Source: Dorea formicigenerans (GTDB taxonomy: Bacteria; Bacillota; Clostridia; Lachnospirales; Lachnospiraceae). Taken from it: a stretch of DNA of 64,000 bases. Under the pieces are notes generated by a model that searched no databases, had not been told where the DNA came from, and worked only from the letters and a program-made list of their open reading frames with translations. A program made the translations under genes and the position numbers. The DNA lies in assembly GCF_025150245.1 (NCBI RefSeq), contig NZ_CP102279.1:186001-250000 (forward strand), read 5' to 3'. Positions 1-64,000 of this stretch are shown piece after piece; the stretch's first letter is position 1, and each line of letters begins with the position of its first letter.

Positions 1-1
1 T

Positions 2-598
2 GCGACAGAGCATCAGAGAATCGTATTCGGTGGAAATGGATACTCTGACGAGTGGGTTGCAGAGGCTGAGAGACGTGGACTTCCGAACATCAAGTCTATG
101 GTAGAAGCTATCCCGGCACTGACAACAGATAAAGCAATTAACCTTTTTGAGAAATATAAAGTATTTACAAAGGCAGAGCTTGAGTCCCGTGCCGAGATCA
201 AATACGAGAACTACTCAAAGGCAATCAATATTGAAGCTCGCACAATGATCGATATGGCTACAAAACAGATCATTCCTGCAGTTATCAAATATACAAAAGA
301 ACTTGCAGATACAATCAATGCTGTAAAGGCAGCAGGTGCAGACGTTTCCGTACAGTCTGAGCTTCTGACAGAGATTTCGGCTCTTCTTGTAGAGAGCAAG
401 AGCGCTCTGAAAGCTTTAACAGAAGTTACAGAGAAAGCTGCAGAGATGGAAGAAGGAGAAGAGCAGGCCAGATACTATCACTTCACAGTTGTTCAGGCTA
501 TGGCTGCGCTTCGTTCACCAGTTGACAAACTTGAGATGATCGTAGATAAAGAAGCATGGCCAATGCCTTCCTACGGAGATCTGATGTTTGAAGTATAA
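2..598 (+). CDS. glnN: Glutamine synthetase type III, C-terminal part (5' end outside window)
   Basis: Reading frame open from the first bases of the window. The early segment NGYSDEWVAEAERRG and the long helical C-terminus (about 198 residues visible, with repeated EKAAEMEEGEEQA-type helices) are typical of the large type III glutamine synthetases of anaerobic bacteria, which condense glutamate, ammonia and ATP to glutamine in the cytoplasm. The catalytic beta-barrel lies upstream of the window, so activity cannot be judged. The gene ends with TAA at 596-598. No partner gene is visible upstream, and the next gene is about 280 bp away, so it is probably the last gene of its transcript. Confidence 0.85.
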   Translation, partial: ATEHQRIVFGGNGYSDEWVAEAERRGLPNIKSMVEAIPALTTDKAINLFEKYKVFTKAELESRAEIKYENYSKAINIEARTMIDMATKQIIPAVIKYTKELADTINAVKAAGADVSVQSELLTEISALLVESKSALKALTEVTEKAAEMEEGEEQARYYHFTVVQAMAALRSPVDKLEMIVDKEAWPMPSYGDLMFEV

Positions 599-673
599 GA
601 TAAATGTTCCGATAGCAGAGTACATGAGATTGTAGACTGCGGAAACTTTAGAAAGAATTAAGGATTTTATAAG

Positions 674-729
674 GACCTTGGACTTGGAATGGACACATCT
701 TTGTGCTATTCTAGGCTCAAGGTCTTTTT
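674..729 (+). terminator. Candidate terminator after glutamine synthetase
   Basis: GACCTTG (674-680) pairs with CAAGGTC (718-724), followed by TTTTTC. The loop is long (37 nt), so this is a weak candidate. The rest of the 280-bp gap before the next gene shows no gene or clear regulatory element. Confidence 0.3.
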
Positions 730-881
730 CTATGGCATTTGAGTAATGTTGTATGGAGTAGAGATGCATTGTGGATCTTTAAATAATAAAGTGTGAAGGT
801 GTCTGGCGCGTTCGTGATACATAATAGAAAAGATTAAGTGTTAATATTAGATATAAGAGATTAAGGAAGGAGATGGAAGAT

Positions 882-1403
882 ATGACAAAAAATGAATTCC
901 TGGAGGGGCTTAGAAAGGCTCTTGGTAATGATCTGGATCGTGAGACTGTGCAGGAAAATGTTGCATATTATGATGGGTATATCAGTGTTCAAGTGAATAT
1001 TGGAAGAACAGAAGAAGAGGTGACCGCGGAGCTTGGCGATCCGTGGGTAATCGCGCAGACAATTATTGATGCGGAGGAAGCAAAGCGGGGCACGGGCAGA
1101 AATGCTGGAAGTTCCTATACTACTGCTAATAGTGGATTCAGTGATCCGGTATATGGAGATGGCGGGGATTATACACGCGAGGATTATTATGATCAGAATC
1201 AGGGATATCAGACACATGTGCACACATTTGGCTTTGATACCTGGTGGAAAAAGCTGTTGCTGATACTTGGAATTATTGGGATTATCGTGCTTGTAGTATC
1301 GATTGTTGGAGGAATTATAAGCCTTCTGGCACCGATTTTGATTCCGCTTGTGATCATTATGCTGATTATCAGACTGATTGGAGGAAGCGGCCGGCGATGG
1401 TAA
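882..1403 (+). CDS. HAAS/DUF1700-like signalling membrane protein
   Basis: 173 residues. The N-terminal 80 residues (MTKNEFLEGLRKAL... then EEEVTAELGDPWVIAQTI) match the helical HAAS domain seen in DUF1700 proteins, which usually sit beside PadR-type regulators and act on membrane or sigma-factor signalling. A Gly/Tyr/Asp-rich linker follows, then two hydrophobic segments (about residues 120-170) ending in a basic GSGRRW tail. The ATG at 882 is preferred over the in-frame ATG at 873, because AAGGAG at 867-872 is 9 nt from 882 but overlaps 873. No PadR gene is adjacent, so the partner is unknown. Confidence 0.65.
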   Translation: MTKNEFLEGLRKALGNDLDRETVQENVAYYDGYISVQVNIGRTEEEVTAELGDPWVIAQTIIDAEEAKRGTGRNAGSSYTTANSGFSDPVYGDGGDYTREDYYDQNQGYQTHVHTFGFDTWWKKLLLILGIIGIIVLVVSIVGGIISLLAPILIPLVIIMLIIRLIGGSGRRW

Positions 1404-1458
1404 GCGAGACAGGCAGCCATATAAATATGATTTATATATAGAAAATATATGAAATAAG

Positions 1459-1512
1459 AAACAGATATTCCGACAGGGTTAAAATCAAGCCTGCCAGAAT
1501 ATCTGTTTTTGT
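1459..1512 (+). terminator. Intrinsic terminator
   Basis: AACAGATATTC (1460-1470) pairs perfectly with GAATATCTGTT (1497-1507), followed by a T-rich tail. Ends the HAAS-domain gene transcript. Confidence 0.75.
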
Positions 1513-1532
1513 TTGGGAAAATAGGGCAAAAT

Positions 1533-1563
1533 AAAAGACTGATAGGGGAGCTATCAGTCTTTT
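1533..1563. repeat. Perfect 13-bp hairpin with GGGAG loop
   Basis: AAAAGACTGATAG (1533-1545) and CTATCAGTCTTTT (1551-1563) are perfectly complementary around a 5-nt loop. The A-rich and T-rich arms make it terminator-like on both strands, directly after the terminator at 1459. Confidence 0.55.
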
Positions 1564-1791
1564 GAGGGGAGTATAAATAATTAATAAGGGGTTGTAGAAA
1601 GTTGTGCTTCCTACGAATTCAAGTATAATATAGGAATTTCTAAAAAGCAAGATAAAAATGAAAAATCTTAAAAAAACCTTAAGTTGAGATTAAGATGCAA
1701 AAATATAAAAAATAAAACTATTTTACATCACATAAAATTCGGATGCCGGGACATACTAATTTTGCAGCAAAAAAGATTAGGAGGAATTAAT

Positions 1792-1995
1792 ATGGCTAAG
1801 AATTACAGTTCATCAAACAAAAACAGTTACGGCGAGGATGGTTACAACTCAACAAACAAGAACAAAACAAATTCAAGTATGGGGGATAAAAACGCATCTA
1901 ACAAGACTTCAAACAAGAATGCAAAGAATTCTTCAAACAAGAATGCATCTAACGCATCTGACCGCAACTGTCATGATGAGAGTGACAGATACTAA
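1792..1995 (+). CDS. Asn/Ser/Lys-rich microprotein
   Basis: 67 residues, built almost entirely of Asn, Ser, Lys, Asp, Gly and Thr, with recurring SNKNA/SNKNS blocks and a single Cys near the C-terminus. Start chosen at 1792 because AGGAGGAAT lies just upstream; the longer reading frame from 1684 has no ribosome binding site. No hydrophobic core, signal peptide or membrane segment, so it is probably disordered. I recognise no family with confidence. It stands alone between two hairpins. The strong ribosome binding site argues that it is real. Confidence 0.6.
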   Translation: MAKNYSSSNKNSYGEDGYNSTNKNKTNSSMGDKNASNKTSNKNAKNSSNKNASNASDRNCHDESDRY

Positions 1996-2046
1996 TCAGA
2001 GCTGATGATCAGCGTGGTTTGCAGGTATACTGTGAATTTTGCTGGC

Positions 2047-2078
2047 GACCGGGGCATGCCATAAGGCATGTCCCGGTC
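2047..2078 (+). terminator. Strong hairpin after the Asn-rich gene
   Basis: GACCGGGGCATGCC (2047-2060) pairs with GGCATGTCCCGGTC (2065-2078) with one G-T, loop ATAA. No clean T-run follows, so it may be a terminator or an mRNA-stabilising hairpin. Confidence 0.5.
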
Positions 2079-2182
2079 TGTGTTGCCGGGCATATGAAGT
2101 GATAATGATCGAGAAAATGCCTGAGATATTTGAAAATATTTTTTTTTAAATATTTTTTGTTGAGTCTGACTTACGGAAATGA

Positions 2183-2211
2183 TTGACAGTGCCCGGTAAT
2201 AAAAGTAATAT
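2183..2211 (+). promoter_or_regulatory. Sigma-70-type promoter of the rRNA methyltransferase gene
   Basis: TTGACA (2183-2188), 17-bp spacer, TAATAT (2206-2211), about 45 bp before the coding start. Confidence 0.6.
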
Positions 2212-2255
2212 GAAAGAAAAACTTTTTTAATGCAAATGATGATTTGGAGAGATAT

Positions 2256-3410
2256 ATGAGAAGAATGGAATTGATTGCTCCGTGCCATTTTGGACTGGAA
2301 GCAGTGCTAAAACGTGAAATTATAGACCTTGGATATGAGATTTCGGAAGTGGAAGACGGAAGAGTCACATTTATCGGAGATGAGGAGGCTGTATGTCGTG
2401 CAAATGTGTTCCTGCGTACGGCAGAACGTATTCTCATTAAGGTGGGGAGCTTTAAAGCAACAAGCTTTGAAGAGCTGTTTGAGGCAACGAAGAGCCTTCA
2501 CTGGGAAGAATATATTCCGAGAAACGGAAAATTCTGGGTTGCGAAAGCTGCTTCGATAAAAAGTAAGCTGTTCAGCCCGTCAGATATTCAGTCTATTATG
2601 AAAAAAGCGATGGTACGCAGACTTCAGGAGTATTATGGCATTGAATGGTTCCCGGAGGATGGAGCATCTTACCCGGTACGTGTATTTTTAATGAAAGACA
2701 TTGTGACAATTGGAATTGATACTTCAGGGGTATCTTTACATAAACGTGGATATCGAGAAGTGTCTGGAAAAGCGCCGATTACAGAAACGTTGGCGGCATC
2801 ACTTATTATGCTGACACCTTGGAATAAAGACCGGATTCTGGTAGATCCATTTTGTGGAAGTGGAACATTTCCGATTGAAGCGGCTATGATGGCAGCCAAT
2901 ATTGCTCCAGGAATGAATCGTTCTTTTACAGCTGAATCTTGGATGAATATTATACCGAAAAAGGTCTGGTATGACACGATTGATGAGGCAAATGATTTGA
3001 TTCAGGATGATGTCGAGGTGGACATTCAGGGATACGATCTGGACAGTTCTGTAATTAAGATCGCAAGACGCAATGCCAGAGAGGCGGGAGTGGATCATCT
3101 GATACATTTTCAGGAAAGAGACGTCAAAGACTTGCATCACCCGAAAAAATATGGTTTTGTGATTACCAATCCACCGTATGGTGAACGATTGGAGGATAAA
3201 AAGGATCTTCCGGCCCTTTACAGAGCATTTGGTGAGAGCTTTAAGCATTTGGACAGCTGGTCTGCCTATATGATAACTTCTTATGAAGAAGCTGAACGAT
3301 ATTTTGGACGCAAGGCGGATAAGAATCGTAAGATTTATAATGGAATGTTGAAGACCTATTTCTATCAGTTCCTTGGACCGAAACCGCCAAAGAAGCCGAG
3401 GGAAAAGTAG
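2256..3410 (+). CDS. THUMP-domain class I RNA methyltransferase (RlmL/YpsC-like)
   Basis: 384 residues. Starts MRRMELIAPCHFGLEA, the usual start of this family; a TTG four codons upstream (2244) overlaps the ribosome binding site and was not chosen. Order: N-terminal ferredoxin-like part and THUMP domain (about 1-160) that binds RNA, then a Rossmann methyltransferase with the SAM-binding stretch DPFCGSGTFPIEAA and the catalytic NPPYGERL motif typical of amino-group (N2-guanine or N6-adenine) methylation. Likely modifies 23S rRNA guanines in the cytoplasm. First gene of a housekeeping run with rdgB and the phosphodiesterase gene. Confidence 0.9.
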   Translation: MRRMELIAPCHFGLEAVLKREIIDLGYEISEVEDGRVTFIGDEEAVCRANVFLRTAERILIKVGSFKATSFEELFEATKSLHWEEYIPRNGKFWVAKAASIKSKLFSPSDIQSIMKKAMVRRLQEYYGIEWFPEDGASYPVRVFLMKDIVTIGIDTSGVSLHKRGYREVSGKAPITETLAASLIMLTPWNKDRILVDPFCGSGTFPIEAAMMAANIAPGMNRSFTAESWMNIIPKKVWYDTIDEANDLIQDDVEVDIQGYDLDSSVIKIARRNAREAGVDHLIHFQERDVKDLHHPKKYGFVITNPPYGERLEDKKDLPALYRAFGESFKHLDSWSAYMITSYEEAERYFGRKADKNRKIYNGMLKTYFYQFLGPKPPKKPREK

Positions 3411-3433
3411 GAAAAGCCAGAGGAGAATTGAAG

Positions 3434-4057
3434 ATGGACACAATTATATTTGCGACAGGTAACAAAAATAAAATGATAGAGATCCGTATGATTCTAGCAG
3501 ATCTTGGCTGCAAGATCTTGTCCCAGAAAGAAGCCGGAATCCAGGCGGATGTAGTAGAGGATGGACAGACATTTGAAGAAAATGCGTTAATTAAGGCGAC
3601 GACGATCGCGGATATTGCACGGAAGATGCCAGAGTATAAAAATGCAGTTGTTCTAGCAGATGATTCCGGGCTGGAAATCGATGCGCTGAATAAAGAACCG
3701 GGAATCTATTCGGCACGCTATATGGGTGAGGATACGTCTTATGATATTAAGAACCAGGCGTTGATAGACCGGCTTGAGGGAGTGCCGGATGAGAAGCGTA
3801 CAGCAAGATTTGTATGTGCGATAGCGGCGGCGCTTCCAGACGGAAGTACGGAAGTTGTACGAGGAACGATGGAAGGTCGTATTGGTTATGAGATCACAGG
3901 GGAAAATGGATTCGGATATGATCCGATCTTTTATCTGCCGCAGTTTGGCTGCAGCAGTGCGGAACTTGAACCGGAGAAGAAAAATGAACTGAGCCATCGC
4001 GGAGAAGGACTTCGCAAAATGCGCAAAGTATTGGAAGAAAAGCTGGAAAGCAAATAG
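3434..4057 (+). CDS. rdgB: XTP/dITP diphosphatase (Ham1/RdgB)
   Basis: 207 residues, normal family length. The N-terminal motif FATGNKNKM is the nucleotide-binding signature, and VLADDSGLEIDAL with the later GENGFGYDPIF complete the Ham1 active site. It hydrolyses non-canonical purine triphosphates (dITP, XTP) to monophosphates and pyrophosphate, keeping them out of DNA. ATG at 3434 chosen because GAGGAG lies 9 nt upstream; an in-frame TTG at 3428 overlaps that spacing. It starts 24 bp after the methyltransferase stop, so the two are probably co-transcribed. Confidence 0.93.
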   Translation: MDTIIFATGNKNKMIEIRMILADLGCKILSQKEAGIQADVVEDGQTFEENALIKATTIADIARKMPEYKNAVVLADDSGLEIDALNKEPGIYSARYMGEDTSYDIKNQALIDRLEGVPDEKRTARFVCAIAAALPDGSTEVVRGTMEGRIGYEITGENGFGYDPIFYLPQFGCSSAELEPEKKNELSHRGEGLRKMRKVLEEKLESK

Positions 4058-4062
4058 AAGAT

Positions 4063-4134
4063 ATGACCAGACGAAAGAAAAGGCAGCTAGAAGAATACAG
4101 TAAAAGAAAAGACAGGAAGACAAAAGAAATATGA
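4063..4134 (+). CDS. Possible 23-residue basic peptide
   Basis: ATG at 4063 opens a 23-codon frame (MTRRKKRQLEEYSKRKDRK and on) whose TGA overlaps the ATG of the next gene (ATGA at 4131-4134). It could be translated to couple rdgB to the phosphodiesterase. There is no good ribosome binding site and the base composition alone could produce it, so this is a weak call. Confidence 0.25.
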   Translation: MTRRKKRQLEEYSKRKDRKTKEI

Positions 4135-4610
4135 AAATTGTGATAGTAAGTGATACACATGGTTCCAGAAAGAATATTGAAAATGTTTGTGAGTGTAATC
4201 CGGATGCGGATATGCTGATCCATCTTGGTGATGTGGAAGATGATGCAGATTACATAGAAGCTATTTTTGAGTGTCCAACGCATATTGTGGGTGGAAACAA
4301 TGATTTCTTTTCAAGACTTCCGAGGGAGGAAGAATTTGAACTGGAAGGACATCATATCTTTATTACGCATGGACATGCATATTATGTCAGCATGGGAGAG
4401 GCGCATTTGCAGGAAGAAGCACGCCGCAGAGGTGCGGATATTGTGATGTATGGGCACACACATGTGCCGGCACTTACAATAGACGCTGATCTTGTGACGC
4501 TGAATCCGGGCAGCCTGACTTATCCGAGGCAGCAGGGACGACAAGCTACCTACATGGTGATGAAATTAGAAAAAGGAAAACAGCCTGAAGTAGAGCTTAA
4601 AACTGTGTAA
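4131..4610 (+). CDS. YfcE/MJ0936-family metallophosphoesterase
   Basis: 159 residues. All metal-binding blocks of the calcineurin-like fold are present in order: VSDTHG, LGDVEDD, VGGNND, THGH, GHTHVP. Family members hydrolyse phosphodiesters using two bound metal ions; the natural substrate is not established. Third gene of the run with the methyltransferase and rdgB, an arrangement common in Clostridia. It ends just before a hairpin and the tRNA operon promoter. Confidence 0.88.
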   Translation: MKIVIVSDTHGSRKNIENVCECNPDADMLIHLGDVEDDADYIEAIFECPTHIVGGNNDFFSRLPREEEFELEGHHIFITHGHAYYVSMGEAHLQEEARRRGADIVMYGHTHVPALTIDADLVTLNPGSLTYPRQQGRQATYMVMKLEKGKQPEVELKTV

Positions 4611-4631
4611 AGATATGAACTCAATAAGTCT

Positions 4632-4657
4632 GGAAAGCCCGATTTTACGGGCTTTCC
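4632..4657 (+). terminator. Hairpin closing the rdgB operon
   Basis: GGAAAGCCCG (4632-4641) pairs perfectly with CGGGCTTTCC (4648-4657), loop of 6. No immediate T-run, but T-rich sequence follows at 4682. Confidence 0.55.
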
Positions 4658-4710
4658 GAAGTATGGAAGATACTTTGAAGAATTTTTTTGAAAAAAGTTT
4701 AAAAAAGTTG

Positions 4711-4739
4711 TTGACATATAGAGGGGGCTTATGTATAAT
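4711..4739 (+). promoter_or_regulatory. Consensus promoter of the tRNA operon
   Basis: TTGACA (4711-4716), exactly 17 bp, TATAAT (4734-4739): a full-consensus vegetative promoter about 40 bp before tRNA-Pro, fitting a stable-RNA operon. Confidence 0.85.
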
Positions 4740-4779
4740 ACTATTTGTGTCACGGAGATAACGACACGGAAACAAAAAA

Positions 4780-4854
4780 CGGGGTGTGGCTCAGCTTGGC
4801 TAGAGCGCCTGGTTTGGGACCAGGAGGTCGCAGGTTCGAATCCTGTCACCCCGA
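4780..4854 (+). tRNA. tRNA-Pro (TGG)
   Basis: Acceptor CGGGGTG/CACCCCG, anticodon loop TTTGGGA with anticodon TGG, standard GGTTCGAATCC T-arm. First tRNA of the operon; CCA is not encoded. Confidence 0.93.
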
Positions 4855-4861
4855 TTGATAT

Positions 4862-4932
4862 GCGGGTGTAGTTCAATGGTAGAACACCAGCCTTCCAAGC
4901 TGGATACGTGGGTTCGATTCCCATCACCCGCT
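4862..4932 (+). tRNA. tRNA-Gly (TCC), copy 1
   Basis: Acceptor GCGGGTG/CACCCGC, anticodon loop CTTCCAA (TCC). 71 nt; identical to copy 2 at 4999. Confidence 0.95.
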
Positions 4933-4998
4933 TTCTTAAAGCCTGAAAGCTTTGAGAGCGGTTCTGGTAAAGAATGAATCGAAGAAAACAATTAATAC

Positions 4999-5069
4999 GC
5001 GGGTGTAGTTCAATGGTAGAACACCAGCCTTCCAAGCTGGATACGTGGGTTCGATTCCCATCACCCGCT
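4999..5069 (+). tRNA. tRNA-Gly (TCC), copy 2
   Basis: Identical in sequence to copy 1. The trailing spacer is also related (TTCTT.AAGCCT.AAAGCTTTGAGAG after both), so the pair came from a tandem duplication of about 137 bp. Confidence 0.95.
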
Positions 5070-5117
5070 TTCTTGAAGCCTAAAAGCTTTGAGAGATAGT
5101 TCTAATAGAGCTAGATT

Positions 5118-5191
5118 GAGTCTGTAGCTCAGCTGGATAGAGCAACGGCCTTCTAAGCCGTAGGTCGAGGGTTCGAATCCCCCCAGGCTCG
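5118..5191 (+). tRNA. tRNA-Arg (TCT)
   Basis: Acceptor GAGTCTG/CAGGCTC (one G-T), anticodon loop CTTCTAA (TCT), T-arm GGGTTCGAATCCC. Confidence 0.93.
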
Positions 5192-5261
5192 TTAGAACCA
5201 CAGAAAATAGAATAGTGCTAAGTGTACTAAGTTGGACAAGCATAGTTCGATAAGTGTATAT

Positions 5262-5336
5262 GGTGGGTATGGTGCAGTTGGTTAGCGCGCCAGATTGTGG
5301 TTCTGGATATCATGGGTTCGAGTCCCATTACCCACC
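5262..5336 (+). tRNA. tRNA-His (GTG)
   Basis: Anticodon loop TTGTGGT (GTG). The extra 5' G at 5262 opposite C at 5336 is the G-1:C73 pair specific to histidine tRNA. Confidence 0.93.
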
Positions 5337-5350
5337 CTTTTTTATTTTAT

Positions 5351-5422
5351 TGGGCTATCGCCAAGCGGTAAGGCACAGGACTTTGACTCCTGCATTCGTT
5401 GGTTCGAATCCAACTAGCCCAG
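5351..5422 (+). tRNA. tRNA-Gln (TTG)
   Basis: Acceptor TGGGCTA/TAGCCCA, with the weak first pair usual for glutamine tRNA; anticodon loop CTTTGAC (TTG). Confidence 0.93.
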
Positions 5423-5429
5423 TTTTTAT

Positions 5430-5502
5430 GGGCGTGTAGCTCAGGTGGTAGAGCACTTGACTTTTAATCAAGTTGTCCGGGGTTCGAATCCCCGCACGCT
5501 CA
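5430..5502 (+). tRNA. tRNA-Lys (TTT), prophage integration target
   Basis: Acceptor GGGCGTG/CACGCTC, anticodon loop CTTTTAA (TTT). Its 3' part from the anticodon arm onward is repeated perfectly at 44792-44839. The intact gene here is therefore a hybrid: chromosomal 5' part, prophage-supplied 3' part. Confidence 0.95.
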
Positions 5503-5505
5503 CTG
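5458..5505 (+). other. attL core of the tRNA-Lys prophage
   Basis: 48 bp from TGACTTTTAATC to GCTCACTG, identical to 44792-44839. Sequences diverge immediately outside both copies. It lies between the tRNA 5' half and the int side of the prophage, as expected for attL. Confidence 0.93.
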
Positions 5506-5510
5506 AATAG

Positions 5511-5555
5511 AATCCCCGTAAACCCAATGATTTCAAGGGTTTGCGGGGATTTTTC
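5511..5555 (+). terminator. Terminator after tRNA-Lys, inside the prophage
   Basis: AATCCCCGTAAACCC (5511-5525) pairs with GGGTTTGCGGGGATT (5537-5551), one G-T, then TTTT. It ends the tRNA operon and may also end the leftward int transcript. The phage supplies this terminator, since it lies beyond attL. Confidence 0.8.
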
Positions 5556-5601
5556 GTGTTTTGTGAATAGGTCAAAGTAGGTGAAAATAATACAAAGTAA
5601 A

Positions 5602-5648
5602 TGTCTCAAAAGTGCCTCAGAAAAACAAGATGTCTCAAAGATGTCTCA
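5602..5648 (+). other. Left int arm-type sites (four TGYCTCA repeats)
   Basis: TGTCTCA at 5602, TGCCTCA at 5613, TGTCTCA at 5631 and TGTCTCA at 5642: two pairs, each spaced 11 bp (one helical turn). The same pair, TGTCTCA/TGCCTCA with 11-bp spacing, recurs at 44721-44738 near attR, as expected for arm sites bound by the integrase N-terminal domain. Confidence 0.65.
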
Positions 5649-5683
5649 GAAAAAAGAGTATGAGATAAAAAAATCTCACACTC

Positions 5684-6802
5684 TTAAAAATTAATCGCAT
5701 CATTCACAGCGCCCTCTACATCTTCACGTTCGGCCAGAATATGTGAGTACACATTCATAACCATAGCCTCTGTATCACCAAGGAGCTGTGCAATCCTTTT
5801 GATGGATACACGAGGAATCTGATAACATAAGGACGAACAATAGTTGTGACGGAACACATGCCCGGTCAATCCAACGATATCCTCTTTACACGCAGCCTGC
5901 ATCGATTCCACGATTCTCTTCCACATTTTGTCATAAGCACTTTTGGTAAGAGGCTTCTTATCTCGCATGGTCACGAAGAGCTGAGTCCGGCCGGAATGCT
6001 TAACGCTCTCTACATAGCTCTGAACCACGGGGAGAATCTTGGAAGGTATTGGAATGGTACGGATTCCATTAGAGCTCTTCGGATTCTTAACACCGGGAGT
6101 ATTTGTAATATACTCATAGGCCTTACTAATAGATACTTCACGCTTTTTGAAATTAAAATCAAATATCGTAAGTGCCACGCACTCCTCACGTCTCAATCCA
6201 CATCCATATATCAGATACACATAAGCCTGATCAGAATCATATTTATAAGTCGCGCCAAAGACGGCTTTCTTTTCGTCTGGTGTCAGAGGACGCTTTTCAC
6301 TCGGCTTATATTTTATCTTGTCGGTACTCCTAAGAATATCATCAGCCACATTAGCAGCCAGAAGCTTGTCAGACACTGCAGATTTTAGAACCGCAGAAAA
6401 GGTCAATAAAATCTGCTGTTGAGTGCGCCTCTTATCCTCTGCATTTGCTAATAAAGTTTCAATGTGAATACGCTCCACATCTTTTAGCTTTAGCGCATTA
6501 AGAGCCGTGAAGTGCTTTTCAATAATATTCTCATACATGCGCTTAGTATTATTGGAGCGCCTGGACTTATACACATTCAGCCAGCTTCGGGAATAGTCTA
6601 TGAACAATATGTCCGTATTCCTCACATAGTTCCTGGATTCAATCTGAGCTTTCATAGCAGCAACCTGACGTTCCAGGTCACGACTGCTCTTATTACTCCG
6701 GAGCGTGATCCGGTGCTTACGTCCATTCTGATCATAAGTTCCATCCCAAACCTTAGTCTGGTAATATCCGTCAGCTCCACAGGTATATTTTTTTGACGCC
6801 AT
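5684..6802 (-). CDS. int: Phage integrase (tyrosine recombinase)
   Basis: 372 residues. N-terminal AP2-like arm-binding part with KVWDGTYDQNGRKH, SAM-like core-binding domain (about 60-160), then the catalytic domain with Arg204 (GCGLRREE), His315-x-x-Arg318 (GHVFRHN) and the nucleophile Tyr352 (NVYSHIL). The site usually held by the second His is Asp in LLGDTE, a tolerated variation. It lies 180 bp from attL and reads toward it, so it is the enzyme that integrates into tRNA-Lys. A ribosome binding site (GAGAGG) precedes the start. Confidence 0.95.
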   Translation of the reverse strand: MASKKYTCGADGYYQTKVWDGTYDQNGRKHRITLRSNKSSRDLERQVAAMKAQIESRNYVRNTDILFIDYSRSWLNVYKSRRSNNTKRMYENIIEKHFTALNALKLKDVERIHIETLLANAEDKRRTQQQILLTFSAVLKSAVSDKLLAANVADDILRSTDKIKYKPSEKRPLTPDEKKAVFGATYKYDSDQAYVYLIYGCGLRREECVALTIFDFNFKKREVSISKAYEYITNTPGVKNPKSSNGIRTIPIPSKILPVVQSYVESVKHSGRTQLFVTMRDKKPLTKSAYDKMWKRIVESMQAACKEDIVGLTGHVFRHNYCSSLCYQIPRVSIKRIAQLLGDTEAMVMNVYSHILAEREDVEGAVNDAINF

Positions 6803-6840
6803 TGTATCAACCTCTCTAAAAATAAGTATAAAAAATACAC

Positions 6841-6918
6841 CTATACGGTGCCGTGGATTTGTGATACAATATTCTTGCTAGGGAGTATTGTATCGTGCAC
6901 AGCACGTATAGTATTCAT
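6841..6918 (-). CDS. Possible 25-residue peptide upstream of int
   Basis: ATG at 6918 (minus strand) opens MNTIRAVHDTILPSKNIV and ends TAG at 6841, 38 bp before the int start and in the same direction. The ribosome binding site is weak (AGGACGG). It could be a leader peptide for int or chance; no family recognised. Confidence 0.25.
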   Translation of the reverse strand: MNTIRAVHDTILPSKNIVSQIHGTV

Positions 6919-6920
6919 CA

Positions 6921-6950
6921 ACCGTCCTTGTTACCAGCAAGGGCGGTTTT
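6921..6950 (+). terminator. Rightward terminator-like hairpin between int and lipoprotein gene
   Basis: ACCGTCCTTG (6921-6930) pairs with CAAGGGCGGT (6938-6947), one G-T, then TTTTT. It is oriented for a rightward transcript although both flanking genes point left, so it may belong to a short plus-strand RNA arising near 6870; I find no convincing promoter for one. Confidence 0.4.
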
Positions 6951-6953
6951 TGA

Positions 6954-7778
6954 TTATTGAGCTAAGTCAAAAATAAATGGTGAGAATTCAAGCTCATAAT
7001 TATCACTGGCACCCTCAACATAAAGCTGAAGAGCAGCAGGATCCAACTTGTCAAAGCAAAGTATTCCAGATGAAGATGCTCCAGGAAGTAACTCAGAAGA
7101 AAGCTCCGGATATTCTTCAAAGGAATTATAAGTATAAATCTGCTCATACTGCTGACCGTTCTGCAAAACTTTTGAAGAGGAAGACCAAATATTCATCTTA
7201 TCAGATGAGTTGTTTGTAGCAGTAACATAAAATCTTGTCTCATCTTTTGCGAATTCAACTTTTGTAACAGAGATGGAAATTCCATTTTGTTCAGCAACCT
7301 TATCTGTAAATTCCCATGTTGCATCAGCTTTTCCGAATGATTCAAGATAAGTTGTCTTTTCTGCTGAATCAGCTACAAGGTAAGCCCATGTGGAATCAAC
7401 ACCCATGACAGTCTGGCCGTCTTTTGCTTTTTCGATTTTTGCATCAAAATTAATAAGATCATCTGTTTTAGGTGTCTCAGACATAATAGATTTTGGAATT
7501 TCAACTAACACGCTGTTATTGTAATCCATATCCACATATACCTGACAGCCGTAAATATCATCATTGGAGTCGACAGTGGAAACAATTCCGGTAAACTTAA
7601 TGTATTTACCATTATAAGAATCCGGATTAGAAGCAACTGCAGTAATATCGTCTACATACTCCTTTTCTTTTGATGCAGTCTCAGTTTTCTTTGAACTTTC
7701 TGAGTTTGAACCGCCACAAGCAGTTACATTGATCGCCATCATAGCAACCAGCATCAGTGTTACAATTTTTCTTTTCAT
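6954..7778 (-). CDS. Lipoprotein in the lysogeny module, candidate superinfection-exclusion factor
   Basis: 274 residues. Lipoprotein signal peptide with lipobox VTACGG (Cys21), a Ser/Lys/Glu-rich linker, then a beta-rich domain resembling an OB-fold (about 45-125, YVDDITAVASNPDSYNGKYI) and a second beta-sandwich domain (about 150-270, ISISVTKVEFAKDETRFYV) like DUF4352-type surface domains. It is exported and membrane-anchored. Its place between int and the repressor genes is that of the superinfection-exclusion lipoproteins of Gram-positive siphoviruses (Ltp of TP-J34 type), which block DNA entry of related phages. Function is inferred from position and export signal only. Confidence 0.6.
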   Translation of the reverse strand: MKRKIVTLMLVAMMAINVTACGGSNSESSKKTETASKEKEYVDDITAVASNPDSYNGKYIKFTGIVSTVDSNDDIYGCQVYVDMDYNNSVLVEIPKSIMSETPKTDDLINFDAKIEKAKDGQTVMGVDSTWAYLVADSAEKTTYLESFGKADATWEFTDKVAEQNGISISVTKVEFAKDETRFYVTATNNSSDKMNIWSSSSKVLQNGQQYEQIYTYNSFEEYPELSSELLPGASSSGILCFDKLDPAALQLYVEGASDNYELEFSPFIFDLAQ

Positions 7779-7878
7779 AAAGTACCTCTCTTTCCTAGAA
7801 GTTTAAGTAAGTTTTATATATAAACGCCATGGGCGAATATACCAATTATTCCCATGATACTTATTAAGGCATATCATA

Positions 7879-7884
7879 TATAAT
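7879..7884 (+). promoter_or_regulatory. -10 element placing transcription start at the ATG
   Basis: TATAAT ends 6 bp before the ATG of the next gene, so RNA should begin at or within the start codon. The -35 region is poor. Confidence 0.5.
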
Positions 7885-7890
7885 ACAATT

Positions 7891-8088
7891 ATGAAAGTAT
7901 TACTGGGACAAATTATGTATGACAAAAATCTTTCTGTGCGCCAGGTATCTATCATGACTGGAGTGTCCAAATCCACAATAAACAGAATCGTTAATGGACA
8001 AGTATCTCCAACCTTAGATACTGTGGAGCAGCTTGCAAAAGGTCTTCATCTGAAAGTTACGGACCTTTTCGAATCCGATATTCAATAA
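7891..8088 (+). CDS. Small XRE-family (Cro-like) regulator, probably leaderless
   Basis: 65 residues, almost wholly one helix-turn-helix domain: SVRQVSIMTGVSKSTINRI is the recognition unit, followed by the family's TLDTVEQLAKGL helix. No ribosome binding site precedes the ATG and a TATAAT lies 6 bp upstream, which points to a leaderless mRNA. It sits between the lipoprotein and the CI-like repressor and likely works in the lysis/lysogeny switch. Ends before a TGTCCCA/TGGGACA hairpin. Confidence 0.8.
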   Translation: MKVLLGQIMYDKNLSVRQVSIMTGVSKSTINRIVNGQVSPTLDTVEQLAKGLHLKVTDLFESDIQ

Positions 8089-8089
8089 G

Positions 8090-8107
8090 TGTCCCATATC
8101 TGGGACA
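8090..8107 (+). terminator. TGTCCCA/TGGGACA hairpin
   Basis: TGTCCCA (8090-8096) and TGGGACA (8101-8107) pair perfectly around TATC; a T-rich stretch follows. It could be the terminator of the small XRE gene or an operator dyad; TGGGACA also occurs at 7905 inside that gene. Confidence 0.45.
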
Positions 8108-8181
8108 ATTTCCAATTTTTACAACAGTTTCCTCCACTTTATGTGTCTTTATTAATAGAAGAGCGCATAAAAGATAAATAA

Positions 8182-8194
8182 GAACAAATGTTCG
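8182..8194. promoter_or_regulatory. LexA (DinR) box
   Basis: GAACAAATGTTCG matches the Firmicutes SOS operator GAAC-N4-GTTC and ends 8 bp before a -35 element. Confidence 0.55.
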
Positions 8195-8202
8195 AAAAAC
8201 CA

Positions 8203-8231
8203 TTGAAAACAAAATCTAATAGTGATAAGAT
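8203..8231 (+). promoter_or_regulatory. Promoter of the 40-residue gene
   Basis: TTGAAA (8203-8208), 17 bp, TAAGAT (8226-8231). The LexA box sits just upstream of the -35. Confidence 0.55.
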
Positions 8232-8277
8232 TCAATCAAGGAATTTCGGATGTATGCTCTAAGAGGAGGTACGCAGT

Positions 8278-8400
8278 ATGGACAAAGAAACATGTAAGAA
8301 GCACATTATTGAAATGATCGAAAAAATAGACGACATTTCACAATTAAAGAGAATTTATGCCTACGTACATAGATTCTTCATCCGGAGGACAGGCGAATAG
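8278..8400 (+). CDS. 40-residue helical protein with own SOS-linked promoter
   Basis: Start ATG at 8278 behind AGAGGAGGT, a strong ribosome binding site. Sequence MDKETCKKHIIEMIEKIDDI and on to the basic end YVHRFFIRRTGE; predicted almost entirely helical, charged, no membrane segment. Small proteins of this shape occur near repressors in Firmicutes prophages, but I know no assigned function. Its promoter carries a LexA-like box, so it may be induced by DNA damage. The terminator hairpin overlaps its last codons. Confidence 0.7.
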   Translation: MDKETCKKHIIEMIEKIDDISQLKRIYAYVHRFFIRRTGE

Positions 8401-8415
8401 CCTGTTCTTTTTTTT
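8387..8415 (+). terminator. Terminator overlapping the 40-residue gene stop
   Basis: GGACAGGC (8387-8394) pairs with GCCTGTTC (8400-8407), then eight T. It isolates this gene from the leftward repressor gene that ends at 8414. Confidence 0.8.
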
Positions 8416-8761
8416 AGGTAAATACACTTCGGAAGTAATCTTTGATTACCTGTCGATGTTCATAAGTCATCTCAAGGTATTCTTTTAACATTTTTCTATC
8501 AACTTCATCAAGATTATACTCTTCAACAACCTCATCAATCAGACAATCTGGAGCCGCAACAAACATTTCACCATCGCCGACAGTAAGCCAATAATAGTCA
8601 ACTCTAAATTCGCGGCAAATAGATTTTGCCATTTGTTCGGTCAAATTTCTGCGACCGGACTCTAAAGAACATATGGCAGTCTTGGTAACACCAAGGCGCT
8701 GCCCCATTTCTTCTTGAGTTAAGCCAAGTGATTTACGAAGTGTTTTAAGTCGTTCATTCAT
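8414..8761 (-). CDS. CI-like XRE-family repressor
   Basis: 115 residues. N-terminal helix-turn-helix (LTQEEMGQRLGVTKTAICSLESGRR, residues 14-38) and a short C-terminal helical oligomerisation part (EVDRKMLKEYLEMTYEHRQV). No peptidase domain, so it is not cleaved by RecA-type autolysis; induction would need another route such as an antirepressor. It reads left from a region with back-to-back promoters and likely represses both itself and the early genes. Confidence 0.85.
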   Translation of the reverse strand: MNERLKTLRKSLGLTQEEMGQRLGVTKTAICSLESGRRNLTEQMAKSICREFRVDYYWLTVGDGEMFVAAPDCLIDEVVEEYNLDEVDRKMLKEYLEMTYEHRQVIKDYFRSVFT

Positions 8762-8788
8762 TTTAAGATATCGCCTCCTTCTAGCAAT

Positions 8789-8817
8789 ACAATATCACTA
8801 AAAGTTAGCAAAGTCAA
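8789..8817 (-). promoter_or_regulatory. Leftward repressor promoter
   Basis: On the minus strand TTGACT (8817-8812), 17 bp, TATTGT (8794-8789). AGTCAAC (8812-8818) in this promoter is the inverted counterpart of GTTGACA (8836-8842) in the rightward promoter, so the pair may be operator half-sites. Confidence 0.65.
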
Positions 8818-8836
8818 CAAAAACATAAAAACAGAG

Positions 8837-8865
8837 TTGACAAATATAACTATGACAACTATAAT
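8837..8865 (+). promoter_or_regulatory. Rightward early promoter
   Basis: TTGACA (8837-8842), 17 bp, TATAAT (8860-8865): full consensus, driving the early operon. GACAAC at 8854 and 8875 around the -10 are further candidate repressor-binding half-sites. Confidence 0.8.
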
Positions 8866-8896
8866 GTGAGCATAGACAACGAAAGGAGTGATAAAA

Positions 8897-9058
8897 ATGA
8901 CAAAAGCAAAGGAAATACAATTTGAAAAAATGAAAGAAGACGCCATGGACTTTGGCGAAATCCTGGCAATGATACCGGAAGAAAAACAGGGCGACGCGAG
9001 AAATATATTAAAAGGGTTCGCGTTGTGCGCATCTATTGAAGAAGATAAGAGCGCATAA
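8897..9058 (+). CDS. First early-operon protein, 53 residues, unknown
   Basis: MTKAKEIQFEKMKEDAMDFG and on; helical and acidic, no motif recognised. Start follows AAAGGAG. Being first behind the early promoter, it could be a regulator or excision cofactor, but nothing in the sequence shows this. Confidence 0.65.
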   Translation: MTKAKEIQFEKMKEDAMDFGEILAMIPEEKQGDARNILKGFALCASIEEDKSA

Positions 9059-9077
9059 GGAAGGAGAGGTGAAGAAG

Positions 9078-9284
9078 ATGTGGGAAAAAATAGAAGCCAT
9101 AATGCTTTTAATATTTTTTGTGATTTGGTCATTAGGCTGGTTAACAACATACATAGCATTAAAAGCAGTTCTATTCTACATGAAGGCGAAAAAATATGCA
9201 CCACCAAATAAGGCAGAGCTGAAAAAGTGGTGCAGATATGCTGCAAAACATTCCTTCGGATTAGTGGAAAATTTGCCGGATTAG
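9078..9284 (+). CDS. Small membrane protein, early operon
   Basis: 68 residues with one strong membrane segment (about residues 8-30, IMLLIFFVIWSLGWLTTYI) and a basic C-terminal half with KKWCRYAAKH. Start at 9078 behind AAGGAG; the longer frame from 9036 overlaps the previous gene without a binding site. Its 3' end overlaps the convergent gene at 9261 by 24 bp. Function unknown; early phage membrane proteins can act in exclusion. Confidence 0.55.
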   Translation: MWEKIEAIMLLIFFVIWSLGWLTTYIALKAVLFYMKAKKYAPPNKAELKKWCRYAAKHSFGLVENLPD

Positions 9285-9629
9285 GATTTCAGCTATCACG
9301 GTAGATAGAATTCCGAGCATCCAAGCCAAGAGATAAGACACCGGACGAGTGAGATGAAGAATGATTTCTCTGATTCTGGCATAACGGCGTTCAGAAAGAT
9401 ATGAATAAGCTTTGGCTGTTAATACGACGTGACGGATGTAGTGCTTGACATAGCCGTCCTTAACTAATTCATCTATGTAGTCAAGCAATACGGCATTGGG
9501 AATATTCTTGAAATAGGGATCATCGTAATAACGGCAAATACAATTCATATCTGCAGTTTCAATGAAATGCTTCAGGACAGTGTGCCGGGAAAGACGTTTG
9601 GGATTTAAAGAGGGTGCGAATAAGTTCAT
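9261..9629 (-). CDS. Leftward winged-helix-like protein with C-terminal membrane anchor
   Basis: 122 residues from ATG at 9629, preceded on the minus strand by AAAGGAATC. The first 85 residues (TVLKHFIETADMNCICRYYD, then LLDYIDELVKDGYVK) look like a winged-helix fold, and the C-terminus has one membrane segment (SYLLAWMLGILSTVIAEILI). It is the only leftward gene inside the early operon and has its own promoter candidate, as in prophage 'morons' expressed during lysogeny. Role unknown; possibly host-directed immunity. Confidence 0.6.
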   Translation of the reverse strand: MNLFAPSLNPKRLSRHTVLKHFIETADMNCICRYYDDPYFKNIPNAVLLDYIDELVKDGYVKHYIRHVVLTAKAYSYLSERRYARIREIILHLTRPVSYLLAWMLGILSTVIAEILIRQIFH

Positions 9630-9678
9630 AATATGATTCCTTTCTTTTGAACTAGGCATGGCAGTGCCTGTAAGAAGA

Positions 9679-9706
9679 GTATAGGAGAAATGAAGAAAAA
9701 GAGCAA
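9679..9706 (-). promoter_or_regulatory. Candidate promoter of the leftward early-region gene
   Basis: On the minus strand TTGCTC (9706-9701), 16 bp, TATACT (9684-9679). Confidence 0.4.
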
Positions 9707-9725
9707 CAGTAAAAGAGGTGAGTGG

Positions 9726-9875
9726 ATGAAAGAAGTAGAAAAGACAATAGATGACCTGTGTAAACTCATACAGAAAAAAACAGAAAATTGCAAAGAAAGC
9801 TATGAGGTAAACGAACTGACAGAATTAACCAAAGCTCTGGCAGAACTGATAACCGCCAGAGCCAAGCTTGAATAG
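9726..9875 (+). CDS. 49-residue helical protein, unknown
   Basis: MKEVEKTIDDLCKLIQKKTE and on; amphipathic helices with heptad-like Leu spacing, likely coiled coil. ATG at 9726 chosen because GAGGTG lies 5 bp upstream; the upstream ATG at 9690 has its binding site too close. No family recognised. Confidence 0.55.
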   Translation: MKEVEKTIDDLCKLIQKKTENCKESYEVNELTELTKALAELITARAKLE

Positions 9876-9889
9876 AAAGAGGTAAACAA

Positions 9890-10036
9890 ATGCTAAAAGA
9901 CATAGCACCATTGCTGGCATCGATAGCCGCGGTGTTAACGGCCATCGACCAAATATCCATAATTATCACAACAAAGCGATTATGGAAGCAACAGCAGCAA
10001 TTACAGCAACAATTGGAGGAGCTACAGAAAGGATAA
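9890..10036 (+). CDS. 48-residue protein, hydrophobic head and Gln-rich coiled coil
   Basis: MLKDIAPLLASIAAVLTAID gives a hydrophobic N-terminal segment, followed by a KQQQQLQQQLEELQKG coiled-coil tail. AAAGAGGT precedes the start. The shape resembles small membrane-tethered phage proteins; no known family. Confidence 0.55.
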   Translation: MLKDIAPLLASIAAVLTAIDQISIIITTKRLWKQQQQLQQQLEELQKG

Positions 10037-10040
10037 AAAA

Positions 10041-10208
10041 GTGGACAAATACATAGAAGCCTTAAAAGGCATTTCATACTCTGACTGGGTGAAGTTGCGA
10101 ATGTGCATGGACGAAGAGTTCGACCGTCAGATTGGAGAAGCAAAGAAACAGATCAGGTTCAATAGCGTTGAGAAAGTAAAGAGGACTATACGTCATTACA
10201 TCAATTAA
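10041..10208 (+). CDS. 55-residue protein, unknown
   Basis: GTG start at 10041 with AAAGGA upstream, 4 bp after the previous stop. VDKYIEALKGISYSDWVKLR and on; helical, mixed charge, no motif recognised. Position and overlap style support a real early gene. Confidence 0.55.
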   Translation: MDKYIEALKGISYSDWVKLRMCMDEEFDRQIGEAKKQIRFNSVEKVKRTIRHYIN

Positions 10209-10225
10209 GCAGGGAGGCGAGAAGA

Positions 10226-10456
10226 ATGAAGTATCCAAAGAAGATTATGTCCAGACCGGATCTAATAAAAATGGGATTTTCAGAGACATATCTGAGAAGA
10301 GCATTTGCAACACCAGGGCAGACATTTGCATGGCAGGATAATCCCCAAATTAAAAACAGTCCGTATCAATACGATACGGAAGCATTCGAGGTATGGAGAC
10401 AGAAAGACATACAGATGCAACAGAAAGCAATGCGTCAGAAGATAGGGGTGATGTAA
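10226..10456 (+). CDS. Small winged-helix DNA-binding protein, excisionase-like
   Basis: 76 residues. ISRPDLI-type start (MSRPDLIKMGFSETYLRRAF) followed by FAWQDNP and a Trp-containing FEVWRQKDI helix fits the MerR/Xis-type winged helix found in phage excisionases. GGGAGGCG precedes the ATG. In this phage it could direct excision with int or serve as an early regulator; the assignment rests on fold resemblance only. Confidence 0.5.
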   Translation: MKYPKKIMSRPDLIKMGFSETYLRRAFATPGQTFAWQDNPQIKNSPYQYDTEAFEVWRQKDIQMQQKAMRQKIGVM

Positions 10457-10680
10457 TGGAAGGGATAAGAGCACATAAACGAAAAATTCTGATGTGTAAG
10501 ACAGTTAGAGCGGTTACAGAGACAATCGGAGTCATTGGAATGGCGACCACCTGGATGGGTGTAAGTCACATGACTAACAGCAGTCCGGCATTGCTTCCGG
10601 GAGGGACAAGAATCGTGGCTGGATTAATCATTGTGACAACAGCATACCTAATCAACAAGGCGGTCAGATATGCAAAATAA
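10456..10680 (+). CDS. Small two-helix membrane protein
   Basis: 74 residues from the ATG in the TAATG overlap with the previous stop. Two hydrophobic segments (about 22-40 and 50-68, the second IVAGLIIVTTAYLI) with basic ends. Translationally coupled to the excisionase-like gene. Function unknown. Confidence 0.55.
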   Translation: MEGIRAHKRKILMCKTVRAVTETIGVIGMATTWMGVSHMTNSSPALLPGGTRIVAGLIIVTTAYLINKAVRYAK

Positions 10681-10712
10681 AAAAAGAAAAGGAACTTGCC
10701 AAAACAAGTCCC
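10681..10712 (-). terminator. Terminator of the small leftward RNA
   Basis: On the minus strand GGGACTTG (10712-10705), loop TTTTGG, CAAGTTCC (10698-10691), then TTTTCTTTTTT. A good intrinsic terminator with no leftward gene before it. Confidence 0.75.
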
Positions 10713-10753
10713 AATTCCACTTTCACAGATTCGATGTCCGCAAAAGATACCCT
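10682..10753 (-). ncRNA. Small antisense RNA upstream of the HUH initiator gene
   Basis: A near-consensus leftward promoter (10760-10788) and an intrinsic terminator (10681-10712) enclose about 72 nt with no reading frame. It would be antisense to the leader of any rightward transcript into the initiator gene at 10854. AACAAGTCC (10703-10711) in its template has an inverted copy GGACTTGTT at 10818-10826 just before that gene, giving the mRNA leader a pairing choice the RNA could alter, as in countertranscript control of plasmid Rep genes. Confidence 0.6.
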
Positions 10754-10759
10754 ACGGAT

Positions 10760-10788
10760 ATTATAGCTGTGAGGGTGGAGAAAGTCAA
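10760..10788 (-). promoter_or_regulatory. Promoter of the small leftward RNA
   Basis: On the minus strand TTGACT (10788-10783), 17 bp, TATAAT (10765-10760). Confidence 0.7.
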
Positions 10789-10853
10789 GAAAATAAGGGT
10801 TTTCACACTCTCTTTTCGGACTTGTTAAGAATATTAATATTGGCATCACAGTT

Positions 10854-11591
10854 ATGAAAAAAAGATATAAGAGATTAACCTATGTTTTCAAAAACAGTAT
10901 AGAGGTATATGAGTATCTGGATGGTAGGTATGGAGCTCCTGGAGAGAAGAGGGAAAAGAAAAAGAAAGCCACCAAGGAAGAGATTGCAAAAAGGAATCAA
11001 TGGAACAGGGAGAGAAAGGTAAGGCATAAACTCAAGACATGGTTCCATGAAAATGACTACCTTGTCTTGCTGACTTACAAGAAAGAAGAACGTCCTCCGG
11101 ACATGAAGACAGCAAAGGCTCAATTCAAGACATGGTACGAAAAGCTTCGGAAGGAATTCCGAAAAAGAGGTGCAGAACTTCGATGGATCAGGAACATAGA
11201 AAAGGGTTTAAGAGGGAACTGGCACGTCCATGTGGTGATCAATCGTATCGAAGGTGCGGATATCCTTATCAAAAAAGCATGGCCACATGGAAGCGCAACA
11301 TTCAAGCACCTATATGAGAACGGAGACTTCGCAGACCTTGCAGGTTACATGTGCAAGACACCGGAGACGTGTGCCAGATACAATGAGAGTCTAAGTGAAG
11401 CAAGTTACTCAGCTTCCAAGAACCTTCCAGTCGAAGAGCCAAAAGTCAAAAAGCTCGCCTACTGGAGAAAAGAGCCAAAAGAAAAGGAAGGATACTACAT
11501 AGACCGGGATAGTTTCCACGAGGGAACAAACCCAAGAACCAAGTGTAAATACAGATATTACACATTGGTGAGGATTCACAGGAGGATTTAA
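10854..11591 (+). CDS. HUH-endonuclease replication initiator (rolling-circle type)
   Basis: 245 residues. After a basic N-terminal third comes LVLLTYKKE (motif 1-like strand), then GNWHVHVVINR with the metal-binding His124-Val-His126 (HUH motif), and AGYMCKTPE with the candidate nucleophile Tyr165 and Lys168 (Y-x-x-K, motif 3). These are the nicking-enzyme hallmarks of filamentous-phage and plasmid Rep proteins. It would nick one strand at an origin and stay bound to the 5' end. No strong ribosome binding site precedes the ATG. The 170-bp gap upstream carries a small antisense RNA and inverted repeats and may include the origin. Confidence 0.8.
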   Translation: MKKRYKRLTYVFKNSIEVYEYLDGRYGAPGEKREKKKKATKEEIAKRNQWNRERKVRHKLKTWFHENDYLVLLTYKKEERPPDMKTAKAQFKTWYEKLRKEFRKRGAELRWIRNIEKGLRGNWHVHVVINRIEGADILIKKAWPHGSATFKHLYENGDFADLAGYMCKTPETCARYNESLSEASYSASKNLPVEEPKVKKLAYWRKEPKEKEGYYIDRDSFHEGTNPRTKCKYRYYTLVRIHRRI

Positions 11592-11592
11592 A

Positions 11593-11958
11593 GTGAAAGT
11601 TGAAGTGAATGAGACGCTTTTGAAAGAGTTTGGGCGCGTGTATAACGCTTGGAACAAGGAACATGGCATGGAGCCAGTATTAGATACCAGAGCATTAGCA
11701 GATATGGCAATCGCAAAAGCGGTCATGGTCATGAGAGACCGCATCGAAGCAGATACGGAAAGAAAAAAATACATGGTGGACCGTTACCGCGTAGAAGAAT
11801 ACTGCAATGTTTATAATCGCAAAGTAGAGCTGGAAGGAAAGCCAGATATTTTGAAATTTGAACCGTGCGAAGAGTTTGCAAATCACGCTATTTTAGTCGC
11901 AACAGAGATTACAAGAGACAAGGTGAGAGAACTGGAGGAACAGGAATGTACAAAGTAG
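11593..11958 (+). CDS. 121-residue early protein, unknown
   Basis: GTG start behind GGAGGA. VKVEVNETLLKEFGRVYNAW and on; acidic, helical, with an EYCNVYNRKVELEGKP middle. No domain recognised. Its end overlaps the next gene by 13 bp, so it belongs to the early operon. Confidence 0.65.
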   Translation: MKVEVNETLLKEFGRVYNAWNKEHGMEPVLDTRALADMAIAKAVMVMRDRIEADTERKKYMVDRYRVEEYCNVYNRKVELEGKPDILKFEPCEEFANHAILVATEITRDKVRELEEQECTK

Positions 11959-12371
11959 ATATTTATCTTGCCCAAAGTACTGCCAGCCTTAGTAAAGACG
12001 AAAGGTGGCACGGTTACGTGGTAGCTTGCATAAAGAACGGTGAGGAGAAAACCGTAAACGGATTCGGGCATATATTCGGTACATATCACGAGGCGACATT
12101 AAGGTCACTGTCTGACGCACTGGACAGGCTTAATCAGAGCTGTGAAGTCCATATCCACACAGAAGACCGTTTCGTCATGAACATGCTCGGCACCCAGTTA
12201 GAGAAATGGGCGGGCAATAACTATTTGAATGCCAGGGGCGAGCCGATCAAGCACGCAGAGTTATGGGAAGAGGTCTATGTGCGTACAAGAGGGCAGTTAA
12301 TTGTAGCAGAAGAAGGAAGACACAGCTATAGCGAATGGCTGGACACGGAAATGAAAAGGAGAGAAAGATGA
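11946..12371 (+). CDS. RNase H-fold phage protein
   Basis: 141 residues from ATG at 11946 (GGAGGAACAGG upstream). MYKVDIYLAQ gives the first strand with an acidic residue, GTYHEATLRSLSDALDRL the central helix, and CEVHIHTEDRFV a strand with further acidic residues, the layout of ribonuclease HI. It could remove RNA primers during phage replication next to the initiator, but the acidic residues are not all in standard places, so activity is uncertain. Confidence 0.55.
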   Translation: MYKVDIYLAQSTASLSKDERWHGYVVACIKNGEEKTVNGFGHIFGTYHEATLRSLSDALDRLNQSCEVHIHTEDRFVMNMLGTQLEKWAGNNYLNARGEPIKHAELWEEVYVRTRGQLIVAEEGRHSYSEWLDTEMKRRER

Positions 12372-12568
12372 TTAGAAGCGAGGTAAGCGGAAGGTGCACG
12401 AGCACAAAAATCGAAGGAGGCGGAGAGGACATCTTGTATGAATACAGAGCAATCACGAAGAATCTGTATGAAGTAATGCTGGAAACGGGTATGCTGCCGA
12501 AAATGGCAGAAAGATTAATTCATGGCACGGCGAGTCATGGGATTAAAATGGCGAAGGAGGATAAATGA
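12368..12568 (+). CDS. 66-residue early protein, unknown
   Basis: ATGA overlap with the gene before and ATGA overlap with the gene after, so translation is coupled on both sides. MIRSEVSGRCTSTKIEGGGE then a helical half with YEVMLETGMLPKMAERLI. No motif recognised. Confidence 0.65.
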   Translation: MIRSEVSGRCTSTKIEGGGEDILYEYRAITKNLYEVMLETGMLPKMAERLIHGTASHGIKMAKEDK

Positions 12569-13788
12569 GCAGTAACGACTTAACACGAGAAGAGTGGAGA
12601 CAGCAAAAGATAGAGAAAAGAGCTGCATTTACAAAACTTCAGAATCTAACCTATCAAGAAAAACTGTGGCGCCAGGCACATATGGCAAAGGCATTCCAAG
12701 AAGAGATGACTGACAGGGGATTCGGGTGTCATGTAAGTGTAGGCGGATTGGACAGCATTGTGCTATACATATGGCTCAAAAGTATCGGAATTGACGTACC
12801 AGGAATTTCCGTATCGATACTGGAAGACAAAAGTATTCAGAAAGTGCACAAAGCACTGGGACTTGAAGTTGTAAAACCATATAAAACCAAAGTTCAAGTA
12901 CTGAATGAAGTCGGATTTCCGGTAATTTCCAAAAAGATCGCGGGAAGAATCAACACTTTGCAGAATCCAACGGAAAACAATAAGACGGTCCGGCATGCCA
13001 TTATCACTGGTGAATGCGGGGAACAGGGGCACTATGCCAAGAATAGTAGAATGCAGCTCCCTCAGAAATGGCTCAAATTGTTCGGAGGATACGAAAATGA
13101 GAATGAAAATGTCCATTATGGAAAACCAGACGAAGAAATTAAGGTCAGCAACGAGTGTTGCTATTGGTTAAAAGAAAAGCCATGTGATGACTGGGCGAAA
13201 ACACATAAAAGCTATCCGTATTTGGGATTAATGGCAGTTGAAGGCGGTCAACGTGAAGAATCACTGATAGAACATGGTTGCAACTACTACGGAAAAGGAG
13301 TAATCCGGTCAGCACCGTTTGCCATATTTTTAAGGCAAGATCTTCTCCAGCTAGCAATGGAAATGGGCAAATGGTATCACGAACACTTAGATGTTTTTGA
13401 AACACTTTTCCACGAACAGCCTTATGGGAAGAATGCAGACGGAACACTAAAAGAATATGTTCCGGTAGACAGCATTATTCCGAAAATATACGGAGAGATT
13501 GCCAGAAAAGACAATGGCGATCTATACACAACAGGAGCACAGCGTACAGGCTGTAGTATGTGTGGTTTTGGAATCCACTTGGAAAAACGTCCACACAGAT
13601 TTGACAGGCTCAGGGAACGCAATGAAAAAGAGTGGGAATTCTGGATGTATAAGTGCTGCACCAATCCGAAGACCGGAGAGAAGTTCGGTTGGGGAAAGGT
13701 ACTGGATTATATAGGCGTGGGTTGGGAAGACATTCCACCAAAACAAATGACGATAGAGGATTATATGAATGGGATTGGACGTTTTTGA
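12565..13788 (+). CDS. PP-loop protein of the PAPS reductase/DndC superfamily
   Basis: 407 residues. The pyrophosphate-binding loop is VSVGGLDSIVLY (residues about 57-68); the usual Lys of SGGKDS is Leu. A C-terminal zinc- or cluster-type motif RTGCSMCGFGIH and YKCCTNP supply conserved cysteines. Family members adenylate a substrate and often transfer sulfur; phage versions are widespread with unknown substrates, proposed in DNA or tRNA modification. It is followed by a methyltransferase and a ParB-like gene, which could form a DNA-modification group. The changed loop residue may alter catalysis. Confidence 0.8.
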   Translation: MSSNDLTREEWRQQKIEKRAAFTKLQNLTYQEKLWRQAHMAKAFQEEMTDRGFGCHVSVGGLDSIVLYIWLKSIGIDVPGISVSILEDKSIQKVHKALGLEVVKPYKTKVQVLNEVGFPVISKKIAGRINTLQNPTENNKTVRHAIITGECGEQGHYAKNSRMQLPQKWLKLFGGYENENENVHYGKPDEEIKVSNECCYWLKEKPCDDWAKTHKSYPYLGLMAVEGGQREESLIEHGCNYYGKGVIRSAPFAIFLRQDLLQLAMEMGKWYHEHLDVFETLFHEQPYGKNADGTLKEYVPVDSIIPKIYGEIARKDNGDLYTTGAQRTGCSMCGFGIHLEKRPHRFDRLRERNEKEWEFWMYKCCTNPKTGEKFGWGKVLDYIGVGWEDIPPKQMTIEDYMNGIGRF

Positions 13789-13831
13789 AAATTATGAATG
13801 TGATGGTCAGATAGAAATATCTAACCTGAAA
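13768..13831 (+). repeat. 64-bp direct repeat, copy 1
   Basis: Differs from 14342-14405 at one base, and that change is synonymous in the shared reading frame (Leu TTG/TTA). It encodes the start of a mini-gene before the methyltransferase. Confidence 0.9.
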
Positions 13832-13855
13832 AAGGAGGATAAGGAGAATGACTGA
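13769..13855 (+). CDS. 28-residue mini-gene before the methyltransferase
   Basis: ATG at 13769 (AGAGGA upstream) encodes MGLDVFENYECDGQIEISNL plus a charged tail ending in DKEND. It overlaps the PP-loop gene stop and runs 8 bp past the ATG of the methyltransferase gene. The same first 21 codons recur as a possible N-terminal extension of the ParB-like protein at 14343. Both copies have a ribosome binding site, which supports translation. It may act as a coupling leader or be a real peptide. Confidence 0.5.
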   Translation: MGLDVFENYECDGQIEISNLKKEDKEND

Positions 13856-14342
13856 CAAGAAAATCCTTGATGTGACATGTGGTTCAAGGACAATCTGGTT
13901 CAACAAAGAACATCCTGCAGCAGTGTATTGCGATATCAGGAAAGAAGAGTTAACTGGAATATGGAAATCAGAGCAAGGACAGCCAGAACGAACATGTATC
14001 GTGGATCCTGATATCCAATGTGATTTCACAAATCTGCCATTTAAGGATAATACTTTTGCGCTGGTCGTATTTGATCCACCACATCTTAGATATGCTGGTG
14101 AAACTGGATGGTTGGTTAAGAAGTACGGGAAACTGGACGAACACTGGCCGGAAATGTTACATGATGGATTCCAGGAATGTATGAGAGTTCTGAAAGAAGA
14201 TGGAGTACTGATTTTCAAGTGGGCGGAGACAGATATCACGGCTCAGAAAGTATGGAAAGCAATTGGACAGAAGCCGTTATTTGGACATCACAGTGGGAAG
14301 CGTTCAAACACATTTTGGGCGTGTTACATGAAAGGAATATAA
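13848..14342 (+). CDS. Phage SAM-dependent methyltransferase
   Basis: 164 residues. ILDVTCGSRTIW replaces the usual glycine-rich SAM loop, and VVFDPPHLRY is the catalytic DPPH motif of amino methyltransferases (DPPY class variant); GVLIFKWAETDI is a later core strand. AAAGGAGG precedes the ATG. Such compact phage enzymes are thought to methylate adenine or cytosine in DNA, but the target is not established. It sits between the two 64-bp repeats. Confidence 0.75.
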   Translation: MTDKKILDVTCGSRTIWFNKEHPAAVYCDIRKEELTGIWKSEQGQPERTCIVDPDIQCDFTNLPFKDNTFALVVFDPPHLRYAGETGWLVKKYGKLDEHWPEMLHDGFQECMRVLKEDGVLIFKWAETDITAQKVWKAIGQKPLFGHHSGKRSNTFWACYMKGI

Positions 14343-14405
14343 ATGGGATTAGACGTTTTTGAAAATTATGAATGTGATGGTCAGATAGAAATATCTAACC
14401 TGAAA
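14342..14405 (+). repeat. 64-bp direct repeat, copy 2
   Basis: 63 of 64 positions identical to 13768-13831. Here the mini-gene frame runs straight into the ParB-like gene. Confidence 0.9.
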
Positions 14406-14414
14406 GGAGAAAGA

Positions 14415-15767
14415 ATGGACAAATTAATATACATACCGGCTGATCAGATACATGAGCATCCGGATAACCCAAGAAAAGACTTAGGAGACCTTACAGAGCT
14501 TGCTGAGTCCATCAGACAAAATGGCATTATGCAAAATTTAACCGTCATTCCGGGATACTGGGACAACAAGAGAGGATTCCACGAGGAAGAATATACGCTT
14601 CTGATTGGTCACCGACGTTATTCCGCAGGGAAGATGGCAGCAGTCACAGAGTATCCTTGCCGTATTATTACCGGTATGAGCTACAAGGAACAGGTTGGAA
14701 CCATGCTTACCGAGAATATGCAGCGCGTAGACCTTACGATTCCGGAGCAGGCAGAAGGCTTCCAGATGATGCTAGATCTTGGAGACACTGTGGAAGACAT
14801 TGCAAATAAGACAGGATTCAGTGAGAGCACAGTACGCCATAGAGTTAACATTGCCAAGCTGGATAAATCCACCCTGAAAGAAAAGAACGATGATGAGGGA
14901 TTCCAGTTAACATTAAAAGACCTGTATGAATTGGAAAAAATAAAATCAGTAGAGAAGAGAAACGAAATCTTAAGAGCTTCCTACAGCTCCACGGACTTGG
15001 CGACACGCGCCAGAAGCGCAGTAGCAGACGAAAAGAGAAAAGCAAAAGAGACAGCGATTATAGAAAAGCTAGAGGCAGCAGGCATCAAGAAAGCTCCAAA
15101 GGAAGCAGAAAACGGCATCTGGACAGGATCATGGAAAACAGTGGTTGAATACGACCTAAACAAAGATGACGATATTGGAATTCTAGATACAGAAGGGAAA
15201 TATTGGATAACTCAGTATCAGCGTATCAGAATTGTGAAAAAAGTTATAAAAAAGCAGACAAGAGCAGAAAAACGAAGAGAGAAGGAAGAAAAAGAACGAA
15301 AAGCCAGAAAAAAAGAACTTAAGGAAATCACAAGAGTGAGCACAGAAAGGCGTAAACAATTAATTCTGGACATTATTGCCGGGAAAGCAGCAAAACCGAA
15401 CGAAGAGTTGGTAAAGAACATGTGCTGGGTACTACTGGTAGAGATGGGAGGGGTATACAAAAGTCTTTTTATAAAATATTTCACTGAAAAGCACGATTGG
15501 GAATGCAACGATGAAGAAAAAGCAGAAGCGAATGAAAAAATACAAAAACTAAGCATCATGGAGCAGATGCTCATATTATTACACATGAGAATGAGCGAGA
15601 AAGAGCCGTGGGATTACAACCTTAGATACGACAAGGAAGATGGAGGAATCCTCTTAGAGTGCTACAGAGTATTTAAGATGTTCGGATGGTTCTTCGACAC
15701 AGAGCAAGAGGAACAGGTGCTGGACGGAACGCACCAATACTACAGAAAGGACGAGGATAATGACTGA
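14415..15767 (+). CDS. ParB/Srx-fold nuclease-like partition protein
   Basis: 450 residues from ATG 14415 (AAAGGAGAAAG upstream), or 474 from the in-frame ATG 14343, which also has AAAGGA 7 bp before it. N-terminal ParB domain: IPADQIHEHPDNPRKDLGDL, LIGHRRYSAGKMA (the CTP/phosphate-binding GHRR box), then TENMQRVDLTIPEQAEGF and a helix-turn-helix (VEDIANKTGFSESTVRHRV). The C-terminal half is helical with a long Lys/Glu coiled coil (about 300-340). It binds DNA; in phages it may act in replication, DNA segregation or gene control. No ParA is present. Confidence 0.85.
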   Translation: MDKLIYIPADQIHEHPDNPRKDLGDLTELAESIRQNGIMQNLTVIPGYWDNKRGFHEEEYTLLIGHRRYSAGKMAAVTEYPCRIITGMSYKEQVGTMLTENMQRVDLTIPEQAEGFQMMLDLGDTVEDIANKTGFSESTVRHRVNIAKLDKSTLKEKNDDEGFQLTLKDLYELEKIKSVEKRNEILRASYSSTDLATRARSAVADEKRKAKETAIIEKLEAAGIKKAPKEAENGIWTGSWKTVVEYDLNKDDDIGILDTEGKYWITQYQRIRIVKKVIKKQTRAEKRREKEEKERKARKKELKEITRVSTERRKQLILDIIAGKAAKPNEELVKNMCWVLLVEMGGVYKSLFIKYFTEKHDWECNDEEKAEANEKIQKLSIMEQMLILLHMRMSEKEPWDYNLRYDKEDGGILLECYRVFKMFGWFFDTEQEEQVLDGTHQYYRKDEDND

Positions 15768-16122
15768 TGGCTTGATGTTTCCCAAAACAATGGGAATGAA
15801 AAAGAAAAAAAGGCAGAAGCATCCAAAACCAATTGTAGCAACAGAACCGGGAATCTGCTATCTGTGCGCAAGAGATGAAGGAAACTATACCTACCAGTGT
15901 ACGGAATGCCATCATGTAGTGTTTGGAGGCGGCGGAAGGAAGCGCAGCGAAGGAGCTGGAATAAAAGTCTACCTATGCAGAAGACACCACAAGGAAGGCA
16001 AAGACGCTGTACATAATTGCCGTGCAACCCGTGAAAGGTTATGCGCCTATCTACAGGAAGCATACGAACAGGATCACACACGAGAGGAGTGGATGAATAT
16101 TGCCTACAAAAATTACCTCTAA
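15760..16122 (+). CDS. HNH-like zinc protein (DUF968-type)
   Basis: 120 residues. GICYLCARDEGNYTYQCTEC contributes zinc-binding cysteines, HHVVFGGGGRKRSEGAG is the His-rich core with an FGG loop, and VYLCRRHHKEGKDAVH the second His cluster; the end REEWMNIAYKNYL is usual for this phage family. Related proteins are predicted HNH-fold nucleases acting in recombination. It overlaps the ParB-like gene end by 8 bp. Confidence 0.65.
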   Translation: MTDGLMFPKTMGMKKKKRQKHPKPIVATEPGICYLCARDEGNYTYQCTECHHVVFGGGGRKRSEGAGIKVYLCRRHHKEGKDAVHNCRATRERLCAYLQEAYEQDHTREEWMNIAYKNYL

Positions 16123-16321
16123 CCTTAGGAAAGACAAAAGCTCCCGAGATTTCTATAAGGGTGAATATGTGAAGTGCATTCCGATGGGAGAAGAGAAAGA
16201 GAGGCTGGGAATCGTGTTCGAGAAAGAACATCTGGCAGATACAGTCACAGTATACCTGGAAGACACGGGAGTATTTGTCGTATTACCGGTAAAAAGAGTA
16301 AGAAAACTACAGCACCAATAG
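16100..16321 (+). CDS. 73-residue protein, unknown
   Basis: TTG start at 16100 with GAGGAG 10-11 bp upstream, overlapping the HNH-like gene by 23 bp. The beta-rich pattern YVKCIPMGEEKERLGIVF, VTVYLEDTGVFVVLPVKRVR suggests a small barrel such as a KOW- or SH3-like fold. Function unknown. Confidence 0.55.
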   Translation: MPTKITSNLRKDKSSRDFYKGEYVKCIPMGEEKERLGIVFEKEHLADTVTVYLEDTGVFVVLPVKRVRKLQHQ

Positions 16322-16351
16322 TGTATCACAGTCACTATTAACCATAGATTC

Positions 16352-16374
16352 CCTCCGGCCGGTGGAGCCGGAGG
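16352..16374 (+). promoter_or_regulatory. Hairpin next to the HAD gene ribosome binding site
   Basis: CCTCCGGC (16352-16359) pairs with GCCGGAGG (16367-16374), 7-nt loop, ending where the purine-rich GAGGAGAAAGGAG leader begins. It could modulate translation of the HAD gene. Confidence 0.4.
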
Positions 16375-16387
16375 AGAAAGGAGACAC

Positions 16388-16780
16388 ATGAACAAAATAT
16401 ATGCCGTAGATTTCGACGGCACGTTAAATACAGCAGAATACCCGAAACTGGGAGAACCCAATACAGAATTATTCCAATTTCTGATCAAACGGCAGCAGTC
16501 CGGAGATAAAATTATACTCTGGACATACAGGGAGGGAGACCTATTGCAGGAGGCAGTCATATACTGCAGGGCGAATGGATTGGAGTTTGATGCAGTCAAT
16601 GACAATATTCCAGAATATAAGAACAAATATAAGAACAACTGTCGGAAGGTCTATGCAGATTATTATATCGACGACCGGAACAAGATGGTTGTAGCAAGGA
16701 GGCGCAGAAAGAAATGTGGTCCATTAAATCGGACGAATGTCTGGAATTATATCAAGAAGACGAAAAAATCGCAGCATTGA
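16388..16780 (+). CDS. Phage HAD-family hydrolase
   Basis: 130 residues. YAVDFDGTL is HAD motif I with the nucleophile Asp; ILWTYREGD is motif II (Thr in place of Ser accepted); VYADYYIDDRN carries the acidic motif IV pair. Short, capless members of this kind are common in phages and act as phosphatases on small substrates or nucleic acid ends. Clear AAAGGAG precedes the ATG. Confidence 0.8.
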   Translation: MNKIYAVDFDGTLNTAEYPKLGEPNTELFQFLIKRQQSGDKIILWTYREGDLLQEAVIYCRANGLEFDAVNDNIPEYKNKYKNNCRKVYADYYIDDRNKMVVARRRRKKCGPLNRTNVWNYIKKTKKSQH

Positions 16781-16986
16781 TCTGGGACGAAGCGGAATTA
16801 TGCTGGTTCTTGTGGTATCGGATGAGCCTATTTCCAAGGCTTTCATGTATTGGAGAAATGGAAGGCTTCGGCAAGTTAGATATTGAACCGGTACAGATGG
16901 CAGCAGTTGAGACCATTATAGATTACTGCAAGAGACAAGCAGATAAATGGGAAGGACGTGCAGCGGATATGGAGGAAATGCTATGA
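16714..16986 (+). CDS. 90-residue phage protein, paralogue of the next gene
   Basis: Starts inside the HAD gene end. Aromatic-rich core IAALIWDEAELCWFLWYRM and a C-terminal helix VQMAAVETIIDYCKRQA that is closely similar to AQMAAVEELIRYHAEKA in the following gene, so the two are duplicates. No known domain. Confidence 0.6.
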   Translation: MWSIKSDECLELYQEDEKIAALIWDEAELCWFLWYRMSLFPRLSCIGEMEGFGKLDIEPVQMAAVETIIDYCKRQADKWEGRAADMEEML

Positions 16987-17231
16987 AGTGGATTCGGGAA
17001 AGCATGACACAAATCGATCTCGTAGACGGAGAGAAAAAGCTTGCTTATATCGTATACAAAAGCTTCCGGTGGCTTCTCTACGAAGGCGGTGAAGAGTGGG
17101 GCATAGATTTGAAAATCTATGAACAACACCAGGTAGAAGAAGCGCAGATGGCAGCAGTCGAGGAATTAATCAGATACCACGCCGAAAAAGCCAAAAGCTT
17201 TCGGAAGTACAGAAGGGAGGCGGCAGCGTGA
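16983..17231 (+). CDS. 82-residue phage protein, paralogue of the previous gene
   Basis: ATG at 16983 overlaps the preceding stop (ATGA). MKWIRESMTQIDLVDGEKKL then FRWLLYEGGEEWGIDL and the shared helix AQMAAVEELIRYHAEKA. Its last bases overlap the GTG of the next gene. Function unknown. Confidence 0.6.
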   Translation: MKWIRESMTQIDLVDGEKKLAYIVYKSFRWLLYEGGEEWGIDLKIYEQHQVEEAQMAAVEELIRYHAEKAKSFRKYRREAAA

Positions 17232-17605
17232 AAGAATATGATAAAGACTTGCTGAGATCCCTGGTAGAACAGGGGCTGACCAATAGAAAGATAGCAGAAA
17301 AGATGGGACTTACCCAAACACAGGTACAATATAGAATTACGGCAGATGGATTAGTCGGAATTCGAAGAGAGGGTGGAGACCCAACACAGAGAAAGCCGCG
17401 GGAAGTAAAGGAAAAACACAAAGAAAAACCAAAAGGCTCAAACGGTGATAGAAAAAAATGCAAGACCTGTAAATGGCGTGCAAGATATCCTGTCAGCTTA
17501 TGTAATTACGGAGCATTCCATAAATTTTCCAGAAGCCATTACTGCACAGCTGATAATTGCACTGTCTACGAAAAAGGCAAACCAATGAAAGAAAAACTAA
17601 GTTAA
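17228..17605 (+). CDS. Helix-turn-helix plus zinc-cluster protein
   Basis: 125 residues, GTG start with GGGAGG upstream. Residues 5-40 (LLRSLVEQGLTNRKIAEKMG then TQTQVQYRI) form a resolvase- or sigma-like helix-turn-helix; a Lys/Arg/Pro-rich linker leads to a Cys cluster CKTCKWRA, SLCNY, HYCTADNC. Likely binds DNA and one zinc ion. Could regulate phage transcription; no closer assignment. Confidence 0.6.
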   Translation: MKEYDKDLLRSLVEQGLTNRKIAEKMGLTQTQVQYRITADGLVGIRREGGDPTQRKPREVKEKHKEKPKGSNGDRKKCKTCKWRARYPVSLCNYGAFHKFSRSHYCTADNCTVYEKGKPMKEKLS

Positions 17606-17622
17606 GAAAAGAGGAAAAAAAG

Positions 17623-17796
17623 ATGCAAGGATATATATGTGGAATTGCCGACAATAGCAGAATAGACTATTGCCCGATATGCGGAGAGGCGTTGGGAACA
17701 AACGCATACTACGGAGACGGAACCGCAGTATGTGACGAATGCGGCTTTCATTTTGCAGTCATAGAATGTGAGGAAGAAGAAAATGGGATATCTTAG
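17623..17796 (+). CDS. 57-residue zinc-ribbon protein
   Basis: ATG at 17623 with AGAGGAAA upstream. Two knuckles, YCPICGEAL and VCDECGF, form a rubredoxin-type zinc ribbon, followed by an acidic tail. Overlaps the next gene by 14 bp. Confidence 0.6.
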   Translation: MQGYICGIADNSRIDYCPICGEALGTNAYYGDGTAVCDECGFHFAVIECEEEENGIS

Positions 17797-18202
17797 AAAA
17801 GACATGGTAATTGATGCATTAAAAGAAGATATGCAAGATACCAAAAAGTGCTATGAAGGCTATCAGGAAAAGGAATTAATTGAATTTTGCTATAACTGTA
17901 TGGAACGCGTAATAGACAGACTACCACAGTATTACCCGGAAAATGTAGTAGAAGAGACAAGATGGATTCCATGCAGCGAGAGGTAGCCGGAGGATGAAGG
18001 CTACATACTGGTATCATTTGAGTTGGAGGAAGTAAAGCCAGAAAGGACAGTTCGGGAAATCAGAGAGATTCGAACACCGGATCCGGAATCCGAAGAGGAG
18101 GAAGGACAACTTCCCGGTCAGATGAGCGATGAAGATTTGTCGGAAGTAGCGGAACACATGAAAGCAATGATGAAGATTTTGGAGAAATACAGAAAGGAAT
18201 AA
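17783..18202 (+). pseudogene. DUF551-type gene interrupted by an amber codon
   Basis: From ATG 17783 the frame encodes 67 residues ending RWIPCSER, then TAG at 17984-17986, then continues open for 71 codons (PEDEGYILVSFELEE and on) to TAA at 18200. The intact paralogue at 18752 reads QWIPCSERLPKTGEYVLIS, so the TAG replaces a conserved Leu codon (TTG to TAG is one change). Either a 67-residue truncated product is made or the gene is dead. Many genes here end in TAG, so recoding is unlikely. Confidence 0.75.
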
Positions 18203-18205
18203 CGA

Positions 18206-18694
18206 ATGCCTATAGAAGCAAGACCTATGGAGCTGAAAGAAGCACAAGATTATATAAATACATATCATCGACATCACAAAGCAGCTCATAGAGATAAATT
18301 TAGAATTGCAGCCACAATAGATGGAAAAGTTGTTGGAGTGGTTCAAGTTGGCAGACCTGTATCGAGAGTATTGGACGATGGCAATACATTAGAAGTGCTT
18401 AGATTATGTACAACTGGAGAAAAGGATATATGTAGTTTTCTATATAGCAGAGCCGCACGAATCGCAAAAGAAATGGGATATTCAAAAATTATAACATATA
18501 TTCTTGAATCCGAAAATGGCGCAAGCCTTAAAGCGTCTGGGTGGACTTGTGAAGCTGACGGAGTTGGTGGATCTAATTGGAATACGCCAAGCAGACCAAG
18601 AGAGATGGTAACGAATCAAATGAGTTTATTCCCAGAAAAACAAAAATATCCGATTAATGAAAAGAAACAAAGATGGAGTAAGCAATTGAAGTAA
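18206..18694 (+). CDS. XF1762/GNAT-like phage protein
   Basis: 162 residues. RPMELKEAQDYINTYHRHHK and the later KVVGVVQVGRPVSR, LEVLRLCTTGEKDICSFLYS match the XF1762 family, which has an acetyltransferase-like fold; the C-terminal WTCEADGVGGSNWNTPSRPR is conserved in it. The substrate is unknown. It is more A/T-rich than its neighbours, which suggests separate acquisition. Confidence 0.7.
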   Translation: MPIEARPMELKEAQDYINTYHRHHKAAHRDKFRIAATIDGKVVGVVQVGRPVSRVLDDGNTLEVLRLCTTGEKDICSFLYSRAARIAKEMGYSKIITYILESENGASLKASGWTCEADGVGGSNWNTPSRPREMVTNQMSLFPEKQKYPINEKKQRWSKQLK

Positions 18695-18751
18695 CAAATA
18701 ACAGCACCTTGACAATTGAGAGATTGCCGGAACCGTATAAGGAGGGCGAAG

Positions 18752-19063
18752 ATGAATAATCAACAAGCAATAGATAGATTGGTGAAACATCTTGAATGGG
18801 GCTGGTCTAAGGAAACAGTAGATGCTATTGAAATGGGGATACATGCACTGAAAGAAACTCAGTGGATTCCATGCAGTGAAAGATTGCCGAAAACTGGAGA
18901 ATATGTATTGATATCATGCGAAGGTTTTGACGTTCCAAGCGTCGGAAAATACGAGGAAAACGATATTGGAGGAACATTCTATCTTAGAGAAGACGTACCG
19001 TGTGAAGACTTCGGAATAGCCGTAGAAGCTTGGAGACCGCTTACAGAACCATATAAGGAGTAG
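18752..19063 (+). CDS. DUF551-domain protein
   Basis: 103 residues from ATG 18752 (GGAGGGCGA upstream). N-terminal helices MNNQQAIDRLVKHLEWGWSK, then the DUF551 core WIPCSERLPKTGEYVLIS and the end AWRPLTEPYKE. A very common phage accessory protein with no known function. The sequence just upstream (18709-18759) still encodes a tail of the same kind (RLPEPYKEGEDE), a relic of a neighbouring copy. Confidence 0.75.
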   Translation: MNNQQAIDRLVKHLEWGWSKETVDAIEMGIHALKETQWIPCSERLPKTGEYVLISCEGFDVPSVGKYEENDIGGTFYLREDVPCEDFGIAVEAWRPLTEPYKE

Positions 19064-19066
19064 AAA

Positions 19067-19621
19067 ATGAACAGGAAAATGGTAACTAGTTTTTTAAGTA
19101 ATCTGCTGATAACAAAGAAATTACAAGGAATAGGCAAATACTGGGCATCAGAAGTCAGTATCGATTATGGAAGCACGAACGTAAAAAGAGTAGATTTCAT
19201 GCAGTTCATGCCACCAAACCAATGCTCCGTAGGAGCAATCGAAAAAGGACAATTCATCTGTTACGAAATTAAGAGTTGCCGGGAAGATATCTACAGCGGA
19301 AACGGACTGAATTTTCTTGGTGAGCAAAATTACATCGTAACAACAATGGAGTGTTACAAGGATTTAATCGCAGACAGAAATTCAGGAAAGCTTTTAGAAC
19401 ACATCAGGGAATGTAACCCGGAATCATCTAGGTACTACGGAATCATGGTAGCGATCCCAGAAAGCAGAAAAGAGTGGGACGAATTTGAAAATCCTACACC
19501 ACTTACAAAAGCAACAATGGCTGGAGAGTGGAGATTGCATAAAATAATTCCTTGCACACCAGGACCAAGAAAACGATCAATAACAGAATTACTGTTCTAC
19601 ATGCTCAGATCAGGAAAATAG
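19067..19621 (+). CDS. PD-(D/E)XK nuclease-like phage protein
   Basis: 184 residues. KRVDFMQF supplies the Asp, and GQFICYEIKSCREDI the E-x-K pair, in the order and spacing of restriction-endonuclease-like folds (MmcB/VRR type). It may act in phage DNA recombination or repair. The call is by motif only; the first catalytic acid is not clearly placed. Confidence 0.5.
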   Translation: MNRKMVTSFLSNLLITKKLQGIGKYWASEVSIDYGSTNVKRVDFMQFMPPNQCSVGAIEKGQFICYEIKSCREDIYSGNGLNFLGEQNYIVTTMECYKDLIADRNSGKLLEHIRECNPESSRYYGIMVAIPESRKEWDEFENPTPLTKATMAGEWRLHKIIPCTPGPRKRSITELLFYMLRSGK

Positions 19622-19631
19622 GAGAGGGAAT

Positions 19632-20279
19632 ATGGACAGTGCAAAAAGAAATGGAGCCGGTTATTACGACCCAACAGCATTTCAAGCTATCAAAAATACA
19701 GAGAAGGGAGCAAAAAAAACAATGGAAATATATAGAGGAGACATATTCTACATCAAAAAAATAAATCAGGACACAGGTAGACCTGCGGTTATCGTGTCGA
19801 ACAACGACATTAACGAAAGTCAGAACATGGTAGAAGTGGCATATCTGGTAGAAAAGCCAAATGAATCACTGCCAACACACGCAAAAGTAAAATGCCATCT
19901 ACCATCTACGGCGCTATGCGAGCAGGTTGTAAGTGTCAGCAAAGACAGAATTGACGGATTCATACGCACCTGTACGGACGAGGAAATAGAGAAAATTAAC
20001 AAGGGGTTATCCATCTCACTCGGAATCACAGAAAGCGACGACACTATGGCAGAAAAGCTGAAAGAGCTGACAGATTCTCTGAGTGAGGCACAGAGAATAA
20101 ATGATGGACTTCGAAACAGAATTAAGGAAGAGACTGATAAACAGCAGGAATTAGAAAAACAATTATCACAGATAGAGACAGAAAACACAGACGAAACCAT
20201 CAAAGTCGCGGCAGAAAGAGACATATACAAAGACTTATACATGAAATTAACAGAAAAGCTTATAGGAGATAAGATTTAG
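19632..20279 (+). CDS. PemK/MazF-fold protein with C-terminal coiled coil
   Basis: 215 residues. A 30-residue tail precedes a PemK/MazF domain (about 31-135): IYRGDIFYIKK, GRPAVIVSNND, VKCHLPSTALCEQVVSV are its signature strands. A long coiled coil follows (about 140-215, MAEKLKELTDSLSEAQRIN and on). MazF-type proteins cut mRNA at short sites; here there is no antitoxin gene next to it and the coiled coil is extra, so it may be self-inhibited or act as a scaffold or RNA-binding protein in the phage cycle. Confidence 0.7.
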   Translation: MDSAKRNGAGYYDPTAFQAIKNTEKGAKKTMEIYRGDIFYIKKINQDTGRPAVIVSNNDINESQNMVEVAYLVEKPNESLPTHAKVKCHLPSTALCEQVVSVSKDRIDGFIRTCTDEEIEKINKGLSISLGITESDDTMAEKLKELTDSLSEAQRINDGLRNRIKEETDKQQELEKQLSQIETENTDETIKVAAERDIYKDLYMKLTEKLIGDKI

Positions 20280-20288
20280 GAGGCTGCA

Positions 20289-20456
20289 ATGGACAAGAAA
20301 GAATATGACGAAATAGAAGAACAGGCAAACAGGTTACAGAGTGAAGCTGGTAGAAGATGCAATCAGCAAATAAAAGAAGTTAACAAATACCACGAAGGAT
20401 ACATTCAGGGAGTGGAAGACTTGCTAACAACTATAAGGAGAGGAGGAGTAAAATGA
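20289..20456 (+). CDS. 55-residue helical protein, unknown
   Basis: ATG at 20289 behind AGGAGGC. MDKKEYDEIEEQANRLQSEA and on; one long charged helix. Stop overlaps the next start (ATGA). No family recognised. Confidence 0.6.
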   Translation: MDKKEYDEIEEQANRLQSEAGRRCNQQIKEVNKYHEGYIQGVEDLLTTIRRGGVK

Positions 20457-20728
20457 TGGCATATTATTGTGACCGTTGCGGGAAAGCAATTGTAGACGGA
20501 ACCATCTATAGAGTGGCAATCACAGCCGAGAGCGTAAGTATACTTGGCACAGCAGACACGCTGGCAACAACATTTGAAGCAGACGCGGTAAAAGCCAGAT
20601 GCTACTGTGGAGAGTGTAAACGGGAAATAAAATCATTTTTATACAATAGAGAAAAACAGGAACAGCCAGAAGAACAGCCGGAAGGCTGGAAAGCAAGAAT
20701 GCTTGAAAAATTCCAGAAAAGAGTATAA
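20453..20728 (+). CDS. Zinc-binding phage protein, 91 residues
   Basis: YYCDRCGKAI and later RCYCGECKREI give a split four-cysteine zinc site around a small beta domain, then a Glu/Gln-rich tail. Start ATG overlaps the previous stop behind GAGGAGG. Last gene before the structured region and the second recombinase. Confidence 0.6.
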   Translation: MMAYYCDRCGKAIVDGTIYRVAITAESVSILGTADTLATTFEADAVKARCYCGECKREIKSFLYNREKQEQPEEQPEGWKARMLEKFQKRV

Positions 20729-20749
20729 CAACTGTGGCAGCAGTCAAGG

Positions 20750-20854
20750 GTGAGTGAACATTGACAATAAAAAAAATAAACAGTAGACCGTCCGGCAAGA
20801 CACTATATCTACTGTTCATTCACCTAAGAGCATTATACCATAATGCCTCTTAGG
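20750..20854 (+). other. Structured intergenic region before the second recombinase
   Basis: Three nested or serial inverted repeats: GGTGAGTGAAC (20749-20759) with GTTCATTCACC (20814-20824); AACAGTAGA (20779-20787) with TCTACTGTT (20808-20816); and CCTAAGAGCATTAT with ATAATGCCTCTTAGG (20823-20854, one bulge). No T-run. It could be a recombinase-binding or transcription-control region; no promoter is clear. Confidence 0.5.
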
Positions 20855-20871
20855 AAACAAGGAGGACTATT

Positions 20872-21903
20872 ATGTATAATGCCAGTATCAAAACCGAAAT
20901 TATTAATAATATCATCTTCGAGATGTCTGGATATGTAGACAACATGACCTTAGATATCATGCAAAAAGTCATTGAAAAACAATTAGTAGCCGTGAACATG
21001 GAAGAGATTACCAATCTTCCGGCAGAAATCAGGACATCAACCGAAGAACAGAACCGTTATTACATCAGCCTCATGATGATCAAGAAAAAGAACTTACGTC
21101 CAGAGACCAAGGCTCAGTACCGTGATGCCATTATGCGTCTTACCAGTGTCATAGAAAAGCCACTTAACAAAATGGACGAGATTGACATTGACAGTTATCT
21201 CGACTGGTATGAGAAGCGGAACGTGGCAGCAGGAGGCAAGAAGAATCAGGCGTCCACATGCAACAACGAACGCCGATACTTATCAGCCTTTTTCACATGG
21301 ATGCGCAAAGAAAAGTTCATGAGCTATAATCCGGTGGAGGCTACGGAGCCGATGAAGGAAGTAATAAAGCCAATTGATTACTTCCGGCCGGCACAGATCG
21401 AACAGCTCCGGGAGGGTTGCGTCTCTCTGAGAGACAGAGCCATCATCGAAGTGCTCAGAAGTACCGGAGCACGCGTTGGAGAAATTCCACAGATTAACAT
21501 CGATCACGTAGACTGGGCGACTGGAGACATCATGATTATGAGTGAAAAGTCTTACAAGTATCGTCTGCTGTATCTAGATGAAGTAGCCAGATATCACTTG
21601 CGGAAATACTTGGACAGTCGCACAGATGACAATGAAGCACTGTTCGTGTGGGACAAGGCGCCATATAACCGTCTAAAGAAGAGTGGCATCAGAAACGCCA
21701 TGAAGGAAGTAGGCAAGAATATGGACTGTAAAGTCTATCCGCATAAGCTCAGAAAGACTCTGGGAGTTAATCTCAAGGATAAGGGAACAGACATTGGAAT
21801 CATTCAGGAAGTGATGGGACACGCCAATCCGACTGTGACAAGTCGCTATTACGCGCAAATCAGTCCAGAGGCAATGAGAGATGTACGGAGAAGAACAGCG
21901 TAG
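20872..21903 (+). CDS. Second tyrosine recombinase (XerC/D-like)
   Basis: 343 residues. SAM-like domain (about 58-145, EQNRYYISLMMIKKKNLRPE) then the catalytic domain with Arg201 (STGARVGEI), His291-x-x-Arg294 (YPHKLRKT), His317 (VMGHANP) and Tyr326 or Tyr327 (SRYYAQ). All catalytic residues are present. It is far from both att sites and next to the late regulator, so it is not the integrase; it might resolve phage multimers or invert the fibre cassette at 39673-40394. AAGGAGG precedes the start. Confidence 0.88.
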   Translation: MYNASIKTEIINNIIFEMSGYVDNMTLDIMQKVIEKQLVAVNMEEITNLPAEIRTSTEEQNRYYISLMMIKKKNLRPETKAQYRDAIMRLTSVIEKPLNKMDEIDIDSYLDWYEKRNVAAGGKKNQASTCNNERRYLSAFFTWMRKEKFMSYNPVEATEPMKEVIKPIDYFRPAQIEQLREGCVSLRDRAIIEVLRSTGARVGEIPQINIDHVDWATGDIMIMSEKSYKYRLLYLDEVARYHLRKYLDSRTDDNEALFVWDKAPYNRLKKSGIRNAMKEVGKNMDCKVYPHKLRKTLGVNLKDKGTDIGIIQEVMGHANPTVTSRYYAQISPEAMRDVRRRTA

Positions 21904-21911
21904 GAGGATAT

Positions 21912-22322
21912 ATGCCGGACACAAGACCAATTAATGAAAAGAAATATAATATCTCCAAGCACAGATTCCTGGAACTCAAGCATCACTGTATGCAGTATCA
22001 GGAATGGAGAAGAGAGCTTGCCACGCTCACAGATACCGTCAAGGCAATTGAGTATGGCAAGGAGGGACAGGGAAGCCCACCACAAGGAAGCGCCACAGAA
22101 CAGTTAGCGATCAAACGAGTGGAACTAGAACAGAAATGCAAGACCATTGAGCAGACTGCCATTGAGACAGATGCGGAGTTATATCAGTGGATCCTGGAAG
22201 GAGTCACAAGCGATTATGCTACATATCGGTATCTGAGAGATGCCAAAGGTATGCCATGCTGCAAGAATATATATTATGAGCAGAGGAGAAGATTCTACTG
22301 GTTATTGTCAAAAAAAATATAA
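21912..22322 (+). CDS. Late-gene transcription regulator (RinA/ArpU-type position)
   Basis: 136 residues: RPINEKKYNISKHRFLEL at the start and a C-terminal half (ELYQWILEGVTSDYATYRYL then GMPCCKNIYYEQRRRFYWLL) resembling a sigma region 4-like helix-turn-helix. It sits directly before the terminase, where Gram-positive siphoviruses carry RinA/ArpU activators of late transcription. Assignment is by fold and position. Confidence 0.6.
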   Translation: MPDTRPINEKKYNISKHRFLELKHHCMQYQEWRRELATLTDTVKAIEYGKEGQGSPPQGSATEQLAIKRVELEQKCKTIEQTAIETDAELYQWILEGVTSDYATYRYLRDAKGMPCCKNIYYEQRRRFYWLLSKKI

Positions 22323-22329
22323 AAAGGGT

Positions 22330-22370
22330 AATCACGGGACAAAAAACCGTGTTAATATGATAGCGTCCAG
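22330..22370 (+). promoter_or_regulatory. Candidate late control element
   Basis: CACGG (22334-22338) and CCGTG (22347-22351) form an inverted repeat, and TATGAT follows at 22357. Spacing to any -35 is poor, as would suit an activator-dependent late promoter. Later in the same gap, TCAGGCGCG/CGCGCCTGA (22414-22439) forms a strong hairpin of unknown role, followed by an A-run rather than a T-run. Confidence 0.35.
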
Positions 22371-22471
22371 AAGATGAAAAAGATACAGTCATTACGGACC
22401 TCCTTTAGAATAGTCAGGCGCGACCCCAGACGCGCCTGAAAAAAATGGGAACAACAGAAGAAAACGAACGG

Positions 22472-22500
22472 TGGCAGCAGTCAATTGATTGCTGCCATTT
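22472..22500 (+). terminator. Terminator-like hairpin before the tRNA-like gene
   Basis: TGGCAGCA (22472-22479) pairs with TGCTGCCA (22490-22497), then TTT. Confidence 0.5.
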
Positions 22501-22504
22501 CTAA

Positions 22505-22576
22505 TGGTCATTAGCTCAGTTGTTAGAGCAATGGTTTTCGAACCATATGTCACGGGTTCAATTCCCGTATGACCAT
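22505..22576 (+). tRNA. tRNA-like gene with an anomalous anticodon arm
   Basis: Acceptor TGGTCAT/ATGACCA, D-arm GCTC/GAGC and T-arm ACGGG-TTCAATT-CCCGT are complete. The anticodon arm ATGGT...ACCAT leaves only 6 loop bases (TTTCGA), or a 6-bp stem closed by a TTCG tetraloop, instead of 7. The anticodon is therefore ambiguous (TCG Arg or TTC Glu) and decoding is doubtful. It lies within the prophage just before the terminase gene. Confidence 0.65.
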
Positions 22577-22607
22577 TAACATAAAAATGAATGAGAGGTG
22601 GTGATCC

Positions 22608-24671
22608 TTGGCTACAGCGCCGAATTCAGACCATGCCTATGCAGACTATCTGAACGGCATGAAGTACAAAGACATCGCCGCAAAGTATGGCGTAACAATC
22701 AATACAGTAAAATCCTGGAAAAGCAGGTATCAATGGTCGCGAGATGACAAAAAAAGTGTGCACACAAAAAGCAAAAAAGTGTGCACACAAAAAACGACAG
22801 AAAAAAGTCAGAAAAAAGATACAGAAATAGAGTGCATGGAAGAATTGTCAGAAAATGCAGAATTGACCGAAAAACAAAGGATTTTCTGTATATATTACGT
22901 GCGCTATTTCAATGCCACAAAGGCGTATCAAAAGACATATGAATGTAGCTATAAAACTGCCATGGTTAATGGCAGCAAAATGCTAAGAAATACTAAGATA
23001 AAAAATGAAATCCAAAGCCTAAAGCAGAATAAGCTCAATAGAGAGCTGCTATCCGAAGCAGATATATTTCAAAAGTATATGGACATAGCCTTTTCAGACA
23101 TCACAGATTACATGGAATTCGGGACAGAGGAAGTTCCTGTGATGACAATGTATGGACCTGCAAAGATTAAAGACGAAAAGACTGGAAAAGAAAAAACGCT
23201 CACAAAAATAGTGAATGTTGCAAGATTCAAAGATTCTGCAAATGTGGACGGTACAATCATTGCTGAAGTAAAACAGGGAAGAGACGGCGCAGGTATTAAG
23301 CTTGCGGACAGAATGAAAGCTATGCAGTGGCTGTCCGATCACATGGACCTTGCCACCACGGAACAGAAGGCAAGGATAGAGAAGCTTCGGATGGAGACTC
23401 AGAAAATAATGCCTGAGCCACCGCCAGAAAAAGAATACACTGGAATTCCAGCCACTATGGTCGCACCGGTATTTGCACCGGTGCTTTTTGATATCCAGGA
23501 ACAGAGACATACAGAATATGTTTTCCCAGGAGGACGAGGAAGTACCAAGTCCTCATTTGTCAGTCTGAACATTATAGATCTGATCATGAAGAATTCGGAA
23601 ATGCATGCGGTAGTTATGAGACAGGTTGCCGATACAATGAGGGGTTCTATATACCAGCAAGTGAAATGGGCGATTGATGCATTAGGACTATCAGAAGAAT
23701 TCGATGCAACCGTAAGCCCACTGGAGATTACGAGAAAGAGTACCGGCCAGAAGATTTACTTCCGTGGAGCAGATGATCCGGGAAAAGTGAAATCCATAAA
23801 AGTACCATTTGGATATATCGGTATCCTGTGGTTGGAAGAGTTAGACCAGTTCACCGGTCCGGAATCAGTCAGAAAGATTGAACAGTCTGTAATCCGAGGT
23901 GGAGATGTAGCCTATATCTTCAAGACGTTCAACCCACCGAAGAGTGCAAGCAACTGGGCGAATAAGTACATCAAGATACCGAAAGCCACAAGGCTTGTGA
24001 CAGAGAGCACATATCTGGACATTCCTCAGAAATGGCTTGGAAAGCCATTCATTGACGAGGCTCAGTTCCTGAAAGAGACAAACCCAGATGCTTACGAGAA
24101 TGAATATCTTGGAGTTCCTAACGGATCCGGAGGAAGTGTATTCGATAATCTGGTAATCCGAGCGATTACCGATGAAGAGATAGCTCAGTTCGATAACATC
24201 AAAAATGGTGTTGACTGGGGATTCTATCCAGACAAGTATGCATTTGTCCGTGTTCATTATGACGCGGCAAGGCTGAGACTATACATTTGGCAGGAGTACA
24301 CCTGCCAGAAGAAACGAAACAAACAAACTGCTGAAGAGCTGATCAAGCTCGGAATCACAGGAAATGATTTATTGACCTGTGATAGTGCAGAAAATAAGTC
24401 TATCGAAGACTATAGAGCATACGGATTATTTGCACGTCCGGCAAACAAAGGACCGGACAGCCGTACATATTCGTACAAATGGCTGCAATCACTCCGGGAG
24501 ATCATCATTGACAATGTAAGATGTCCGGTAGCGGCACAGGAGTTCATGGAATATGAGTACGAAAGAGATAAGGACGGAGAAGTCATCAGTGGTTACCCAG
24601 ATGGTAACGATCACACGATTGACGCCACAAGGTATGCAACAAACAGTATATGGAAACGGAGGGGCGAGTAA
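22608..24671 (+). CDS. Fused terminase small and large subunits
   Basis: 687 residues from a TTG behind GAGGTG. Residues 1-40 hold a helix-turn-helix ([20 protein letters not shown]); 80-250 match the PBSX-type small subunit ([20 protein letters not shown]). Residues 280-687 are the large subunit: Walker [10 protein letters not shown], Walker [10 protein letters not shown], and nuclease acids in [23 protein letters not shown] and [12 protein letters not shown]. It recognises, cuts and pumps phage DNA into capsids. The two subunits are normally separate genes; here they are one frame with no stop between. Confidence 0.9.
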
Positions 24672-26032
24672 TGCTCGAAAGACTAAAGACCTTCGTGAGA
24701 GGGGTGATAAGAAAGATGTTCCCGGCAAAAAGCATAGAACAGGCATTAGATGTAAAGCCCTGCATTTCAAGTGTCATGCAGGAGAGAATAGAGTTTTGGC
24801 ATAACATGTATATCGGAATAGCACCTTGGTGCAAAGGAAGCGTAACGTCATTGAGAAAAGAGCAGGGCATCTGTATGGAGTTCGCCAACGTGTGTCTGAA
24901 TGAAATGGAGTCACAGGTATCCATTGAACGCTTGGATGATATATACAAGAAAGCGATTCAAGACTTGAATGAGAACCTGCAATCTGGGCTAGCACTCGGA
25001 TCATTCATCATCAAGCCGTTGGGCGGTGATAAGGTAGAGTATCTAACAGCGGATAAGTTCGTACCACTTGCCTATGATGAAAGAGGCAGGTTGACAGATG
25101 TAGTATTCATTCAAGATAAGAAAGATGGAGAAGATTACTACCGCAGATTGGAAAGACACACCTTAATAGATAGCATGCTAACGATTAGTAATCGGGCATT
25201 TGTCAGTAAGTCACAGGACGACATAGGAAGAGAGATAAGTCTGGAATCTGTAGAAGAGTGGAAGAACTTTCCGAAGAGCGTTTCCTATCAGGGGATAGAT
25301 AAGCCGGACTTCGGCTATTATCGTAATCCAATCAAGAATGAGATAGATGGGAGTCCTTGTGGTGTATCTATCTACGAAGCCGGAATTGACAGACTGGAAG
25401 AGGTGGACAATCAGAATGCGCGCATAAAATGGGAATTCAAATCCGGCGAACGTGCGATACAGGTAACACCGCAGGCGGTCAAGAAGACAACAATTGGACC
25501 GAATGGTGAAATGTCATTTGAGACTGCAGATCTCGATGAGCGCTTATACAGAACCGTAGACCTTCAGGATGGAGAGTGCAAGGACTTCTACCGGGAATGG
25601 TCGCCGGAATTCCGGGACACCAACATCATCAACGGACTCAACTACCATCTAAGACAGTTAGAGTTCAGTGTATGCTTAAGCTATGGAGATCTGTCAGATG
25701 TTGCAGATGTAGATAAGACTGCCACAGAAGCCAAGATTGCCAAGAAGAGAAAGTTTAACATGGTAGCAGCAATCCAGTCCAATTTAAAGGATTGCTTGGA
25801 AGATTTGGTATATGCGCTTGCATTCTACAATGCAATGTTACGCAGTGGTTATGAATTCAGTTGCACGTTCAAGGATAGTATTCTGGAGGATGAAGCAACA
25901 GAACGAGAGAACGACAGGGCAGATGTAGCGCTTGGAGCTATGCAGTTATGGGAGTACCGTATGAAGCATTATGCAGAGGACGAAGAGACAGCCAAGAAAA
26001 TGGTAGCTCAGACGGCCGATGTGATTGAGTAG
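24671..26032 (+). CDS. Portal protein
   Basis: 453 residues, start in a TAATG overlap with the terminase gene. Regions ALGSFIIKPLGGDKVEYLTA, SPCGVSIYEAGIDRLEEVD and LSYGDLSDVADVDKTATEAK are typical of SPP1 gp6/A118-like portals. It forms the dodecameric ring at the capsid vertex through which DNA enters and leaves. Length is normal for the family. Confidence 0.88.
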   Translation: MLERLKTFVRGVIRKMFPAKSIEQALDVKPCISSVMQERIEFWHNMYIGIAPWCKGSVTSLRKEQGICMEFANVCLNEMESQVSIERLDDIYKKAIQDLNENLQSGLALGSFIIKPLGGDKVEYLTADKFVPLAYDERGRLTDVVFIQDKKDGEDYYRRLERHTLIDSMLTISNRAFVSKSQDDIGREISLESVEEWKNFPKSVSYQGIDKPDFGYYRNPIKNEIDGSPCGVSIYEAGIDRLEEVDNQNARIKWEFKSGERAIQVTPQAVKKTTIGPNGEMSFETADLDERLYRTVDLQDGECKDFYREWSPEFRDTNIINGLNYHLRQLEFSVCLSYGDLSDVADVDKTATEAKIAKKRKFNMVAAIQSNLKDCLEDLVYALAFYNAMLRSGYEFSCTFKDSILEDEATERENDRADVALGAMQLWEYRMKHYAEDEETAKKMVAQTADVIE

Positions 26033-26041
26033 GTGTAAGCC

Positions 26042-27790
26042 ATGATGTCACAAGGAGAAATCGAAGCACTAACACTTGCGATGGAAAAAGCAGCCAGGAA
26101 TCTGGAAGTAAACATCATGCTGGATATTGTACGGAGAATAAAAGCGAACCTGGACATAGAGAAGTCCATGACATCATCAGCAGACTATCAGGTCAATGTA
26201 TTAAGACAGATGGGATATTCTGATGATTACATCAAGAAGCAGATCCAGATATATCTCAAAGCCTCTGATGAGGAAGTAGACAGGCTATACAACCAGACAA
26301 CCGCAAATATCTACGGTCAGTACGAGGATACGTATGATTCCATGGGAAAGAAACAGACACCATTTGGAAAGCACCCGGATATACAGGCGACGGTTGCGGC
26401 AGCAGTTACACAGACAAAAGGAACATTCCAGAATATCTCACAGACACTGGGATTCACAAGAATCGTGAATGGGAAGAGACAATTCCTCCCCACAGCTAAG
26501 TTCTTTCAAAAATCCCTAGACGAAGCCATACTTGGAGTGACCACAGGGGCATTCAGCTACGATGTGGCGCTCAAAAAGGTCATACAGGATATGACCAGGA
26601 GCGGACTTCGAACTGTGGAATATGCTTCCGGCAGGACTTACAGGGTAGATTCAGCCTCCAGGACAGCACTAATGACCGGTTTTCGTCAAGTGATTGGGCA
26701 TATCAATGAGCAATTGGCTGATGATCTGGACACTGACACTTATGAAGTGTCTTATCACATCGGGGCAAGACCGACGCATCAGCCATGGCAGGGACGCGTA
26801 TATCCGTATAAGGAATTACAGTCAGTCTGCGGATTGGGAACCGTGACCGGATTATGTGGAGCCAATTGCTACCACTGGTATGAACCTTTCGTTCCTGGAA
26901 TATCCGTAAGGAACTATACCGATGAAGAACTGGAAGATATGGTGGCGAGGGAAAATGAGACAACACCATACTACGGCAAGGAGTATAATACATATCAGGC
27001 ATTACAGTATCAGAGAAAAATGGAACTGACCATGAGAAAATACAGACAGGACATTAAGCTGATGAAAGAAGGCAGCTTAAACGAACTGGAAATCATGGGC
27101 GCAAAGGCGAGATACAACCAAACCATGAACGAATACGTGAGATTCTCCAAGACCATGAAGCTCCCGGAGCAGAGAGACCGGATCTACATGGATGGACTTG
27201 GAAGAATATCTACTAAGATTGCCAAGAAGAGCGAAAAGTTAAGTGAAATGAAGCTGTCTATCCCACAGGAAGTGGTAAAGAAAGCAAAATTGAATCAGGA
27301 TATTGAAACGAAAATAAATCAGGCACTTAAGAAGCTGGAGAAAGAATATATCATCTACCTGGATTCGATAGAGGGCGAAAAGCTTAATGGACATGATTTC
27401 TTCTTAACAGGAGCGTATTTGGATAAAGACGGCGTGTTAAAACATGGGATTGTATTTGATTATTCAATAGATTATAATAAGCTTGAAGAAAGAATAAGAG
27501 CAAAACATTCTGATGGATACTTTGCAGAGAAAAACTACGAAGATTGTATTGCTCATGAAATAGCACATATCATTCCATTCCAGAATTGCACTACTGCAAC
27601 GGAATACATGAACATGGTTCAAAAAATAAAAGGTCAGTACGTTCCGGGAATTTCAAAATATGCAGACAGAACAAAAGATGGAAGAGAATGCCTGGCGGAA
27701 GCATTCGTCAGATACAGGAATGGAGAAAGGATACCAGATGAAGCAAGGAAACTTATCGAAAAATACATCCTTCCTTGGAGGAGGAAATAG
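26042..27790 (+). CDS. Minor capsid protein with C-terminal zincin-like HExxH domain
   Basis: 582 residues. Residues 1-330 match phage minor capsid protein 2 (SASRTALMTGFRQVIGHINE, SYHIGARPTHQPWQGRVYPY, GLCGANCYHWYEPF), which binds the portal on the inner capsid face. Residues 330-400 are a linker. The last 180 contain HGIVFDYSIDYNKLEE, then CIAHEIAHIIPFQ with a HExxH zinc motif and a downstream GRECLAEAFVRY whose Glu could be the third ligand. That tail looks like a metallopeptidase, perhaps ejected into the host or used in capsid maturation. The normal family tail differs. Confidence 0.8.
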   Translation: MMSQGEIEALTLAMEKAARNLEVNIMLDIVRRIKANLDIEKSMTSSADYQVNVLRQMGYSDDYIKKQIQIYLKASDEEVDRLYNQTTANIYGQYEDTYDSMGKKQTPFGKHPDIQATVAAAVTQTKGTFQNISQTLGFTRIVNGKRQFLPTAKFFQKSLDEAILGVTTGAFSYDVALKKVIQDMTRSGLRTVEYASGRTYRVDSASRTALMTGFRQVIGHINEQLADDLDTDTYEVSYHIGARPTHQPWQGRVYPYKELQSVCGLGTVTGLCGANCYHWYEPFVPGISVRNYTDEELEDMVARENETTPYYGKEYNTYQALQYQRKMELTMRKYRQDIKLMKEGSLNELEIMGAKARYNQTMNEYVRFSKTMKLPEQRDRIYMDGLGRISTKIAKKSEKLSEMKLSIPQEVVKKAKLNQDIETKINQALKKLEKEYIIYLDSIEGEKLNGHDFFLTGAYLDKDGVLKHGIVFDYSIDYNKLEERIRAKHSDGYFAEKNYEDCIAHEIAHIIPFQNCTTATEYMNMVQKIKGQYVPGISKYADRTKDGRECLAEAFVRYRNGERIPDEARKLIEKYILPWRRK

Positions 27791-27947
27791 TTCTGCAGTT
27801 CCAAAATGCATGATATGCAAACACTGTTTTACAGATTCGAACAAAATGAAATGCAAAGCATTTCCAGATGGAATCCCAGATGCGGTTTTTGAGGAGCCCT
27901 ACGAAAAAGAATGTAAAAAGGGAATAAAATTTCAAAATATGAAATAG
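27738..27947 (+). CDS. Small cysteine-rich phage protein
   Basis: 69 residues from ATG 27738 (AAAGGA upstream), overlapping the capsid gene; the core is PKCMICKHCF...KCKAFPDGIP...ECKKGIKF. The four-cysteine pattern with AFPDGIPD is common in Firmicutes phages as a likely small zinc protein. A shorter start at 27810 is possible. Confidence 0.6.
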   Translation: MKQGNLSKNTSFLGGGNSSAVPKCMICKHCFTDSNKMKCKAFPDGIPDAVFEEPYEKECKKGIKFQNMK

Positions 27948-27948
27948 G

Positions 27949-27980
27949 TACCACCAGTCAATATGGCCGGTGGTATTTTT
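27949..27980 (+). terminator. Intrinsic terminator
   Basis: TACCACC (27949-27955) pairs with GGTGGTA (27969-27975), then TTTTT. Confidence 0.7.
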
Positions 27981-28013
27981 ATATCCATTTTTAAGGTGGG
28001 GAGGTGAGAAAAA

Positions 28014-28313
28014 GTGAAAAAATTATTTATTAGTCAGCCTATGAGAGGTAAGTCAGATGAAGATATTCTGGCAGAACGCAAGAAAGCAATTGAGCTTGCA
28101 CAAGAAATGATCGGTGAACCGGTAGAAGTGATTGATTCCTTCTTCCAGGAAGCACCCGCAGATGCAAAACCACTGTGGTTCCCTGGAAAATCCCTGGAAC
28201 TTCTGTCAGGAGCAGATGTGGCGTATTTTGCGCAGGGGTGGGAAGATGCAAGAGGTTGTGTGATTGAGCATGACAGCGCATTAGCTTATGGAATCAAGAG
28301 CATTGTTGCCTAG
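28014..28313 (+). CDS. DUF4406 nucleoside deoxyribosyltransferase-like protein
   Basis: 99 residues, GTG start behind GGGGAGGTG. KLFISQPMRGKSDEDILAER and the end LLSGADVAYFAQGWEDARGC are typical; the fold is that of nucleoside 2-deoxyribosyltransferases. Possible role in phage nucleotide metabolism. It is lodged between capsid genes and flanked by terminators, as an inserted accessory gene. Confidence 0.75.
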   Translation: MKKLFISQPMRGKSDEDILAERKKAIELAQEMIGEPVEVIDSFFQEAPADAKPLWFPGKSLELLSGADVAYFAQGWEDARGCVIEHDSALAYGIKSIVA

Positions 28314-28342
28314 GAAGGCGGTGATCCAGATATCTCCCGTTG

Positions 28343-28369
28343 AGACGCAGGGTTATGCGTCTTATTTTT
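28343..28369 (+). terminator. Intrinsic terminator
   Basis: AGACGCA (28343-28349) pairs with TGCGTCT (28356-28362), then ATTTTT. The following 120 bp up to the scaffold gene show no other feature. Confidence 0.7.
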
Positions 28370-28490
28370 ATACAATTTTGACCGGGAAGTCATATAAACT
28401 AACGCTCTCTTGCGAACAGAGATATAAACAACGTATTGTGGGCGGAAGACACCGCAGATAAAAACAAAAACACAATGGAAAGGAAAGAAT

Positions 28491-29096
28491 ATGGATTTTT
28501 TGAAAGCAGTACTTGGAGACAGATATGAGGAATTCGTAAATCTCATCAAAGGGTACAACGAGAAACCAGAGAACAAAGACAAACAGGTGAAGCTGATTGA
28601 CCTGAATAAAGGCGAATATGTCAGCAAAGCCAAGTATGATGAGGCAGATACCGCAAGAAACACACTGCGAAGCCAGCTTGACGAGGCAGAGGAGACGCTG
28701 AGAGGCTTTGAAGGGGTGGATGTAAAACAGTTACAGACTGATTTAGCTGACCTCACCACAAAAATGGGAACACAGAAAGAAGAATATGAAAATCAGATTG
28801 CACAGATGAAATTCGACGCAATTCTGGACGCAGCAATCACGACATTAGGTGGAAGAAACACAAAAGCAATCAAAGCGCTTTTGGATATTCCAAGCTTAAT
28901 GGAAAGCAAAGACCAGACTGCAGACGTGCAGGCAGCAGTCAATGCATGCAAGGAAGAAAATGCCTACATGTTCGGAGACGATGAGCCAATCAACAACCCA
29001 ATTGGACAGACAGGCGGACAGACTGTCACACCGCCAGGAAAGAACCCGGAAGAAATGTCCTATGAAGAGTATAGAGCATGGAGAGAGGGCAAATAG
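28491..29096 (+). CDS. Capsid scaffold protein (GP20-like)
   Basis: 201 residues. MDFLKAVLGDRYEEFVNLIK then a long coiled coil (about 40-110) and the C-terminal MSYEEYRAWREGK helix that docks to coat protein. Matches phage minor structural GP20/scaffold proteins. Directly precedes the coat gene, as expected; guides procapsid assembly and then leaves. Confidence 0.85.
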   Translation: MDFLKAVLGDRYEEFVNLIKGYNEKPENKDKQVKLIDLNKGEYVSKAKYDEADTARNTLRSQLDEAEETLRGFEGVDVKQLQTDLADLTTKMGTQKEEYENQIAQMKFDAILDAAITTLGGRNTKAIKALLDIPSLMESKDQTADVQAAVNACKEENAYMFGDDEPINNPIGQTGGQTVTPPGKNPEEMSYEEYRAWREGK

Positions 29097-29114
29097 GAAA
29101 GGAAGGATAAACAA

Positions 29115-30209
29115 ATGCCAAATACATTTTTAACACCAAAAATCATTGCACAGGAGGCACTCATGGTACTGGAGAACCAGCTCACCATGGCAAATCTTGT
29201 ACACAGAGACTATTCGAAAGAATTTGTAAAAGTAGGAGACAGCATTACCATCAGAAAGCCTGCAAGATTCTCAGCAAAGAACTTTACAGGGCAGGTACAC
29301 AGCCAGAACATCACCGAAGGTTCGGCAGTTGTAAAGATGGATCGTTTCAGAGATGTTACTGTAGAGGTTGGAGCGAAAGAATTAACACTCGACATTAAAG
29401 ATTTTTCTACTCAGGTAGTTGCACCGGCATTATCTGCAATTGCGCAGGCAATCGACCAGGATCTTTTAGCTGTTGGAATTCAGATGGCAGCTAAATCCGC
29501 AACAGTTTCAGCAAAACCGAGCATTACAGATATCGCAGGAGTAGGAAAAGCGCTCGATATGTCGAACGCACCGTTGCAGAACAGACGTCTTGTATTGCCG
29601 GCAGAGATCAAGTACAAGTATAATACCCTCGAAAATTTCGCAAAACAGTGCTATGCGGGAACATCACAGGCACTCCGTGATGCAGAAATCGGAAGGGTAT
29701 ACACATGTGAGACATATTCTACAGAAAATTGCCCGCATTCTGCAGCAGATAAGCCAGGAACGGTTACAGAATATAAAGTAACAGGAACTGCAGATACTAC
29801 AAAACTTAATGTGACGGAAGGAAAACCGGAAGCAGGAACAATTGCGGCAGGAGATCAGCTCATTGTGAATGGTTACACATATACAGTAACAGAGGCACTC
29901 ACTCTTACAGGAGGAGCAGGAACGCTGAAAGTAGATCAGAATCTTCCAGCAGACATTAAAACTGCAACACCAGTCAAGGTAATTAACAAGGCTCATGCAT
30001 TAGGGTTCCACAGAAATGGTATTGCTCTTGTAACAAGACAGCTGGAACTTCCGATGGGTGCATCAAAAGCCCATATCGCATCTGCAAACGGACTTGCAGT
30101 ACGCGTAGTTATGGATTACGACCCAAAAACAAAGAAAGATACAGTCTCTTTCGATTGTATTTATGGAATCAAGGAACTGGACACAAGCCTGTTAGTAGAC
30201 TTCTCATAA
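29115..30209 (+). CDS. Major capsid protein (P22 coat-like)
   Basis: 364 residues. MPNTFLTPKIIAQEALMVLE and the following MANLVHRDYSKEFVKVGDSI are the N-terminal arm of the P22 gp5-like coat family with HK97 fold. A Thr/Gly-rich insertion (about 215-285, with YTVTEALTLTGGAGTLKV) fits the extra beta domain of such coats. AAAGGAAGGAT precedes the ATG. Confidence 0.88.
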   Translation: MPNTFLTPKIIAQEALMVLENQLTMANLVHRDYSKEFVKVGDSITIRKPARFSAKNFTGQVHSQNITEGSAVVKMDRFRDVTVEVGAKELTLDIKDFSTQVVAPALSAIAQAIDQDLLAVGIQMAAKSATVSAKPSITDIAGVGKALDMSNAPLQNRRLVLPAEIKYKYNTLENFAKQCYAGTSQALRDAEIGRVYTCETYSTENCPHSAADKPGTVTEYKVTGTADTTKLNVTEGKPEAGTIAAGDQLIVNGYTYTVTEALTLTGGAGTLKVDQNLPADIKTATPVKVINKAHALGFHRNGIALVTRQLELPMGASKAHIASANGLAVRVVMDYDPKTKKDTVSFDCIYGIKELDTSLLVDFS

Positions 30210-30219
30210 GGAGACCGTT

Positions 30220-30600
30220 ATGTATGCAGATTACGAATACTATGAAAAGGAATACCTCCTTGGAAAAGAGCCAGTAATTGCAGAACGCAACTATCTGTAT
30301 TATGAAAAGCAGGCGCGAGCTGAGGTGGATAAGATTACATTCAACCGATGCAGAGGATTGGATGAGATACCGGAAGAGGTAAAAGATTGCGTGTGCGACG
30401 TCGCAGAATATCTGTGTAAGTACGACAGGTATTCTGGATCTGACGCACCTGGACCGTTAGCCTCTTTCGGAAACGATGGAGAGACGGGTACTTACGACCT
30501 GTCCAATTCCATCTACACAGAATCCAAGAGAAAAGAAAAGATACAGGAGACTTTATATAAGCATCTGGCAGACACAGGGCTTCTATACAGTGGGAGGTAG
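30220..30600 (+). CDS. Head-tail connector (gp6-like adaptor)
   Basis: 126 residues, helical; EIPEEVKDCVCDVAEYLCKY and TYDLSNSIYTESKRKEKIQE resemble HK97 gp6-type adaptors that sit below the portal. Position immediately after the coat gene supports the call. Confidence 0.7.
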   Translation: MYADYEYYEKEYLLGKEPVIAERNYLYYEKQARAEVDKITFNRCRGLDEIPEEVKDCVCDVAEYLCKYDRYSGSDAPGPLASFGNDGETGTYDLSNSIYTESKRKEKIQETLYKHLADTGLLYSGR

Positions 30601-30602
30601 GC

Positions 30603-31031
30603 ATGAATCCGAACTATAACCAGACAATCACCATATACAATTGCGTAAAAGCAAAAGATAGTGGTGAAAAAGAGAACACCTGGCATCGTTCGACAGTGGA
30701 TAAGTGTTTCTTCAAGTGTGTAATGGGAAGAACGAACGGAGATAAAACTGCAAGCATGGCAAGTGTGTACACCGCCAGAATCGCACAGTCTCCACAGTAT
30801 CTTCCGTACAGGGAATATACAAAACTCTCAAAAGAAGAAAGAGCAGGTTATTTCACATTCAACATAGGCGACATTGTAGTAAAAGGTGACTGCCAGGAAG
30901 AAATCACCGGAAAAACACCGAACACTGCATCGGAGCTGCTGAACAGATGGAAGCCGGAAGCATTTGAGGTCACTGCATTTTCGGACAACACCTCTCACAT
31001 GTGTGAGAAACATTACAGGGTAGGTGGTTAG
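30603..31031 (+). CDS. DUF6751-type head completion protein
   Basis: 142 residues. NYNQTITIYNCVKAKDSGEK then a beta-rich body with YFTFNIGDIVVKGDC. Belongs to a conserved slot between adaptor and tail completion genes, so it likely acts as the head-closure stopper. Confidence 0.65.
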   Translation: MNPNYNQTITIYNCVKAKDSGEKENTWHRSTVDKCFFKCVMGRTNGDKTASMASVYTARIAQSPQYLPYREYTKLSKEERAGYFTFNIGDIVVKGDCQEEITGKTPNTASELLNRWKPEAFEVTAFSDNTSHMCEKHYRVGG

Positions 31032-31451
31032 ATGGATATACATTTCCAATGGAATAAGCCGATACCGATAATCACAACAGAGGCGACCGGAGGGAAGAGA
31101 ACGCTGCTATTCATGGCACAGGAAGCAAAAAGGCTAATGACGCCATATGTTCCGGCAAAGAACATGGTTCTGTCTTCAAATGTTCGAACATTCGTGGAAG
31201 GAGATAAAGGAGTCATTCATTATCTGTCACCTTATGCACACTTCCAGCATGAAGGTTATGTCATGGTGTCCAGAATCACGGGAAGTCCTTGGGCGAAAAA
31301 AGGTGAAAGTAAAGTTGTGACAGACCGGTTCCTGAATCATAGCGGAGCCAGACACCCACTTGCAACAGCAGAGTGGGAAAAAGAAATGAAAGCAGCAAAG
31401 ATGGAAGCTTATACGGCAGCAGTACAGGCATACATAAGGAGTAAACGATGA
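31032..31451 (+). CDS. Minor capsid/neck protein
   Basis: 139 residues. LFMAQEAKRLMTPYVPAKNM and HYLSPYAHFQHEGYVMVS then the RHPLATAEWEKEMKAAK end are typical of the HK97 gp10-like/minor capsid 11 slot. Joins head and tail. Starts directly after the previous stop. Confidence 0.7.
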   Translation: MDIHFQWNKPIPIITTEATGGKRTLLFMAQEAKRLMTPYVPAKNMVLSSNVRTFVEGDKGVIHYLSPYAHFQHEGYVMVSRITGSPWAKKGESKVVTDRFLNHSGARHPLATAEWEKEMKAAKMEAYTAAVQAYIRSKR

Positions 31452-31882
31452 ATAAACATGAAATCATGACGGAATATGTCAGAGATAAAATAAATGAACT
31501 CTGTAAAGCGAATATGACGTTTAACTTTGCAGATGGCGAGGCGCATTCCGTATCATTTATCACGAATTTTTCCGGAAGAGTACTGAGGAAGTATATAAGA
31601 GCTGCAGACAAGGAATATGGTTTCACCATATTGATCACATGGCATTATTCCATGGATACGGACGACCTGAATATGCAGGCTATGAAAGTTGGACAGGAAT
31701 TCATGGACTGGATTGAGGAACAGAACCGGGAAAAGAATTACCCGGATTTCGGGGAACAGTGCCAGATTAAGAAAATTGAGAACTTACAGAACATGCCGAA
31801 CCTTGCGACGGTAGACTGGGAAAATGCACTTGCGCAGTACCAGATACCATGCAGGGTTGTATATTTCGAGAAGGAGAAGTAG
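31448..31882 (+). CDS. Tail completion (terminator) protein
   Basis: 144 residues, ATGA overlap with the neck gene. TILITWHYSMDTDDLNMQAM and QIKKIENLQNMPNLATVDWE fit the alpha-beta tail-terminator fold that caps the tail tube; position before the tube gene agrees. Confidence 0.65.
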   Translation: MNKHEIMTEYVRDKINELCKANMTFNFADGEAHSVSFITNFSGRVLRKYIRAADKEYGFTILITWHYSMDTDDLNMQAMKVGQEFMDWIEEQNREKNYPDFGEQCQIKKIENLQNMPNLATVDWENALAQYQIPCRVVYFEKEK

Positions 31883-31885
31883 AAC

Positions 31886-32392
31886 ATGAAATTAAGCGAG
31901 TTAATGAAAGGTTATACCATAGACGCGAATTATGAAGGCTGGGTAACCAATGACGACTATGTGTTTGCCATTGACACAAACCCAGGAGGAAAGACAGCAA
32001 CCACACCGGCAGATTTTGTGGTTGTGGAGATGGGAATTGCCGGACTGGATTCTAACCTGAATCCGATCACACAGGATAAGACCTATATCCGTGCAGGACA
32101 GAACACAATGAAGACAGGAACGCAGAGATCATTCTCAGTGACAGGAGACAGATATGTTGGCGACGAAGCTCAGGATTACTGCCTGGCTCACGAGAGAAAA
32201 TACGGCACAGGAAACAAGGTTGTTGTAAACTACCTGTACTTTAATATTTTGAACGGAAAAGGAGAAAAAGGACAGTGTTCCATTATCGTAAATTCTGACG
32301 GTTCAGGAAATGCCGGAGAATCTTCTTCCATTAACATTGAGTTCAAGAAACAGGGAAAGACACCGGAGGAGTTTGAGTACTCAGCTTCTTGA
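31886..32392 (+). CDS. Major tail tube protein
   Basis: 168 residues. Beta-rich, with FVVVEMGIAGLDSNLNPITQ, TMKTGTQRSFSVTGDRYVGD and SSINIEFKKQGKTPEEFEY. It polymerises into the tail tube. After the TGA at 32390 the frame stays open for 19 acidic codons (TEAETNSVSTEAVEEEDND) to a TGA at 32450 that overlaps the next start, the spacing other genes here show at true ends. The visible stop may be a recent mutation or a readthrough point. Confidence 0.82.
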   Translation: MKLSELMKGYTIDANYEGWVTNDDYVFAIDTNPGGKTATTPADFVVVEMGIAGLDSNLNPITQDKTYIRAGQNTMKTGTQRSFSVTGDRYVGDEAQDYCLAHERKYGTGNKVVVNYLYFNILNGKGEKGQCSIIVNSDGSGNAGESSSINIEFKKQGKTPEEFEYSAS

Positions 32393-32444
32393 ACAGAGGC
32401 TGAGACAAACAGCGTATCAACAGAAGCGGTAGAGGAGGAAGATA

Positions 32445-32786
32445 ATGATTGAAGTAGTATTACAGGGACAGACACTGAAAGCGAATCTGTTGAATCCGGA
32501 AGTATCGAAACGATATGAAGACGGATTTGACAAAGTAGTAAAAACATTCAATGAAGCAGCAAAATGCGAAAGAGGATCTGACGGAATTAGAATGCAGTGC
32601 CAGGCAGTCATTGATTATGTAACAGACATTTTCGGAGAAGAGCAGGCGAAAAAAGTATTTGGGGAAAGCACAGATCTTCTGGAGTGTATGGATATCCTGG
32701 AAGAGATGTATGATATATATGAAAAACACGTTACACCAAAGGTAACAGAGAAAAAGCAGGAACTGATTGACAGGTTTAGCAAATGA
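32445..32786 (+). CDS. Tail assembly chaperone (DUF6673-like)
   Basis: 113 residues behind GAGGAGGAAG. EVSKRYEDGFDKVVKTFNEA and the helical rest match the gpG slot between tube and tape measure. It binds tape measure protein during tail assembly. Overlaps the next gene by ATGA; no slippery sequence is evident at the end. Confidence 0.7.
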   Translation: MIEVVLQGQTLKANLLNPEVSKRYEDGFDKVVKTFNEAAKCERGSDGIRMQCQAVIDYVTDIFGEEQAKKVFGESTDLLECMDILEEMYDIYEKHVTPKVTEKKQELIDRFSK

Positions 32787-33388
32787 TCTACGACATGATT
32801 ACAAAGGAACTTCCTTCCAAAGTTGTAATAGACGGGAAAGAAGTTCCGATAAACACAGATTTTCGGGTAGGGATACAGTTAGATGCACTTCTGAATTCAG
32901 ACATGAAAGACGAAGAGCGAATACTGAAAATGCTGATTCTGTATTATCCGTGGATTCCGAAGAATCTTCCGGAGGCGATAGAAAAAATCCTCTGGTTCTA
33001 CGGCTGCGGAGAACGCGTGGAAGAGCAGGAAGAGACAAAGAAACGGTATGTAAGAAAAAGCACAGGAGAACCAGCGTACTCATTCTCAAAAGATGCCGCA
33101 TATATCTATACAGCATTCAAAGAGCAGTACGATATAGACCTTACAGAAATACAGGATCTGCATTGGTGGAAATTCAAAGCTCTGTTCGATTCCCTAAACG
33201 AAGAGACGCAGATGAAGAAAATAATGTATTACCGAAAGGTAAGCACATCTGGCATGGATAGAGATAGAAGAGCATACATCAATGAGATGAAAAAACTCTA
33301 TAGCCTTAGTAAAGACAAAAAGAAAATGACACTAGAGCAAAGAAATGCTTCCTGGATAGCATATGTGAAATCCAGGAAGCAGGGGTAA
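32783..33388 (+). CDS. Gp15-family tail assembly protein
   Basis: 201 residues. KVVIDGKEVPINTDFRVGIQ, YYPWIPKNLPEAIEKILWFY and DLHWWKFKALFDSLNEETQM are the Gp15 family landmarks. Acts with the preceding chaperone (gpT-like role) in tail assembly. Confidence 0.82.
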   Translation: MIYDMITKELPSKVVIDGKEVPINTDFRVGIQLDALLNSDMKDEERILKMLILYYPWIPKNLPEAIEKILWFYGCGERVEEQEETKKRYVRKSTGEPAYSFSKDAAYIYTAFKEQYDIDLTEIQDLHWWKFKALFDSLNEETQMKKIMYYRKVSTSGMDRDRRAYINEMKKLYSLSKDKKKMTLEQRNASWIAYVKSRKQG

Positions 33389-33432
33389 GGAATGACAGGC
33401 GTAAGCTCCTGTCACCCCATAAAATAGCAATG

Positions 33433-33461
33433 AAAGCATAGCGAAAGGCTGTGCTTTTTTT
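33433..33461 (+). terminator. Intrinsic terminator before the tape measure gene
   Basis: AAAGCATAGC (33433-33442) pairs with GCTGTGCTTT (33448-33457), one G-T, then TTTTTT. Likely sets lower expression of the tape measure gene. Confidence 0.7.
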
Positions 33462-33486
33462 GCGTACCGAAAGAAGGTGACGCAAA

Positions 33487-36400
33487 GTGGCCAGTGACGG
33501 AACAATCCGAATCACGACCGAATTGGACAGTGCAAAAGCAGAAGCGGCAATGTCCAAGTTTTCATCATTCGCAAATAAGGCGATGACAGCAACGAAAGTG
33601 GCAGCAGGCGCGGCAACAGCCGCACTAAGTGCTATGGCAGGTTATTCAATTAAAGTTGGAGCTGATTTTGAAGCGGGAATGTCAAAGGTATCTGCTATCT
33701 CAGGAGCAACAGGAGATGAATTAAGCAAACTCACTGAAAAAGCAAAAGAGATGGGCGCCAAGACGAAATTTTCAGCTACAGAAGCATCGGAAGCCTTTCA
33801 GTACATGGCTATGGCGGGCTGGAAGACCAAAGACATGCTAAGTGGTATTGATGGAATCATGAATCTGGCAGCAGCTTCAGGAGAAAGCCTTGCAAAAACA
33901 TCAGATATTGTAACAGATGCCCTTACCGCATTCGGAATGGCAGCATCAGACAGCTCGCATTTTGCAGACGTTTTAGCAAAAGCATCTTCAAACTCCAACA
34001 CCAATGTTGCAATGATGGGTGAGACGTTCAAGTACGTGGCACCCGTGGCAGGAGCGTTGAAATTCAGCGTAGAAGACTGTGCGGTAGCAATCGGGCTTAT
34101 GGCCAATTCCGGTATTAAGGCAAGTCAGGCTGGAACATCAATGCGACAGCTGTTCACGAACCTTGTAAAACCGACAGATGCTATGGCACAGGCAATGGAA
34201 GACCTGGGAATCTCCATGACTGACGCGGAAGGAAAGACAAAATCGCTGGATACCCTTATGGGGGATCTAAGACAGAGTTTTTCTGGACTTTCAGAGGCAC
34301 AGAAAGCACAATACGCTGCTACACTGGCAGGACAGGAAGGAATGTCCGGACTGCTTGCCATTGTGAATGCATCTGATGCGGATTTCAATGCCTTAAAGAC
34401 ATCAATATACAATGCAGACGGTGCTGCAGAGCAAATGGCAGACACCATGAATGATAATCTTAAAGGAAGCCTTACAATAGCTGGATCCGCATTAGAAGGA
34501 TTCGGTATTGCAATCTATGAAAAGATACAGACACCACTCAAAAAAGCAGTAGATGCAGGAACAGAGGGTATCGACTGTCTGTCAAAAGCGTTCCAGTCTG
34601 GCGGACTGAATGCAGTTGTAGCGGAAGCTGGCGAGATATTCAATGATACTGCAGATGAAATCGCAGGAATGAGTGACGAAGCAGCCGGAGTTGTAAGGCC
34701 AATACAGGAAATCGTGAATGTAGGCGGTAAGCTTGCAAAAACAACACTTCCAGTAGCGGCAAGCGCAGTGAAGTTCCTGGCTAAGAACTTCGGAACATTA
34801 TCACCGCTTGTAGTGTCATCAGCAGCCGGAATGAAATCATTTTCAGCAATTGGCAAGGTAACGACAAAGGTTGTAAAAGCGAATGCAGCGGCTACCTTAG
34901 TACTCAATAAAATGGAGAAAGCCAATGCATTGCAGTTAATGGCGACCAATGGAGGGCTTACAGCGCGTCAGACGCTCATGGCGGTGTACAATGGTCAGAT
35001 TACTGCAACAACAGGACTTACGAGTCTGTGGACAGCCGCACAGACAAAGCTGAATGTTGCAATGACGGCGAATCCAATAGGAACAATCGTTGTAGCGGCA
35101 GCAGCTCTGGTAGGTGCCATGTATGCGATTAAAGCAGCGACAGGTGATGCGGCGAAGGCACAATATGAGCTATCGGACAGCCAGAAAGAAGCACTAAAAT
35201 CCAGTCAGGAGATTACAGATACTCTTGCAGAAGAAAGACAGGCGAGAGAGGAAGCGATTGGAAGCATTGACCGGGAATACAATAAATATTCCGCTCTGTT
35301 GTCTGAGCTGCAGTCTATCACAGATGCAAACGGTCAGGTGAAAGCCGGATACGAAGAGAGAGCAAAGGTAATCACCGGGGAGTTGTCAGAAGCACTCGGC
35401 ACCGAGATAGAAATGACAGACGGAGTAATCCAGAAATATGGAGAGACCGTCGAAGCAATCAAAGAATTGATTGTACAGAAAAAAGCAGAAGCGACCATTG
35501 ATTCTATGAAAGACGAGATGGCAGAGTCCTATCAGAAGTCTATAGATGCCGCGGAAAAATATAAAGAAGTCAGCAAAGCCTTGGAAGAACAGAAGAAAAA
35601 AGTAGCCAAGGCAGAAGATGACTGGGAAGAAGCAGCAAAACGAGGAGCAAAAGAGTTACCAAGTTACTCGGATGCGGTTGATAAAGCCAAAAGCGAACAG
35701 GAAAAACTGGAAAAGCAGTTGGACAACACCAGAAGTTCCATGGAACAGCTATCCTCAGAGGTCAACAATTACGATGCGTTGGTCGAAGCTATGGCTTCTG
35801 GAAGTTCAGAACAGATAGAAGCTGCACTGAATAAGGTGATCACAGGCTATCGCTCTTTCAACGAAGAAACCCTTGCAAGTTCGCAGAGTGCGCGTGACGA
35901 GATGTACAACACTGCAAACTCTATGATAAGCACCATGCAACTTGTACAAGATGGTACGCTCAATATGGCCGATAGTACATTTCAGCAATTATCAAAAGCT
36001 GCAGTTGATTCCATCAATGAATTTAGTAAGCTTCCGGGAGGAATTGCACAGGGAATCAAAGATATAGGACCAGAAGCCAACACGGCAATGATAAGCGCAC
36101 TGGCACAGGCAGATTTGGACGGAAAACTGGACGCCGAAGCACAGGCAGACCTAAACAGTTTTATTAACGGTTTCAACGGCCTGGATTCCAAAACAAAAGA
36201 TACATTCGCACAAGCCTGGTATGGAGCCTTGGAAGGACTGCAAGGTTTTGAAGACCTGGCAGATCCGGCAGAACAGGGAGCAGATGCATTCCTGGAGTCT
36301 TTGAGGACAGCACTGGAAGTACATTCTCCATCAAGAAAAGTGGAAGAGATATTTTCTAATGTATGGCCAGGAGCAGTACAAGGACTGGAACAGGGCACTG

Positions 36401-37308
36401 GAGAGCTGAGCACAAAAGGAAATAGTGTAATTACAGACTTTCTGAATTCCTTGCAAAGTGGCGGAGTATTGGAAGGTGCTAAAAGTATCGGAAGTAAGAT
36501 TATGAATCTGTTCGGACTAGGAATACAGTCTAAAACAGGAAATTCTAAGAATGCCGGGCGTGCTAATGCTACAGCAGCCAACGAAGGAGCTGGAAGTATA
36601 GACTCTTCCGGAGCAGGCAGTATGTTCGGTGCGAGATATGCCGCAGGAGTTGGAGCAAAAGCCAGTGAAGCTGGCGCAAAAGGACGTGCACTTGCATCAA
36701 ATGCAAAATCAGGGGCAGAATCAGCCGATGGTTATTCACCGGGTTCTAACTTTGGCTCCGGATTCGTTAGAGGTATCGGCTCCTGGGTAAGAAGTGCCGC
36801 ATCAGCGGCAGCAGAGCTGGCATCAGCAGCTTACAACGCAGTCAGAAGAACACTTGACGAACATTCCCCGTCGAGGAAAACGAAAAAGTCCGGCAAGAAC
36901 TTCGACCTTGGATTTGGTGGAGGAATTGAGGAAAACGCAGATGTGGCAGTACAGGAAGCTGAAAAGCTGTCAGAAAGAACACTGAGCGCTTTGGAATTAG
37001 AAACATTGCAAAACAAAATCAAGACACTGAATATCCCGGAAACAATGGCAATGGTTCAAACGACAGTAAACGCCCAGACGAACCGGTCGGCAGAAAAGGC
37101 AATCCGAGCCGTGAGGGTCAAAGAAGATCAGCTGTGGAAACGAAAGGACGAATCTGTAAAAGCCTATATACAGGATTCAGATATTCAGAAACTGGCATCA
37201 GAATTTGCAGGAATTGCATCTGAAGAATTTGCAAAAAACATTGATGGAATAAAAATGGTAATGGACAGACGCGAATGTGGAAGATTTGTGCGGGAGGTAC
37301 AGCAGTGA
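33487..37308 (+). CDS. Tape measure protein
   Basis: 1273 residues, GTG start behind AAGGTG. N-terminal TP901-type core domain (VSAISGATGDELSKLTEKAK, ATEASEAFQYMAMAGWKTKD), hydrophobic segments around residues 410-560, a coiled coil (about 580-780) and repeated EVHSPSRK/DEHSPSRK motifs near the C-terminus. Its length sets the tail length (about 190 nm by the usual 0.15 nm per residue). Helps DNA entry into the host. Confidence 0.93.
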   Translation: MASDGTIRITTELDSAKAEAAMSKFSSFANKAMTATKVAAGAATAALSAMAGYSIKVGADFEAGMSKVSAISGATGDELSKLTEKAKEMGAKTKFSATEASEAFQYMAMAGWKTKDMLSGIDGIMNLAAASGESLAKTSDIVTDALTAFGMAASDSSHFADVLAKASSNSNTNVAMMGETFKYVAPVAGALKFSVEDCAVAIGLMANSGIKASQAGTSMRQLFTNLVKPTDAMAQAMEDLGISMTDAEGKTKSLDTLMGDLRQSFSGLSEAQKAQYAATLAGQEGMSGLLAIVNASDADFNALKTSIYNADGAAEQMADTMNDNLKGSLTIAGSALEGFGIAIYEKIQTPLKKAVDAGTEGIDCLSKAFQSGGLNAVVAEAGEIFNDTADEIAGMSDEAAGVVRPIQEIVNVGGKLAKTTLPVAASAVKFLAKNFGTLSPLVVSSAAGMKSFSAIGKVTTKVVKANAAATLVLNKMEKANALQLMATNGGLTARQTLMAVYNGQITATTGLTSLWTAAQTKLNVAMTANPIGTIVVAAAALVGAMYAIKAATGDAAKAQYELSDSQKEALKSSQEITDTLAEERQAREEAIGSIDREYNKYSALLSELQSITDANGQVKAGYEERAKVITGELSEALGTEIEMTDGVIQKYGETVEAIKELIVQKKAEATIDSMKDEMAESYQKSIDAAEKYKEVSKALEEQKKKVAKAEDDWEEAAKRGAKELPSYSDAVDKAKSEQEKLEKQLDNTRSSMEQLSSEVNNYDALVEAMASGSSEQIEAALNKVITGYRSFNEETLASSQSARDEMYNTANSMISTMQLVQDGTLNMADSTFQQLSKAAVDSINEFSKLPGGIAQGIKDIGPEANTAMISALAQADLDGKLDAEAQADLNSFINGFNGLDSKTKDTFAQAWYGALEGLQGFEDLADPAEQGADAFLESLRTALEVHSPSRKVEEIFSNVWPGAVQGLEQGTGELSTKGNSVITDFLNSLQSGGVLEGAKSIGSKIMNLFGLGIQSKTGNSKNAGRANATAANEGAGSIDSSGAGSMFGARYAAGVGAKASEAGAKGRALASNAKSGAESADGYSPGSNFGSGFVRGIGSWVRSAASAAAELASAAYNAVRRTLDEHSPSRKTKKSGKNFDLGFGGGIEENADVAVQEAEKLSERTLSALELETLQNKIKTLNIPETMAMVQTTVNAQTNRSAEKAIRAVRVKEDQLWKRKDESVKAYIQDSDIQKLASEFAGIASEEFAKNIDGIKMVMDRRECGRFVREVQQ

Positions 37309-38138
37309 AAGACATCTATTATGTAAATAGCAATAATGAGAAGATTGACTTGTTGGAACCGCCATACATGCTTCAGACAGGAGAGCTGTTCGGATACAAA
37401 TGGAACTATGAAAGTAAACAGAGACTTGGCGGAGGTGGAAAAATCACCAATATCCGAAAAGACCTGGAAGAAAGAACACTGACATTAAGCATTGTAAATT
37501 ATGGTGTAGAAAACTATGAAGAGGCAATTGATTATTTGCATGAGATCACAGACATTGACGTCTTAAAAAAGACACCAGGAAGATTATACGTGGGAGGTAT
37601 GTATCTCAACTGCTATGTGACGGCTAGTGAGAAGTCGGAATGGGAACCGGAAGCGGGATATATAGATGTAAGCCTAACGCTTGCCGTGGAGTACCCAATG
37701 TGGGTCGGAGAAAATCCATATACATTTCATAGTTTCGGTGTAAGCAGTACGGATAATAAGAGATATCATGGAAGATATCCGTATCGATATGCGAATGGAA
37801 TGAACAGCACTTACATAATCAATCCACATTTTACGAATTCGAATTTCAAGTTGATCATTTACGGACCAGCGGTAAATCCAATGGTCACAATAGGTGGTGT
37901 ACCGTATCTGGTGAATGTGATACTGGAAGAGGATGAATACCTTGCCATTGACAGCAGGAGCAGGACCATCATAAAAGTGACAAAGAATGGCGAACGGGAA
38001 AATCTGTATCATAATCGTCAGAAAGGAAGAAACTTTTTCAGAAAAATTGATCCGGGGCGACAACCTATATCATGGACAGGCAAGTTTGATTTCGACTTAA
38101 TTATTTACGAGGAGAGAGGGGAACCGAAATGGAGATGA
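37305..38138 (+). CDS. Distal tail protein (Dit)
   Basis: 277 residues from GTG 37305 (GGGAGG upstream), overlapping the tape measure stop. LGGGGKITNIRKDLEERTLT and ASEKSEWEPEAGYIDVSLTL belong to the Sipho_tail N-domain; the C-terminal half carries GPAVNPMVTIGGVPYLVNV (galectin-like). It forms the hexameric hub at the tail tip. Confidence 0.85.
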   Translation: MKDIYYVNSNNEKIDLLEPPYMLQTGELFGYKWNYESKQRLGGGGKITNIRKDLEERTLTLSIVNYGVENYEEAIDYLHEITDIDVLKKTPGRLYVGGMYLNCYVTASEKSEWEPEAGYIDVSLTLAVEYPMWVGENPYTFHSFGVSSTDNKRYHGRYPYRYANGMNSTYIINPHFTNSNFKLIIYGPAVNPMVTIGGVPYLVNVILEEDEYLAIDSRSRTIIKVTKNGERENLYHNRQKGRNFFRKIDPGRQPISWTGKFDFDLIIYEERGEPKWR

Positions 38139-39151
38139 TTGTAACAGATATACCGGAGGAAAAAGAATTAATGTTCATCACTGCAAAATCAACAGGAGAA
38201 GAATACGGAGAGCTGAATAAAACAGCAAAAGTAGATCTGGACAATGGTGATACAAACGATTTTGAAATACGCTTGCCCAAATCAGAATGGGATAGAGAGT
38301 CTATCGGATATAAGGGAAGGGTATACATTCCAGGAACAGAATACGGCGGAATCGTTAAAAATATAGAATCCATATCAGAAAGTAATGAGGTAGTGTTTTC
38401 AGGTCCAACATGGAGAGGGATGCTTGAATACAAGGTAGTTGAACCTCCCTTAGGGCAGGAACATTTAATACTCTCAGGAGAGCTGAATGAAACGCTGAAA
38501 ACATTAATAGGAGACAGATTCGAAGACCTGTTTGCGGTGTCAGCAGAAAATACGGGAGTACAGGTGCAGAATTGGTCAGTAGACCGATATGTAACATTAT
38601 ATGATGCCATTATGAAGCTCCTGGATCAGTACGGATACCGACTGGATATCAAATATATTCAGCCAGAAGGGCTGGAATATGGATATGTGCAGATAGGGGC
38701 AAAAGAAAAGAAGATTCTTAATGAAGAATATGATCAGGAATGTAGCATTAATCTGGATATAGAAGACTACAGAGCTGGCGTCAACCATCTGGTGTGCGCT
38801 GGAGAAGGTGAGAATCAAGACAGAACTATATTACACCTGTATGTACAAGAGGATGGAACGATAGGTGATGAGCAATATTATTATGGATTGGACGAAGTGG
38901 CAGCAGTCTACATATTCACAAGCGCAGACGCAAATCAGCTTCGCCAAGACGGCACGAAACGATTGAAAGACCTGCAGAACTATAAAAAATGTCAAATGAC
39001 GATAGAAGATGTAGACTTGGAAATCGGCGACATTGTAGCTGGGTATGACGAAGTCACAGATACGACAGTCATGAAGCCAATTAAAAAGAAAATATTAAAA
39101 ATCAACGATGGACAGCTAACGATAGATTATGAAGTGAAAGGAGATGATTAA
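38129..39151 (+). CDS. Tail hub protein (ReqiPepy6 Gp37-like)
   Basis: 340 residues, overlapping Dit. LDNGDTNDFEIRLPKSEWDR, YIPGTEYGGIVKNIES and the C-terminal IEDVDLEIGDIVAGYDEVT are typical of Gp37-like/Tal-type hub proteins. Forms the baseplate plug below Dit. No peptidase domain is attached. Confidence 0.82.
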   Translation: MEMIVTDIPEEKELMFITAKSTGEEYGELNKTAKVDLDNGDTNDFEIRLPKSEWDRESIGYKGRVYIPGTEYGGIVKNIESISESNEVVFSGPTWRGMLEYKVVEPPLGQEHLILSGELNETLKTLIGDRFEDLFAVSAENTGVQVQNWSVDRYVTLYDAIMKLLDQYGYRLDIKYIQPEGLEYGYVQIGAKEKKILNEEYDQECSINLDIEDYRAGVNHLVCAGEGENQDRTILHLYVQEDGTIGDEQYYYGLDEVAAVYIFTSADANQLRQDGTKRLKDLQNYKKCQMTIEDVDLEIGDIVAGYDEVTDTTVMKPIKKKILKINDGQLTIDYEVKGDD

Positions 39152-40012
39152 ATGTCTGGATTAAAACCAATCACAGTAAATACTCCAACAGCAGACGAGG
39201 CGCATATATACGCGGAAGATGACGCGTCCATCTACCTGAGCATGTTTGGCGGAGATGGAGTATCTACCAACGGGCAATCGTGCAAAGCCACAGTATTGTC
39301 AAATAACAAAGTAAGAATTGCAGATGGAATTATCTGTGTAGGAGGACATTTTGCCCGTATCCCTTACGGGGATTATATTGATTGCGAAATCGAAAACGGA
39401 CAGAGTGGCAAGAACAGAAACGACATCATTGTGGCAAGATTCGAAACAACCGGGACCGGCGGTATCGATACATACACATGTGAAGTCAAAAAGGGCACGG
39501 CAGGAACAACAGCAACGGATCCAGAAATTGTACAAGAAGACCTATACAAGGCGGGAAAGGTGAGAGAACTTCCTCTGTACAGGGTGAAGATAGAGGGACT
39601 GAGCATCACGGCGGTAGAACAGCTCTTTACGCTGAGAAAAACCAATGAGGAATTGGAAAAAGAACTTGCGTCACTAAATAGCAAAACAATACACATCATA
39701 GAAAATGATAATGAATATCAGATATGTAGCCTGTGTGACGGGAAAATAAAAATTGTATCTGGCAGTATTATCAAAGAAGTTCAAGGCACAGATTATACAC
39801 GCTTATTTGACAAAGATAAGCTAAGAGAAATTTTTGGTAATTCATATTATTTAACCCGACTCAGCATAAATACATATAACGGTGATAACGAAGCTACGAA
39901 TACACGCTTTTTAGGGGTAGAAAATTGGCAAGGGCACTTATATCAGTATTTTTCACAAAAGCTAAGCTGTAGTGTTCGTATTAATTACAGAATGGTTTAC
40001 ATATATCCATAA
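39152..40012 (+). CDS. Tail fibre/receptor-binding protein, expressed orientation
   Basis: 286 residues behind AAAGGAG. Residues 1-173 are a baseplate-attachment part shared by such fibres (ITVNTPTADEAHIYAEDDAS, GRNDIIVARFETTG-like KNRNDIIVARFETTGTGG) with a short coiled coil NEELEKELASLNS. From residue 175 the tip changes abruptly to an A/T-rich segment (IIENDNEYQICSLCDGKIKI and on). The change coincides with a 12-bp sequence repeated in inverse orientation at 40383, so the tip appears exchangeable by inversion with the silent cassette at 40043-40394. Confidence 0.8.
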   Translation: MSGLKPITVNTPTADEAHIYAEDDASIYLSMFGGDGVSTNGQSCKATVLSNNKVRIADGIICVGGHFARIPYGDYIDCEIENGQSGKNRNDIIVARFETTGTGGIDTYTCEVKKGTAGTTATDPEIVQEDLYKAGKVRELPLYRVKIEGLSITAVEQLFTLRKTNEELEKELASLNSKTIHIIENDNEYQICSLCDGKIKIVSGSIIKEVQGTDYTRLFDKDKLREIFGNSYYLTRLSINTYNGDNEATNTRFLGVENWQGHLYQYFSQKLSCSVRINYRMVYIYP

Positions 40013-40394
40013 GCATTTTAGTCAGAAGCAGCGATAGGCAAACTATTTCCATGTTCCAAAGCAACGCCAAAAAATCGTTATTATTTCGCTTGCAGATTTG
40101 CTTGAAGAATATATCCATGCTTGAAATAACTTTGTTCCAAACCCATTTAATGGAATTGAAATCCAAGGAGCACATGATCCGGCTGCTGTTGCTATAACTG
40201 AAACCCAGGTTTTGGATTCCATTGGGAGGGGAACATTAACTTTTCCACCAGAATAATAATTCCAATTATCTGGAGTTTGCATATTTATATCCTCAAAACG
40301 TTTACTTCCCCACATTTCAAGTGTGCCATCAGCGTATTTGCGATAATATCCATTATCATTATGACCAGATTCAATTATGCTATTGCTATTTAGT
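39673..40394. mobile_element. Invertible tail-fibre tip cassette
   Basis: Flanked by ACTAAATAGCAA (39673-39684) and its inverse TTGCTATTTAGT (40383-40394). Both copies encode Leu-Asn-Ser in the frame of the fibre. Inversion would swap the current tip for the one on the minus strand without a frame change. Confidence 0.75.
40043..40394 (-). CDS. Silent alternative tail-fibre tip (no start codon)
   Basis: Minus-strand frame open from CTA AAT AGC at 40393 to TAG at 40043, about 116 codons, with no promoter or ribosome binding site. It encodes SIIESGHNDNGYYRKYADGT, then LEMWGSKRF, a segment typical of phage fibre tips (NGYY-x-K-YADGT-x-x-WG), and ends GFGTKLFQAWIYSSSKSASE and on. An internal ATG (40315) gives a 90-residue frame, but the fibre-like sequence extends upstream of it to the inverted repeat. 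It reads as a cassette waiting for inversion. Confidence 0.75.
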
Positions 40395-40401
40395 TAAGGA
40401 A

Positions 40402-40488
40402 AATAAGCACATGACACCCATAAAAAATAAGAAAGGAGAGACTTCCTTGCGATAAATGCAATTCACACTCATATGTCATGCGCTTATT
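40402..40488. repeat. Inverted repeat beside the fibre cassette
   Basis: AATAAGCACATGAC (40402-40415) and GTCATGCGCTTATT (40475-40488) are complementary at 13 of 14 positions, 59 bp apart, immediately outside the invertible segment. A purine-rich AGAAAGGAGAG lies between them. Confidence 0.6.
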
Positions 40489-40507
40489 ATATAGAAACAT
40501 GTTAACC

Positions 40508-40527
40508 AGAGCCGAAAGGCTCTTTTT
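40508..40527 (+). terminator. Intrinsic terminator after the fibre region
   Basis: AGAGCC/GGCTCT with loop GAAA, then TTTTTAT. A second short hairpin GTGCGA/TCGCAC (40533-40546) follows before the next ribosome binding site. Confidence 0.75.
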
Positions 40528-40561
40528 ATATTGTGCGACATCGCACAGAAAGGAGGAAATC

Positions 40562-40951
40562 ATGAAACTGATATTCAACAATGCATCAGAATTAGAAATC
40601 CAGTCAGCAGACCTTCAGGCTGATGGAGGACTTCTGATCAAAACCATTGCAATCACAGAAGACGAGCTGAAGAAAAAATTCAATGATGCATCAGCAACCA
40701 AGAGAATGACCGTTACAGAGCGCGGAGAGACTCTTGGAACATACGAGAATTACACCAACCAGGACGCTATTGTGAAGTACACAGCCGGAATACTCGGCGT
40801 AGTCATGTATAAGGTTGGACAGACTCCGACAGAGCTGATGGAAGCTCTGAAGAAAGAGAATCAGAGACTGGCTGAGGAAAACAAAGAATTATCCGCGACA
40901 GTAGACACCATTTTAACAGATATCTTACCAGCACTTGAAAATGTTAAGTAG
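40562..40951 (+). CDS. Tail-associated protein with C-terminal coiled coil
   Basis: 129 residues from ATG 40562 (AAAGGAGGAA upstream). MKLIFNNASELEIQSADLQA then LIKTIAITEDELKKKF and a C-terminal coiled coil LMEALKKENQRLAEENKEL. Proteins like this follow the fibre gene in many Lachnospiraceae siphoviruses; probable virion component, role unproven. Confidence 0.65.
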   Translation: MKLIFNNASELEIQSADLQADGGLLIKTIAITEDELKKKFNDASATKRMTVTERGETLGTYENYTNQDAIVKYTAGILGVVMYKVGQTPTELMEALKKENQRLAEENKELSATVDTILTDILPALENVK

Positions 40952-40970
40952 ATAGAAAGGAAAAGAAAGG

Positions 40971-41153
40971 ATGAAAGATATGGCAACATTTATTGCGAGA
41001 AGGATTATGAAAGAAGCAGGCAAGAGCACAGAAGCAGGTCAGAAGAAGTATAGAGCTTATTTCGTTCGTACAAGCCTGTATAAGAACTGGAAAGAGGAAG
41101 TTGATACCATTCTGAAGACAGATGGCTATGAAGATGCCATCGTAGAGGCATAA
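40971..41153 (+). CDS. 60-residue protein, unknown
   Basis: MKDMATFIARRIMKEAGKST and on; basic and helical. Start 40971 behind AAAGAAAGG; 40980 is an alternative. Small proteins in this slot (XkdX-like position) are common; function unknown. Confidence 0.6.
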   Translation: MKDMATFIARRIMKEAGKSTEAGQKKYRAYFVRTSLYKNWKEEVDTILKTDGYEDAIVEA

Positions 41154-41166
41154 GGAGAAAAGAAAA

Positions 41167-42057
41167 ATGGCAGTAAAAACAGCACAGTATGTATTTAATG
41201 GTCAGACATATGATCTGACGTTTGATGCATCTACAGGAGAGTATAAAGCAGCAGTCCCGGCGCCTAGCAAATCCAGTTACTCACAAGATGGTCATAAATA
41301 TGGGGGCTCTGTAATAGCTACAGATGATGCCGGAAACTCAACTACAATAACTCAAAGTGATGCTACTTTCGGAGCAAATCTGTTACTTCGCGTCCTTGAA
41401 AAAGTCGCACCAACACTTGCTTTCACATACCCGACAGCTGGCGCGTATATTACAAACGCAACTCCGGCTATTAGGTTTAAGGTGACAGATGATGACTCTG
41501 GGGTAAATCCAGATACAATCGTTATCAAAGTTGATGGCGAAAAGGTAACAACCTCATTTACAAAAACAGCAGTCACCGGTGGTTACGAGTGTTCCTACAC
41601 TCCAGGAACAGCATTGGCAGATGGCGCGCATACTATTTCAATTGAAGCATCTGATTTTGATGGAAACGCTGCAACAGCTAAGACGGTCACATTTACAATT
41701 GATACAATTCCACCGACACTTACTCTTACAAATCCAGCAGATGAACTTATCACAAATAAGACAGCTCTGGTTGTATCTGGTAAAACAGACGATGTTACAT
41801 CTAAACCTGTCACAGTTACAGTCAATGGCGCATCCGTTACAGTTAATTCTGATGGTTCATTCAGCAAGGAAATTACTCTTGTTAATGGTTCCAATACAAT
41901 TACTGTTGTTGCAACGGATAAGGCTGGCAAGACTACAACTGTAACACGTAAGGTTACTCTTGATACTGGCGCACCGGTATTTAAGAAAGTTACTCTTACT
42001 CCTAACCCAGTTGACTGTGGTAAGACGTTCATTATCTCTGTTAAGGTTACAGACTAG
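41167..42057 (+). CDS. Ig-like multidomain virion surface protein
   Basis: 296 residues. An N-terminal 75-residue part is followed by tandem bacterial Ig-like domains: APTLAFTYPTAGAYITNATP (about 80-175), PPTLTLTNPADELITNKTAL (about 178-270) and a third partial domain starting GAPVFKKVTL. Each has the SDGSFSKEITLVNGSNTITV-type strand pattern. Such proteins decorate virions and bind host glycans weakly. Confidence 0.75.
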   Translation: MAVKTAQYVFNGQTYDLTFDASTGEYKAAVPAPSKSSYSQDGHKYGGSVIATDDAGNSTTITQSDATFGANLLLRVLEKVAPTLAFTYPTAGAYITNATPAIRFKVTDDDSGVNPDTIVIKVDGEKVTTSFTKTAVTGGYECSYTPGTALADGAHTISIEASDFDGNAATAKTVTFTIDTIPPTLTLTNPADELITNKTALVVSGKTDDVTSKPVTVTVNGASVTVNSDGSFSKEITLVNGSNTITVVATDKAGKTTTVTRKVTLDTGAPVFKKVTLTPNPVDCGKTFIISVKVTD

Positions 42058-42068
42058 GAGCTATTTTT

Positions 42069-42395
42069 ATGGTTACGAAAGTAATCGGTAAGGTCGATGG
42101 AAAAGAAGTTGTCTTTGAGCATGCAGAGGGGGACTTGTGGAATACCACAGTCCCTCTTGATTTAGATGGAATGTATGTGGTTGAAGTCACAGCTTATGAC
42201 GATGCGGAAAACGTAGCGTTTTGTACAAAGATACTGTTGATTGTGGATCCAACTACGCTATGCGCTAGGCTCGTTCCGCTTGATTACGTGACGGAAGTAA
42301 TTCCGGAAGAATACAAAGCAGTTGTACAAGCAGACGATTATACTGTGGAAGCAGTATATCCATGTCATCACGGAAGGGGGTGTTGCTGTGAATAA
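42069..42395 (+). CDS. Ig-like-domain protein with Cys-rich end
   Basis: 108 residues. A single Ig-like (Big_3-type) domain, LDGMYVVEVTAYDDAENVA, then a tail ending CHHGRGCCCE. Works with the preceding Ig-like gene by position. The terminal cysteine group is unusual and could bind metal or form disulfides. Confidence 0.6.
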   Translation: MVTKVIGKVDGKEVVFEHAEGDLWNTTVPLDLDGMYVVEVTAYDDAENVAFCTKILLIVDPTTLCARLVPLDYVTEVIPEEYKAVVQADDYTVEAVYPCHHGRGCCCE

Positions 42396-42657
42396 AGTAG
42401 TATTCATTTTAGGTGAAGATAAGCACGTAAAACTTCTGATCAGAAGTCCCAACAATGAACCATTCACGATATTAAGCGCATCCTATGAGCTTATCAGATA
42501 TGGTGAGGTGGAAACGTGTGGGGAGTGCGAGATTAATGAGCATTATCTGGACATAAAATTAAGCCCGAAAGTAAAGTCGCGGTCATACGAACTGGAAGTG
42601 ACTTATACAGTGGCTGATTCGACGAGAAAAACGAGGATAGAAGTGGAGGTTATCTAA
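42388..42657 (+). CDS. 89-residue beta-rich protein
   Basis: GTG start 42388 behind GGAAGGGGGTG, overlapping the previous gene. KVVFILGEDKHVKLLIRSPN and the strand-rich rest (EINEHYLDIKLSPKVKSRSY) suggest another small beta-sandwich virion protein. No family recognised. Confidence 0.55.
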   Translation: MNKVVFILGEDKHVKLLIRSPNNEPFTILSASYELIRYGEVETCGECEINEHYLDIKLSPKVKSRSYELEVTYTVADSTRKTRIEVEVI

Positions 42658-42819
42658 ATGTTAGAAATAACAGAGATTAAGCTGAGTAAGAACCCGGTCA
42701 GTACCGGAGAACAATTTAAGATTTCGATACAGATTGTGGAAAAGAAAAGCTATCCTTATAGATATCCGCGCAAATATCCGGTTTCGCAGGTAAGCCTTGC
42801 GGAGCCGGTAAAAGAATAA
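42658..42819 (+). CDS. 53-residue protein, unknown
   Basis: ATG directly follows the previous stop. MLEITEIKLSKNPVSTGEQF, FKISIQIVEKKSYPYRYPRK: the first half resembles the start of an Ig-like strand set (compare TLTPNPVDCGKTFIISVKV in the Ig protein at 41167), so it is probably a related small domain. Confidence 0.55.
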   Translation: MLEITEIKLSKNPVSTGEQFKISIQIVEKKSYPYRYPRKYPVSQVSLAEPVKE

Positions 42820-42837
42820 CACAGAAGGAGAACGGAA

Positions 42838-43359
42838 GTGATTAATTTTTTGTACAGAAAATTCGAACTAAAGAAAGAAGTGAGGTATATGAAAATGGAA
42901 CAGGCTAATTACATCAAAGCTATTTTCACAGCGGTATTCGCCTTCCTGTCAGCGCTCCTTGGAGTATTGGCAGTGCCGGTGATCCTGTTGGTGGCATGCA
43001 ATCTGATTGACTACATGACCGGGCTTATGGCCAGTAAGTATAGAGCGGAGGACATAAATTCCTATAAGAGCATTCGAGGAATTTTCAAGAAGGTGTCCAT
43101 GTGGCTCTTGGTAGTGGTTGGAGCAATTATTGACGAAATGCTATTATACGCATCCACTACGATTGGCTGGAAATCTCCGGTGACATTCTTGATTGCATGC
43201 ATTGTAGCAATGTGGCTGATCTGCAATGAGATTATTAGTATATTAGAAAATATCCAGGACATGGGCGTTAAGATACCAGCGTTCTTGCAGCCATTGGTCA
43301 GACATATCAGGTCACAGGTGGAGGAACAGATTAACAGTAGTGATTCAGAGGGCGAGTAA
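42838..43359 (+). CDS. Phage holin (Phage_holin_4_1 type)
   Basis: 173 residues from GTG 42838 (AAGGAG 7 bp upstream); an in-frame ATG at 42889 gives a 156-residue form with a weaker site. Three to four membrane segments: AIFTAVFAFLSALLGVLAVP, VILLVACNLIDYMTG, MWLLVVVGAIIDEMLLYAS, VTFLIACIVAMWLICNEIIS. It makes the membrane lesion that releases or activates the endolysin two genes downstream. Confidence 0.85.
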   Translation: MINFLYRKFELKKEVRYMKMEQANYIKAIFTAVFAFLSALLGVLAVPVILLVACNLIDYMTGLMASKYRAEDINSYKSIRGIFKKVSMWLLVVVGAIIDEMLLYASTTIGWKSPVTFLIACIVAMWLICNEIISILENIQDMGVKIPAFLQPLVRHIRSQVEEQINSSDSEGE

Positions 43360-43368
43360 TCGCCCTCT
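43347..43368 (+). terminator. Hairpin at the holin stop codon
   Basis: AGAGGGCGA (43347-43355) and TCGCCCTCT (43360-43368) pair perfectly across a loop containing the TAA. No T-run; it may reduce readthrough to the endolysin. Confidence 0.45.
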
Positions 43369-43412
43369 TACATATTATATGGCGTGAGGCATAACACAGA
43401 AAGGAGAATAAC

Positions 43413-43505
43413 ATGGACGAAAATGAAGTAGTAGGAATGGAGCTGGATGAAGGTGTAGAGCCTACAGAAGAAGAGATTAAACAGGCAGAACAGGAGGTAA
43501 AATAG
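43413..43505 (+). CDS. 30-residue acidic peptide
   Basis: MDENEVVGMELDEGVEPTEE and on; strong AAAGGAG at the start and 1-bp spacing to the endolysin gene. Net charge strongly negative. Possibly a coupling peptide for the endolysin or a small lysis modulator. Confidence 0.55.
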   Translation: MDENEVVGMELDEGVEPTEEEIKQAEQEVK

Positions 43506-43506
43506 C

Positions 43507-44370
43507 ATGGGAGTATATAACGTACATGGCGGACATAATTTTATCGTTCCGGGAGCTAAGGGGCTCCTGGATGAAACCACAGAGGATAGAAAAGTCACAG
43601 CACGCGTAATCTCAGCATTGCGCGTAGCCGGTCATACCGTCTACGATTGCACGGATGATTCTGGTCGGACACAGGGGCAGAACCTGGCTAATATCGTAGC
43701 CAAGTGCAATGCTCATCTGGTAGATCTCAACATTTCCAATCACCTCAATGCTGGTGGCGGAACAGGCGTGGAAGTATGGTGCTATGATGAGAAGACAAAA
43801 GACATTGCTGCAGCAATCTGTCAGAACGTATCCGCAGCGCTTGGAATTCCAAACAGAGGTGTGAAATACCCTAAGTCTCTGTATGTGCTCAGAAAGACAT
43901 CCGGACGTGCGATTTTGGTAGAATGCTGTTTTGTGGACAGTCAGAACGATGCATCACACTGGAATGCTGATAAATGTGGTGATGCGATTGCATCTGCTAT
44001 TGCCGGAAAGACCGTAACTGGCACGACTTCAAGCGGAAGTGCGCCTGTGACAACACCAGTGGCAAAACCAGCGACATCTACTGGAAATGACTGGGTACGC
44101 AGACTGCAGTCTGAGTGTAATGCTCAGGGTTTTTCCGACCAGCGTGTTGATGGAATTCCAGGAAAGAACACTCTCGCAGGTTGCCCGACCTGTAGAAAAG
44201 GAGCAAGGGGAAATATCACGAGATTGATTCAGGAGAAGTTAGGCGTGGCTGTAGACGGAATCTTTGGACAGAAGACAAAGAATGCAGTTATTGCATTCCA
44301 GAGAGCGCATGGGCTTATTGCAGACGGTATTGTTGGAAAGAATACATGGAGAGCTTTGCTCGGACTGTAG
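43507..44370 (+). CDS. Endolysin: N-acetylmuramoyl-L-alanine amidase with peptidoglycan-binding domain
   Basis: 287 residues. Amidase_3 catalytic domain (1-175): VHGGHNF, the Glu/His metal ligands in ISNHLNAGGGTGVEVW, and AILVECCFVDSQND with the catalytic Glu. A Thr/Pro/Ala linker follows, then a cell-wall-binding part with PG_binding_1 repeats (GVAVDGIFGQKTKNAVIAFQ, GLIADGIVGKNTWRALLG). Zinc amidase cutting the lactyl-amide bond of murein. No signal peptide, so release depends on the holin. Confidence 0.92.
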   Translation: MGVYNVHGGHNFIVPGAKGLLDETTEDRKVTARVISALRVAGHTVYDCTDDSGRTQGQNLANIVAKCNAHLVDLNISNHLNAGGGTGVEVWCYDEKTKDIAAAICQNVSAALGIPNRGVKYPKSLYVLRKTSGRAILVECCFVDSQNDASHWNADKCGDAIASAIAGKTVTGTTSSGSAPVTTPVAKPATSTGNDWVRRLQSECNAQGFSDQRVDGIPGKNTLAGCPTCRKGARGNITRLIQEKLGVAVDGIFGQKTKNAVIAFQRAHGLIADGIVGKNTWRALLGL

Positions 44371-44471
44371 TATTTGCATATTATGGTGGAAAGAAGTATG
44401 TAGGATAGTGGAAAATATTCCCCATTTATAATCAGCGAAAATTTTGCTACATTATAATAAGAGGTGGTTAC

Positions 44472-44681
44472 ATGGAAAAGCTTGCGATAAGACTGAAAGA
44501 GCTGAGAGAAGAGAGGGGACTATCACAGATGGAAGCAGGCGCTGCACTGGGAGTATCAAGATCAACCATAGCCGGATATGAGACGAAAGGACGAGAGCCA
44601 GATGTACATATGTTAATTACCATGGCTGATTTTTATAATGTCTCTATGGACTATTTGGTTGGTCGAAAAGACGAAAAATAA
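44472..44681 (+). CDS. XRE-family regulator next to attR
   Basis: 69 residues, almost all one helix-turn-helix: LRELREERGLSQMEAGAALG-like core (LSQMEAGAALGVSRSTIAGY) with the end MDYLVGRKDEK. Preceded by AGAGGTGG. It lies beyond the lysis genes, near attR, where prophages carry genes expressed in the lysogen. It could be a lysogenic-conversion regulator; target unknown. Confidence 0.82.
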   Translation: MEKLAIRLKELREERGLSQMEAGAALGVSRSTIAGYETKGREPDVHMLITMADFYNVSMDYLVGRKDEK

Positions 44682-44686
44682 TATTA

Positions 44687-44715
44687 TTGACAAGAGCGAA
44701 AAAATCAATTAAAAT
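44687..44715 (+). promoter_or_regulatory. Promoter reading out of the prophage right end
   Basis: TTGACA (44687-44692), 17 bp, TAAAAT (44710-44715). No phage gene follows before attR; a transcript would run through attR to the tRNA-Leu gene. Confidence 0.55.
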
Positions 44716-44720
44716 CAAGA

Positions 44721-44738
44721 TGTCTCAAATGTGCCTCA
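44721..44738 (+). other. Right int arm-type sites
   Basis: TGTCTCA (44721) and TGCCTCA (44732), 11 bp apart, matching the left pairs at 5602-5648. Confidence 0.65.
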
Positions 44739-44791
44739 GAGTACACTTGAAAAACGGCGTTATTACGGCGCTTGCAAGGATTTGAACGACG

Positions 44792-44839
44792 TGACTTTTA
44801 ATCAAGTTGTCCGGGGTTCGAATCCCCGCACGCTCACTG
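44792..44839 (+). other. attR core (displaced 3' end of tRNA-Lys)
   Basis: 48 bp identical to 5458-5505; the former chromosomal 3' end of the tRNA gene, now without its 5' half. Confidence 0.93.
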
Positions 44840-44892
44840 TGAATATAACGCAAACTTAATGAGAATTAGGTATTGCGTTTTTATTTTCTTAT

Positions 44893-44973
44893 GCGGATGT
44901 GGCGGAATTGGCAGACGCGCTAGACTTAGGATCTAGTGTCCCCGACGTGCAGGTTCAAGTCCTGTCATCCGCA
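44893..44973 (+). tRNA. tRNA-Leu (TAG)
   Basis: Class II tRNA of 81 nt. Acceptor GCGGATG/CATCCGC, anticodon loop CTTAGGA (TAG), long variable arm, T-arm AGGTTCAAGTCCT. Last member of the original tRNA operon, separated from it by the prophage. The promoter at 44687 may now transcribe it. Confidence 0.93.
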
Positions 44974-44980
44974 TTTTTAT

Positions 44981-45016
44981 GCAAAACCTCGGAATAATAA
45001 TTTCTGAGGTTTTTTG
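44981..45016 (+). terminator. Terminator of the tRNA operon
   Basis: AAAACCTC (44983-44990) pairs with GAGGTTTT (45006-45013), then TT. Confidence 0.75.
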
Positions 45017-45018
45017 CG

Positions 45019-45048
45019 TTGACGAGTTTATAAAAAATATAGTATGAT
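45019..45048 (+). promoter_or_regulatory. Promoter of the 5'-nucleotidase gene
   Basis: TTGACG (45019-45024), 18 bp, TATGAT (45043-45048). Confidence 0.6.
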
Positions 45049-45093
45049 TACTAAAAATAGTAGAGAACAAAAGAATTGATAAAGGAGAGACAT

Positions 45094-47049
45094 ATGCAGA
45101 GAACGAAAAAGATAACCGCATTTGTACTTGCGATTGCTCTTTGCGTGGGGATGCTGCAGACACTTGGGGTGAATGCAAAAGCCGCGGACACGGGTAAACA
45201 TATGGACGTATTATTTACACATGATACGCATTCGCATCTGAACAGTTTTTCTACGATCGTTGATGGAAAACAAGAAGAGGTCGGAGGATTTGCAAGGCTC
45301 AAGACTTTAATTGACGAGCAGAAAGAAAAAAATCCGGATACGCTCTATCTGGATGGTGGAGATTTTTCTATGGGAACGTTGATCCAGACGGTGTATGAGA
45401 CAGAGGCGGCAGAGCTTCGTATGCTAGGCTATCTTGGATGTGATGTGACGACCTGGGGAAATCATGAGTTTGACTATCGTTCCAGTGGACTTGCTAATAT
45501 GCTGAATACTGCAAAGGCTTCCGGTGAAAATGTTCCGTCACTGGTCGTTTGTAATGTGGACTGGAGCGCTATGGAGAAAGCGGGCTTAACGGAAGGACAG
45601 CAGCAGATTAAAGATGCATTTGAGAACTACGGAGTGAAAGATTATGTAGTTGTACAGAAAGGTGATGTCAAAATAGCAGTTTTTGGTGTATTTGGTAAAG
45701 ATTCGCTGGATTGCGCGCCAACATGCGAACTGCTTTTTGAAGATCCGATCGAGGCTTCTAAGAAGACGGTGGAAGAGATTAAGAAAAATGAGGACGTGGA
45801 TATGATTGCCTGCGTATCTCATAGTGGTACCGTGGAAGATGAAGATAAATCTGAAGACGAGATTCTTGCGAAAAATGTGCCGGATATAGATTTGATTATC
45901 AGCGGACACACACATACACAATTAGATGAGCCGATTCAGCACGGAGATACTTATATTGTTTCCTGTGGAGAATATGGAAGAAATCTTGGAACGATTTCTA
46001 TGACGCAGAAAGATGATGGACGCTGGGACGTGGATACTTACGAGTTGATTCCGGTTACGGATGAGATAAAGGCGGATGCTGCAACACAGGAGCGGATTGA
46101 TGAGCTGATGGAGACGGTTGATACGAATTATCTGTCACATTTTGGATATACAAAAGATCAGATTCTTGCGGAAAATGATATTGAATTCAGCAGTGTGGAC
46201 GATATGTATAATGAGCATGAGGAGCTGAATCTCGGAGACATCATGTCTGATGCATATGTGTATGCGGTGGAAAATTCCGAGTACTATGACGGTGATCCGG
46301 TCGATGTGGCGGTTGTTCCGAGCGGAACAGTACGTGATACTTATACAAAAGGGGATGTCACGGTCGAACAGGTCTACAATTCATTTTCACTTGGAATTGG
46401 GAAGGATGGGCTGGCGGGTTATCCGCTGATCAGCGCTTATCTGACAGGAAAAGAATTGAAACTTGTGGCGGAAATTGATGCGTCTGTTTCAGATTTTATG
46501 ACGATTGCCAGACTTTATTGTAGCGGTCTTAACTTTACATACAATCCGCATCGCATGATACTCAATAAAGTGACAGATTGCTATCTGATGGAAGCGCAGG
46601 GGGAAGGAAACAGAGAAGAGATAGAAGATGACAAGCTGTATCATGTGGTGACAGACCTATATACAGGGCAGATGCTCGGTGCTGTCATGGACACATCTTA
46701 TGGACTGCTGTCTATTACGCCGAAGGACAAAGATGGAAATCCAATCGAAAACCTGGAAGATCAGGCAATTATGGAAGGCAATCAGGAGCTGAAAGCATGG
46801 GCTGCTATTGCCAGATATATGGAGTCCTTTGATGATACAGATGGTGATGGTATTGCAAATGTGTCGGAATATTATAATGAAAAACACGACCGCAAGGTTG
46901 TGGAAGACAGCTGGAATATTATTGATCTTGTAAAACACCCGAATAAATTTTTGGCTATCATAGCGGGCATTTTTGTACTTGTAATTGTGCTGATTATTTT
47001 GCTCATATTGCTGGTTAAAAAAATTGTGCGGAAGATAAAAAATAATTAA
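45094..47049 (+). CDS. Exported, membrane-anchored 5'-nucleotidase/UshA-like metallophosphatase
   Basis: 651 residues from ATG 45094 (AAAGGAGA upstream). Signal peptide (1-36, ending NAKAAD), metallophosphatase domain with FTHDTHSH, LDGGDFSMG, WGNHEFD, CVSHSG and SGHTHTQ, then the 5'-nucleotidase C-terminal domain (about 350-540). A final membrane anchor FLAIIAGIFVLVIVLIILLI near 635 holds it at the surface. Releases phosphate from extracellular nucleotides. The nucleotidase substrate motif is less conserved, so specificity may differ. Confidence 0.85.
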   Translation: MQRTKKITAFVLAIALCVGMLQTLGVNAKAADTGKHMDVLFTHDTHSHLNSFSTIVDGKQEEVGGFARLKTLIDEQKEKNPDTLYLDGGDFSMGTLIQTVYETEAAELRMLGYLGCDVTTWGNHEFDYRSSGLANMLNTAKASGENVPSLVVCNVDWSAMEKAGLTEGQQQIKDAFENYGVKDYVVVQKGDVKIAVFGVFGKDSLDCAPTCELLFEDPIEASKKTVEEIKKNEDVDMIACVSHSGTVEDEDKSEDEILAKNVPDIDLIISGHTHTQLDEPIQHGDTYIVSCGEYGRNLGTISMTQKDDGRWDVDTYELIPVTDEIKADAATQERIDELMETVDTNYLSHFGYTKDQILAENDIEFSSVDDMYNEHEELNLGDIMSDAYVYAVENSEYYDGDPVDVAVVPSGTVRDTYTKGDVTVEQVYNSFSLGIGKDGLAGYPLISAYLTGKELKLVAEIDASVSDFMTIARLYCSGLNFTYNPHRMILNKVTDCYLMEAQGEGNREEIEDDKLYHVVTDLYTGQMLGAVMDTSYGLLSITPKDKDGNPIENLEDQAIMEGNQELKAWAAIARYMESFDDTDGDGIANVSEYYNEKHDRKVVEDSWNIIDLVKHPNKFLAIIAGIFVLVIVLIILLILLVKKIVRKIKNN

Positions 47050-47082
47050 ATGAAATAGATTTAAATGATAGACTAAACTAAG

Positions 47083-47123
47083 AAAAACCACCCTCTAAAC
47101 TTTTGACGAGTTGGGTGGTTTTT
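47083..47123. terminator. Bidirectional terminator
   Basis: AAAAACCACCC (47083-47093) pairs perfectly with GGGTGGTTTTT (47113-47123); serves the convergent genes on both sides. Confidence 0.85.
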
Positions 47124-47171
47124 CTATAATTACTTAACTAACGAAGTTTATAAAAGATACAGTTTTGAATC

Positions 47172-48017
47172 TTATCTTACTATAATTTTCCTGACCACAC
47201 AGCTTACTACTCCTGCAATGCACAGCGGCAGTAGTGTGGCTTTCAGCCCACCGTAAATAGACAGTCCGCCTTGTACACCGGTAAGCCAGCTTGGAGAACT
47301 TGGAATCAGGTGACTGAACATGGCGGCCAGATAGGAACCGGCGTAAATGATAACAAAGGACAAAAGCCCGCGCCCGGTATCCAGGCGGTTGTTGTGCCTG
47401 CTTCTGGCGCGTGTGCGGCTGGCAGCCCAGAAGAAGTTGAGCAGTTCATAACCGACCAGCACAGCTCCGACAGCCAGGTATGCGATTAGTGTGGTATCTT
47501 TCGTCTGTCCGAGTAACAGGATTTTTCCATAAGAACCGGCGTTACTTAAAAATGCTTTCAACAATGTCAGAATGATGAGAGCGATTAAAATCAGTGTGGC
47601 TGCCCGGAGAATGGTTCCGACTAATTTTTTAGTCGCGTTAATGCCGGTCTTAGCAATATTTGCAACCGGTTTTCCTACATTGGGCAATCCGCAACGCTTT
47701 TTCTTCTTGGATTTTTTGGAATCCGGATCCTGTTTGTCGTTGCGCTTTTCCTTTTTTGAATCTCTGCCGTTGCTGTTATAGTCATAATCATCATAATCGT
47801 CATCATAATAATCGTCATCATCATCATCATCATAATCATCATAATCATAATAGTCGGTGTCGCCATCATAACCGTCATAATCGTCGTAATCATTGTTATT
47901 ATCAGAACTATCTTCACTCAAATAGCTCCCAAGATCCTCCAGATCTTCATATACAACTTCGAAATCATCATCGAAGTAATTGTCAAATTCATTTGTCTGT
48001 TTCTTTTTGTTTCCCAT
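47172..48017 (-). CDS. Asp/Tyr-rich membrane protein
   Basis: 281 residues from ATG 48017; a GTG at 48023 is closer to the GGGAGGT site and may be used instead. Residues 1-85 are an extreme Asp/Tyr run (blocks such as DDYDGYDGDTDYYD), then a Lys-rich bridge (KKEKRNDKQDPDSKKSKKKK), then four to five membrane segments (TLILIALIILTLLKAFL and others). The acidic tail next to a basic patch suggests a cytoplasmic disordered arm. Family not recognised; role unknown. Confidence 0.6.
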   Translation of the reverse strand: MGNKKKQTNEFDNYFDDDFEVVYEDLEDLGSYLSEDSSDNNNDYDDYDGYDGDTDYYDYDDYDDDDDDDYYDDDYDDYDYNSNGRDSKKEKRNDKQDPDSKKSKKKKRCGLPNVGKPVANIAKTGINATKKLVGTILRAATLILIALIILTLLKAFLSNAGSYGKILLLGQTKDTTLIAYLAVGAVLVGYELLNFFWAASRTRARSRHNNRLDTGRGLLSFVIIYAGSYLAAMFSHLIPSSPSWLTGVQGGLSIYGGLKATLLPLCIAGVVSCVVRKIIVR

Positions 48018-48268
48018 AATCACTTATACCTCCCTGTGAGCAACTCATATTTTATAATGAATGCAAAAGGGACTCAAGAGATGTCACACAATCTTCACGA
48101 AACCGTAAGAAAATCTTCAGAAATGTGGAAAATGAGTGAGGACAGGGCATTGATTTTGGAAAAATTGTGTTATAATATGAATACCTGTGGATAAGTGCAA
48201 TATGTATGCACTCAAGAAGGTGGAATCTTACAGATTTAAAAGTAGTAGGTTGAATTGGAGGTAATGGT

Positions 48269-49252
48269 ATGGAATATGAAGGTAGAATTTGTCGTGCGCC
48301 AATGGAACGTGCATCTTACATGCTGCCGGTCATGGTCGGCTGCTCTTATAATAAATGTAAATTCTGTAATCTGTTCAGAGATTTAAAATATCGTGAGCTG
48401 CCGCTTGAGCAGGTCGAAGAGGAACTGCAAAGAGTGAAGAATCTGGGGGGAAATCCGAGAAAAATATTTCTTGGAGATGGTAATGCATTTGGACTGAAAA
48501 TGGATCGACTGCGTGCGATACTTGATTTGATTGATAAATATTTTCCGGATTGTCAGATGATCAACATGGATGCGACTGTAACAAGTATCCGGCTGAAAAG
48601 TGATGAGGAACTTCAGGAATTATATGACCGCAAGGTGAGACATTTATATCTGGGGATTGAAAGTGGTCTGGATGATGTGCTGAAGTTTATGAGAAAAGAG
48701 CATACCCAGGATCAGGCGTATAAAGAGATTGCAAGAATCCAAAAAGTCGGATTGATTTTTGATGCACATGTTATGTCTGGTGTTGCCGGTAAAGGCAGAG
48801 GCCAGGAAAATGCAATCGCTCTGGCAGAGTTCCTGAACAAGACGCAGCCGGATCGTATTGTTAACTTCTCTTTATTTCTTCATAATCAGGTTGCACTTTA
48901 TGAAGATATCAAATCCGGAGCATTTATTCCGGCAGATGAAGTGGAAAATATGGAAGAAGAGCGTACATTGATTGAGCTTCTGAAAGAAGGACCGGACGGA
49001 CATCAAATGCTTTATGATGGATTTAATGACTTCCTGGAACTTCGTGTGAAAGGGAAAGTTCCGAAAGATGCACCACGTATGATCGAGAAGCTGACAGAGG
49101 CGATTGAAAAATATAAAGGCGAGCCGCCGATTTATGCCTATGTAAAAGGTGACTGTCCGGATTTGTCTATGTGTGACGGTGGACGTTGGCTGTGGGAGAT
49201 GGATGACAGTAAGCTGGCTCAGTATAATGAAAAGGAAAAGAAACTGGGATAA
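48269..49252 (+). CDS. Radical SAM protein
   Basis: 327 residues. CSYNKCKFC gives the CxxxCxxC cluster site in MVGCSYNKCKFCNLFRDL; IFLGDGNAFGL and LYLGIESGLDDVLKFM are typical barrel strands of the Elp3/HemN-like group. It splits SAM to make a radical for an unknown substrate. Overlaps the following transporter gene by TAATG, so the two are co-expressed. Confidence 0.85.
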   Translation: MEYEGRICRAPMERASYMLPVMVGCSYNKCKFCNLFRDLKYRELPLEQVEEELQRVKNLGGNPRKIFLGDGNAFGLKMDRLRAILDLIDKYFPDCQMINMDATVTSIRLKSDEELQELYDRKVRHLYLGIESGLDDVLKFMRKEHTQDQAYKEIARIQKVGLIFDAHVMSGVAGKGRGQENAIALAEFLNKTQPDRIVNFSLFLHNQVALYEDIKSGAFIPADEVENMEEERTLIELLKEGPDGHQMLYDGFNDFLELRVKGKVPKDAPRMIEKLTEAIEKYKGEPPIYAYVKGDCPDLSMCDGGRWLWEMDDSKLAQYNEKEKKLG

Positions 49253-50121
49253 TGAATACAAGAGTAAAAGGATTCATATATTTATTGCTGTCCGCAGTCT
49301 ACTTTGGTTTTATGCCATTGCTTGTGAAAGTGATCTGCGCGGATGGAAGCGCGATAGTGGGAGCATTATTTTTAAGGTTTGCCCTGGCAATCATTCCGCT
49401 GTACATTTACCTGAAAGTGCGGAAAGTTCCGATGGAGCTATCTGTGGAGGAAGGAAAAAAGATTTTGTGTGTGACGGTGTTTGGCTATGGCATCACAGCG
49501 CTTCTTTTGTATAGTGCGTACGATTATATGCCGTCAGGTATGGCGACGGTCATTCATTTTGGATATCCGGTTTTTGTGTTGCTTGGCAGTCTGATTTTCC
49601 TACGAAGACGTGTGCCTAAGCTGAAAATTGTGTGTGTTGGTCTGTGCATGATCGGTATTTTCCTGTCCTATGCAGGAAGCGGCGGTGAGGCAAAGCCGAT
49701 GGGATTTGTTTTTGCGCTTATATCCGGAATGACGTATGCATTTTACATATTATATCTGGAAGTGGGCGGGCTGCAGGATATCCCTGCTATGAAGATGATA
49801 TTTTATATGAATATTGTTGGCTCCATTATGGTATTTTTGATTGGAAAAGTATCGGGGAGTTTTGTGCTTCATATGAATGTAAACGCATGGATCGCAGCAT
49901 TTGTTTTGTCACTTGGCGCAGCGTTTATCGGAGTGGGATTTTTTCAGTATGGCGTACAGTATGTGGGAGCCCAGGATGCGGCAATTTTAAGTACATTTGA
50001 ACCGGTGACCAGTATGATCGTGGGGATTTTAGTCCTGCATGAGAGTGCAAGTCTTTCGTCGATGGCAGGCTGTATACTGATTCTTATATCCGTGACGGCA
50101 ACTGCGTTCGCTAAGTCATGA
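49252..50121 (+). CDS. EamA/DMT-family transporter
   Basis: 289 residues with ten predicted membrane segments in two EamA halves (1-140, 150-285). GYGITALLLYSAYDYMPSGM and AAILSTFEPVTSMIVGILVL are the conserved parts. Exports or imports an unknown small metabolite; coupled with the radical SAM gene. Confidence 0.85.
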   Translation: MNTRVKGFIYLLLSAVYFGFMPLLVKVICADGSAIVGALFLRFALAIIPLYIYLKVRKVPMELSVEEGKKILCVTVFGYGITALLLYSAYDYMPSGMATVIHFGYPVFVLLGSLIFLRRRVPKLKIVCVGLCMIGIFLSYAGSGGEAKPMGFVFALISGMTYAFYILYLEVGGLQDIPAMKMIFYMNIVGSIMVFLIGKVSGSFVLHMNVNAWIAAFVLSLGAAFIGVGFFQYGVQYVGAQDAAILSTFEPVTSMIVGILVLHESASLSSMAGCILILISVTATAFAKS

Positions 50122-50145
50122 TAGATTTTTTGAATAGTGATAGAG

Positions 50146-50196
50146 AAAAAAGAACGAAAAGTATTAGAATAAGCATGCTTTTCGTTCTTTTTTTTG
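50146..50196 (+). terminator. Strong intrinsic terminator
   Basis: AAAAAAGAACGAAAAG pairs with CTTTTCGTTCTTTTTT across a 17-nt loop. Confidence 0.85.
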
Positions 50197-50199
50197 TTG

Positions 50200-50532
50200 G
50201 CAGCGTTTGCTATTAAGGGAAAAATGTGGATTTATTGACAATAAAAATATATAAAGAGATTACTATTTAAATAATCAATTGGACAAATGGCAGACTGCAC
50301 GTTACACTATTCCCGGAGTTAAAAATGTTTTGAGTGTACAGACTCAAATACACAAATTTTGCTGAGAGAATGAGAGGAACAAAAGCATGTTAAAATCTTA
50401 TCTGAGGTAGGCTTAATAGTGGTCACACAGGCAGTATCATATTGCCACTATTTTGAGAACAGGAGAATTCTCCTGCATAAATACAGGTGTTACTATCGAC
50501 CTCACATCGATATTGACATTGATACATTTTGT
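50200..50532. other. 330-bp stretch without a gene, several hairpins
   Basis: Contains TTGAGT/ACTCAA (about 50331-50346), ATAGTGG/CCACTAT (about 50416-50452, with inner GGCA/TGCC) and the 14-bp palindrome AGGAGAATTCTCCT (50461-50474). Followed by a terminator at 50533. No reading frame or known riboswitch pattern is recognised; it could be an unassigned structured RNA. Confidence 0.35.
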
Positions 50533-50563
50533 AAAAGCGTGCTGTCGCCAGGCACGCTTTTTT
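50533..50563 (+). terminator. Intrinsic terminator
   Basis: AAAAGCGTGC (50533-50542) pairs with GCACGCTTTT (50552-50561), then TT. It ends whatever plus-strand RNA arises in the preceding gap. Confidence 0.75.
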
Positions 50564-50622
50564 CGTATCTAAAATTGATGATATCAGTGCAGAAAACGAA
50601 GTAATCAGCAGTTCGACTTGAT

Positions 50623-50892
50623 TTAAGCTTCTTCCTCTGCCCGTTTTACGACTTCGTCGATGTCCAGTGACAGGCTTCCGTCCTGGAACTGGAAGCAAGG
50701 AACGCCGACCCAGTGGTTTTCCTTTACTTCATCAAAGATCGGGTTTGTGTCGCGGAGTGTGAGGAAACGTTTCAGATATCCGATATTGTCGGAAAATTCC
50801 ATATACAGATACTGGATTCCTTTCTCTTTTAAAATTTCTTCTGCCTCGACGCAGTCTGGGCATGCTTTTGTTCCATACATTACAACTTTCAT
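50623..50892 (-). CDS. Glutaredoxin-like protein
   Basis: 89 residues from ATG at 50892, preceded on the minus strand by AAAGGAGT. YGTKACPDCVEAEEILKEKG has the redox CPDC site; VGVPCFQFQDG is the cis-Pro loop. A cytoplasmic thiol-disulfide carrier of the glutaredoxin/NrdH type. It is next to the TlpA-like lipoprotein and a cystine-type transporter, in keeping with thiol metabolism. Confidence 0.82.
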   Translation of the reverse strand: MKVVMYGTKACPDCVEAEEILKEKGIQYLYMEFSDNIGYLKRFLTLRDTNPIFDEVKENHWVGVPCFQFQDGSLSLDIDEVVKRAEEEA

Positions 50893-51030
50893 GTGTAACT
50901 CCTTTCTTTTAAAAAATTTTTTCCTGTCTGCTATACGGGTTTGCAAAATAATAAAGTGCTAAGTGTACTGCTTACTTTGTGCGGTCTGAATTCATGTGTG
51001 TTTAAACTGGCTTTAGATTCATCGGACTTG

Positions 51031-51071
51031 CGCCAGACTATCTAAATCGCTTGTGAATCTGGAGTCTGGCG
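51031..51071. repeat. Hairpin between the glutaredoxin-like and TlpA-like genes
   Basis: CGCCAGACT (51031-51039) pairs perfectly with AGTCTGGCG (51063-51071), flanked by AGATTCA/TGAATCT. No T-run on either strand. Confidence 0.45.
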
Positions 51072-51075
51072 TGAA

Positions 51076-51666
51076 TTAGTTTGCTTCGTAAGCTTCCTGT
51101 AAAGCACGGCGCAGCTTCGTGTACTGGCTGTCTGCATCTTTTGCTCCGAGAAATGTCTCGGTAACAAGTCCGTCTTTTCCTACTATAACTGTATAAGGGA
51201 TACCGGCACTCGGATAAAGATTACTGATATTGCTTTCGGTGTCGCAGGCAACCGGAAATGAATAATTCTTTGCCTCGATAAATGTATCAATAGTATCTTC
51301 ATCTTCGCCTACATTTACTCCGACAATTACAATCTGGTCACCATACTCTTCATAAAGCTTCTCGATGGCGGGCATTTCCTTGACGCAGTTGCTGCACCAG
51401 GTTGCCCAGAAGTTCAAAAGAATGACCTGTCCTTTCTTATCGGAGAGGGTAAAAGTTTCGCCGTTATTCAACTTGGCGGTAAAATCCGGTGCTTCACTTC
51501 CAATTGCCATCTCTTGGTGAAGAGCAGAACTTCGTTTCCCACTTTTCTTTCCGGAAGATGTATCATTGGACTGACCGCCTGAGCAGCCAATCAGGACAAA
51601 GACAGAGAAAAAACACAGACAAAAACAGAACAGTGGTTTATAAATTTTTTTGAAAAATTTAAACAT
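51076..51666 (-). CDS. TlpA/ResA-like thiol-disulfide lipoprotein
   Basis: 196 residues from ATG 51666 behind GGAGGC. Signal with lipobox VLIGCSGG, then a thioredoxin fold of the TlpA/AhpC type: GSEAPDFTAKLNNGETFTLS, the redox site FWATWCSNCVKEMP (WCxxC) and the cis-Pro loop GIPYTVIVG. Anchored outside the membrane, it probably reduces protein disulfides. Divergent from the symporter operon that starts at 51994. Confidence 0.88.
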   Translation of the reverse strand: MFKFFKKIYKPLFCFCLCFFSVFVLIGCSGGQSNDTSSGKKSGKRSSALHQEMAIGSEAPDFTAKLNNGETFTLSDKKGQVILLNFWATWCSNCVKEMPAIEKLYEEYGDQIVIVGVNVGEDEDTIDTFIEAKNYSFPVACDTESNISNLYPSAGIPYTVIVGKDGLVTETFLGAKDADSQYTKLRRALQEAYEAN

Positions 51667-51776
51667 GTTTCGTGTCTGCCTCCTGTGATTTTGCTGAAAA
51701 TATATTGTAGTTTCGTACAAATGAAGTATACAACATTTTCACCGAAATATACAAGACATACAAAGGGAAAGCTTTA

Positions 51777-51929
51777 TTGAAAAAAAGAATATATAGAGAC
51801 GCTTTTATCAAAAATCTTTATTGGACAAATGAAGAACATCAGATGTATGATTATTTGGGATTTGTGTGTGACTGCCTGAAACAATATGACAGATGGAAGG
51901 CGGGGACATACATTTTTATAAGGAAATAG
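51777..51929 (+). CDS. Possible 50-residue protein or remnant
   Basis: TTG start behind AAAGGGAAAG; KKRIYRDAFIKNLYWTNEEH and on, ending YIFIRK. Aromatic-rich and not obviously random, but no family is recognised and the start is weak. The remainder of the gap before 51994 holds a perfect ATAAGGAA/TTCCTTAT hairpin near 51920-51941. Confidence 0.3.
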   Translation: MKKRIYRDAFIKNLYWTNEEHQMYDYLGFVCDCLKQYDRWKAGTYIFIRK

Positions 51930-51993
51930 AATTCCTTATCAGTAACTATAAGTATTTCTAATCTAAAGGAGAAGAAAAAGGAGGTTTTTCAAA

Positions 51994-53379
51994 ATGGATG
52001 CACTTTTAAGTGTAAACTGGATAGCTCTTCTTGTACTTATGATCGCTCTGCTTTCTTTTAAAGCATTGAACTGGATCGCGTACAGAGTGAACTGGACAGT
52101 TGTAATTCTGATCAGTATGGTCATTGGTGCTGTCATTGGGGTAGTATTTGCTTCAGAGGGGAACACATACCTTGTGTGGCTGAATTTAATTGGACAGGCT
52201 TATGTAAAACTGATCAAAGCTTTGGTAGCACCGGTAATTTTAGTATCGGTTATTTCAGGACTGATTTCTCTGAACGATAAAGAGAAGATGAAAAAAATCG
52301 GAACGAAATCAGTATTCTGGCTTCTTATAACATCTGTAACAGCCATTGTTGTCACACTTGTTGTTGGGGCAGTGACTAATATTGGTAAAGGAGCAGGAGC
52401 AGTGTTTGCAGACATTTCCAGTGTCACAGACGCTACACTGAGCGCTTATCAGGAGATGGAAACATCTTTTGATACCATTCTTCTGAATCTGGTTCCAAGC
52501 AATATCGCAGCAGATCTTGCAGCAGATAATATCGTAGCAATCATTATTATTGCGGTTGCAGTTGCAGTTGCTTATGTAAGCATTTCTTCAGAAGAGGGAG
52601 AAGATAAAGTCCTTGTGATCAAGAAACTGATCGAGGCAGTTAAGAAGGTCATTTTCAACATTCTTGCATATGTAATTGATCTTACACCATACGCAGTGCT
52701 TTGCCTGACAGCATGTTCTGCAAGTCAGCTCTTAAGCGACAAAGAGGCGCTGGTACAGCTCGTACTTCTTGTTGTGATGGTGTTTGCTGCATGTCTTATC
52801 CAGTCATATGTTGTCAATGCGGTAATCTTGAAATCATTTGCCAAGGTTAATCCACTGAAGTTCTTTAAGAAAACATTTGACGCACAGGCAACAGCATTTA
52901 CAACAACAAGTAGTGTTGGAACAATGCCGATCACAATCGACAGACTGATCCGTAAAGTTGGTGTTGATGAGGAGGTCGCAAACTTTACAGCGCCTCTTGG
53001 AACAACAATCGGTATGGCAGGATGTACATGTGTATGGCCGATTCTTCTTGCAATGTTCTACCTTAACGCAACAGGACAGAGCTGGGGAGTAAGCCAGTAC
53101 CTTGTTATGTGCTTTATGTGTCTGGTACTTTCCCTTGGAAGCGCCGGAATGCCGGGAGTTGGAGTTATCACAGCAGTATCTCTGTTCAGCGCAGTGAATC
53201 TGCCGATCGCAGCAGTTGTACTTTTGATTCCGATCAACAACATTACAGACATGGTACGTACTCTTACAAATGTTACAGATGCCAGCGTATGTGCAGCAGT
53301 TGTAGCTCGTCAGAACGGACTTCTGAATGACGAAGTATTTGCAAAAGAGGACGAGAAATTAGAGAAAGGAGAGGCGTAA
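51994..53379 (+). CDS. Dicarboxylate/amino acid:cation symporter, TcyP-like
   Basis: 461 residues, the length of the DAACS family. Multiple membrane segments and the re-entrant loop TTTSSVGTMPITIDRLI, with the second hairpin GTTIGMAGCTCVWPIL and transport-core NNITDMVRTLTNVTDA. The GMAGC pattern and length fit sodium-coupled L-cystine carriers (TcyP/YdjN) better than glutamate carriers. Neighbouring thiol-redox genes support cystine as substrate, by inference. GGAGG precedes the ATG. Confidence 0.82.
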   Translation: MDALLSVNWIALLVLMIALLSFKALNWIAYRVNWTVVILISMVIGAVIGVVFASEGNTYLVWLNLIGQAYVKLIKALVAPVILVSVISGLISLNDKEKMKKIGTKSVFWLLITSVTAIVVTLVVGAVTNIGKGAGAVFADISSVTDATLSAYQEMETSFDTILLNLVPSNIAADLAADNIVAIIIIAVAVAVAYVSISSEEGEDKVLVIKKLIEAVKKVIFNILAYVIDLTPYAVLCLTACSASQLLSDKEALVQLVLLVVMVFAACLIQSYVVNAVILKSFAKVNPLKFFKKTFDAQATAFTTTSSVGTMPITIDRLIRKVGVDEEVANFTAPLGTTIGMAGCTCVWPILLAMFYLNATGQSWGVSQYLVMCFMCLVLSLGSAGMPGVGVITAVSLFSAVNLPIAAVVLLIPINNITDMVRTLTNVTDASVCAAVVARQNGLLNDEVFAKEDEKLEKGEA

Positions 53380-53382
53380 ATC

Positions 53383-53877
53383 ATGAAAAAATCAACCATC
53401 GCATTAATCGTAGCTGCAGTTGTATGTCTTGGCCTCTCAGCATTCTCAGCAAAAGCTTCTGTTACAAGAACGAACGAAGCTATTGAAGAAATTGGAGAGG
53501 TTACTTACTCCGAAGATTGCAAGGCTAAGATCGACCGTGCAGTGGAGTACTACAATGCACTCGACAAAAACCTGGACCTGCAGGAAAAAGTGAATAAAGA
53601 AGATATGAAAAATTTCGATGCTGCTAAAATTGAGTATGCACGTCTGGCAATCAAAGCTGCCAGTGTTGCAGATGCAAGAAAAGTACCGGAAGGATATACT
53701 TCTGATGATATTAAGAAATTTGTAACAGAGGCACGCGAAGTCGTAGACAGCTATCTGAGTGCTGACCAGACAAGTATGGTACCAAACTACGCAGACCTCA
53801 CAGAACTGGAAAAAGAATATACTTCAACAGGCGGATCAGGCGGATCTGATGAAGAAGTATCCGTTCCGATGTGCTAG
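53383..53877 (+). CDS. Exported helical protein of the symporter operon
   Basis: 164 residues. Signal peptide (MKKSTIALIVAAVVCLGLSA, cleavage near AKA-SV), then charged helices with paired residues EDCKAKIDRAVEYYNALDKN, ending in a Gly/Ser linker and VPMC. It starts 3 bp after the symporter stop, so its job is linked with that transporter, perhaps as an extracytoplasmic partner. No family recognised. Confidence 0.65.
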   Translation: MKKSTIALIVAAVVCLGLSAFSAKASVTRTNEAIEEIGEVTYSEDCKAKIDRAVEYYNALDKNLDLQEKVNKEDMKNFDAAKIEYARLAIKAASVADARKVPEGYTSDDIKKFVTEAREVVDSYLSADQTSMVPNYADLTELEKEYTSTGGSGGSDEEVSVPMC

Positions 53878-53897
53878 GAAGACAGAGAGGAGATTTA

Positions 53898-55403
53898 ATG
53901 ATGAAAAGAAAAATGATCTCGGCTGTTCTTGCTGCGGTAATGACAGTCGGAATGATAACAGGATGTGGAAGCAGCCAGACAACAACAGAAAACAAAGCTG
54001 ACAAGGCTGATAAGCTTGAGAGCCAGACAGACCTTTCTTCTACAGATTATGATTTTGAAAAAGAATATGCATATGGAGATTTTAATGCACATTCAAGAGC
54101 TGACGAAGATCGTCAGGACGGAATCGATACATTTGAAGACAAAGATATCGTATTCCAGGATATTACGTACGATCAACTTATCGACATTCTTGGCAGTGAA
54201 GGAAACTACATGATTCAGCTTAGCGGATCATGGTGCCACAACAGCCGAGCAATGAGCCCGTTTATCAACAAATATGCAAAAGAGTACGGTATTGATACAG
54301 TATACTCTTATGACTTTAACATCAACAATGGTGATGACGGATCTTTATTCGTTCGTATGTCTAATGAGAAGACAACACCTGGAACAAAGCTGAACTATAT
54401 GTATGGTGAGATGGTTTCCAGATATCTGACAAACTTAGATGACTGGGTAGAGTATCCATCTACACATGCAACAGCACTTTCTTATACAAATGCAGATGGC
54501 AAAGAGGTTACGGTTGGAAGACTTCAGCAGCCAATCGTATTTGTATACAACAAGGATAACAAAGTAGATTACAGCAACTCCGGAAACGGAAGCACTTCAT
54601 GCCCAATTATGTATGCATTTGAGAAAATGGTTGAGCGTGATTCAAAGGGAATCTACACAAAGAGATTCGATGATGACGGAAATCCGGTTCTTGATGAGAA
54701 TGGTAACCAGATCCGTGATTATATTACGGATGAGTATGATGCAAGTGTAAAAGAGATGTTCGATTTTATCAAAAATAACAATATTGAACTTTCTACATAT
54801 TCAAAAACAGATCACTTGCGCGATGTATTTAACAGCTATGGAAGCGAAATCTTCTCAGCAGACCAGCAGATCAATGTATATCCGGTAACATACAGACAGC
54901 TGAAATGGCTTCTGAATGAAGACGGAAATGCAATGGTTATGATCGGTGGCGCCGGAGATGAGAAAACACGTGCTGTTATCTCAAGAGTGAATGACTATGC
55001 AGTAAAGAATAACGTCCGCGTATATCTTTATGATCCGCAGGTGGACGGAGATGTGACAACAGGACGTTGGGGATACAAGCAGTCTATGAATATTCTTGAT
55101 GAAAATGCAATCGTGAACCTGATGTACACAGACCTTGTAAAGGGTGCACTTACAAACCTTGAAGTTGCACATTCTATGTCTGACGGTACAGCACTGATCC
55201 AGGAGCCATTCCTGTTCGCATTCAACAAAGATGCTAAGGACGCTGACGGATTTACAGCACCGATCAAAGCATGGGCTGAGCTGACATATACGCAGGATTC
55301 AGAGAAAAGATTCTACATTGGTAAAGAGGCTAATCAGAAATCCTGCGATAGCAGTATCGAGTCTGTATTTGCAGCTTATGCCGGAGAAGAGGCAGCAGAG
55401 TAA
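53898..55403 (+). CDS. Lipoprotein with tandem thioredoxin-like domains
   Basis: 501 residues from ATG 53898 (GAGGAG upstream). Lipobox GMITGCGSS. First thioredoxin-like domain near residues 75-240, with MIQLSGSWCHNSRAMSP, where the redox pair is WCHNS (one Cys only). A second similar block near 325-470 (AMVMIGGAGDEKTRAVISRV) has no Cys at that place. Third gene of the symporter operon; likely binds rather than reduces a thiol or disulfide ligand at the cell surface. This role is inferred. Confidence 0.65.
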   Translation: MMKRKMISAVLAAVMTVGMITGCGSSQTTTENKADKADKLESQTDLSSTDYDFEKEYAYGDFNAHSRADEDRQDGIDTFEDKDIVFQDITYDQLIDILGSEGNYMIQLSGSWCHNSRAMSPFINKYAKEYGIDTVYSYDFNINNGDDGSLFVRMSNEKTTPGTKLNYMYGEMVSRYLTNLDDWVEYPSTHATALSYTNADGKEVTVGRLQQPIVFVYNKDNKVDYSNSGNGSTSCPIMYAFEKMVERDSKGIYTKRFDDDGNPVLDENGNQIRDYITDEYDASVKEMFDFIKNNNIELSTYSKTDHLRDVFNSYGSEIFSADQQINVYPVTYRQLKWLLNEDGNAMVMIGGAGDEKTRAVISRVNDYAVKNNVRVYLYDPQVDGDVTTGRWGYKQSMNILDENAIVNLMYTDLVKGALTNLEVAHSMSDGTALIQEPFLFAFNKDAKDADGFTAPIKAWAELTYTQDSEKRFYIGKEANQKSCDSSIESVFAAYAGEEAAE

Positions 55404-55474
55404 AATATTGCAAATGTGTCTGTTTTAAAGATGAGGATTTGAGAGTACACCTATAATAAGAATGGATATAAATT

Positions 55475-55522
55475 AAGAAGACAGTCGTTTTGCGTTGAGG
55501 CGCAGGATGGCTGTCTTCTTAT
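55475..55522 (+). terminator. Terminator of the symporter operon
   Basis: AAGAAGACAG (55475-55484) pairs with CTGTCTTCTT (55511-55520), then ATTATAT. The next 270 bp to the aminotransferase hold GC-rich inverted elements around 55570-55630 (GCACTCGCGCG, GTAAGCGGCCACGC) but no gene I can support. Confidence 0.65.
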
Positions 55523-55794
55523 TATATAATAGGAACTTACATTTCCTATTATACAAAAAAACTCCAGCAGGATGCGCACTCGCGCGAATAAGAATTATGC
55601 CGTAAGCGGCCACGCTCAGTGCGAGAATGCAGTAAATGACGGAATGATATCGGAGAAATGCATATAGAGACGAAAAAATAAGCATTTTCTTTATAAAATT
55701 AGTAGAAAATGCAAGTTTATGTTGTAATTTCTTCAAATTTTGGTAAAATAGCATATAGCGAAAAAGATAACATAAAAAGCAGGAGGAATGCCGT

Positions 55795-57081
55795 ATGAAA
55801 CCGTATAGCAAGTTGACGAAAGAAGAGCTGAAAAAGTTAAAAGGCCAGTTAGAGAAACAATTCGAAGAAGTGAAAGCAAAAGGAATACATTTGGATATGT
55901 CCCGTGGTAAACCGTCAAAAGCACAGTTGGATCTGAGTAATGGTCTGATGGACGTGCTGAATGGGGACAGTGACCTGGTAAGCTCTGATGGAGTAGACTG
56001 CCGTAACTACGGTGTTCTGGATGGAATTACAGAGGCAAGAAAATTACTGGCAGATATGTCAGAAGTACCAGAGAGAAATATTCTGATCTACGGAAACTCC
56101 AGCCTGAATGTAATGTTCGATACAGTATCAAGAGCTATGACTCATGGTATCATGGGAAGCACACCATGGTGCAAATTAGATAAAGTAAAATTCTTATGTC
56201 CGGTTCCGGGATACGACAGACATTTTGCGATTACAGAGTATTTTGGAATTGAAATGATCAATGTACCGCTTCTTCCGACAGGTCCGGATATGGATATGGT
56301 AGAGAAATTGGTGGCAGAAGATCCTGCAATCAAAGGAATCTGGTGTGTGCCGAAGTATTCTAACCCGACAGGTGTATCTTACTCTGATGAGACAGTCAGA
56401 AGATTTGCACACTTGAAACCGGCAGCAAAAGACTTCCGTATCTTCTGGGATAATGCATATTCAATCCATCATCTTTATGATGACAAGAGAGACGTTATTC
56501 TTGAACTGTTAAATGAATGTGTCAAAGCAGGCAATCCGGATATGGTATTCAAATTTATTTCCACATCCAAGGTTTCTTTCCCTGGATCCGGAATTGCAGC
56601 ACTTGCTGCATCCAGAGCGAATATCGAAGATGCGAAGAGCTTTATGAAGTTCCAGACAATCGGACATGACAAGCTCAACCAGCTCCGTCATGTAAGATTC
56701 TTTAAAGATATGCCGGGAATGTATGAGCATATGAGAAAACATGCTGCTATCCTTCGCCCGAAATTCGAAAAGGTTGAAGATGTTCTGGAGAAAGAAATTG
56801 GCGGACTTGGAATCGGAACATGGACAAAGCCACTCGGCGGATATTTTATTTCTTTCGATTCAATGGATGGCTGCGCAAAGGCAATTGTGGCAAAAGCAAA
56901 AGAAGCTGGTCTGATCATGACAGGTGCCGGAGCAACATTCCCATACGGAAAGGATCCAAAAGACAGCAATATCCGTATTGCACCGTCCTTCCCGACAGTT
57001 GAGGAACTTGCACAGGCAGCAGAAATCTTCGTACTCAGTGTAAAACTTGTCAGTGTAGAGAAACTGCTTGGAGCAAAATAA
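55795..57081 (+). CDS. PLP-dependent class I/II aminotransferase (MocR-type catalytic domain)
   Basis: 428 residues. IHLDMSRGKPSKAQLDLSNG at the N-terminus, CVPKYSNPTGVSYSDETVRR (cofactor-ring pocket), FWDNAYSIHHL (Asp and Tyr ligands) and STSKVSFPGSG with the PLP-binding Lys. Belongs to the aspartate aminotransferase-like PF12897 group without the GntR helix-turn-helix. Likely transfers amino groups between amino acids and 2-oxo acids. AGGAGG precedes the start; monocistronic between terminators. Confidence 0.88.
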   Translation: MKPYSKLTKEELKKLKGQLEKQFEEVKAKGIHLDMSRGKPSKAQLDLSNGLMDVLNGDSDLVSSDGVDCRNYGVLDGITEARKLLADMSEVPERNILIYGNSSLNVMFDTVSRAMTHGIMGSTPWCKLDKVKFLCPVPGYDRHFAITEYFGIEMINVPLLPTGPDMDMVEKLVAEDPAIKGIWCVPKYSNPTGVSYSDETVRRFAHLKPAAKDFRIFWDNAYSIHHLYDDKRDVILELLNECVKAGNPDMVFKFISTSKVSFPGSGIAALAASRANIEDAKSFMKFQTIGHDKLNQLRHVRFFKDMPGMYEHMRKHAAILRPKFEKVEDVLEKEIGGLGIGTWTKPLGGYFISFDSMDGCAKAIVAKAKEAGLIMTGAGATFPYGKDPKDSNIRIAPSFPTVEELAQAAEIFVLSVKLVSVEKLLGAK

Positions 57082-57095
57082 GAAGAAACAAAAAT

Positions 57096-57130
57096 CCCTG
57101 TAAGATTGGAATAATCTTGCAGGGTTTTTT
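57096..57130 (+). terminator. Intrinsic terminator
   Basis: CCCTGTAAGATT (57096-57107) pairs with AATCTTGCAGGG (57113-57124), one G-T, then six T. Confidence 0.88.
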
Positions 57131-57172
57131 AATACAAACATGCATTATACTGTGAAAAATGGAGGTAGAAAA

Positions 57173-57361
57173 TTATAAGCTGAATAAATCACTATGAGTA
57201 CCGGTGCGTGACAGTGTAAGCACAAGGACATCATTATCATAGCGATAAACAAGAAGCCAGTCTGGTTGGATATGATATTCTCGATGTCCAACCCAGTCGC
57301 CAGATAGAGGGTGATCTTTGTGCTTAGGGGCTAAGACTTCGCCATTCGCTAACTTTGTCAT
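57173..57361 (-). CDS. YafQ-type toxin, N-terminally truncated
   Basis: 62 residues against about 90 for the family. The C-terminal two-thirds is complete: HKDHPLSGDWVGHREYHIQP, PDWLLVYRYD, TGTHSDLF, with the His, Asp and His residues used by YafQ to cut ribosome-bound mRNA. The first two helices are missing, yet the ATG overlaps the antitoxin stop (ATGA) as in intact operons. It may be a crippled toxin kept with its antitoxin, or a short active form. Confidence 0.75.
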   Translation of the reverse strand: MTKLANGEVLAPKHKDHPLSGDWVGHREYHIQPDWLLVYRYDNDVLVLTLSRTGTHSDLFSL

Positions 57362-57639
57362 GAATCAAGATTTGCAAAAAATTCATCTACATCGTGATAA
57401 CCTTTGACAGTAGGATCTTTTGCAATCCTTTCTGCCTCAAGCATAGCCGAGACGGTTTCTTTGCTTGGAGTTCCTTCGGTAATTTTGAAAGGAATCCCTC
57501 TTTCACGTAAAGACTGACGTACAAAAATATTAAACGCAGTGCTCAGATTCATACCAAGTTCTTCATAAAGAGCTTCTGCCGCAGCTTTAAGATTGCTGTC
57601 CATGCGTATACTGATATTACAGGTTGATGATTTAGCCAT
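57358..57639 (-). CDS. RelB/DinJ-family antitoxin
   Basis: 93 residues from ATG 57639 behind AAAGGAGT. Ribbon-helix-helix N-terminus CNISIRMDSNLKAAAEALYE then ELGMNLSTAFNIFVRQ, and the toxin-binding tail ERIAKDPTVKGYHDVDEFFA. Binds its own promoter and neutralises the toxin encoded next. First gene of the pair. Confidence 0.88.
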   Translation of the reverse strand: MAKSSTCNISIRMDSNLKAAAEALYEELGMNLSTAFNIFVRQSLRERGIPFKITEGTPSKETVSAMLEAERIAKDPTVKGYHDVDEFFANLDS

Positions 57640-57667
57640 GATATCACTCCTTTCATTTGATAAATAT

Positions 57668-57714
57668 ATTATATGCAAAATGCACGAAAATATCAATACA
57701 ATGCACGAAAATAT
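57668..57714 (-). promoter_or_regulatory. Autoregulated promoter of the toxin-antitoxin pair
   Basis: On the minus strand TTGATA (57696-57691), 17 bp, TATAAT (57673-57668). AATGCACGAAAATAT occurs at 57679-57693 and 57700-57714, two direct repeats 21 bp apart that cover the spacer and upstream edge: likely antitoxin-binding sites. Confidence 0.65.
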
Positions 57715-57772
57715 TCGGTTCTAAATAATGAATGAGGGTAAATGAAATTCGTGAGAGGCGATTTGAAAGTCT

Positions 57773-57850
57773 GGTTCGTAAATAAAAAATAGGATATTCA
57801 AGTTATAAAAGGGTTCGTAAATAAAAAATAGGATATTCAAGTTATAAAAG
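57773..57850 (+). repeat. Perfect 39-bp tandem repeat
   Basis: Two identical copies (57773-57811, 57812-57850) beginning GGTTCGTAAATAAAAAATAG. A third start (GATTCC) follows, leading to a TATAAT at about 57859. No gene is seen in this gap. Confidence 0.9.
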
Positions 57851-57921
57851 GATTCCTATATAATGGAAGAAAGCTAATGCATATTGGTGGGACTTGACTT
57901 GGCGTAATCTGAAAAAAATCC

Positions 57922-57950
57922 TTGCATTTTATTCTCTGGTATGGTATACT
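57922..57950 (+). promoter_or_regulatory. Promoter of the rpmG-secE-nusG operon
   Basis: TTGCAT (57922-57927), 17 bp, TATACT (57945-57950). The leader then holds GGTAGC/GCTACC (about 57990-58013). Confidence 0.7.
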
Positions 57951-58056
57951 ATCCTAGCGAATGGAAGTAGGTCTTTTTTTTATGCCTAAAAATTAGGTAG
58001 CCTCGCAAGCTACCAAGCAACAAATTAACAAAGAAATATAAAGCGAGGTGGAAGTT

Positions 58057-58206
58057 GTGCGTACAAGAATCACATTAGAATGTACAGAATGCAAGCAGCG
58101 TAACTACAACATGACTAAGGATAAGAAAACTCATCCTGAGCGCATGGAGACTAAGAAGTACTGTAAGTTCTGTAAGTCACACACATTGCACAAGGAGACA
58201 AAATAG
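58057..58206 (+). CDS. rpmG: 50S ribosomal protein L33
   Basis: 49 residues, GTG start behind [24 protein letters not shown], then [16 protein letters not shown]: the zinc-binding (four-Cys) form of L33. It opens the operon with secE and nusG, the usual order in Clostridia. Confidence 0.95.
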
Positions 58207-58227
58207 TCGTAAAGGAGTGTGTACGTC

Positions 58228-58434
58228 ATGAGTGAGAAATCTCAAAAGACTCAGAAGAAGAACTGGTTCAAAGGTCTTAACGCAGAGTTTAAGAAAATCA
58301 TTTGGCCAGACAAGCAGACACTTGTAAAAGAGACGGCGGCAGTAGTTTCCGTATCCGTAGTGCTGGGAGCAATCATCGCATTAGTTGATTTCCTGGCTCA
58401 GCACGGAATTGACATTCTGGTCAATCTGGGCTAG
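58228..58434 (+). CDS. secE: Preprotein translocase subunit SecE
   Basis: 68 residues from ATG 58228 (AAAGGAG upstream). FKGLNAEFKKIIWPDKQTLV is the conserved amphipathic helix, followed by a single membrane helix (VVSVSVVLGAIIALVDFLAQ). Clamps the SecY channel. Confidence 0.95.
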   Translation: MSEKSQKTQKKNWFKGLNAEFKKIIWPDKQTLVKETAAVVSVSVVLGAIIALVDFLAQHGIDILVNLG

Positions 58435-58461
58435 ACACTAACGAGCAGGAAAGGTGAGTTT

Positions 58462-58977
58462 ATGTCAGAAGCAAAATGGTACGTAGTTCATACCTATTCC
58501 GGGTATGAGAACAAAGTAAAAGCCAACATTGATAAGTCGGTTGAGAACAGACATCTGGAGGATCAGATCCTTGAAGTCAGAGTTCCGTTGCAGGACGTTG
58601 TTGAACTTAAGAACGGAGTGCAGAAGGTATCTCAGAAGAAGATGTTTCCGGGATATGTATTGATTCATATGATTATGAATGATGATACCTGGTATGTTGT
58701 GCGTAACACAAGAGGTGTGACAGGATTTGTAGGTCCGGGATCTAAGCCGGTACCGCTTACAGATGCAGAGATGGCACCACTTGGAATTCAGCAGGACAAC
58801 ATCGTAGTAGACTTTGAAGTCGGTGACACCGTACAGGTTGTTGCCGGTGCGTGGGCAGATACAGTCGGAGTGATCCAGGCTATGAACGCGCAGAAGCAGA
58901 GTGTAACGATCAATGTTGAGCTGTTCGGTCGCGAAACACCGGTTGAAATTAGTTTCGCAGAAATTAAACGAGTGTAA
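58462..58977 (+). CDS. nusG: Transcription elongation/termination factor NusG
   Basis: 171 residues. AKWYVVHTYSGYENKVKANI start, KMFPGYVLIHMIMND and the C-terminal KOW domain VGDTVQVVAGAWADTVGVIQ. Couples RNA polymerase with ribosomes or Rho. Third in the operon. Confidence 0.96.
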   Translation: MSEAKWYVVHTYSGYENKVKANIDKSVENRHLEDQILEVRVPLQDVVELKNGVQKVSQKKMFPGYVLIHMIMNDDTWYVVRNTRGVTGFVGPGSKPVPLTDAEMAPLGIQQDNIVVDFEVGDTVQVVAGAWADTVGVIQAMNAQKQSVTINVELFGRETPVEISFAEIKRV

Positions 58978-58991
58978 CGTAAATACGAAAC

Positions 58992-59024
58992 GTGGGAGGG
59001 GCCGTATGGTTCCGCCATTACCAC
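58992..59024 (+). promoter_or_regulatory. Leader motif before rplK (candidate L1-binding site)
   Basis: GTGGGAGGG (58992-59000) and CATTACCAC (59016-59024) flank a GC-rich apical part. The same two blocks precede rplA at 59570-59596. GTGG/CCAC can pair, leaving a GGGAG-containing internal loop, the kind of element ribosomal protein L1 recognises. Confidence 0.5.
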
Positions 59025-59039
59025 AAGGAGGTAATTGAA

Positions 59040-59465
59040 ATGGCAAAAAAAGTAGAAGGTTATATTAAATTACAGATTCCTGCCGGCAAAGCAACTCCGG
59101 CACCACCGGTTGGACCAGCTCTTGGACAGCACGGTGTAAACATCGTTGAATTCACAAAGCAGTTCAACGCTAAGACAGCAGATCAGGGAGATATGATCAT
59201 CCCTGTAGTTATCACAGTTTACAACGATAGAAGCTTTAGCTTCATCACAAAGACACCACCGGCAGCAGTTCTGATCAAGAAAGCATGCAACATCAAATCA
59301 GGATCTGGTGTTCCGAATAAGAATAAAGTTGCTACAATCACAAAAGCTCAGGTAGAGGAGATCGCTAAGACAAAGATGCCAGACCTGAACGCAGCAACTG
59401 TAGAGGCAGCTGCCAGCATGATCGCTGGAACATGCCGTTCTATGGGAGTAACTGTAGTAGACTAG
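59040..59465 (+). CDS. rpl K: 50S ribosomal protein L11
   Basis: 141 residues from ATG 59040 behind [30 protein letters not shown] and the C-terminal [12 protein letters not shown] are the L11 landmarks. Binds the GTPase-associated centre of 23S rRNA. Confidence 0.97.
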
Positions 59466-59569
59466 TCCCTGGTTGTTCTTTAAGACGGGCGAGGCCAAGC
59501 GCGGTGTGCGCGCGGACGAACCTGACGAAAAGAATTTCCTTGATAATGATGAAACTGAAGTAAATGGAT

Positions 59570-59596
59570 GTGGGAGGGTTATCCCGACATTACCAC
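59570..59596 (+). promoter_or_regulatory. Leader motif before rplA (candidate L1-binding site)
   Basis: GTGGGAGGG (59570-59578), GGG-TTAT-CCC apical hairpin, CATTACCAC (59588-59596), ending just before the ribosome binding site AGGAGG. Second copy of the block seen before rplK. Confidence 0.55.
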
Positions 59597-59612
59597 TAGG
59601 AGGTTATTTATA

Positions 59613-60305
59613 ATGAAAAGAGGAAAGAAATACGTTGAGGCTGCAAAAGCTATCGACAGAGGAACACTCTATGATGTAGCAGACGCAGTAGCATTGGTTA
59701 AAAAAACTGCAGTAGCAAAATTTGATGAGACAATCGAGGCTCATATCAGAACAGGTTGTGACGGACGTCACGCTGACCAGCAGATTCGTGGAGCAGTTGT
59801 ACTGCCACACGGAACAGGTAAAAAGGTTCGTATCCTTGTATTTGCTAAAGACGCTAAAGCTGAGGAAGCTAAAGCTGCTGGAGCAGATTTCGTAGGCGGA
59901 GACGAGCTCATTCCAAAGATCCAGAACGAGAACTGGTTCGAATTCGACGTAGTTGTAGCTACACCAGATATGATGGGTGTTGTTGGACGTCTCGGACGTG
60001 TACTTGGACCTAAAGGTCTCATGCCTAACCCGAAGGCTGGTACAGTAACAATGGACGTTACAAAAGCAATCCAGGATATCAAAGCTGGTAAGATTGAGTA
60101 CAGACTCGACAAGACAAACATTATCCATGTACCAGTAGGTAAAGCTTCCTTTACCGAAGAGCAGCTTGCAGACAACTTCCAGACGCTGATCGATGCAATC
60201 AATAAAGCTAAACCGGCAGCATTAAAAGGACAGTACCTTAAGACTGTAACTCTTACATCTACAATGGGACCTGGTGTAAAGATCAACCCAATGAAGCTGG
60301 CATAA
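59613..60305 (+). CDS. rplA: 50S ribosomal protein L1
   Basis: 230 residues from ATG 59613 behind [46 protein letters not shown] and [20 protein letters not shown] are diagnostic. Builds the L1 stalk and usually represses its own operon; the twin leader motifs fit that. Followed by a strong terminator, so rplJL is not co-transcribed. Confidence 0.97.
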
Positions 60306-60333
60306 GCATTTCTGAATTCATACAGAAATATGG

Positions 60334-60371
60334 ACTCCCCAGAAAGAGAAATCTTTCTGGGGAGTTTTTTT
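60334..60371 (+). terminator. Strong terminator after rplA
   Basis: ACTCCCCAGAAAGA (60334-60347) pairs perfectly with TCTTTCTGGGGAGT (60352-60365), loop GAAA, then TTTTTT. Confidence 0.92.
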
Positions 60372-60415
60372 GGTGTGAAAAAATAACCAAAAAAATAGAC
60401 ACAAAAATAGAAGTA

Positions 60416-60562
60416 ATGTCTGGAAAGGTATCGACAGATGAATTGTCAGAAGGTGCACTTGCAAACGGTGATGTTGCAAGAAATGATGGAAAAATTACAT
60501 TGGAAGATGTAATGACGCTATTATATTATCTGAGTGGACGAATTACATCATTTGAATCGTAA
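60416..60562 (+). pseudogene. Dockerin-like C-terminal remnant
   Basis: 48 codons, MSGKVSTDELSEGALANGDV, then ARNDGKITLEDVMTLLYYLS and GRITSFES before TAA. The N-G-D-V ... N-D-G-K-I-T-x-x-D-V loop and LLYYLSG helix match one half of a type I dockerin repeat. The frame is open upstream to the rplA terminator but has no start or binding site. It looks like the tail of a large surface protein left by an old rearrangement. Confidence 0.6.
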
Positions 60563-60850
60563 TATATGAGATAATGAATTTCGATAATATTTGATAAACT
60601 GAGAGAAAATGCGGGGCTGCCGGAGATAAAGATAGCTCTACATTTTGCTATACATTAAAAATAAAATACATTGAAAAAGAATATTGCACGTGATAAAATT
60701 TATCTAGGGAAACCAAAGCCAGGCGGCTACCCTTCTTTTGAGGAGGGATAAGACACCCTCCGGCCGAAAGAAAGGAGGGTCATTAAAAGTTAAAGATAAA
60801 TTATAAAATCATATAAGTAGATATTGAGTTTTATAAGATATTAGACTAGA
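60563..60850. other. 290-bp gap with IS607 left-end hairpins
   Basis: Holds CCCTTC/GAGGGA-type and ACCCTCC (60755-60761)/GGAGGGT (60774-60780) hairpins shortly before tnpA. These could be subterminal structures of the element or leftover terminators. No gene seen. Confidence 0.35.
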
Positions 60851-60874
60851 ACATTATTGAAAGGAGTTGATACT

Positions 60875-61534
60875 TTGAGTAAATATTATTCTATACACGA
60901 ATTTTCAAAAATTATAGGCGTATCTGCTCAGACATTACGAAATTGGGATGCAAATGGAAAACTTCATCCGCATCATACTACAGTAAGTGGCTATAGATAT
61001 TATTCTGATGAGCAACTCAACCAGGTAATAAATGTAAAGCCTAAAAATCGCATTACAATTGGATATTGTCGCGTTTTCAGCCATAAACAAAAAGATGATT
61101 TGGAACGACAGATTGATAATGTTAAGACATATCTTTTGGCAAAAGGACAGCCGTTTGAGATAATAAGCGATATCGGTTCTGGGATTAATTATAAGAAAAA
61201 AGGACTTCAGGAATTGATTAGACGAATCTCTCAAAATCAAGTTGAAAAGGTTGTTGTTTTATATAAAGACAGGCTATTGCGATTTGGTTTTGAGTTGATA
61301 GAATATATCGCTTCACTTTATAATTGTGAGATTGAGATTATTGATAATACTGAAAAATCTGAGCAGCAGGAACTTGTTGAAGATCTGGTTCAAATAATCA
61401 CAGTATTCAGCTGCAAATTACAAGGAAAACGAGCGAACAAAGCTAAGAAACTTATCCGGGAATTGATACAGGAGGAAACAGATGGTAAAAGCCATAAAAG
61501 TAATGCTGCTACCAAACAACGTACAGAAAACTAA
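60875..61534 (+). CDS. tnpA: IS607 TnpA serine recombinase with changed catalytic residue
   Basis: 219 residues from TTG 60875 (AAAGGAG 8 bp upstream). MerR-like helix-turn-helix (SIHEFSKIIGVSAQTLRNWD), then the resolvase domain. The family motif RVSS...Q reads CRVFSHKQKDDLERQ: the Ser that attacks DNA (after Arg-Val) is Phe, codon TTC at 61076-61078, one base from TCC. Other core residues (KDRLLRFGFELIEY) are kept. The element is probably unable to move by its own enzyme. Confidence 0.85.
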   Translation: MSKYYSIHEFSKIIGVSAQTLRNWDANGKLHPHHTTVSGYRYYSDEQLNQVINVKPKNRITIGYCRVFSHKQKDDLERQIDNVKTYLLAKGQPFEIISDIGSGINYKKKGLQELIRRISQNQVEKVVVLYKDRLLRFGFELIEYIASLYNCEIEIIDNTEKSEQQELVEDLVQIITVFSCKLQGKRANKAKKLIRELIQEETDGKSHKSNAATKQRTEN

Positions 61535-62645
61535 GATGTTTCAGTACGCAGGTGCTTCAAGATTTGCTTATAACTGGGCTTTGGCCAGGGAAAAAGAAAA
61601 TTATGAAAAAGGTGGCAAATTCATTTCAGATTCAGAACTCAGAAAAGAATTTACAAAGCTCAGGCATTCTGATGAATACGCATGGCTGCTGAATATTTCA
61701 AATAATGTAACCAAACAGGCAATCAAAGATGCCTGTACTGCGTATAAGAACTTTTTCAAGGGTTTGCAAAAATTCCCAAGATTCAAGTCTAAAAAGAGAT
61801 TAATGCCGAAGTTCTATCAGGACAATGTTAAGATACAATTCAGTAATACCCACGTTAAGTTTGAAGGCTTTTCTTCCAGCAGGAAAGCAAATAAGCAGAA
61901 AATGAATTGGGTAAGACTTGCAGAACATGGACGTATTCCAACAGATGTTAAATATATGAATCCGAGAATATCCTTTGACGGATTGAACTGGTGGATCAGT
62001 GTATGTGTGGAATTTCCTGATTGCAAAAAAACACTTAATGATGATGGAGTTGGTATAGACTTAGGAATCAAAGATTTGGCTGTCTGCTCTGATGCTGTTG
62101 AATATAAGAACATTAATAAGAGTCAGAAAGTAAAGAAACTAGAAAAACAGAAACGCAGATTACAGCGTAGTATCTCTCGTTCTTACGAGAAAAATAAGGA
62201 AGGAGAAAGTTACTGCAAAACCAATAATGTAATCAAAAAGGAAAAACTTTTATTAAAACGAAATCACAGATTAACAAACATCCGTAAAAACTATTTGAAT
62301 CAGACCATATCTGAAATCGTAAATCGAAAACCAAGATTTATCTGTATTGAAGATCTGAATGTCAGCGGAATGATGAAAAATAGACATTTATCCAAAGCAG
62401 TTCAGGAACAAGGATTTTTTTGGTTTAGAAAACAGCTTGAATACAAATGCAGTGATAAAGGGATCCAGCTTATTGTGGCTGATCGGTTTTATCCATCATC
62501 AAAGCTTTGCAGCTGTTGTGGAAATATCAAAAAAGATTTGAAATTATCTGACAGGGTTTATAGATGTGCGTGTGGGAATATAATTGACAGAGATTTCCAG
62601 GCATCAATAAATCTTAAGGGGTATGGAGAACGATTTGCAAGCTGA
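61482..62645 (+). CDS. tnpB: TnpB RNA-guided nuclease
   Basis: 387 residues, overlapping tnpA by 53 bp. RuvC-like acids Asp193 (GIDLGIKDLAV), Glu290 (FICIEDLNVSGM) and Asp369/Asp371 (IIDRDFQASIN) are present, and the zinc finger is CSCCG...CACG. N-terminal helix-turn-helix domain intact (YAGASRFAYNWALA). Family members cut DNA next to a transposon-adjacent motif using a guide RNA made from the element's right end. The nuclease looks intact although TnpA does not. Confidence 0.92.
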   Translation: MVKAIKVMLLPNNVQKTKMFQYAGASRFAYNWALAREKENYEKGGKFISDSELRKEFTKLRHSDEYAWLLNISNNVTKQAIKDACTAYKNFFKGLQKFPRFKSKKRLMPKFYQDNVKIQFSNTHVKFEGFSSSRKANKQKMNWVRLAEHGRIPTDVKYMNPRISFDGLNWWISVCVEFPDCKKTLNDDGVGIDLGIKDLAVCSDAVEYKNINKSQKVKKLEKQKRRLQRSISRSYEKNKEGESYCKTNNVIKKEKLLLKRNHRLTNIRKNYLNQTISEIVNRKPRFICIEDLNVSGMMKNRHLSKAVQEQGFFWFRKQLEYKCSDKGIQLIVADRFYPSSKLCSCCGNIKKDLKLSDRVYRCACGNIIDRDFQASINLKGYGERFAS

Positions 62646-62785
62646 CACTGAAACGTTAATGCAAATATGTACGGATACGTTAGTCCGGAATTTACGCCTA
62701 TGGAGAGTACAAGAACTTGTGAGTAGATAGATATTTATATCATCAAAAGCATACTCGTTGAAGTAGGAATGAAACATAAAAGTTT
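62560..62785 (+). ncRNA. Candidate omega RNA (TnpB guide) at the right end
   Basis: The end of tnpB and the next 140 bp are expected to give the omega RNA. The tract after the stop (62646-62780) has no reading frame, contains pairing pieces such as CCGGAATTTACGCC and ACTTGTGAGTAGATAG, and ends GAAGTAGGAATGAAAC, like IS605/IS607 right ends. The guide would then be the adjacent flank. Bounds are estimates. Confidence 0.4.
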
Positions 62786-62820
62786 ATAACTTTTTATAAG
62801 TTTTCAGTAACGGCGATATA

Positions 62821-62913
62821 ATGGTTACATATTCTGATTTGATTCAGTTTTATATATTCATTGTTGCCCTTGTTGGTCTTTGATATGAGATTTTCAAGGG
62901 TAAAAGAAAATAG
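62821..62913 (+). pseudogene. Type I holin-like toxin gene with an in-frame TGA
   Basis: MVTYSDLIQFYIFIVALVGL, TGA at 62881-62883, then YEIFKGKRK and TAG at 62911. This is the size, membrane segment and basic end of small holin-like type I toxins. The TGA stands where a codon such as TGT or TGG is expected. The ribosome binding site is also weak. The toxin is likely dead. Confidence 0.6.
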
Positions 62914-62942
62914 CCGCCAACTACTACCAATAGTTGACGGCT
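62912..62942. terminator. Hairpin at the end of the toxin remnant
   Basis: AGCCGCCAACTA (62912-62923) pairs with TAGTTGACGGCT (62931-62942) with one mismatch that becomes a G-T pair on the minus strand, so the minus-strand RNA (possible antitoxin) folds better. A further AGCCGC/GCGGTT hairpin lies near 62972-62986. Confidence 0.5.
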
Positions 62943-63090
62943 GTTAAAATAACAGTTAATTATATTATTGGGTAGCCGCTTGCGGTTTCCCTTTTCATAT
63001 TTTTAACATATCATATTTGAAAATATGGCGCAAGAGGAGATTGATAATCTGTGAATTGCGGGAAAAGGATATTTAATACGAAAAAAATAG

Positions 63091-63119
63091 TTGACAAACG
63101 CAAGAGTGTATGATAATCT
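63091..63119 (+). promoter_or_regulatory. Promoter of rplJL
   Basis: TTGACA (63091-63096), 17 bp, TAATCT (63114-63119). Confidence 0.75.
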
Positions 63120-63124
63120 ATTCA

Positions 63125-63255
63125 AGGACTGCCGAAGACAGTAGGTGTGCGATGCACATAAGGACAGAATACAAGGACGCCTACCGAGGGATGATCGATA
63201 CAAAATGTATGATTTGCAAACCTCTATTGTCTTAGGATATAGAGGTTTTATTTTA
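63125..63255 (+). promoter_or_regulatory. L10 leader (ribosomal protein autoregulation)
   Basis: GGACTGCCGAAGACAGTAGG and the later GCCTACCGAGGGA are the hallmark kink-turn blocks of the L10 leader; the end forms a terminator, AAACCTCTAT (63218-63227) with ATAGAGGTTT (63239-63248) and T-rich tail. L10(L12)4 binding favours termination or blocks translation, balancing L10/L12 supply. Confidence 0.85.
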
Positions 63256-63305
63256 TATCTATCGGCGGTGTATAACCCAAAATCTAATAAGGAGGTGCAC
63301 CATTC

Positions 63306-63842
63306 GTGGCAAAAGTTGAATTAAAACAACCAGTAGTACAGGCTATTGCAGAGGACATCAAAGATGCAGCAAGTGTTGTATTAGTTGACTACCGTGGACT
63401 GACTGTTGCTGAGGACACAGCTCTTCGTAAACAGCTCAGAGAAGCAGGTGTAATCTACAAAGTTTGTAAGAACACAATGATGAAGAGAGCTTTTGAAGGA
63501 ACTGATTTCGCTGCTTTAGATGAGCACTTGGAAGGACCAAGCGCTATCGCAATTTCTAAAGACGATGCAACAGCTCCGGCAAGAGTCATTTGCAATTTCG
63601 CAAAAGATGCTAAGGCTCTTGAGTTAAAAGCAGGTGTTGTAGAAGGCACTCTTTATGATGTGAACGCTCTTAACGAGTTAGCTAAGATTCCATCAAGAGA
63701 CGTACTTATTTCCAAATTGCTTGGAAGCTTACAGTCACCTATCACAAATCTTGCTCGTGTACTTAATCAGATCGCAGAGCAGGGTGGAGCTGAGGCTTGT
63801 GAAGCAGCTCCGGCAGCAGAAGAAGCTGCAACAGAGGAGTAA
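63306..63842 (+). CDS. rplJ: 50S ribosomal protein L10
   Basis: 178 residues, GTG start behind AAGGAGGTG. VVLVDYRGLTVAEDTALRKQ, KNTMMKRAFEG and the acidic end EAAPAAEEAATEE are typical. Anchors L7/L12 dimers on the ribosome; normally follows rplA closely, here 3 kb away. Confidence 0.97.
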   Translation: MAKVELKQPVVQAIAEDIKDAASVVLVDYRGLTVAEDTALRKQLREAGVIYKVCKNTMMKRAFEGTDFAALDEHLEGPSAIAISKDDATAPARVICNFAKDAKALELKAGVVEGTLYDVNALNELAKIPSRDVLISKLLGSLQSPITNLARVLNQIAEQGGAEACEAAPAAEEAATEE

Positions 63843-63931
63843 GAGTAGATAATACTCGCCCCTGTCTGATCTCACAGAGACGGACATAAAACTATTTCAT
63901 AATAAAAATGTTAAAAATGGAGGAAAATAAA

Positions 63932-64000
63932 ATGGCAAAGTTAACAACAGCAGAATTTATCGATGCTATCAAAGAGTTATCTGTATTAGAGTTAAATGAT
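63932..64000 (+). CDS. rplL: 50S ribosomal protein L7/L12, N-terminal part
   Basis: 23 codons visible: MAKLTTAEFIDAIKELSVLE and on, the dimerisation domain start. AGGAGG-like AATGGAGGA precedes the ATG. Continues past the window. Confidence 0.93.
   Translation, partial: MAKLTTAEFIDAIKELSVLELND

Follow-up and report, generated by a model that had tools for sequence, protein, structure and literature searches.

The window analysed here, a 64,000-nucleotide stretch of Dorea formicigenerans DNA belonging to a 3.19-Mb single-contig genome, contains a prophage of about 39 kb bounded by 48-bp repeats (Table 1). Its tail region runs from a tape-measure-sized ORF through a Dit-like gene (phrog_33) and a minor tail gene (phrog_538) to a tail-fibre, or receptor-binding, gene whose constant N-terminal part matches phrog_13141/9994, of unknown function. 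This constant part leads into tip A, the currently expressed C-terminus, and is followed by tip B, a silent alternative on the opposite strand. The two tips are convergent, with their ends about 30 bp apart. The gene 3' of this cassette has homologues in L122, L125, L126 and the single-cassette prophage of genome G322, and also lies 3' of the cassette in other carriers. Additionally, the prophage encodes a replication-initiation protein (phrog_3584) and a protein with a ParB N-terminal domain, at 10854-11591 and 14343-15767. Outside the prophage, an IS607 serine transposase is followed by a TnpB RNA-guided endonuclease gene (60857-62645).

Table 1. Prophage ends, cassette elements and associated genes, in window positions
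Feature	Position	Strand	Remark
Prophage left end, 48-bp direct repeat copy	5458..5505	+	Inside tRNA-Lys 3' end, beside integrase
Integrase	5684-6802	-	
XerC/D-like tyrosine recombinase, candidate invertase in cis	20872..21903	+	PF00589, E 1.6e-27
Tape-measure-sized ORF	33487-37308		Size is the only basis
Tail-fibre / receptor-binding gene, constant N-terminal part (to ~39675) plus tip A	39152..40012	+	ORF
Left recombination site ACTAAATAGCAA, core AAATAGCAA at 39676-39684	39673..39684	+	Read Leu-Asn-Ser; L004 homology stops at 39684
Tip A, C-terminal	39685..40012	+	ON
Tip B, silent alternative	40043..40382	-	115 aa from site
Right recombination site ACTAAATAGCAA, inverted, core at 40383-40391	40383..40394	-	L004 homology restarts at 40383
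Gene 3' of cassette	40478..40951	+	phrog_12931
Prophage right end, other 48-bp direct repeat copy	44792..44839	+	

Measured from core to core, the cassette spans 716 bp (39676-40391). The original prediction had described a 12-bp inverted repeat at the fibre junction, a silent minus-strand frame reaching 40043, and a join in the same Leu-Asn-Ser phase that would make the tip invertible. The repeat is present exactly at both places, the end of the silent frame was borne out, and inversion in silico gives an uninterrupted alternative fibre without a stop. Specifically, ...ELEKELASLNSKTIHII..., which leads into tip A (111 aa from the Asn-Ser), becomes ...ELEKELASLNSNSIIESGHNDNGYYRKYADGTLEMWG..., which leads into tip B (115 aa) and terminates in FGTWK and the stop codon. 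The tip had also been called compositionally distinct, and GC content is indeed 45.7% in the constant part versus 32.0% in tip A and 36.5% in tip B.

The repeat by itself carries little weight. ACTAAATAGCAA is absent elsewhere in the window at 0-1 mismatch; 0.55 matches are expected, and two or more matches arose in 11 of 100 shuffles. A repeat of this length is within chance and was discarded as evidence in its own right, so that the case rests on relatives. When positions 20001-46000 were scanned for a 10-bp inverted repeat with both tips open, the cassette site was recovered together with a repeat nested within it and one spot near 41852. A third copy of AAATAGCAA lies at 37325, near the start of the Dit-like gene. 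It is also present in L004 (at 8174), and L003 has AAATAGCAAGGG at that spot. This copy in the Dit-like gene is probably a matter of chance.

The same genome provides the closest comparison. The 716-bp cassette occurs in it twice, in the window and at 1947354-1948069 within a second prophage (prophage 2), and the two copies are 100% identical core to core, their order being opposite relative to phage direction. Identity starts at 39676, and no matching DNA was found between the two prophages on the fibre side of the cassette. Downstream, similarity is 68% from about 150 bp away and 89% from 41167 on. The N-termini of the two fibres are distantly related (22% identity, E 1.6e-10). The prophage 2 layout begins with a fibre gene carrying a core and a tip, after which come an inverted tip interrupted by a stop codon and the second core. 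Next is an XerC/D-like tyrosine recombinase of 329 aa (genome positions 1948202-1949188), and beyond it lie the third core, tip B, tip A and the last of the four cores. This arrangement places a two-tip slot on either side of a dedicated recombinase, referred to below as the linked recombinase. Prophage 2 is likely a recent cassette partner of the window phage, and the complete identity could alternatively reflect gene conversion between two older copies within one genome.

A further stretch common to both prophages, at 17963-18917, covers an XF1762-family gene (18206-18694) and is 98.8% identical over 828 bp (17963-18788), with another 195 bp at 90.8%. Its 98.8% portion suggests that ordinary, recent homologous exchange between the two prophages also seems to have taken place.

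The two tips differ in how well they can be assigned. Tip B matches the tail fibre C-terminus family phrog_2712 (E 4.6e-12), and no convincing family match was obtained for tip A, which has an 81% identical relative in L031 and L033. The structural model of tip B is all-beta and of low confidence (mean pLDDT 63.8). Its best PDB ranks were held by the R2 and R1 pyocin fibres, the AP22 fibre and H-type lectins, none of them significant (E 0.013-0.045), and the model of the whole fibre was uninformative (mean pLDDT 34.9). Two further tips, from L034 and L003, gave matches to the jelly-roll family PF21454. The tip that is fused to the fibre in L030, L123 and L124 is tip B, which marks it as a working alternative and not debris.

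Two of the records that carry tip B depart from the usual arrangement. In L124 (4995-5420), a fibre of the prophage-2 type is fused to tip B with the downstream genes directly after it, and neither a second site nor a recombinase was found in that record. From its sequence, it looks like a deletion derivative. In L121 (4083-4723), tip B is paired with another partner tip, so that single tips are apparently replaceable as well.

Three cassette families recur among the relatives. Family I (716 bp) is found in the window, prophage 2, L030, L031 and L033, family II (630 bp) in L003, L030 and L043, and family III (578 bp) in L004, L029, L032, L033 and L034. Both orientations are represented in all three; families I and III occupy both slots, and family II is found in slot 2 and as a single cassette. 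For example, the family II cassettes in slot 2 of L030 and L043 are inverted relative to each other at 98.7% identity, with the flank at 94%, and the family I cassettes in slot 2 of L031 and slot 1 of L033 are 99.6% identical and inverted. The predicted two-tip cassette is therefore supported as invertible by the two orientations of the 716-bp family and by the fused tip B of L030, L123 and L124, and such a cassette is very probably real. The prediction would have been undermined by loss of the 12-mer in relatives; the sister phages L003 and L004 retain this sequence at either end of their cassettes. Inversion is seen between relatives only, without reads. In its own phage, the window cassette is known in one orientation, with no reads and no PCR, and none of the three window-type phages seen (window, L003 and L004) has tip B on.

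The comparisons also extend beyond the original prediction, as exchange of cassettes between phages appears well supported by these alignments. The window prophage, L003 and L004 are of the same phage type, with fibre N-termini in L003 and L004 that are 90% and 97% identical to that of the window, and they bear three different cassettes. Over the 10.5 kb that ends with the last base of the left core, the window matches L004 at 97.5%; an unrelated cassette then intervenes, and homology restarts, at 94%, on the base that opens the right core. This non-homologous replacement, with breakpoints at the core (39684/40383), meets the criterion for cassette exchange. The L004 cassette is in turn 97.2% identical to that of L034, and the remaining compared DNA of these two shares only an 875-bp stretch at 71%.

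A similar relationship links viral records 2846198564_000003, which has the linked recombinase, and 2846198564_000002. Their family I cassettes are 99.7% identical over 728 bp, and no other match longer than 100 bp was found between them except a repeated piece of the same cassette. The fibre of 2846198564_000002 is of a third type, with an N-terminus that matched neither of the other two. The shared number 2846198564 presumably denotes one IMG genome. L122 and L123 have the cassette in common and no flank, which also counts towards the criterion for cassette exchange. In the L122/L030 copy, N and a repeated piece stand alongside, indicating that the assembly broke there.

The system is not confined to this genome. 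Viral contigs with a recombinase of the prophage-2 type yielded 16 loci, nine of which (L029-L035, L041 and L042) have four AAATAGCAA cores in the same layout. L036 has four copies of a different core, AAATGATAA, and L028, L040 and L043, which are cut short, retain two or three cores. Paired cores thus lie beside the recombinase in 13 of the 16 viral loci, no paired cassette having been established for L037-L039. A fibre N-terminus related to that of the window (22-42% identity) was present in 10 of 18 viral records searched. A genome scan added 47 loci, mainly from Lachnospiraceae and other Clostridia, with others from Bifidobacterium and Eggerthellaceae and some remoter matches; the Bifidobacterium relatives of the linked enzyme are 36-38% identical to it. 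Variant repeated cores characterize several of these genome loci (AAATAGTAA, AAATGCAAA and TAAGTGTGA, with AACGGCCATTTG in Bifidobacterium).

The four-site layout was evaluated across 64 loci (prophage 2, the 16 viral and the 47 genome loci) by asking for one 9-mer in all four oriented slots, in windows chosen after the layout had been seen. Among fully covered recombinase loci, 17 of 55 passed and 38 did not show the four-site layout under this test, and none of 2560 block-shuffled controls passed. The Bifidobacterium loci have repeated sites, yet they fail the exact four-slot layout. Reading frames were then considered in 18 loci, namely the 17 that passed and the linked locus of G322. An N-terminal frame of at least 80 codons is open at site 1 in 13 of them, 12 with a real tip. 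In L062 the frame shuts after three codons with the 9-mer used, and L033, L051, L053, L065 and L066 have four sites and no long N-terminal frame at site 1. Counted by hand over 16 loci, of which L040 and L041 are near duplicates, 34 of the 38 silent tips can be read in the phase of the site through 88 codons or more without a stop. This count excludes the cores in the Dit-like gene (window, L003 and L004), one further L004 core and a repeated L030 core. In prophage 2 one of the silent tips is broken, as is the tip fused to the fibre in L028.

Searches with the cassette DNA itself gave no strong match in 396 other genomes of the same family, five of which had weak partial matches; the genus was represented by this genome alone in the genomes searched. 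The phage collection contained neither a match to the cassette DNA, one record matching a downstream piece only, nor a relative of the linked recombinase at 60% identity or above. Two metagenome phages with one site each, L117 and L120, were set aside as probable chance matches.

Several more distant loci were also observed. One genome (CAJTHL01) holds three recombinase loci, L067, L068 and L070, and a stretch of about 800 bp just 5' of the recombinase is common to L068 and L070, inverted, at 93.5%. In Eggerthellaceae and Bifidobacterium (L073, L074-L076, L078, L079, L081 and L092), related recombinases lie near four copies of other short sites, CTAAATAGCC, CAAATGGCCG and GCAAATAGCC, which differ from the published Rin repeat.

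These observations can be accommodated by a single mechanism, to which we assign a probability of roughly 0.87. The 716 bp between the AAATAGCAA cores would constitute a two-tip receptor-binding cassette that is both invertible and exchangeable. An XerC/D-like tyrosine recombinase, whose role is inferred, would invert it and thereby join the constant fibre, through Leu-Asn-Ser, to either tip A (the one on at present) or tip B. The cassette would also be mobile, with recombination at the short cores swapping whole two-tip cassettes between phages, and the simplest setting for such exchange would be prophages within one cell. That the cassette is active at present, and that a switch of tip changes receptor choice, are likewise inferences. 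The anatomy, the open frames, the conservation of the sites, the two orientations among relatives and the replacement with breaks at the cores are read directly from sequence.

The identity of the everyday invertase is inferred as well. The odds are close to even, without quite reaching it, that the dedicated recombinase of the co-resident prophage 2 acts in trans on the window cassette, which has no linked recombinase. This enzyme lies between cassettes with the same core, one of them identical to that of the window, and a linked-recombinase prophage with a matching core is present in three of five single-cassette hosts (G000, IMG 2846198564 and G322). In G322, which bears a linked-recombinase prophage (74%) and a window-like single cassette, the match is to a variant: each of the four linked sites has TAGAAAATT and three have AAATAGAAAATT; a perfect 17-bp repeat, AACTAAATAGAAAATTG, stands at both single-cassette sites. 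For the hosts of L003 and L004, however, no linked-recombinase record exists among the 16 viral loci, a comparison that covers viral records only and not whole genomes, and a matching core would equally be expected from cassette traffic without inversion in trans.

Action in cis is nearly as likely. Here the phage's own XerC/D-like recombinase (20872-21903) would invert the cassette, and prophage 2 would serve only as a cassette source. This enzyme, about 18 kb from the cassette, is the nearest tyrosine recombinase in the window phage and the closest relative in the genome of the linked prophage-2 recombinase (35-36% identity). Residues R186, K213, H276, R279 and Y311 (linked-enzyme numbering), which we take to be catalytic, are invariant in 14 of 14 alignment rows. 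Recombinases of the 20872 type accompany the single cassette in five of six records: the window itself, L003 and L004 (98-99% identity), the contig of L123 (37-40%) and G322 (63%). The sixth, L121, has none but is only a fragment of 21.7 kb. A tree of 33 recombinases, some of its branches long, places the 20872 type apart from the linked type, as a single group that 86% of bootstrap trees recover (support 88/51). Homologues also occur 5' of the terminase in G038 (54%) and G339 C1 (43-44%), where a scan of the tail region, judged by eye, gave no hit at a recognisable fibre end; in G213 and G339 C8 the contig stops in or before the tail. Others, at 70% identity (L046 and L047), belong to phages whose gene content differs and which lack paired TAAATAGCAA sites. 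This indicates that the gene is not cassette-specific. The proposal that 20872 is the obvious enzyme therefore holds only as a plausible one: a dedicated recombinase adjoins the identical cassette in prophage 2, and homologues of 20872 exist in phages in which no cassette was found. Some other enzyme, or both of these together, would be an unlikely solution.

The left half-site ACTAAATAG, present at the single cassettes of the window, L003, L004, L121, L123 and G322, was considered as a mark of a separate single-cassette enzyme. This idea is weakened by a linked-type G322 site (L144) that also has ACTAAATAG and by one linked-type site of L040 that has GCTAAATAG. A serine invertase could be ruled out, in agreement with the predicted absence of a Gin/Cin-type enzyme nearby, as the sole PF00239 match in the window is the IS607 transposase (60857-61534), outside the prophage.

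It is very improbable that no site-specific recombination operates today, with ordinary homologous recombination or microhomology swapping tips and the inverted silent tip a fossil, for although the two prophages share other near-identical DNA, one silent tip of prophage 2 is broken and L124, as a putative deletion derivative, has tip B fused and the second site missing, homology between the window and L004 breaks exactly at both 9-bp cores, most silent tips remain open, and the same cassettes occur in both orientations, many with a linked recombinase.

Shufflons driven by tyrosine recombinases are not restricted to phages. In the pilV shufflon of plasmid R64, the tyrosine recombinase Rci serves a constant part that has several alternative C-termini, set between short repeats; unlike a phage fibre, the product is a pilus adhesin of a conjugative plasmid. 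The record cited below as PMC6109161 is, we presume, Mavrich et al. 2018. That source describes Rin, a tyrosine-family recombinase shufflon of the receptor-binding protein in Bifidobacterium prophages, for which inversion was detected between relatives and in reads (PMC6109161). As in prophage 2, the recombinase lies beside a receptor-binding gene with a constant N-terminal part, variable C-termini of 95-100 residues and very short asymmetric repeats, and the same paper reports an orphan inverted locus without a recombinase, for which an invertase in trans was suggested (PMC6109161). Rin uses TTCCCTAACCC as its repeat, the orphan locus having the 8-bp CAGGGTTA, whereas the cores described here are AAATAGCAA and its variants, and the variable genes of Rin stand in a row between the constant part and rin (PMC6109161). 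In the clostridial system, two convergent two-tip cassettes instead flank the recombinase, and whole cassettes occur in different phages. The rix repeat TTCCCTAACCC was found in none of the 47 genome loci examined.

Other phage systems offer partial parallels. The Rin-like shufflon of Eggerthella lenta clade 1 resembles the present system in its tyrosine recombinase and small variable genes, often with H-type lectin domains; it differs in its 8-bp repeat (ttccgtat) and host phylum, and exchange between prophages is not described in the accessible portion of the report (PMC8778435). Gin, Cin and Min also invert alternative tail-fibre ends against a constant part, but they are serine recombinases (PMC6109161), and none was found in the window prophage. 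With PinQ, the recombinase of one prophage (Qin) inverts a segment of another (e14) and creates a new chimeric protein; the enzyme is of the serine type, the segment measures 1797 bp, and transfer of cassettes between prophages is not mentioned in what was available of that article (PMC12529663). The literature search, which left subscription literature mostly outside its scope and relied in part on incomplete texts, brought up no account of cassettes being exchanged between prophages.

Systems of this kind are already known from Rin. One criterion of a Rin-type system, a constant fibre part to which alternative C-terminal tips can be fused in frame through a short repeat, is met by the window phage, and so is inversion between relatives; the criterion of an adjacent tyrosine recombinase is failed by it and met by prophage 2. 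The system is a tyrosine-recombinase tail-tip shufflon of the Rin kind, with exchange between phages and with single-cassette phages that lack a linked recombinase. What the present genomic comparisons add is, in Clostridia phages, an arrangement of two slots and four tips with the recombinase in the middle; single-cassette phages without a linked enzyme; and a well-supported trade of entire cassettes at the cores, with identical copies in two prophages of the same genome among the cases.

A broader reading, which we advance tentatively and with slightly less than even confidence, is that prophages of Lachnospiraceae and related Clostridia share a pool of two-tip cassettes. Phages with the recombinase would act as banks with an active and a silent slot, and single-cassette phages would rely on a co-resident recombinase to flip and trade. 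If this is true, prophages of one cell would trade host-range modules in an integron-like manner, with the core as their shared currency. The cassette makes it testable whether the recombinase of one prophage serves another. If the overall explanation is right, the receptor-binding end of a prophage is not owned by one phage lineage: tips would flip within a lysogen and, needing only a 9-bp site and no homologous flanks, be traded between different prophages that share a cell. This would help to explain the abrupt mosaicism of phage host range, and the core with its variants would provide a readable mark for predicting which prophages can exchange their tips.
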